Below, one piece after another: positions 1 to 21,912 of a stretch of DNA of 21,912 nt. The notes under the pieces were generated by a model. The model searched no databases and had not been told where the DNA came from. It saw only the letters and a list, made by a program, of their open reading frames with translations. The translations under genes and the position numbers were made by a program. The DNA is from a virus. How positions within the stretch are numbered: the first letter of the stretch is position 1; each line of letters opens with the position of its first letter. The stretch lies in the IMG/VR virus record IMGVR_UViG_3300001851_000089, positions 1 through 21,912 of that record; one strand, 5' to 3'.

Positions 1-89
1 TCTACAACACAGACAGGATTACCTTCCATGACGTTAGCAAAACGATTCTTCGCTTTACTACTCTTAGGTTTGACTACAACTTTTCTCAT
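1..89 (-). CDS. Small conserved-type phage protein, N-terminal part only
   Basis: The gene starts with ATG at 89-87, which overlaps the TGA stop of the upstream 46-aa gene in an ATGA junction. It stays open to the left edge, so only 29 codons are visible and the C-terminus is missing. The N-terminus is strongly basic (RKVVVKPKSSKAKNRF) and is followed by NVMEGNPVCVV, which reads like the start of a small soluble domain. It resembles a short hypothetical protein that recurs in T4-like cyanophages, but no function is known to me. The start is well supported by the coupling, and the codon use matches the neighbours. Confidence 0.7.
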   Translation of the reverse strand, partial: MRKVVVKPKSSKAKNRFANVMEGNPVCVV

Positions 90-226
90 GATCGTAGGTG
101 TTTGATCAATTCGGGGAAGTTTGCTTTACCATGCCATAATAACCCAACTCCCACTCCTATGTCAAGTAGGAATAGGATTACCAAAAGTAATGTCAAGTAT
201 AAGGCATCCTTATCGCTTTTTTCCAT
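86..226 (-). CDS. Small single-pass membrane protein (46 aa)
   Basis: The frame starts with ATG at 226-224 and ends with TGA at 88-86. After a short charged N-terminus (MEKSDKDA) comes a long hydrophobic stretch of Leu, Val, Ile and Gly at about residues 9-30, long enough for one membrane span. The tail WHGKANFPELIKHLRS is polar and basic. It overlaps the 36-aa gene upstream by 17 bases and shares an ATGA junction with the partial gene downstream. The function is unknown. Tight coupling on both sides and the clean charged-hydrophobic-basic layout argue that it is a real gene in a chain of tiny early-type membrane proteins. Confidence 0.65.
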   Translation of the reverse strand: MEKSDKDALYLTLLLVILFLLDIGVGVGLLWHGKANFPELIKHLRS

Positions 227-320
227 GGTCTTCTATATTATCTAAATGATTAAACCAAGGTGAGAATAATGCTATTAGTGCCCAAACAATAGCAGCAGAA
301 ATGACGAGAAAGTATATCAT
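210..320 (-). CDS. Very small membrane protein (36 aa)
   Basis: ATG at 320-318 overlaps the TGA of the 94-aa gene (ATGA), and the frame ends in TAA at 212-210. The protein opens directly with a hydrophobic segment (MIYFLVISAAIVWALIALF, residues 1-19). It ends with a polar tail containing acidic residues and a final GKKR, so it is probably one membrane span with a cytoplasmic basic end. It is too short to assign to a family. It overlaps the following 46-aa gene by 17 bases. The translational coupling and membrane-protein composition support it as a real gene. Confidence 0.6.
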   Translation of the reverse strand: MIYFLVISAAIVWALIALFSPWFNHLDNIEDHGKKR

Positions 321-601
321 GGTTGTGAATCTCCAGTTATACTACAACTCCAATTCCATGTAGGTGCTAGAATATCAATATCAATTGCAAATTTATGAGC
401 AAAAAATATAAGTCCAAACAGTCTACCTTGACCAGCATTTAACTGTAAATACGGTCCACAAGCAGATTCCATCCATCCTAATGATATTTGTAGTAATGAA
501 TAGTTTTTAATAAACTTTGGATAATGTTTAGATGTGTTGAATAAATGAACAGACCAGTCCTGCCCATAATCAACTCTGTGTGTCAGTTTGATTAGTTTCA
601 T
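317..601 (-). CDS. Hypothetical phage protein (94 aa)
   Basis: I do not recognise a function. The protein is rich in aromatic residues and its hydrophobic patches alternate with polar ones (for example FIKNYSLLQISLGWMES and GLIFFAHKFAIDIDIL), which suggests a compact soluble or membrane-associated fold rather than a classical signal peptide. The start ATG at 601 lies 32 bases inside the end of the upstream 128-aa gene and is preceded by AAAAAGAG, a weak ribosome-binding site. Its stop forms an ATGA junction with the 36-aa membrane protein. Similar aromatic small proteins occur in marine T4-like phages. The coding call is good; the function is open. Confidence 0.7.
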   Translation of the reverse strand: MKLIKLTHRVDYGQDWSVHLFNTSKHYPKFIKNYSLLQISLGWMESACGPYLQLNAGQGRLFGLIFFAHKFAIDIDILAPTWNWSCSITGDSQP

Positions 602-956
602 CTCTTTTTATATCTGGGTGTGGAGCGTACAATGGACCTTCATAATTACCAGCAAATTCTATTTCTTTTCTGACTTCTTCCCATGAATATGTTTTGACCT
701 TACCAGTCTCAACATCATCTGCCATTTGCATTAATTCTTCTAGAAAATCTTTTGGATATACATCATCTTCATTGATAGATGCCCAAAACCATTCTAGACA
801 TTCTGTAAGTGGATCATCATTATTAAGTAAAGCGTATCCGTCATAGTTATCTGACATAAGATCACGCCAGATCCAGAATGTCATTTTAATACTTTGCCAT
901 CCTGTCATCCAGCAATGACCAATCCAATATTCCCACCAATTAAGTTTAGTTTTCAT
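570..956 (-). CDS. Acidic hypothetical protein (128 aa)
   Basis: The function is unknown. The first 35 residues are unusually rich in tryptophan (WWEYWIGHCWMTGWQ and FWIWRDL), followed by an acidic middle (NNDDPLTECLEWF, INEDDVYPKDFLEELMQMADDVETG). A helical segment with the pattern SWEEVRKEIEFAG comes next, then a polar tail. The tryptophan-rich start could lie against a membrane. The ATG at 956 overlaps the TGA of the 218-aa gene (ATGA), so the start is firm. The D-x-E-T-G-x-V...W-E-E-V-R segment slightly recalls short helical regulators such as antitoxins, but that is too weak to name it. Confidence 0.72.
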   Translation of the reverse strand: MKTKLNWWEYWIGHCWMTGWQSIKMTFWIWRDLMSDNYDGYALLNNDDPLTECLEWFWASINEDDVYPKDFLEELMQMADDVETGKVKTYSWEEVRKEIEFAGNYEGPLYAPHPDIKRDETNQTDTQS

Positions 957-1609
957 AGATTTAAATAACCTTTAAATGGACATTGTTTTTTAGCGAATAA
1001 TCTTCTATTCATTCCAGATTTTCCTGCTTTTCTAGGATTATTCGCCAAGTTTTGTATTTGTACATCATTAGGTAATATACTGGATTTGATCAGTTTAATA
1101 CCTGTGTTAAGATCTTCTCCATAAAATCTAACTCTATAAAGTGGATCTTCTTTTTTAATTGAAACTTTTTTGTTTCTATCCACAAATCTGATGGGCACAC
1201 TAGCTGATCTAGGATAATTACCAAGATTCCACCAACCACCAACAATAACCATATTATTATTTAATGATGTCATTGGATGATCTAGTAATTCAAACCACAA
1301 ATTATCTGTATTTGTCCAAAAATAAAATGTAGGAAATTTTAATTGGATTACTGGTTGAATTGTATCCAATTCTTTTTCATCTGAAATAATAACAGGATAA
1401 AATTGTGGTAAATTATAAATTAACTCCCCATCTTTAATTTCTATTTCAAAATCTATGGGGGACCTTACAACAAATGATCTATTACATTTGTGTTTCCATA
1501 CTGGACATTCATGATAAGTATGATCCTCAGATTCTGCTTGTGCTTCTGAAATAATGTCATAACCATCAATTTCGTCAGGTTTCAATGGATAATAATATGC
1601 CTTGTACAT
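953..1609 (-). CDS. Hypothetical phage protein (218 aa)
   Basis: This is the largest gene of the left block and has no function I can name. Visible features are an N-terminal segment with His and Cys (HTYHECPVWKHKC, about residues 31-42), a run NRSFVVRSPIDFEIEIKDG, a Trp/Phe-rich centre (FYFWTNTDNLWFEL), a GGWWNLGNYPRS segment, and a basic C-terminus ending RRLFAKKQCPFKGYLNL. The Cys and His residues near the start and the Cys near the end could bind metal or sit in an active site, which is inference only. ATG at 1609 shares one base with the upstream TAA (TAATG). It is a full-length frame of phage-like composition. Confidence 0.75.
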   Translation of the reverse strand: MYKAYYYPLKPDEIDGYDIISEAQAESEDHTYHECPVWKHKCNRSFVVRSPIDFEIEIKDGELIYNLPQFYPVIISDEKELDTIQPVIQLKFPTFYFWTNTDNLWFELLDHPMTSLNNNMVIVGGWWNLGNYPRSASVPIRFVDRNKKVSIKKEDPLYRVRFYGEDLNTGIKLIKSSILPNDVQIQNLANNPRKAGKSGMNRRLFAKKQCPFKGYLNL

Positions 1610-1785
1610 TATATAATTCCCATATATTTGAGATATCTACGATAAGCATGATATCGACCAACTGAAGGTTGCCCAGGAACATTTAATTGATGACAAATTT
1701 CACAATACATAATCCATTCATACCATGGTGTAGTTTCATCTAACACATGATATGGGAATTCTTGTTTGGTGTTTGCTGTTGTCAT
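1609..1785 (-). CDS. Small hypothetical protein (58 aa)
   Basis: This short frame ends one base inside the ATG of the 218-aa gene. Two starts are possible: ATG at 1785, used here, and a GTG at 1791 adding two residues; neither has a strong ribosome-binding site. The protein has a DETTPWYEWIMYCEICHQLN segment, with two Cys spaced C-x2-C, and a Tyr/Arg-rich end (VGRYHAYRRYLKYMGII). A single C-x2-C pair plus His could be half of a small zinc site. The function is unknown. The upstream 48-aa membrane gene ends about 50 bases inside it. Confidence 0.65.
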   Translation of the reverse strand: MTTANTKQEFPYHVLDETTPWYEWIMYCEICHQLNVPGQPSVGRYHAYRRYLKYMGII

Positions 1786-1882
1786 ATCCACTATAAATTA
1801 GAATTACTACAAAAGAAGCAAAAATACAGGACATAATAAGTCCTGCTATCTTTGCTCCTATTGGTGTTTCAAAGTTTTCCAC
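1736..1882 (-). CDS. Small single-pass membrane protein (48 aa), GTG start
   Basis: This gene fills the gap between the 78-aa and 58-aa genes. It starts at GTG 1882-1880, 14 bases before the end of the 78-aa gene, and stops at TGA 1738-1736. The sequence begins polar (MENFETPIGAK), continues as an uninterrupted hydrophobic segment (IAGLIMSCIFASFVVILIY, about residues 12-30) and ends polar and basic. That is the layout of a one-span membrane protein with the N-terminus outside or in the cytoplasm. The function is unknown. The segment would be non-coding otherwise, and the composition is hard to explain by chance. Confidence 0.62.
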   Translation of the reverse strand: MENFETPIGAKIAGLIMSCIFASFVVILIYSGYDNSKHQTRIPISCVR

Positions 1883-2105
1883 CTACTGTGCCTTCATATG
1901 TTTGGGAAGTACCCCATCCCTCTTGGCGTCCTTTAAGGTATAATCTGGTTGCATCAATACAAGTGTCTCTGTGTAATGAGGTAACCGCTTCTTTCCCATC
2001 TTTGGTATAACTACGCCAAGTTTTGAAACGAGATTCTTCAACACGGAATGTATCATCAATCCAATCTACCTCAGCTATTTCTGGGTGTTCGTTTGGGTGG
2101 TTCAT
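1869..2105 (-). CDS. Conserved-type cyanophage hypothetical protein (78 aa)
   Basis: The protein is small, hydrophilic and probably soluble. Notable stretches are FRVEESRFKTWRSYTKDGKE and CIDATRLYLKGRQEGW, which look like a beta strand pair followed by an amphipathic helix, and a C-terminus ending TVGGKL. Proteins of this type recur in T4-like cyanophages without a known role. ATG at 2105 overlaps the TGA of the 108-aa membrane protein (ATGA). The 3' end overlaps the GTG start of the 48-aa membrane gene by 14 bases. It is a confident gene with no functional assignment. Confidence 0.75.
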   Translation of the reverse strand: MNHPNEHPEIAEVDWIDDTFRVEESRFKTWRSYTKDGKEAVTSLHRDTCIDATRLYLKGRQEGWGTSQTYEGTVGGKL

Positions 2106-2232
2106 TCAAATTCTCCAATATTGTTACTGACTTTTGCTGTGCTATATACGCCCTCAATTCTGGCGTTTCTGTCCATTCCCAGGTTGTTCCATCCTTTTGA
2201 GTGTAGGACTTCTGAATAGTTTGAATTTTCAT
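2071..2232 (-). CDS. Small hypothetical protein (53 aa) lying out of frame inside its neighbours
   Basis: An ATG at 2232 opens a 53-residue frame with a convincing protein-like start: MKIQTIQKSYTQKDGTTWEW followed by TETPELRAYIAQQ. A beta hairpin and a short helix are plausible. It overlaps the 3' part of the 108-aa membrane gene by 131 bases and the 5' part of the 78-aa gene by 35 bases, each in another frame. A longer open frame continues upstream to 2307, but those residues look like noise. It may be the true gene, with the overlapped tail of the membrane protein being an incidental extension, or both may be used. Confidence 0.5.
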   Translation of the reverse strand: MKIQTIQKSYTQKDGTTWEWTETPELRAYIAQQKSVTILENLNEPPKRTPRNS

Positions 2233-2428
2233 GGATCTCAATGTAAATAGGTTGATTTTCATTCCAGTGTCGAATGACACCAGCAACAATAAAGCAGTTA
2301 GTGGCAAGATATGTAATAAAAATTACTGTACGAACAATAGCAACTTGATCAGCTTCCTTGTCGTTTTTTCCTGCTTTTTGTCCCAGTGCCTTTGCCCACC
2401 AGCGCCACACCATTCGTGGATACTTCAT
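2102..2428 (-). CDS. Small membrane protein (108 aa)
   Basis: The chosen start is ATG 2428, giving MKYPRMVWRWWAKALGQKAG; a TTG ten codons earlier is less likely. The N-terminus is basic and tryptophan-rich. It is followed by a charged stretch (KNDKEADQVA) and one hydrophobic span (VIFITYLATNCFIVAGVI, about residues 34-51), then a polar tail. Small proteins with a KYPR-x-VWRWWAKALG start recur in cyanomyoviruses. The last 40 or so residues coincide with the alternative-frame 53-aa frame and may be poorly conserved. The stop TGA is joined to the next ATG (ATGA). The function is unknown; the N-terminal half is most certain. Confidence 0.68.
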   Translation of the reverse strand: MKYPRMVWRWWAKALGQKAGKNDKEADQVAIVRTVIFITYLATNCFIVAGVIRHWNENQPIYIEIHENSNYSEVLHSKGWNNLGMDRNARIEGVYSTAKVSNNIGEFE

Positions 2429-2558
2429 AGTTTTTAGGATTAAGTTTTTCTCGTTCAATAAGTTTGTTTAGATGGTCTTCATGGATAAACCAACATACTC
2501 TATTTTCTTTTTTAATATCTAGACGATATGGAAATGTTTCGTATGGAAATTTAGTCAC
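2349..2558 (-). CDS. Small basic hypothetical protein (69 aa), GTG start
   Basis: GTG at 2558 is preceded by GGAGGG (2567-2562), the clearest Shine-Dalgarno match in the left block, which fixes the start despite the unusual codon. The junction with the upstream gene is GTGACTAA, an 8-base overlap. The N-terminal half is a folded-looking domain (PYRLDIKKENRVCWFIHEDH, then LNKLIEREKLNP). The C-terminus is a Lys/Arg/Thr-rich disordered tail ending KSRKKRQGS, which could bind nucleic acid. The last 80 bases overlap the start of the 108-aa membrane gene in another frame. The function is unknown. Confidence 0.68.
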   Translation of the reverse strand: MTKFPYETFPYRLDIKKENRVCWFIHEDHLNKLIEREKLNPKNYEVSTNGVALVGKGTGTKSRKKRQGS

Positions 2559-2751
2559 TTGCCCTCCATTTATATGATTTGGGTCGTCCTAGTTTTGCTC
2601 TTGCTTCTTGAAATTCTTCTACAACAATCAATATTTCTTGAGCTTGTTGTTGGGCATGATAATCACACCAAAGTTCATCATTTTTACCTTTACTGTAAGC
2701 ACAATAAAGATATTCAGCAATAGAATCAATCAATAGGTCGTGATGCGTCAT
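2551..2751 (-). CDS. Small hypothetical protein (66 aa)
   Basis: ATG at 2751 lies 26 bases inside the end of the upstream membrane gene. The protein is mostly helical in appearance: MTHHDLLIDSIAEYLYCAYS, then a Gln-rich helix (YHAQQQAQEILIVVEEFQEA) and a basic end (RAKLGRPKSYKWRASD). No motif identifies a function. It has no hydrophobic span, so it is probably cytoplasmic. It is part of a chain of overlapping small frames that likely share one transcript, and the next gene starts inside its last codons. Confidence 0.68.
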   Translation of the reverse strand: MTHHDLLIDSIAEYLYCAYSKGKNDELWCDYHAQQQAQEILIVVEEFQEARAKLGRPKSYKWRASD

Positions 2752-2980
2752 TTTGCAATTCTTTTTGTAGTTGTTTTGCCATTTTATTAATTCTCCTTTC
2801 CATCATCCATGCCGCTATTTTATTGTTAGGATGATATACGAAAAGATAATAGAGTCTTTTAAAATTAATAACTACCATTTGCCCCATCAATTCAATAAAC
2901 TTTGCTACATTAGCGTCCATGACAATCATGTATACTAATACAGCAAAAACAATAAAGATGGTATAGTAGTAAGTATTCAT
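2726..2980 (-). CDS. Small membrane protein (84 aa)
   Basis: The start is set at ATG 2980, which overlaps the upstream TGA (ATGA); an in-frame TTG four codons earlier is less likely. The sequence opens MNTYYYTIFIVFAVLVYMIV, a clear N-terminal membrane span. A second, weaker hydrophobic or amphipathic stretch follows (FIELMGQMVVINFKRLYYLF). The C-terminal half is strongly basic and helical (MMERRINKMAKQLQKEL) and should be cytoplasmic. The function is unknown. Small early phage membrane proteins sometimes act in superinfection exclusion or host membrane takeover, but nothing here proves that. Confidence 0.7.
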   Translation of the reverse strand: MNTYYYTIFIVFAVLVYMIVMDANVAKFIELMGQMVVINFKRLYYLFVYHPNNKIAAWMMERRINKMAKQLQKELQNDASRPID

Positions 2981-3162
2981 TCTGGTGACCAATCTTGTTT
3001 TTCTGCTTTACGAAGTTGTTTTAGTTCCTTCATCATATCTTTAATTTCTTGATATGCATGTTCTGGAGACATTTTATCAGAAATTTCTAAACCAACAATT
3101 AATTGAACTTTGTCACCAAAGCGAGCAAGTGCTCGCTCGAAAGCAGATAAATCCTCGTACAT
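2977..3162 (-). CDS. Small helical hypothetical protein (61 aa)
   Basis: The ATG at 3162 follows the methyltransferase stop by two bases, so the gene is probably translated from the same message as the helicase-nuclease-methylase cassette. The protein is charged and looks almost entirely helical (ALARFGDKVQLIVGLEISDK and EIKDMMKELKQLRKAEKQ); the second half could form a short coiled coil. There is no cysteine, signal or membrane segment. It ends in an ATGA junction with the 84-aa membrane protein. No function is recognised. Confidence 0.7.
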   Translation of the reverse strand: MYEDLSAFERALARFGDKVQLIVGLEISDKMSPEHAYQEIKDMMKELKQLRKAEKQDWSPE

Positions 3163-3164
3163 AT

Positions 3165-4001
3165 TTAGACTTCAACTAAGAATGATTCTAGCACAGATTT
3201 TGGTTTTTGTGTAGGATGTTCTGGATACTTAACAATAACCAGTTCTGTCTTTTCATATCGCTTGGTGCCAGACATTTGATATGGGAAGGTAAGATACCTA
3301 AACTCAGTCCAATCTTTATAAAGTGAACATACAGCATCGCTGTTGTCATAAGACATCACGAACCCACCTTTGTGTTGCTTCAAGACCTCACAGAACTGTT
3401 CGTGATCAAATGATTTATGAAGGGCACCATCTTTGCCATAATAATGGCTAACAGTCTCATAATATGGTGGATCCAAGTATAAGAAGTCATTTTCGTGCTT
3501 CGGGATCGTGTCGAAGCAACTGCCATAGGCAAACGACAGGTTCGGATTGTAAAAATTCCTAAGTTTATCAATTCCAGCAATTCGGAACTCTGCTCTAGAC
3601 TTAACGGTAGAACATCCGATCTTTCCTGAGTACGAACCCTTGATTGCAATGTAAAATGACCACGCTCGGGTGAACTTATCCTCACTATCCAACAACGGAA
3701 GGAAGGATTTGTAATGGTCGCTATCAATCAAGGGGAAGTGCTTGGTCACCTCGTCAGCGATGCCAGGAGCGCCTCCAGCGGTCACAATCTCCCAGAAGTC
3801 AGCAAGGGGTCGGAAGATGTCGTAAGACTGTACCTTGACGCCCTGAGACGCCAGTAGGATCTCTGTGGATCCACCACCCATAAACGGTGATACGATGCTG
3901 GTGATACCAGGATTCACATCACGGATGATCTGAATCAGATCCTTTTTCATCCTGTTCTTACCACCAGCGTAGCGATACAGGGAATGGTCAGTTAATTTCA
4001 T
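3165..4001 (-). CDS. Dam/D12-class DNA adenine-N6 methyltransferase
   Basis: The enzyme should transfer a methyl group from S-adenosylmethionine to the N6 position of adenine in a short DNA target. The D12 (Dam) layout is visible: YRYAGGKNRM at residues 9-18, the AdoMet-binding VSPFMGGGST at 37-46, and the catalytic DPPYY at 177-181. The length (278 aa) matches E. coli Dam. The start ATG 4001 is preferred over an in-frame ATG at 4088 because Dam proteins begin just before the AGGK motif and because it gives a 14-base coupled overlap with the HNH gene. The target sequence cannot be read from the protein. It may protect phage DNA from host restriction, mark DNA for the adjacent nuclease, or affect expression. 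Confidence 0.9.
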   Translation of the reverse strand: MKLTDHSLYRYAGGKNRMKKDLIQIIRDVNPGITSIVSPFMGGGSTEILLASQGVKVQSYDIFRPLADFWEIVTAGGAPGIADEVTKHFPLIDSDHYKSFLPLLDSEDKFTRAWSFYIAIKGSYSGKIGCSTVKSRAEFRIAGIDKLRNFYNPNLSFAYGSCFDTIPKHENDFLYLDPPYYETVSHYYGKDGALHKSFDHEQFCEVLKQHKGGFVMSYDNSDAVCSLYKDWTEFRYLTFPYQMSGTKRYEKTELVIVKYPEHPTQKPKSVLESFLVEV

Positions 4002-5013
4002 GGAGTGGTTTAACGTAGTTAAGAAGTTCGGAAACGAAAGATTCTCTATCTGTATATTCCCAGGAAAATCCAGTTTTGTGCTTGACATATTCTACCACAT
4101 CTGCATAGTGGTTGACAAGATCGAGATTTGTGATAACCTTAGCGTCATACAATTTTCCTTTTGCTTGACATTCTTTGTGAAGACGTTTGCCTTCTTCCTC
4201 ATGCTCAACAACTAAACGTGTCAAAGCATAAACAACCTGAGTGTAATTACCATGGTCTCCACCAGCACGTTTAGGACGTTTGGTTCCTAATTGATTAACC
4301 TTATACTTCCTAGCAACGTAACGAAGATAAGATCGTAGTCCTCTGGTTGTATAGGTATTGAAGAGATTAAGACCATCAGTAGGATCCCAATTGTTGATAA
4401 TATCCTTGTGGATATTTTTTTGAGCGATCCTAGTGTTGCTCTTATTATCTCGTTTAAGATATGCTTGCTCACCAGCAGAAACTACTTCTTCTGCTTGCTG
4501 AATCAACCAATCAAAATCATAATTATTTTTGTACTGATTGACCTTGGCATCAACCAACAACCAATTTGATGGATGATCTGTGCCACCAGCAGTCAGTGGA
4601 ATGATGTGATCAATTTGAAAGTAACCAATGTTATCTACTTTAAGACCAGTAATACCACAGGTAAAATTACATTCAATGGCTTTCATGATGAACATGACAC
4701 CCCTAGAATCTGGTGCTGTGTTATTAGCAACAAAAGATTCGGTGTCTTCATCCCACCAACCCATTTGTGCCTTACCATTATCCCTCAGTTGTTTTTTTGC
4801 TGGGGCAGGAAGAGAACGATACAGGTGATATGCTTCAATAAATTCCTGTGAAAGAACATCAGATCTTTTGATTTGATCTGGTTTGATGCTCCTGATATGA
4901 TCAGCACGTTCAACAATCGCCTGAAATTGCTCAAAAGAAGGAAAATATTTTTTACTGGTATCCCTATATGTTGGGAATTTTTTACCAGTAAGGGTAAGTT
5001 CGGGGAAAGTCAT
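3988..5013 (-). CDS. HNH endonuclease (341 aa)
   Basis: A beta-beta-alpha-metal (HNH) nuclease domain lies mid-protein: CNFTCGITG at residues 115-123, then QIDHIIPLTAGGTDHPSNW at 133-151 with candidate catalytic His136, Asn150 and Asn159, followed by KVNQYKNN. The nuclease would cut DNA using a divalent metal. About 110 residues precede it and 170 follow it; these do not match a domain I recognise and may recognise DNA or contact partners. It is much longer than typical free-standing homing HNH enzymes. It starts in an ATGA overlap with the helicase stop, and its own end overlaps the methyltransferase start. Coupling on both sides argues for a stable cassette member rather than a recent homing insertion. 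Confidence 0.87.
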   Translation of the reverse strand: MTFPELTLTGKKFPTYRDTSKKYFPSFEQFQAIVERADHIRSIKPDQIKRSDVLSQEFIEAYHLYRSLPAPAKKQLRDNGKAQMGWWDEDTESFVANNTAPDSRGVMFIMKAIECNFTCGITGLKVDNIGYFQIDHIIPLTAGGTDHPSNWLLVDAKVNQYKNNYDFDWLIQQAEEVVSAGEQAYLKRDNKSNTRIAQKNIHKDIINNWDPTDGLNLFNTYTTRGLRSYLRYVARKYKVNQLGTKRPKRAGGDHGNYTQVVYALTRLVVEHEEEGKRLHKECQAKGKLYDAKVITNLDLVNHYADVVEYVKHKTGFSWEYTDRESFVSELLNYVKPLHEIN

Positions 5014-6248
5014 CGGTTTACAACGGAGATAGCGGGTTTACCTTCAACAAAGATAGTGTTGACGAGATTCTGAAGACGATCGATGGTACGTTGACCATAG
5101 TTCTTGAAGACAGGAACAGTCACGAATCCAGTTGGTTTACGGTACATGGTGAAATTACCAGCAGGTATTTTACCACTAGAAAGATCAGCAGCATCATCAC
5201 GATTGAGACGGATAACCCTACCAATAGTCTGTGCCATCTCGATCACATCGAGAGTACGAAGCAGAATCGTATGAGTAAGACCGTGAACGTTGATACCCTC
5301 AGCAAGAATGCTATAGTGGAAGATCACAAATTTGCGGGAAGGATCCTTACCCCAGTCATTGAAGGTGTCAAAGAACACCTCACGATTTACTTTGGTTTGA
5401 TTGACCCAAGCACCGTATTTGCTGGTGATATGAAGCACATCAAACCAACGATCCTGTAGATCCTGAACAGCAGTAGTTTGTGACAAGAGATTCCACATCA
5501 CTTTGCTGCTAGGAACTGCCACAAGAATCTTGTGATTAGCATCATCACCCATCTCATCAATCATGTTGAGAAGAGTTACGTGATCAGTATTACAGGCAAG
5601 ATCACCCTTGAGGCGTTCGTAATCGACAACGTAAGGAACAACGGTGGGAGGCAAAATATAACCCTGCTCAACCATCTCGGTGGCAGGAACATCACAAATT
5701 ACTTTGCCATAAACATCAACATCATTCATGCCAGGTTTGGCAGCAGTGTTGGAATGTTTGGGAGTAGCAGTGAAGAAGTAGCAACGATCAGCAAGGGCAG
5801 CGAAATACTCAGTGGCAGGGAAAAAGTTGCGTTTGACTGAGTTGTGTGCCTCATCAAAGTAGATCGTGTGTACGTTGACACCAGACTGCTGGATCCGTTT
5901 GAGGGAGTTATAGGTTGTGAAAATCAGTTTGTTACGAGAGTTATGACTCTCGACCCACTGATGGATAACATTGGGGCGAGTCGTGCTAAAGTGATGAGTT
6001 TCACCCGTGTGAACATGAAGAACAGCAGCATTAGTAATATGCTCAAGAAATTCAGCAGACAATTGTTCTGCCAGAAGAATGCGGGGAGCAACCACTACAA
6101 TGGTGGCAGCATTTACAGTCTCAAAAATACGCTTACAGTCAAAAATCATGGTCGGGGTCTTACCAGAACCCGTGGGCATGATAAGTTGACCTTTCGGATT
6201 GTATTCCATAGAAATACAACCACGCTCTTGGTGAGGGCGAAGCAGCAT
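5010..6248 (-). CDS. Superfamily 2 DEAH-box helicase (COG1061/SSL2-like)
   Basis: All main SF2 motifs are present: the N-terminal LRPHQ (residues 3-7), Walker A PTGSGKT at 25-31, VVVAPRILLAEQ at 51-62, DEAH at 132-135, TAT at 160-162, a motif-V-like SILAEGINVHGL at 313-324 and QTIGRVIRLNR at 340-350. It should be an ATP-driven DNA or RNA translocase. It begins directly at the helicase core, with an in-frame TGA five codons upstream, so it lacks the N-terminal domain of T4 UvsW, which is about 590 aa. It is the first gene after the promoter at 6272-6300 and is coupled to the HNH gene by ATGA. It could be a recombination or repair helicase, or the motor of a restriction-like complex. Confidence 0.9.
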   Translation of the reverse strand: MLLRPHQERGCISMEYNPKGQLIMPTGSGKTPTMIFDCKRIFETVNAATIVVVAPRILLAEQLSAEFLEHITNAAVLHVHTGETHHFSTTRPNVIHQWVESHNSRNKLIFTTYNSLKRIQQSGVNVHTIYFDEAHNSVKRNFFPATEYFAALADRCYFFTATPKHSNTAAKPGMNDVDVYGKVICDVPATEMVEQGYILPPTVVPYVVDYERLKGDLACNTDHVTLLNMIDEMGDDANHKILVAVPSSKVMWNLLSQTTAVQDLQDRWFDVLHITSKYGAWVNQTKVNREVFFDTFNDWGKDPSRKFVIFHYSILAEGINVHGLTHTILLRTLDVIEMAQTIGRVIRLNRDDAADLSSGKIPAGNFTMYRKPTGFVTVPVFKNYGQRTIDRLQNLVNTIFVEGKPAISVVNR

Positions 6249-6271
6249 AAGAAAATCAATTCAGTAAAAAT

Positions 6272-6300
6272 ATTATGGCATTAAAAAAGGGGTCTGTCAA
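6272..6300 (-). promoter_or_regulatory. Sigma70-type promoter for the helicase operon
   Basis: Read on the minus strand, a perfect -35 hexamer TTGACA (6300-6295) is followed by a 17-base spacer and CATAAT (6277-6272), one mismatch from the -10 consensus. Transcription would start near 6265, about 17 bases before the helicase ATG. This fits an early promoter read by host RNA polymerase. The -35 box lies within the loop and inner stem of the terminator hairpin of the preceding operon. It is predicted from sequence only. Confidence 0.65.
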
Positions 6301-6307
6301 GACCCCT
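6283..6307 (-). terminator. Rho-independent terminator ending the fibre operon
   Basis: On the minus strand, eight-base arms (6300-6307 and 6288-6295, AGGGGTCT with AGACCCCT) flank a four-base loop TGAC and are followed by a run of T down to 6283. The stem is GC-rich and begins 7 bases after the stop of the 128-aa gene. This is a textbook intrinsic terminator, placed exactly at the change from virion genes to the helicase cassette. Confidence 0.9.
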
Positions 6308-6314
6308 GTGACAG

Positions 6315-6701
6315 TTATTCAGTTGGTTGCTGTGGTGTCGGAATTTTATCAGACAATCCAACTAAAGAATCATTAGCATATGCCAAGTTTCCATTACTAA
6401 AAATAAAGAATTGAACAAAATAATCTGGATCGCCATTTTTATTCATTGGAAAATTCTGAATACCAAAATCATATGCCTCTTCTTCACTATCAAATTCTAC
6501 GAATGTGAATTCATTATACAAGAATTTATCAAAGAAATCAGCTCTATCTGATTCAAAATTTGTTTTGTATATAGAATAAATATGATTTACTTTATCTTCA
6601 TCCGTAGCATTGTCTGGTCCTGTAGTTCTTATCATCATAACAGTTGTATTCATTGTTTCAGTCCAATGTATAATAAATTCAACAAAATCTCTTGCTATCA
6701 T
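6315..6701 (-). CDS. Acidic hypothetical protein (128 aa), last gene of the fibre operon
   Basis: I do not recognise a family. The protein is acidic and rich in Phe and Tyr: it has a hydrophobic start (ARDFVEFIIHWTETMNTTVMMI), a middle with FVEFDSEEEAYDFGIQNF at about 68-85, then DPDYFVQFFIFSNG and a polar Pro/Thr tail. It has no membrane span. Its ATG overlaps the TGA of the 314-aa gene (ATGA) and its stop is followed at once by the terminator, so it belongs to the fibre operon. A role in fibre assembly or as a minor virion protein is a guess from position. Confidence 0.72.
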   Translation of the reverse strand: MIARDFVEFIIHWTETMNTTVMMIRTTGPDNATDEDKVNHIYSIYKTNFESDRADFFDKFLYNEFTFVEFDSEEEAYDFGIQNFPMNKNGDPDYFVQFFIFSNGNLAYANDSLVGLSDKIPTPQQPTE

Positions 6702-7642
6702 TGATCTTCTCCTTGTACACTTAACTTAATATCATCAATATTCTCTAATAAAGAATACTGTTGTATGATGTCATACATTTCTTTGGTAATAGGAACGCCA
6801 TTTTCTTGGCGATCTTTAAATGTTTTAATAGCATATTTTAGTTGTTCGCTAATCAATGTTTCTCTATACTCAGTCATTGATGTATCAGCAAATATAAATT
6901 GATCTGGAGTTGATAGATATTCAACTTCATGATCTGGATACATATTATGATAAGTTTCTGGATTAACTGGCCATTTAAATTCTTCAGTATAAATCAAAAA
7001 GTCTAGTTCACCTTCAAACTCTTCTGGTTTTTTAGGCGCAACTCTTACAAAATCTCTCCATTGTTTCCATAATTCTCTTTCTCCATCAAATGATTGTGGA
7101 GCATCTTCTAAAATTCTCCAGTCAGTTTCTCTTAACATTTGATCAGATTTTTTCAGCACAGCCAAATAAAATCTATCTAGATAAACATCTTTTTTTGCTA
7201 AGGAAACTAAAGCACTATTTTTATCATTTTCGTTCTTAGTATTTTGTATAAAAATAGCTGCCTTCAAAGCATCTGTAATTTTAGTGGCATCCTCAATAGA
7301 AAGATTTTTATATTCATATCTTACCCATTTAGTTTCTTTTGTTTCAAAATCATATTTTAATTTTTCTTTTTCAAAGAATACTCTACCATTTTTATGTACA
7401 GCAAATAATAGAATTCTATCATTTTCATTAGTCCATTCATCTGGTAAATAAGTCAACAGATTTTTATTTACAGTTTCTGTCAAATATATTGCATTGTATT
7501 CATATTCATTTGTTTTAGAATCTCGAAGTCTTAGATAAATCAATCTATTTTTTGCATCATATTCTATAAGTGTAGGATTATCTTCAGGTACTTCTAATTT
7601 TGTAAAAACAAAATCATCTGGATTGAAAATTGGTGTCGCCAT
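6698..7642 (-). CDS. Tail fibre assembly chaperone-like protein (314 aa)
   Basis: Residues about 164-230 carry the pattern of phage tail assembly chaperone (Phage_tail_APC-type) proteins: KSDQMLRETDWRILEDAP, then ELWKQWRDFVRVAP and a FKWPVNPETY end. In such proteins the TDW segment and the W-x2-(Y/W)R stretch sit just upstream of a Pro-rich end. The 160 residues before it (strands FVFTKLEV, RLIYLRLR, NEYEYNAIYL, GRVFFEKEK) and the helical 85 residues after it are unassigned. The gene lies directly downstream of the 1951-aa fibre, the usual place for a fibre-specific chaperone. It probably helps fold, trimerise or attach that fibre. It is longer than simple chaperones of this kind. Confidence 0.65.
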   Translation of the reverse strand: MATPIFNPDDFVFTKLEVPEDNPTLIEYDAKNRLIYLRLRDSKTNEYEYNAIYLTETVNKNLLTYLPDEWTNENDRILLFAVHKNGRVFFEKEKLKYDFETKETKWVRYEYKNLSIEDATKITDALKAAIFIQNTKNENDKNSALVSLAKKDVYLDRFYLAVLKKSDQMLRETDWRILEDAPQSFDGERELWKQWRDFVRVAPKKPEEFEGELDFLIYTEEFKWPVNPETYHNMYPDHEVEYLSTPDQFIFADTSMTEYRETLISEQLKYAIKTFKDRQENGVPITKEMYDIIQQYSLLENIDDIKLSVQGEDQ

Positions 7643-7659
7643 TTTAAATCTTTTATTGT

Positions 7660-7667
7660 TATTTATT
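7660..7667 (-). promoter_or_regulatory. Possible T4-type late promoter
   Basis: The minus strand reads AATAAATA, one base from the T4 late promoter box TATAAATA, in the gap between the 1951-aa and 314-aa genes. Transcription would start near 7654 and leave a leader of only about 12 bases. The region is very AT-rich, so chance is a serious alternative. Confidence 0.3.
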
Positions 7668-10600
7668 TTAATAAGCTTTGATTAACCATTTCACCCAAAC
7701 GTAGGAAGTAATCAAAGGCACTTTAGATTGAGGTGCTAAAGATGGAGTAGGTATCAACTGTTTATTGGCATTAAGAGTAAATTTACCTTGTAAAACTTCT
7801 ATTCCCAATTGAGCAGCAGTTCTTGTTATAGTTACAGATGTATTTGTTGGGGTTCCAGCTGTTGCTGTTCCCTGATCATCAGAATTACCATAACTAAATT
7901 TAGTATTAAAATCTGTTAAAGCATTCAAACTTAAATAGTGGGAATGGTTATTTTTTGTAGTTGGAATATATCCAGAAATACCTATATTTTTAGATGGAAT
8001 GTCAACAGCACCAACAAATTTATAATTATTACCACTGTTTATTGCTGATGTACTAGTTGGAAATGGTTCGCTAGTAAGATTAATATAAGAATTTATTTCG
8101 TCATAATTAGCATCACCAATATTTCCAATATTTGTTTGATTATATTGTACTGGGTCCCAAGTACCACTAATATACTGTCCAGTATATCCTGGTCCACCAC
8201 CATTAACAATAATATTAATACATCCACCAGGAGAAGGAGAGAACTGATCAAGCGATTTAAGCCATACAATCGTTCCATCAGAATCTAAAGAAGTTGAAAT
8301 AGTATTTGCTGTTGTTAATGGAATCCAACCGCTAGATGGTTTAATAGCATATCCCCAAAGATTAATTTGAACTATAGTATTATTAACAATTGGAGAAGAT
8401 GGTAAACTACTAGTTACAACTACGTTACTAGATACTCCACCTTCTGAATTCCAATATACAATTCCTTTACTTCCATCTCCGCCACCAACTGGATCTGGTT
8501 GACCAGTTAATAAATTATGAGTATGAGTTGGAATATCATATAATTTAGTGCTTTTTAATGAGAAAGAACCAGATGTTTGACCACTTGTACTAAATTCAAC
8601 TGCTCCATTTACATTAGTATAACCTGTTGTAGAAATTGTACCAATAGCAAAATAATCACTTTCAGTTGGTGTTAATCCAGTTCCAGGTGTTTTAACTTGA
8701 GGAATACTTTGAGCACCAGGAACAGCAATTTGATCTATGTACCACAATCCACCATGAGATCCTGGTGTGAGGTTTGATTTATTACTACTATTTTTTGCTG
8801 GACCATAATCAGGTATAAGAGCAGGAGATGAAGCAGCATTACCATCTAAAGTTCCAGTTCCAACTGGTTTTTTATTTCTCATATCAGGAAGTCTAAAATC
8901 ACCTCCAACATTTGCTCCATATAAAGTTCCAATAATAGAATATAAAGCTGGATAATCAGTAGGACTTACATATGAACCATCACATAAAATCCATCCTGGG
9001 AATCTAGAATCTGCTTTTCCACTTAAATTACCCCATCCATCAGTTTGAGTTACATCTTTAAAAACTGGCATCATAGATCCAATTGGCAACCCATCAAATT
9101 TAGTAGCAAATTTATATTGAGTTGTACCAGAAGTTTGTACCATGTTTAAACCACTATACCATTGACCCAAAATAGGATCTGGTGTAGGAGCTGGACTAAA
9201 CACTGTGAAAGTAGTTGAAAATCCACCTACAGTAACATTTGTGTTAACAGAAAATCCTGCTATTCCACTCGATAATAATTGAACTCTTAATGTATCTCCA
9301 TTTGTTATCAATAATGGAGCAGAAGAAGTATATGAGTTAAAAGAACCACCATTTTTGCTTAATAATGCTCCATTTGTAGCAAAAGCTCCAACTGTAGTAC
9401 CTAAACCACTAATAGTTACAATATTGCTATAAGTAGCAGTTGAGACTGCTGCTGCTGTTACAGTAGGAAATGTAAAAGCATTTGGTACTGTTCCAAAATT
9501 ACCAGCATTTGTAACTACCCATGTAGTTGTATACGTGCCAGCAGTAATATTAAAAGTTTTAGATTCTCCAGCTATATTTGATGTTTGATATTTTAATTTT
9601 ACTACGTCATATAATGAAACTGTAGTAGATGTAAGTCCTGTATCAACATCATTAACAATGATAGTTGGGAGAGATCCTGTTTGCCCAGTACTATTTGTGA
9701 CTACAAATGGAATAGTAGTATCGATACTTTGTATTGTAATAGCATTACTATAAACATATGTACTTAAATTTTGGTTTGTTAATGTAATAAAATTAAATGA
9801 TGTTGGAGTGTTATCTGGCGCTATACCAGTGCTTACTACCCAAGTAGTTGACGCTCCAGTTCCTACACTTACTAATGAATTTACACTACTAGAATATGAA
9901 GTTGGTGATAAAATTCTCAATTTAAATCCTTGACCATTGCTAATGGTTCTAGGAGAAGCAGAAAAAGTATCACAGGTAATTCCATTACATATTGATATCA
10001 AAGCGCCATTACTTGCTGTTATAGACACTGGAACATTAATACCAGTAATTTGAACAATACTACTATCTACTAAAGTATTTGGTGTTTGATTGCTTAAATT
10101 GGGTATTACAAAAGCATTTGGTGTTGTAACTGGAGGATCACCTGTACTAATATTCCAATATTGAGTAGCATCACCTACATTAACAGTTAATGTATAACCA
10201 CTATAATATAAAGATCCCGTTGTCATTCTTAACTGTATAAACTGACCATTTGTAACGGTAGCACTATTACCCCAAGTTCCACAACCTGTACCTTGTCCAG
10301 TACAAACTCTTATCTGTTGGTTTGTTCCATTACTGCTAATTGAAATTGGTAAATATCCAGTGAATCCTGTTATTTGGATATAATCACTATCATATGTTGT
10401 ATTTGGCGTTGCTCCAGTTATTGGAGTAATAGTAAATGGATCTGGACTAATATCTTGAGGAGGATAAGAAATATAAACCATGCCATCAGCACCAGTTCCT
10501 GCTCCTAAATTAACAACACTTGTACTAAGTGTCACCCAAGCAGATTTATAATAAGATCCTCCACCACTACCACCATTAGCATCTAAATCAGTAGTAGCAA

Positions 10601-13523
10601 GAGTTCCCCCAAATTCATCAATTAATATGCTATTTGTTGTTCCAGCAATTCCATAACCACCTCCAGCACCTCCACCTCCGCCTCCTCCCGTTACAGGAGC
10701 ATTTTGACCAGATAATCCAGTTAAATTTAATCCAATTAAACTATCAATTTGATTTATTCCATTTCCACTATTATTACCATTTTGTGTAGGTTTTGGTATT
10801 GTCGTATCATCACCAGCACCACCACCGCCACCTCCGCCTCCAGCAAGAGCAATTAAAGTTCCATCTACAAGTGTAATAGCAGCTGCACCACCACCACCTC
10901 CACCTGTTCCAGAATATACAGCAGTAGCGGTAGCGCCTCCAGCACCTCCTGTAGCATAACCAAATCCTCCTGCTCCACCATTAACTGCTTTTGAAAAACT
11001 AACTCCATCAATTCCTTTAGTAGGAGCGAAAATTCTGATTTTTCTAGCAATTGGATCTGACCAAGTTACTTTAGTAGTATCAAAAGTTCCCATAAGAACA
11101 TTACCAAATCCACCTCTACCACCATAACTATTCGGAGAATCATCACCACCATTTCCACCACCTGCTCCAACTAAAACAAAATCTAAAGTATCTGCCCATT
11201 GTGGAAGAGTATATTCAATATAAGTATTAGTTCCTGTATAAGGAGTAATAGTATATCCACTTTTTGGTGTGGCAATTGTAAAAGTATCTTGTACATTTCC
11301 ACATCTATAAACAATTTTTTGTGCTACGTTATAAGATGAAGAAGCTGTTGCTTTTATGTATAGAGTGCTTGTTCCAGAAGGAACATTAAAAATTGTAGTA
11401 AAATAATTTACTCCATCTAAACTTATTTGAGCATTAGAACCAGCAGTTTGAGTTACAATTGTGGCATCTGTACTAGCATCTAATCCAGAAATAGTAACTG
11501 ATCTCGCATATGTAAATCCTGGATTAGCATCATATATATCTTTAACTTTAAATGGATATGGATCTGTTCTTGCTGTTCTTGTTTTAACTGTTATTGTTGC
11601 TGTCTTATCAGTAAATGTTGGTGGATTTGGACCAGCTGTTGGATTTTGAACCCCAAGAGAAGTTGGATTTCCAGCTGGAGGTCCTTGTAATGTTATCGTA
11701 CTAGATTTGCTAGTATTATAAGATGTAGATGCTGTTTGTTTAATTGTAACAATATCACCATTTTTAACTACTAAAGTAGTTCCCCATGTTCCAGTATTAT
11801 TTTTTCTAATTAAAGCGTCACCTTGAGACACTACACAACCAACACTTACTGTTTGACCACTTATTGATGCATCTACAGTAAATGGTAACGTATAAGAACT
11901 AGTTCTAGTTACAAGGGGAGTTTCAAGATCACTGTAAGTTCCAGTTGTATATTCTGTTCCTAATCCACTTATTGTTATATCAGAATAATATGTTAAACCT
12001 ATTTCAGCATTATTTAATGTAGAGGTTGTGGAAACATTAACAAGTCTAAATTCAATAATTTTTACCTGAGCGTTTGTAGTACCACCATTAACAGTTAAAA
12101 TATCATCAACTGTATATGGACCTGTTCCTCTTTCTACAGTTTGTACTACTTGAATAGCACCAGTTACAGAATCAGTAGCAAGAACTTTTACTGTTAGACC
12201 AGTAGCAGTTGGATGTGTAGTATTTGTTGTGGTATAAGTGTTTCCAACAACATATCCTGTTCCTCCAGATGATACCGTAGATAATGGTAAAGAATCTGTA
12301 TTTGTATAAATTGGAGCAAAATCAACAGCATTTGGATATCTATCTACTTCAGTCCATATCTGCCAATCATCTTGTTTACTACCTAATGTCTGTGTTACGG
12401 CATAAGTACCAGAACCATATGTGCCAGTATTATTATTTAAATATGTAGTACCACCAATTGTGGCAGTATCACCACCAACAGCATAAACTGTAAAAGCACC
12501 AGTAGTTTTTGTTGTATATGTACTTCCAACTGGTAACCTAGTGTATAAAGTGTCACCTAATTTTAATTGTGTTACTGCTTGTGACCACGTTACACCATCA
12601 CTTGATATTTGACCATTTCCAGTAGCAGTTGCTCGTAGCAACGCATCGTTGTCAATACCAGTGATAGAAATATTTTGAGTTTTATATGTAGAAAAATCAG
12701 TTGGACCTAAATCTACATAATCAACGAATAATCCACTATATAAAGTTGTAATTGCTTGTAATTGTGCTCTAGTTGTGATGCTCCATGTATCAGAAACAGC
12801 ATTACCAGCACCCCAATAATTATCAGAAAGAGTTAAGGTTACATTAGTATTTGTTGTATACCAATTTTCAGTTTGTATTCTTAATCTTACTGTATCGTTA
12901 TTAGTAACAGTATAATATTGAGTTAAAGAAGTTGCTGTTGCTGTTGCTGATGCTAAATTAGAAAGAGTTACATTAGTTCCAGATATACCAACTATTTCAC
13001 CAGATATAGCAGTACCAGATAAATATCTTCCAACTACTAAATTACCAACATTGGTTACATTGCTAATAACATTGCTTCCAGAAGTTGTATTACCAGTAAC
13101 AACTAAAGATTGAGTTGAAGTGGTAATATATGGTCCGCCATTAACAGAAAAAGCAGCATTAGCAAGATTAGGATAAGTTCCCTTTGGACCAGATCCAGAT
13201 GTGGCAATAGAAATTGGAATTCTTACTTCTAATCCACCTACTGTAATTAAATTTGAATAATAGGTAGTATTTTTTTCAAAAGTACTTACAAAATCTCCTG
13301 GTAATGTTGCTGATGGATTAGTAGATCCAGAATTATCAGTAAAAGTAAAAGTATTTGGTTGTGCATCTGGCACTTTAGTTGCTAAAGTAACTCCATTTGG
13401 ATCAACACCAGTACCAATTTGTACTTGAACAGTTACTGATGTATTCCATGTCGATGGAGTGGGATATCTAATTTCTATTTGATCTCCAGCACCAACATAT
13501 ACTGGCGTACTGCTAAATGGCAT
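7668..13523 (-). CDS. Giant mosaic tail fibre / receptor-binding protein (1951 aa)
   Basis: This is a modular beta-rich fibre. Residues 1-750 contain several Ig-like beta-sandwich segments (for example ISGLDASTDATI) and, near 425-490, two GTGY/GTGPY-type repeats. A glycine-rich sandwich with runs of up to eight Gly spans about 770-1020. Four tandem Ig-like repeats of about 105 residues follow (1028-1448). A phage tail collar domain then lies at about 1485-1560 (PIGSMMPVF, GWILCDGS, DFRLPDMRNKKPVGTG). The end carries two HxH motifs (HTH near 1665, HSH near 1859) and the C-terminus VWVKWLIKAY. HxH motifs bind metal in T4 gp37 and gp12 tips. It should act as a trimeric distal fibre or adhesin contacting the host surface. 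Confidence 0.85.
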   Translation of the reverse strand: MPFSSTPVYVGAGDQIEIRYPTPSTWNTSVTVQVQIGTGVDPNGVTLATKVPDAQPNTFTFTDNSGSTNPSATLPGDFVSTFEKNTTYYSNLITVGGLEVRIPISIATSGSGPKGTYPNLANAAFSVNGGPYITTSTQSLVVTGNTTSGSNVISNVTNVGNLVVGRYLSGTAISGEIVGISGTNVTLSNLASATATATSLTQYYTVTNNDTVRLRIQTENWYTTNTNVTLTLSDNYWGAGNAVSDTWSITTRAQLQAITTLYSGLFVDYVDLGPTDFSTYKTQNISITGIDNDALLRATATGNGQISSDGVTWSQAVTQLKLGDTLYTRLPVGSTYTTKTTGAFTVYAVGGDTATIGGTTYLNNNTGTYGSGTYAVTQTLGSKQDDWQIWTEVDRYPNAVDFAPIYTNTDSLPLSTVSSGGTGYVVGNTYTTTNTTHPTATGLTVKVLATDSVTGAIQVVQTVERGTGPYTVDDILTVNGGTTNAQVKIIEFRLVNVSTTSTLNNAEIGLTYYSDITISGLGTEYTTGTYSDLETPLVTRTSSYTLPFTVDASISGQTVSVGCVVSQGDALIRKNNTGTWGTTLVVKNGDIVTIKQTASTSYNTSKSSTITLQGPPAGNPTSLGVQNPTAGPNPPTFTDKTATITVKTRTARTDPYPFKVKDIYDANPGFTYARSVTISGLDASTDATIVTQTAGSNAQISLDGVNYFTTIFNVPSGTSTLYIKATASSSYNVAQKIVYRCGNVQDTFTIATPKSGYTITPYTGTNTYIEYTLPQWADTLDFVLVGAGGGNGGDDSPNSYGGRGGFGNVLMGTFDTTKVTWSDPIARKIRIFAPTKGIDGVSFSKAVNGGAGGFGYATGGAGGATATAVYSGTGGGGGGAAAITLVDGTLIALAGGGGGGGGAGDDTTIPKPTQNGNNSGNGINQIDSLIGLNLTGLSGQNAPVTGGGGGGGAGGGYGIAGTTNSILIDEFGGTLATTDLDANGGSGGGSYYKSAWVTLSTSVVNLGAGTGADGMVYISYPPQDISPDPFTITPITGATPNTTYDSDYIQITGFTGYLPISISSNGTNQQIRVCTGQGTGCGTWGNSATVTNGQFIQLRMTTGSLYYSGYTLTVNVGDATQYWNISTGDPPVTTPNAFVIPNLSNQTPNTLVDSSIVQITGINVPVSITASNGALISICNGITCDTFSASPRTISNGQGFKLRILSPTSYSSSVNSLVSVGTGASTTWVVSTGIAPDNTPTSFNFITLTNQNLSTYVYSNAITIQSIDTTIPFVVTNSTGQTGSLPTIIVNDVDTGLTSTTVSLYDVVKLKYQTSNIAGESKTFNITAGTYTTTWVVTNAGNFGTVPNAFTFPTVTAAAVSTATYSNIVTISGLGTTVGAFATNGALLSKNGGSFNSYTSSAPLLITNGDTLRVQLLSSGIAGFSVNTNVTVGGFSTTFTVFSPAPTPDPILGQWYSGLNMVQTSGTTQYKFATKFDGLPIGSMMPVFKDVTQTDGWGNLSGKADSRFPGWILCDGSYVSPTDYPALYSIIGTLYGANVGGDFRLPDMRNKKPVGTGTLDGNAASSPALIPDYGPAKNSSNKSNLTPGSHGGLWYIDQIAVPGAQSIPQVKTPGTGLTPTESDYFAIGTISTTGYTNVNGAVEFSTSGQTSGSFSLKSTKLYDIPTHTHNLLTGQPDPVGGGDGSKGIVYWNSEGGVSSNVVVTSSLPSSPIVNNTIVQINLWGYAIKPSSGWIPLTTANTISTSLDSDGTIVWLKSLDQFSPSPGGCINIIVNGGGPGYTGQYISGTWDPVQYNQTNIGNIGDANYDEINSYINLTSEPFPTSTSAINSGNNYKFVGAVDIPSKNIGISGYIPTTKNNHSHYLSLNALTDFNTKFSYGNSDDQGTATAGTPTNTSVTITRTAAQLGIEVLQGKFTLNANKQLIPTPSLAPQSKVPLITSYVWVKWLIKAY
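9180..10442 (-). repeat. Four tandem Ig-like protein repeats of about 105 residues
   Basis: Within the 1951-aa fibre, four units begin with related strands: DPFTITPITGATPNTTYDSD, NAFVIPNLSNQTPNT, SFNFITLTNQNLSTYVYSN and NAFTFPTVTAAAVSTATYSN. Each continues with an I-x-G/I-x-S segment, an NG-containing turn and a closing W or F strand before the next unit. Coordinates are approximate. This resembles the beta-sandwich repeats of many bacterial and phage surface proteins. Units 1 and 2 each hold a close pair of cysteines, which units 3 and 4 lack. Confidence 0.65.
10656..10906 (-). repeat. Polyglycine codon tracts
   Basis: Three GGN-codon runs, at about 10656-10689, 10811-10844 and 10886-10906, encode glycine runs in the sandwich domain of the 1951-aa fibre. 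Similar runs occur in the 527-aa gene, near 15081-15103 and 15225-15305. The DNA is locally GC-rich and repetitive inside an AT-rich gene. Confidence 0.7.
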
Positions 13524-13548
13524 TGATACTATTCACTACACTTTTTAA

Positions 13549-13556
13549 TATTTATG
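13549..13556 (-). promoter_or_regulatory. Candidate T4-type late promoter for the giant fibre gene
   Basis: The minus strand reads CATAAATA, seven of eight bases of the T4 late consensus TATAAATA, overlapping the stop codon of the 62-aa gene. A start about 6 bases downstream (near 13543) would give a leader of about 20 bases before the ATG at 13523. T4-like phages read such boxes with a phage sigma factor (gp55). This is the best placed of several ATAAATA boxes at fibre gene junctions. Confidence 0.42.
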
Positions 13557-13740
13557 CTTCTTCAATGGATCTTATATCTACCCATTCTCCACCATTAATC
13601 CTAACTTGAATTGGTTCGGAAGCTTTAATTTCTACCTTTTCTTTCTTCTTCAAGTGATTCATTTCAACCATAGCTGATGTATAATATTCATCAGTAATTG
13701 ATAGATTGTTATCATCTACGAAATTAATTTTCTTTTTCAT
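13552..13740 (-). CDS. Small protein sharing a C-terminal motif with the 527-aa adhesin (62 aa)
   Basis: The N-terminal half is charged and of unknown type (KKKINFVDDNNLSITDEYYT). Residues 36-57, KVEIKASEPIQVRI followed by NGGEWVDIRS, match the C-terminus of the 527-aa glycine-rich protein (VEIKVNDPNVQVRI, then GDWINVRQI). The shared element is therefore probably a small beta unit used for docking or assembly, or the remnant of a duplicated fibre end. The gene overlaps the 102-aa gene by 17 bases and ends 28 bases before the giant fibre. A role as a fibre accessory protein is inferred from motif and position. Confidence 0.7.
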   Translation of the reverse strand: MKKKINFVDDNNLSITDEYYTSAMVEMNHLKKKEKVEIKASEPIQVRINGGEWVDIRSIEEA

Positions 13741-14032
13741 ACATCAAATCTCCTTTATAATTATCCCAATAAGATCTAATCATTTTTTGTGTAAATTCAT
13801 CTTCTCCAGAAATATCTTGATCTGGTATTTCTACTTCATGAACATTTCCTTCTTCATCAGTAGTTAAAGTTTTTCCAGGTCTTAAATATTCGGTTGCTTT
13901 AGTTGATGAATTATGTATTTTTATTATACCATCTTCAACTGAAAAAGTTTCCTCTGTGGTATAAACAATAGCACAGCAATTTAGACCAGAAAAAGTTATA
14001 TGACTGGTATATTTTCTAGTTTGAAAAGTCAT
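13724..14032 (-). CDS. Hypothetical protein (102 aa) in the fibre operon
   Basis: I do not recognise a family. The first 40 residues form probable beta strands (YTSHITFSGLNCCAIVYTTE), including a Cys-Cys pair. The rest is acidic with EYLRPGKTLTTDEEGNVHEV at about 48-67 and a helical end (FTQKMIRSYWDNYKGDLMYE). There is no signal or membrane span. It starts 15 bases after the 527-aa adhesin and its end overlaps the 62-aa gene. Its position between two glycine-rich fibre genes suggests a minor structural or assembly protein, by context only. Confidence 0.7.
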   Translation of the reverse strand: MTFQTRKYTSHITFSGLNCCAIVYTTEETFSVEDGIIKIHNSSTKATEYLRPGKTLTTDEEGNVHEVEIPDQDISGEDEFTQKMIRSYWDNYKGDLMYEKEN

Positions 14033-14047
14033 TTTTTTAATTATTTA

Positions 14048-15631
14048 TCAAATTTGCCTAACATTAATCCAATCTCCAGGCACAGAAACTCCTATTGGGG
14101 TTATTCTTACCTGAACATTAGGATCATTTACTTTTATTTCAACTGGAATTTCAGCATCTGGTGGTTTACCAGAATCTCCCATTAAATATTTAGTTGGACT
14201 AGAAAGATATTGAGTTGGAGTATTTGCTACTTGATCAATATCTGGATATGGATAATTTACACTAGAATTTCCAAAATCAAATATTTCTTGAATATTCGGT
14301 GCTCTAGTTGTAACTGTAAAATATTTTCTAAGAGGTCCAACATCAACATACAAATTTTTTGTATTTGTCAATCCATTTGGGTCAGTATTAAAAGGTAATG
14401 TAGTAGTTCTTAAATATATAGTTTGTCCAGATGTTACATAAACTGTACTGCTCCAGTTTGAACTATTTAAAGAAACATCACATCCCGAACTAGCAGTTAC
14501 AGTTGTTGTCATATCAATACCAGATATAGGTCCAAAAGACCAAATAATAGTTCTATTTGGTTCTTGATTATTTTGTGAAGGAACAGTGTAATCATTTGGT
14601 ACATTATCATTATAAACAGAAACCGTTATAGATGATGTTGTTGAAGTCGTAGGTAATCCATAATTAGCTTCTATACCATAAGCAGTTAATGTATAAGTTC
14701 TAGTTGCTGGGGAATTTGATCCTACTAGTGATTGTGGCAAATTAGTTACATTATAAGAAGAATTTGTTATAAGTCCAGATCCTATTCCTTGATCAATTGA
14801 AACGGAAGATGAATTCGTTGTAGTCCAATATAAAGTGGTATTATATGCTGGAGTTCCTGCGCTTCCACTTGTTTGTGGATTAGGAGAAGCATAAAAAGAT
14901 GTTATTGATGGTGGTGGAGGAACATAAAGATCATATTCAACTGTGATATATGGTGTTCCACTATAATAATTTTGAGTATTTAAAGTGACTATATTACTGT
15001 TATAAGAACTTCCTCCTCCAACACCAGCATATTGTTGCTGAGCAGCATCGTATTGACTTGCATATGCTCCTCCTGGAGTTCCACCACCGCCGCCACCACC
15101 AGCATAAACGTTCAAAACACTGGCAAATGCATTTTGTCCATTTTGTAGTACTCCCACAGGAGGTGAAAATAATATAGCTGAATAACCATTAACACCACCA
15201 CCATACCCAATGTATCTAGTACCACTTGCTCCACCTCCTCCACCAGCAACTATAATTACAGAATTATTATACGTCACTCCACCAGATCCACCACCGCCAG
15301 CACCACCATAATTAGCCGTACCTTTATTTGTATTAGTCCAACCTTTACCACCGCTTGATATTCCAGAACCACCATTTCCACCAGTTGGATTTCCGCCATT
15401 AGATCCAACTGTTGGAACATATAGTCCTAAAGTTTTAGTTGTTGTATAATCATTACTGTTAAATGTAAATACACCAAAAGCACCATTTCCCCCATCTCTT
15501 CTCGTCCATCCGAGGTTTTGATAAGCATTAATAACGTCACCACCCTTAGCACCAGCAATGGTTATTTTAATATTAATAGAATTTTTTGGAAGCGTTATTG
15601 TGGTTGGTGAATAATAAGTTGTTGCTACCAT
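14048..15631 (-). CDS. Glycine-rich adhesin-like tail fibre protein (527 aa)
   Basis: The protein starts with a strand typical of glycine-rich domains (TTITLPKNSINIKITIAGAK). About 200 residues follow with many Gly runs (GGGGSGG, AGGGGGASG, AGGGGGGGTPGG). At about 245-340 there is an Ig-like domain with SITSFYASPNP and YWTTTNSSSVSIDQGIGSG, a common surface-protein form. A second beta sandwich runs at about 345-455, and the C-terminal unit VEIKVNDPNVQVRI is at about 500. The glycine-rich part resembles the sandwich of T-even gp38-type adhesins in style, though not detectably in order. It likely binds a host surface receptor. It is flanked by a 296-aa collar protein and two small genes. Confidence 0.75.
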   Translation of the reverse strand: MVATTYYSPTTITLPKNSINIKITIAGAKGGDVINAYQNLGWTRRDGGNGAFGVFTFNSNDYTTTKTLGLYVPTVGSNGGNPTGGNGGSGISSGGKGWTNTNKGTANYGGAGGGGSGGVTYNNSVIIVAGGGGGASGTRYIGYGGGVNGYSAILFSPPVGVLQNGQNAFASVLNVYAGGGGGGGTPGGAYASQYDAAQQQYAGVGGGSSYNSNIVTLNTQNYYSGTPYITVEYDLYVPPPPSITSFYASPNPQTSGSAGTPAYNTTLYWTTTNSSSVSIDQGIGSGLITNSSYNVTNLPQSLVGSNSPATRTYTLTAYGIEANYGLPTTSTTSSITVSVYNDNVPNDYTVPSQNNQEPNRTIIWSFGPISGIDMTTTVTASSGCDVSLNSSNWSSTVYVTSGQTIYLRTTTLPFNTDPNGLTNTKNLYVDVGPLRKYFTVTTRAPNIQEIFDFGNSSVNYPYPDIDQVANTPTQYLSSPTKYLMGDSGKPPDAEIPVEIKVNDPNVQVRITPIGVSVPGDWINVRQI

Positions 15632-15643
15632 TTTACATACTTA

Positions 15644-16534
15644 TTAAATTTTAATAAGATATTCTACCAAAACATAAGGCATTATAACGTTATCTAATTT
15701 TTTTATATTTTCTGTGGTAAGATTGATTGTTGTTTGTAATCCATCAGCTGATATAGTTTGATTATCATTATATTTAAAAGTAAATGTAGTATTTGCTTTT
15801 AATTGTGTTGATGTGGGAAGATTAACTTGATGATTATGAGTTGAATTATTCACAGACCCAGATGGCGCTGATATTTGTTGCATATTATTAGAACCTTCAT
15901 TTCTACCAATATTAGATCCACCACCAGTAGTTACATAAGTACTATCTTTCCATTTTCCTAGATATGTAAAAATTCCTACATCAGCAGCATGACCATGTGA
16001 TTGGAAATTATCTTCTGTTAAATAATCATTTGGAGAATATCCAGAATTATCAGATGAAAAAAATGGATTTCCAGAAAATTTTATATCTGTAGCACCAGAA
16101 AGAGTAAAACTTCCCGAATAAGTTACAGTAGGATTACTTCCCACTAGAGAAGTAATTTCAGTTTCAACTCCAACTTTTTGTACATTAGAATCTTGAGCTG
16201 TTGTTAAATTTAAATATTGTCCAGAAGCAGTAGAACACCTAATATATTTTGATCCTAAATCTGGCAATTGAATATAATCCGAACCTAAAGCACCCGTTCC
16301 TGATGTTACTTTAGCAAATCTACATGAAGTACCTATTCCTATAACTGAAGCTAAAATTGGAAACAAATCTGCTTTGTAAATAGATCCATCACATCTCAAA
16401 TATCCAGCTGGTACATAAGTTCTCCATGTTCCTTGATCTGGTAAATTTGTGGAAGGAAGTTGTCTCATAAAAGGAATTATAGTTCCAGTAGTTCCTCCAA
16501 ATTTTGCTTTTTCTATTGAATAATACTTTGCCAT
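15644..16534 (-). CDS. Tail collar domain fibre protein (296 aa)
   Basis: The N-terminal 100 residues match the phage tail collar fold: GTIIPFMRQLP, then AGYLRCDGSIYKADLFPILA and a YIQLPDLGSKYIR segment (compare the FRLPD of the giant fibre). The rest is beta-rich and carries two HxH motifs, HGH at about 179 and HNH at about 232, which in T4 short and long tail fibres hold metal ions along the trimer axis. The C-terminus, MPYVLVEYLIKI, resembles the other collar proteins here. It should form a trimeric receptor-binding fibre or fibre tip. The start ATG at 16534 follows the previous stop by one base. Confidence 0.85.
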   Translation of the reverse strand: MAKYYSIEKAKFGGTTGTIIPFMRQLPSTNLPDQGTWRTYVPAGYLRCDGSIYKADLFPILASVIGIGTSCRFAKVTSGTGALGSDYIQLPDLGSKYIRCSTASGQYLNLTTAQDSNVQKVGVETEITSLVGSNPTVTYSGSFTLSGATDIKFSGNPFFSSDNSGYSPNDYLTEDNFQSHGHAADVGIFTYLGKWKDSTYVTTGGGSNIGRNEGSNNMQQISAPSGSVNNSTHNHQVNLPTSTQLKANTTFTFKYNDNQTISADGLQTTINLTTENIKKLDNVIMPYVLVEYLIKI

Positions 16535-16535
16535 T

Positions 16536-18182
16536 TTAGTATGCCCTTATTAAATTAATTATAGCTAAAGATGCTGTTGGTATAGTAAAAGTAATTTGAA
16601 ATGCCGATGGAACATTATCTGGTGTGATATTTGGAATTACACTACCAGTAATTGAATCTGGAAGAAAAAGACTACCATTATCATATGTAATATTGATATT
16701 TCCTTGGTGATCATGTGGTGATATAACATCCAAATTTGCTAAATTATTTCTTGTAGTGTTAGTAAAACTAGTAGCAGCATTATTAAACATTACTTGAGTT
16801 GGTGCTACTGTATTATCACTTCCTAATCCAGCTGGCGTACCATCATCATAATTAATTTCATAATTTAATGATGCATTATCAGAAAATGGTATATAGGTAT
16901 TTGCTCTAATTTTTCCATCAAGACGTAATTGTTCTAAAGCGTTTGCCGTTCCGCCAACTACAGCACTAACATTTGCATTTGCATCTCTAAGTTTTTTAGC
17001 ACTAGTAAACCAATTTTTACCTACGCCATGAGCGCCAGCAGATGTATTTAATGGACTATGACTTTTTGCTGGTAAAGTACCAGATATTGATGCCAAAGCA
17101 TATCTACCAACACCAGCAGTAAATGGAGAACTAATTGTAATAGTACCATTTGTTTGAGAAGTTCCCCAAACATTATATCCTTGTGTTTTATCACCTTGAC
17201 CACATCCAGTGGTGTATCTCTCACAAAAGATACCTCTAATAGGATAGTTACAATAAATGTTTTCCCCTACTGTTATTTGAGGATTTTCAAAAACACTAAC
17301 GCCAGTTCCTGGTTGGTCAGATACATCATTTTTATTAATTGTTTGATATACGCCTGGATGAAAATGTTGTGGAAAATGTTGTCTTCCAAGTTTTCTTGGT
17401 ACAATATAAATTGGAGTTATATCAAATCCTGGAGTGAATTTTAATTTACCTCCATCAGAATTTTTAATAGTGCCTTGGAAAAATCCATTACCTGTATTTG
17501 TAATAGTAATTGTGATATTATTGGCACTAGAAACACCTCCAATTAAATTATAAGGAATTGATAAAGTTTTTCCAATAACATACCCAGAACCTTTTTGTTT
17601 TAAAATTACAGTATATGTCTGATTGGTATTTTTTATAACATTAAAAGTTGCTCCAGTTCCTGTAGCAGTTATATTGGTTGCTGCTACATTAGAATAAAGT
17701 GTTGTAGTAGTTGCTGTAGGTGCTGTTCCAGTAAAAGTAAAAGCAGTAATTGTACCATCTGGATCTGGAGTATAACTAAGGTTTAAATCAGTTCTAGCAT
17801 AAAAAGTTTGAGGTGGACCCAAATCTCCTTCAGTGCCAATATATGAAGAAACAACAGCAGCAGCATCTGGTGTATCAACATTAATTGTTGGTTGTGATAA
17901 TGTACTACTACTAAAATAAGAAGCTGATATATCAGATAATGCTTTTTGATTTATAGAAGGCAATTTAAAAGTTCCAGTATAATTTGGAAATGTACCTCCA
18001 AATCCTTGACCTCCATAAGTATCTCTTAATATTTTTGCTAACAAAGGATAATCTGAAGCATTTAATTCTACTCCATTACATAAAAGCCACCCCTTAGGTA
18101 TTTTAGTCAAAGATCCTACCCATGGAACTATAGATCCAATGGGTTGAGCTTCAGCAGTACGTACTATGTTGTAACTTGTCAT
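16536..18182 (-). CDS. Tail collar domain fibre protein (548 aa)
   Basis: A complete collar domain occupies about residues 13-85: PIGSIVPWVGSL, KGWLLCNGVELNASDYPLL and FKLPSINQ. A beta-rich middle contains a KGSGYVIGKTLSI segment, a repeat type also seen in the 1951-aa fibre. Two HxH motifs follow (HFH at about 272 and HDH at about 489), and the C-terminus is ASLAIINLIRAY. The protein probably forms a trimeric fibre with a metal-stabilised tip. It starts one base after the stop of the upstream structural gene (TAACATG), so the two are likely co-expressed. It differs enough from the 296-aa and 1951-aa collar proteins to have a separate attachment or receptor role. Confidence 0.85.
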   Translation of the reverse strand: MTSYNIVRTAEAQPIGSIVPWVGSLTKIPKGWLLCNGVELNASDYPLLAKILRDTYGGQGFGGTFPNYTGTFKLPSINQKALSDISASYFSSSTLSQPTINVDTPDAAAVVSSYIGTEGDLGPPQTFYARTDLNLSYTPDPDGTITAFTFTGTAPTATTTTLYSNVAATNITATGTGATFNVIKNTNQTYTVILKQKGSGYVIGKTLSIPYNLIGGVSSANNITITITNTGNGFFQGTIKNSDGGKLKFTPGFDITPIYIVPRKLGRQHFPQHFHPGVYQTINKNDVSDQPGTGVSVFENPQITVGENIYCNYPIRGIFCERYTTGCGQGDKTQGYNVWGTSQTNGTITISSPFTAGVGRYALASISGTLPAKSHSPLNTSAGAHGVGKNWFTSAKKLRDANANVSAVVGGTANALEQLRLDGKIRANTYIPFSDNASLNYEINYDDGTPAGLGSDNTVAPTQVMFNNAATSFTNTTRNNLANLDVISPHDHQGNINITYDNGSLFLPDSITGSVIPNITPDNVPSAFQITFTIPTASLAIINLIRAY

Positions 18183-18183
18183 G

Positions 18184-21100
18184 TTAGATTTCCATTAACC
18201 ACCAACCTTGTTGTGTTGTTGGAGCTCCAGTGCTAGTACCATCATAATTAGTAGCTCCAATGAAAATTAGACCCAAAGCAGCATTAGGAGTTTGTACAAT
18301 CAATTCTCCACCATTATAAGATGTTCCTGGATCTGGAGTTCCACCAGCATTAGTACCATCTCCTTGAATTTTTATTCCAGTAGGTGCTCTAAATTTAAGT
18401 GAAACGTTATATGTTAATAATCCACCAACATCAACAACACGAATTGTATCACCAGTTGTTGGAGTTAAAGGTAACTTAATTACAAGATTAGCGGATGGAG
18501 CAACAAAATAATTTACGTTTGATTGAGCATCAACAGTTTCTACACCACCACCAGCATAAACCCATTTTCTAGCTCCAGTTGGAGTAAAGAATCCAGTTTG
18601 TCCAGCATAATCAATAGATCCACTATTGTTAATTTTGAAAATACTAGTTTCAGTACCATTTACAATTTTACTAACTGTCAAATCACCACCAGTTACTCTT
18701 AAATCTCCAGAAAGAAGATTTTCTCCCAATCCACTGGTAGTTATTACACCACTGATTGTAAGATTACCTGTAGTATTTTGTAGTGTTAGTCTATTCGTAG
18801 TTCCATCACTAGCAGTAATTGTCAAATTACCACCTTTCAATAAAGTATTACCAGTGGATCCAGTAACAACAAATTTATCGTATAGACTTCCGCCTACGTT
18901 TAGGTTTCCATAAATTGATGTATTTCCATTGGCACTGTCAACAATAAATGTATTAGTGCCATTTCCATCAGTAACAACTAATTTATCTGTATTTGCTGTA
19001 GTAGATCCAGAAAGAGTTAATGTTTGATATACTGTTGCTGTTCCAAAAATATTTGTATTGCCATTAGTAGAATCAATAGTAAATACTTCTGTAGCTGGAT
19101 TTCCACCATCATTTACAACAAATCTTTGTACTGTAGTTAATGAGACAGCATTTACATACGTGAGTTCTCCAAGATATCCTTCTGAAGTAGAAGATAATCT
19201 AAAGAGATCGCCAACAGCAACAGTTCCACTAAATGTTCCAGCAGAAAGAGTTTGTAGTGTACCAGAAGATGGAGCGTTTAAAGTAGATGTTAAGTAACTT
19301 ACAGTCTTAGAGAAGTTGTATCTCACTAAAACAGCATTATCTGGGTGATCTTGTCTTAAATATTTGTATCCACTTGGAGCTGAATTATCAACTACCATTC
19401 CACCAGATGAATTTAATTGGTTTCTTGCTCTCTTAACTGTTAATCTTAAAGAAGGTGGGGTTGTAATATTGTTGATGTTTGTAATTTCAACAATTTGTAC
19501 TAATTCACTATATTGCTCTCCGACTGGAGATACAGTAGTATTTTGACCTGTTACTTGTACGGATCTATCAATTAACAGATAAGCACCAACTTCATATTCC
19601 AATGAAGATGCCACTTCTCCAATAGGTAAGTAATAAGTTTCTGGATCACTAGGAGAAACTCTCCATGTTGTATTACCATAAACAGCTGCTCCTTCAGTAT
19701 CTAAAGTTTTGTTAATTGTCTGTCTCTTAAACAAATCAATATTAAAGTTTGTTGTATTGTTTCCAGCAGTGTGTGATTGAGTAGCAACGCCAAAAGAACC
19801 TCTTCTTACCTGGAATAAACCAGAATTTAATCCACCAGCTAAAGTAGTATCACCATTAAATGATGAATTAGCAAGGACTGTTAATGAGTTTTGTACTGTA
19901 GTAGTTCCACCTAAAGCACCAATGTTTATTGAAGAAGCAGCAGTAGCTAAATTAACTTTTGATGTTGTAATTGTTAAGAAGTCTACTTGCTGAGCATTTG
20001 ATTGTAATCTAGCTATTCCAGTACCAGATAATAATCCTTTACCGAACGAAAGATCTCCATCAAAATAAGCGTAACGGTTATAAACTTTCAATACACTACC
20101 GTTAACCAAACTATCACTATTTTTGGAATATGCTCCACCAATTTTAACAACACTTGTACTATTTGTATTAGTGTTATTGGAAGTTCCAAGTGAAATTACG
20201 GAACTAACTGTACCCGAATGTATATTTAAAACTCCAGTAGTGCTAAAAGCACCAATATTTACTGTTGATGTAGGAGCAATATTACCAATATTAATTACTT
20301 GATTTCCTGTCGATGCGCTTCCGATATTTAAATTATTAACATTGTCAAAAGCATTAATATCAGTTGGAGTAGTTAAGAAATTAAAGAATGAAGATGAAGT
20401 TGATAAAGATCCACCATTAACATCAAGATTTGCTTGTACTTTAAAATCACCCGTAATTCTTCCATTTCCAACAACAACTAAAGTTCTGTCTAGATCAGTA
20501 TTAGCAGTTCCATTATTTGTAGTATTAATACCAACTCTACCACTATTTGTGGTCATTACTCTTAATGTAGCAGCAGCATCTGGAACAGAACTATCGCCAC
20601 CAACTAAGAAAGCATTATTTACAGCATTAAATGTTCTATTAGCAAGTAATGGATTGGCAACAAAATTGCCATTTGCTAGAGTTTTGCCACTAATAAATGC
20701 TGTTCCTACGAGATCTAAATTAGCTCTTGGTTGAACGGCAGTAGAAACGAAACCATTAATTTGATCACCATTAGTACCATGCTGTGCTCTGGCAAGAGTA
20801 TTAATTCCTAATCTAAAGTCTCCATAATTATCTGTGTTTGTTCTTAAAGCTTCTCCACCAATTGGAGCAACTTCTTTCCAAGAATTTCTTGAAATTTCAA
20901 TTGTTGCTCCAGTAATTAATGTAGGATCATTAGGACTTGTTGAAATTACAAATGGAGTAGAAACAATAAAAGTAGTAGCAGTTTTAGATGTTACTGTTCT
21001 AATTCCATTAACATTAGTGAATCTACCAGTTAATCCACTAATTCTTAAAGTAGATCCAACAACAATATTAACGGCAGAATCAGATGTATTAACTCCTGCT

Positions 21101-21912
21101 TTAAGATTAAATTGAACTGAAGTATTTCCTAAAGCAGTAGATGTAAATACACTTGATGTTATATCAGCATAGTAGTTTGTATAAATCCATCCAAGTGATC
21201 CCGTAGAACCTACTTCTTTACCTTTTAATAGAACATCTCCTGGTTTTGGTGATGCTAATCCAAACTGAACAGCAAGACCTAAAGAACTATTCTCTTGATT
21301 AGGTGTTTGATTAGATGGAGTGTATCCGTTTGTTTGATCAGCATGTGTTCTAATACTATAATCTTGTCCACTTAATAATGTATTTCCTCTTGGATTCAAG
21401 TTATAAACTCCAGCCCATAGTTGATTCTTATGAGCTACAATGTTACCACTTGAAGGAATCGTGCTCAAATCAAACGATTGACTATCTAATGATAAATCTT
21501 CACCAGCAGTAGAAGATACGTTAGATACTACAGTTAAAGCATTTGATTCAGATGCTTCTACATTAATTGTAACAGGATTGTTGAAGTTAGCGTTTCCATC
21601 AACTGTGATATCTTTTTCAAATACTACAGGCAATTCAAATGTAGTTACTAGTCCACCAATATCACCAGTTTCATCAGCAGCAGTTGTCAATACTGCTTGC
21701 TCTAAGAACGTTTCTTGACCTGTAATAGCGTTGATCTTACGATTACCAATATAAAGGTCACCGTTGGAGTTTAATCCAGTATAGAATACAATACCACCGT
21801 TTTCTTTCTTAGATTGAGCATAGAAGTCTTGAATATCTGAAAGAACAACTTCTTGACGTAGTGGGAAACCAGTTGAGTAGTTACCAGGACCGAAACCTAG
21901 ATATTCAAACGT
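18184..21912 (-). CDS. Large fibre-like virion structural protein, N-terminus beyond window
   Basis: The frame is open to the right edge. An in-frame TTG at 21690 could be mistaken for a start, but the 74 codons upstream are fully coding-like (YLGFGPGNYSTGFPLRQEVV, DLYIGNRKINAITGQETFL), so the gene is 5'-incomplete with 1242 residues visible. The body is a low-complexity beta-rich fibre with repeats such as FTIDSTNGNTNIFG, FIVDSANGNTSIYG and STGNTLLKGGNL, typical of trimeric phage shafts. The C-terminal domain (TGDTIRVVDVGG, ending GWWLMEI) looks like a globular end domain. No signal peptide, catalytic site or HxH motif is seen. A role as a long fibre or baseplate-linked shaft is inferred. 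Confidence 0.82.
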   Translation of the reverse strand, partial: TFEYLGFGPGNYSTGFPLRQEVVLSDIQDFYAQSKKENGGIVFYTGLNSNGDLYIGNRKINAITGQETFLEQAVLTTAADETGDIGGLVTTFELPVVFEKDITVDGNANFNNPVTINVEASESNALTVVSNVSSTAGEDLSLDSQSFDLSTIPSSGNIVAHKNQLWAGVYNLNPRGNTLLSGQDYSIRTHADQTNGYTPSNQTPNQENSSLGLAVQFGLASPKPGDVLLKGKEVGSTGSLGWIYTNYYADITSSVFTSTALGNTSVQFNLKAGVNTSDSAVNIVVGSTLRISGLTGRFTNVNGIRTVTSKTATTFIVSTPFVISTSPNDPTLITGATIEISRNSWKEVAPIGGEALRTNTDNYGDFRLGINTLARAQHGTNGDQINGFVSTAVQPRANLDLVGTAFISGKTLANGNFVANPLLANRTFNAVNNAFLVGGDSSVPDAAATLRVMTTNSGRVGINTTNNGTANTDLDRTLVVVGNGRITGDFKVQANLDVNGGSLSTSSSFFNFLTTPTDINAFDNVNNLNIGSASTGNQVINIGNIAPTSTVNIGAFSTTGVLNIHSGTVSSVISLGTSNNTNTNSTSVVKIGGAYSKNSDSLVNGSVLKVYNRYAYFDGDLSFGKGLLSGTGIARLQSNAQQVDFLTITTSKVNLATAASSINIGALGGTTTVQNSLTVLANSSFNGDTTLAGGLNSGLFQVRRGSFGVATQSHTAGNNTTNFNIDLFKRQTINKTLDTEGAAVYGNTTWRVSPSDPETYYLPIGEVASSLEYEVGAYLLIDRSVQVTGQNTTVSPVGEQYSELVQIVEITNINNITTPPSLRLTVKRARNQLNSSGGMVVDNSAPSGYKYLRQDHPDNAVLVRYNFSKTVSYLTSTLNAPSSGTLQTLSAGTFSGTVAVGDLFRLSSTSEGYLGELTYVNAVSLTTVQRFVVNDGGNPATEVFTIDSTNGNTNIFGTATVYQTLTLSGSTTANTDKLVVTDGNGTNTFIVDSANGNTSIYGNLNVGGSLYDKFVVTGSTGNTLLKGGNLTITASDGTTNRLTLQNTTGNLTISGVITTSGLGENLLSGDLRVTGGDLTVSKIVNGTETSIFKINNSGSIDYAGQTGFFTPTGARKWVYAGGGVETVDAQSNVNYFVAPSANLVIKLPLTPTTGDTIRVVDVGGLLTYNVSLKFRAPTGIKIQGDGTNAGGTPDPGTSYNGGELIVQTPNAALGLIFIGATNYDGTSTGAPTTQQGWWLMEI

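What the first reader, a model, noticed from the sequence alone, without database searches (positions are those of the whole stretch)
3165..6248. Coupled helicase, HNH nuclease and adenine methyltransferase cassette
Three DNA-acting enzymes form one translational unit: the helicase stop and HNH start share ATGA, and the HNH end overlaps the likely methylase start by 14 bases. An own promoter precedes them. A motor, a nuclease and a modification enzyme together recall restriction-modification logic (methylate self, cut other DNA). They may also be a phage repair or recombination module. The HNH protein has long flanking regions of unknown fold. GATC, the Dam target, occurs repeatedly in the window, so it is not visibly avoided.
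Basis: partly seen in the sequence, partly recalled or inferred. Interest (0 to 1): 0.65.

Follow-up and report, generated by a model that had tools for sequence, protein, structure and literature searches.

The report
Cyanophage nuclease-methylase cassette with purged target
A virus of cyanobacteria carries a two-gene DNA-cutting and DNA-marking cassette, and every virus found with this pair has removed one short DNA word (YGCR) from its genome, which suggests a virus-borne restriction weapon and names the sequence to test it on.

Summary
Helicase, HNH nuclease and D12 methyltransferase genes overlap by 4 and 14 bp behind a promoter-like site. The unit is not the three genes, though. The helicase is a core cyanophage gene: 61 of 66 metagenomic helicase loci lack the pair. 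HNH plus methyltransferase is a portable two-gene insert. It is absent from an empty site (L201/L202), sits in three helicase lineages, and occurs without the helicase in an unrelated phage (L122). The HNH gene alone has been swapped at least twice (24% and 46% identity) between conserved neighbours (methyltransferase 95% and 99%).

Unexpectedly, carriers avoid YGCR: observed/expected 0.00-0.23 in 31 carrier loci, 0.43-0.95 in 56 non-carrier loci. It holds for all HNH alleles, in unrelated L122, within the helicase gene alone, and against a close non-carrier (L173). GATC is not avoided, and the methyltransferase falls below the curated Dam cut-off. One phage with the same methyltransferase type but no HNH (G015) also avoids YGCR, so the signature follows the methyltransferase at least as well as the nuclease.

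Best reading: a phage-borne restriction-modification-type cassette aimed at YGCR-like sites of host or rival DNA. Specificity, cleavage and the methylated base are untested.

The parts
5010..6248 (-). SF2 (ResIII/DEAD) helicase, 412 aa; resident core cyanomyovirus gene, left border of the insert, not specific to the cassette
   Evidence: phrog_16 1e-58; 418 cyanophage records, under 60% identity; 61 of 66 metagenomic loci lack the cassette
3988..5013 (-). HNH nuclease, allele A, 341 aa; exchangeable partner gene
   Evidence: full-length homologous to alleles B, C, D at 20-27% identity
4606..4608 (-). HNH catalytic H136, invariant in all alleles
   Evidence: alignments A1 and A8
4564..4566 (-). 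HNH motif N150, invariant
4537..4539 (-). HNH motif N159, invariant
3165..4001 (-). D12-class DNA methyltransferase, 278 aa; not the core cyanophage Dam (37% identical to S-PM2 Dam)
3582..3629 (-). putative target-recognition segment SGKIGCSTVKSRAEFR (residues 125-140), shared by YGCR-avoiding phages, different in relatives that do not avoid YGCR
   Evidence: alignments A6 and A9; role inferred from position
3462..3473 (-). methyltransferase motif IV DPPY (residues 177-180)
   Evidence: invariant
5010..5013 (-). ATGA overlap of helicase stop and HNH start
3988..4001 (-). 14-bp overlap of HNH stop and methyltransferase start; the other alleles inspected appear to overlap here too
6272..6300 (-). 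sigma-70-like promoter match TTGACA-17-CATAAT (11 of 12)
   Evidence: consensus match only
6288..6307 (-). terminator-like hairpin plus T run, for the gene upstream
2977..3162 (-). DUF7219 (phrog_765) gene: right border of the insert; directly follows the helicase in cassette-free L201/L202
2726..2992 (-). phrog_3344 gene, second gene of the right border, same order in L201/L202

Best explanation
HNH nuclease and D12 methyltransferase form a two-gene, horizontally moving, phage-borne restriction-modification-type cassette, inserted behind a resident helicase gene. The nuclease is proposed to cut DNA at a YGCR-type site (TGCA, TGCG/CGCA, CGCG) in host or competing-phage DNA. The carrier is spared because it has purged these sites from its genome and, where sites remain, because the methyltransferase marks them. 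Shown here: gene order, coupling, co-inheritance, empty site, swapping of the HNH gene alone, purifying selection on HNH, intact motifs, and YGCR avoidance in all carriers. Inferred: that YGCR is the target of either enzyme, that HNH cuts it, which base is methylated, and the biological role (nucleotide recycling or exclusion of rival phages).
For: Linkage: every informative locus with methyltransferase identity of 74% or more has HNH directly upstream (33 or more contigs); an HNH-profile scan finds the same contigs. Portability: three separate helicase lineages; L201/L202 have helicase-DUF7219-phrog_3344 with the pair missing; L122 has HNH-methyltransferase without the helicase, followed by an MvaI/BcnI-family restriction enzyme and an N6/N4 methyltransferase. 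Target signature: YGCR obs/exp 0.00-0.23 in 31 carriers vs 0.43-0.95 in 56 non-carriers; CGCA is the best of 136 words (p=1.5e-14); helicase gene alone p=9.6e-13; close pair L036 4 vs L173 93 YGCR sites with 352 vs 311 other NGCN sites, Fisher 4.7e-23; L122 phage 65/307. HNH dN/dS well below 1. HNH relatives lie next to or near DNA methyltransferases in S-TIM5, ACG-2014f and RN05-S.
Against: G015 carries the same methyltransferase type without any HNH match and still avoids YGCR (70/250), so the signature may belong to the methyltransferase or a different partner. An N6-adenine enzyme cannot protect CGCG and protects only one strand of TGCG. If methylation protected the phage, purging TGCA would not be needed. 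HNH was swapped to 24% identity with the methyltransferase almost unchanged, unusual if both must share one specificity. In S-CBWM1 the HNH relative is not near a methyltransferase. Avoidance can be imposed by a host restriction system, and the hosts of the carriers are unknown. The HNH alleles B, C and D reach no Pfam HNH model at its cut-off.
Confidence: 0.55

Rival explanations
1. The methyltransferase protects the phage against a YGCR-cutting restriction system of its hosts; YGCR avoidance is a second layer against the same host enzyme; HNH has some other job such as host DNA breakdown.
For: Phages commonly avoid host restriction sites (general knowledge); G015 avoids YGCR with the methyltransferase but no HNH; the carrier lineages could share such hosts.
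Against: HNH is always present with the methyltransferase in cyanophage carriers of this type; L173 is closely related and has no avoidance; L122/G014 lacks the cyanophage helicase and differs in G+C, so a shared host is unlikely; for the analogous RGCY word, S-TIM5 and S-H9-2 on the same host strain WH8102 differ completely (0.97 vs 0.18).
Confidence: 0.22
2. HNH is a free-standing homing endonuclease that exploits the helicase-methyltransferase junction; the methyltransferase is an ordinary phage gene.
For: HNH phage genes are often homing enzymes near conserved genes (PMC10448857); HNH alleles are exchanged precisely between conserved flanks; L039/L040 have helicase and a distant methyltransferase without HNH.
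Against: No HNH-free locus with a methyltransferase of 74% identity or more; the empty site lacks both genes, not HNH alone; HNH stays with the methyltransferase in L122 where the helicase is absent; homing does not explain genome-wide YGCR purging.
Confidence: 0.1
3. All three proteins work together as a helicase-driven restriction or repair machine (Type I/III-like, or methyl-directed repair).
For: Overlapping genes; the helicase has a ResIII domain.
Against: The helicase occurs in hundreds of cyanophages without the other two next to it; L122 has the pair without the helicase; HNH is not MutH-like and no Mod/Res fusion is present.
Confidence: 0.05
4. YGCR avoidance is a by-product of lineage-specific composition and unrelated to the cassette.
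For: Phylogenetic non-independence; most cyanomyoviruses also avoid RGCY and CCGG for unknown reasons; two core-type-Dam fragments of unknown cassette status avoid YGCR.
Against: Concordant in about five separate settings (three helicase lineages, L122, G015), with close non-carrier controls L173 and L201, and no exception among 56 non-carriers.
Confidence: 0.1

Closest known systems
Type II restriction-modification systems carried by viruses (chloroviruses, Marseilleviridae GATC system; PMC7253447)
   Same: Nuclease and DNA methyltransferase pair in a lytic virus; proposed use against host DNA or competing viruses
   Different: Here the nuclease is an HNH protein with little match to solved structures, it is swapped independently of the methyltransferase, and the carrier genome is purged of the putative site; activity not shown
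Core cyanophage Dam (S-PM2 Dam, S-H38, Syn1 and others)
   Same: D12 methyltransferase family; 37% identity to S-PM2 Dam
   Different: Different locus and recognition segment; long contigs can carry both (G002, G012) or only the cassette enzyme (G001)
phrog_3561 proteins of cyanophages (S-TIM5 552 aa, ACG-2014f 796 aa, S-CBWM1, S-N03), annotated as virion structural or unknown
   Same: Related to the HNH protein over most of its length (Foldseek E 1e-9 to 5e-6; PHROG hits); next to or near DNA methyltransferases in three of four sequenced phages examined
   Different: Larger proteins, about 15-31% identity, not in a helicase-HNH-methyltransferase cassette; the stretches examined do not avoid YGCR
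Free-standing phage HNH homing endonucleases
   Same: HNH gene between conserved phage genes, allele exchange by flanking recombination
   Different: Tied to a methyltransferase, no HNH-only empty site in close relatives

Membership tests
Type II restriction-modification system | endonuclease and methyltransferase genes side by side and co-inherited | tested here: met
   33 or more contigs plus unrelated L122
Type II restriction-modification system | catalytic motifs intact in both enzymes | tested here: met
   H136, N150, N159 invariant; DPPY and SPFxGGGS present
Type II restriction-modification system | both enzymes act on the same sequence | tested here: inconclusive
   YGCR avoidance links the cassette to one word, but which enzyme reads it is unknown, and G015 shows it without HNH
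Type II restriction-modification system | methylation blocks cleavage | not testable with these tools
   needs enzymology or methylome data
Dam (GATC) methyltransferase | score above the curated Dam subfamily cut-off (TIGR00571) | tested here: not met
   51.3 vs 114.85 bits
Dam (GATC) methyltransferase | methylation of GATC | not testable with these tools
   GATC not avoided, which neither supports nor excludes it
Type III restriction system | Res subunit (helicase plus nuclease) together with Mod | tested here: not met
   no nuclease domain detected in the helicase and it occurs without a neighbouring methyltransferase
Homing endonuclease | nuclease gene alone present/absent at one site | tested here: not met
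   empty site L201/L202 lacks both genes; no HNH-only absence when methyltransferase identity is 74% or more
Homing endonuclease | cleaves the cognate empty site | not testable with these tools
   needs cleavage assay
phrog_3561-type cyanophage HNH proteins | profile or fold match beyond the HNH core | tested here: inconclusive
   allele C: PHROG 7e-10 and Foldseek 2.6e-9; window allele A does not reach the phrog_3561 profile

The most novel reading that the evidence does not exclude
A phage restriction system whose self/non-self discrimination rests mainly on purging the target word from its own genome. The nuclease reads YGCR, including CGCG which holds no adenine. The paired D12 enzyme therefore either methylates the central cytosine, which would be unusual for this family, or is only a secondary safeguard, which would explain why the nuclease can be swapped over an almost constant methyltransferase.
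Probability: 0.27. Interest if true: 0.82.

Novelty: new variant of a known kind. Interest (0 to 1): 0.62.

Why it matters
If true, some aquatic phages carry portable restriction modules and have edited their genomes genome-wide to survive them. That would make phage-phage exclusion and host DNA breakdown in cyanobacteria directly testable with one four-letter word, and would offer new HNH nucleases and a methyltransferase of unknown specificity. It would also show that word avoidance in a phage genome can reflect the phage's own enzymes rather than its host's.

Tried and rejected
Helicase as part of the system: rejected by distribution. GATC as target: no avoidance signal. Bacterial origin: two genome-contig scans, with the HNH and the methyltransferase profiles, gave no relative; these are pattern-limited, so not proof of absence. 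Solved structures: only the HNH core matched, weakly, to Cas9 HNH (Z 5.6 and 5.1) and the Gme HNH nickase 4h9d (Z 5.0 and 4.7), below the level to trust; allele A model pLDDT 76, allele C 87. A more specific context around YGCR: residual sites in G001 show no clear flanking rule by eye and are spread along the genome. Idea that the core cyanophage Dam explains RGCY avoidance: three D12-bearing isolates avoid it and four without do not, but the ACG-2014f stretch has Dam and barely avoids RGCY, so not adopted. Literature: no paper in the library on a YGCR methyltransferase (one search found only an unrelated use of the term).

Full report
What is there. The window is a 21,912-base IMG/VR virus fragment with tail-fibre-like genes and a helicase whose relatives occur in 418 phage records, nearly all cyanophages. 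On the minus strand, 6248-3165 encodes an SF2 helicase (ResIII 5.6e-19), an HNH protein (HNH_4 6.7e-6) and a D12 DNA methyltransferase (2.8e-15). The helicase stop and HNH start share ATGA; the HNH stop lies 14 bp inside the methyltransferase. In the other alleles inspected the methyltransferase start also appears to overlap the HNH end (read from the junction sequences). A promoter-like 11-of-12 match at 6300-6272 overlaps a terminator-like hairpin. The next gene, DUF7219, begins 2 bp after the methyltransferase.

The unit is two genes, not three. The helicase is a core cyanomyovirus gene. Of 66 metagenomic helicase loci with at least 1.5 kb of sequence downstream, 5 have the pair and 61 do not. 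It is probably not UvsW: long contigs carry a second ResIII helicase in an open frame of 491-497 aa. By contrast HNH and methyltransferase go together. All informative loci with a methyltransferase at least 74% identical have HNH directly upstream, and an HNH-profile scan returns the same contigs plus a few truncated ones. L201/L202 are an empty site: helicase, 25 bp, DUF7219, phrog_3344, in the order that in the window follows the methyltransferase. In the helicase tree the carriers form three separate groups: the window with L045 and L006; L010, L031, L033 and L036, whose nearest row is the non-carrier L173; and the C/D-allele group. In L122, a virus contig in which no relative of this helicase was seen near the pair, HNH (29% identical) and methyltransferase (64%) sit together, followed by an MvaI/BcnI-family restriction enzyme and an N6/N4 methyltransferase. 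Neither gene was found in 85,000 prokaryote genomes by pattern scan.

The HNH gene is swapped alone. The window and L045 are 90% identical in helicase and 95% in methyltransferase but 24% in HNH. DNA identity falls from about 85% to about 40% at the helicase stop and recovers at the start of the methyltransferase. L034 and L035 repeat this: 92%, 99% and 46%. Within alleles HNH is under purifying selection (for example dN 0.021, dS 0.58 for L033/L036), and H136, N150 and N159 are invariant. Outside the HNH core the fold has no convincing solved match. The nearest relatives beyond the core are larger cyanophage proteins of phrog_3561, which lie next to or near DNA methyltransferases in S-TIM5, ACG-2014f and RN05-S but not in S-CBWM1.

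The methyltransferase is not GATC Dam on present evidence. It scores 51 bits against a Dam cut-off of 115. It is distinct from the core cyanophage Dam (37% identical to that of S-PM2), and G002 and G012 carry a second D12 enzyme. GATC frequency is normal.

A word signature. I compared 4-letter words (maximal-order Markov expectation, both strands) in 31 carrier loci and 56 non-carrier helicase loci. Of 136 words the best separator was CGCA/TGCG (median 0.10 vs 0.81, no overlap, p=1.5e-14). TGCA (0.10 vs 0.64) and CGCG (0.00 vs 0.55) are the two most different palindromes. Together these are YGCR. As a class it is 0.00-0.23 in carriers and 0.43-0.95 in non-carriers. In the window it is 27 observed against 140 expected; in the 190-kb contig G001 it is 91 against 1055, spread along the genome. 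Inside the helicase gene alone the YGCR share is 0.00 in carriers and 0.25 in non-carriers (p=9.6e-13). L173, whose helicase is 88-90% identical to one carrier group, has 93 YGCR sites where carrier L036 has 4, with similar counts of other NGCN words. L122's contig has 65 against 307. All HNH alleles show it. Phages without any D12 enzyme (S-CRM01, S-TIM5, Syn5, P-SSP7) show no avoidance. The many loci are not independent; the number of separate settings is about five, and the p-values should be read with that in mind.

What complicates it. G015 has a methyltransferase of the same type with a different upstream gene and no HNH by profile search, yet avoids YGCR (70/250). Relatives with a different recognition segment (GDxGHTSE instead of GKIGCST) do not avoid it (0.73). 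So the signature follows the methyltransferase's recognition segment at least as well as the nuclease. N6-adenine methylation cannot protect CGCG and covers only one strand of TGCG, so either the base is a cytosine or purging does the protecting. Two core-Dam fragments, L277 and L279, also avoid YGCR; their cassette status is unknown.

Mechanism. The most economical reading is a virus-borne restriction-modification-type cassette: the nuclease attacks YGCR sites in host or rival DNA, while the carrier has lost nearly all such sites and may methylate the rest. The precedent is large DNA viruses, where chlorovirus pairs attack host DNA and the Marseilleviridae pair acts against rival viruses (PMC7253447). 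Non-carrier cyanophages have about 5-11 YGCR sites per kb against 0.3-1.7 in carriers, so a YGCR nuclease would discriminate well between them. Cleavage, methylation and specificity remain to be shown.

Noticed in passing
window whole; L048, L162, L163, L096: RGCY (AGCT, AGCC/GGCT, GGCC) is strongly avoided in most cyanomyoviruses (S-H38 0.06, S-H9-2 0.18, S-PM2 0.22, window 0.30) but not in S-TIM5, S-CRM01, Syn5 or P-SSP7, which lack a D12 methyltransferase; S-TIM5 and S-H9-2 share host strain WH8102. The ACG-2014f stretch (has Dam) barely avoids it. Unexplained.
   Followed up: partly
G001 loci L151-L159; window: CCGG is completely absent from 180 kb of the 190-kb carrier contig (115 expected) and from the window (7 expected), but present in some other carriers (L034, L035).
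   Followed up: no
L122:2910-7225 and L149, L150 (G014): Dense restriction cluster in a virus contig: HNH, D12 methyltransferase, MvaI/BcnI-family endonuclease, N6/N4 methyltransferase, weak MunI-like hit; GGCC absent (0 of 153 expected).
   Followed up: partly
L096:2827-3828, L101:3607-4605, L145:2794-3882: Methyltransferase relatives without HNH are flanked by 330-360-aa proteins that look ParB-like (weak ddrB-ParB hit for one; otherwise by eye), perhaps alternative partners.
   Followed up: no
L277, L279: Two fragments carrying the core-type Dam avoid YGCR (0.20, 0.17); they may be parts of cassette-bearing genomes but this could not be shown.
   Followed up: partly
L092:869-3996: A 761-aa helicase-like protein and a 286-aa unknown protein lie between the core helicase and a methyltransferase relative; no family match for the second.
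   Followed up: no
L089:3003-3686: Putative GIY-YIG/NUMOD3 homing-type nuclease directly downstream of a methyltransferase relative.
   Followed up: no
window 7668-13523 and 18184-21912: Very long tail-fibre-like ORFs (1951 aa and over 1242 aa) with glycine-rich stretches; a tail chaperone (phrog_4697) at 6698-7642.
   Followed up: no
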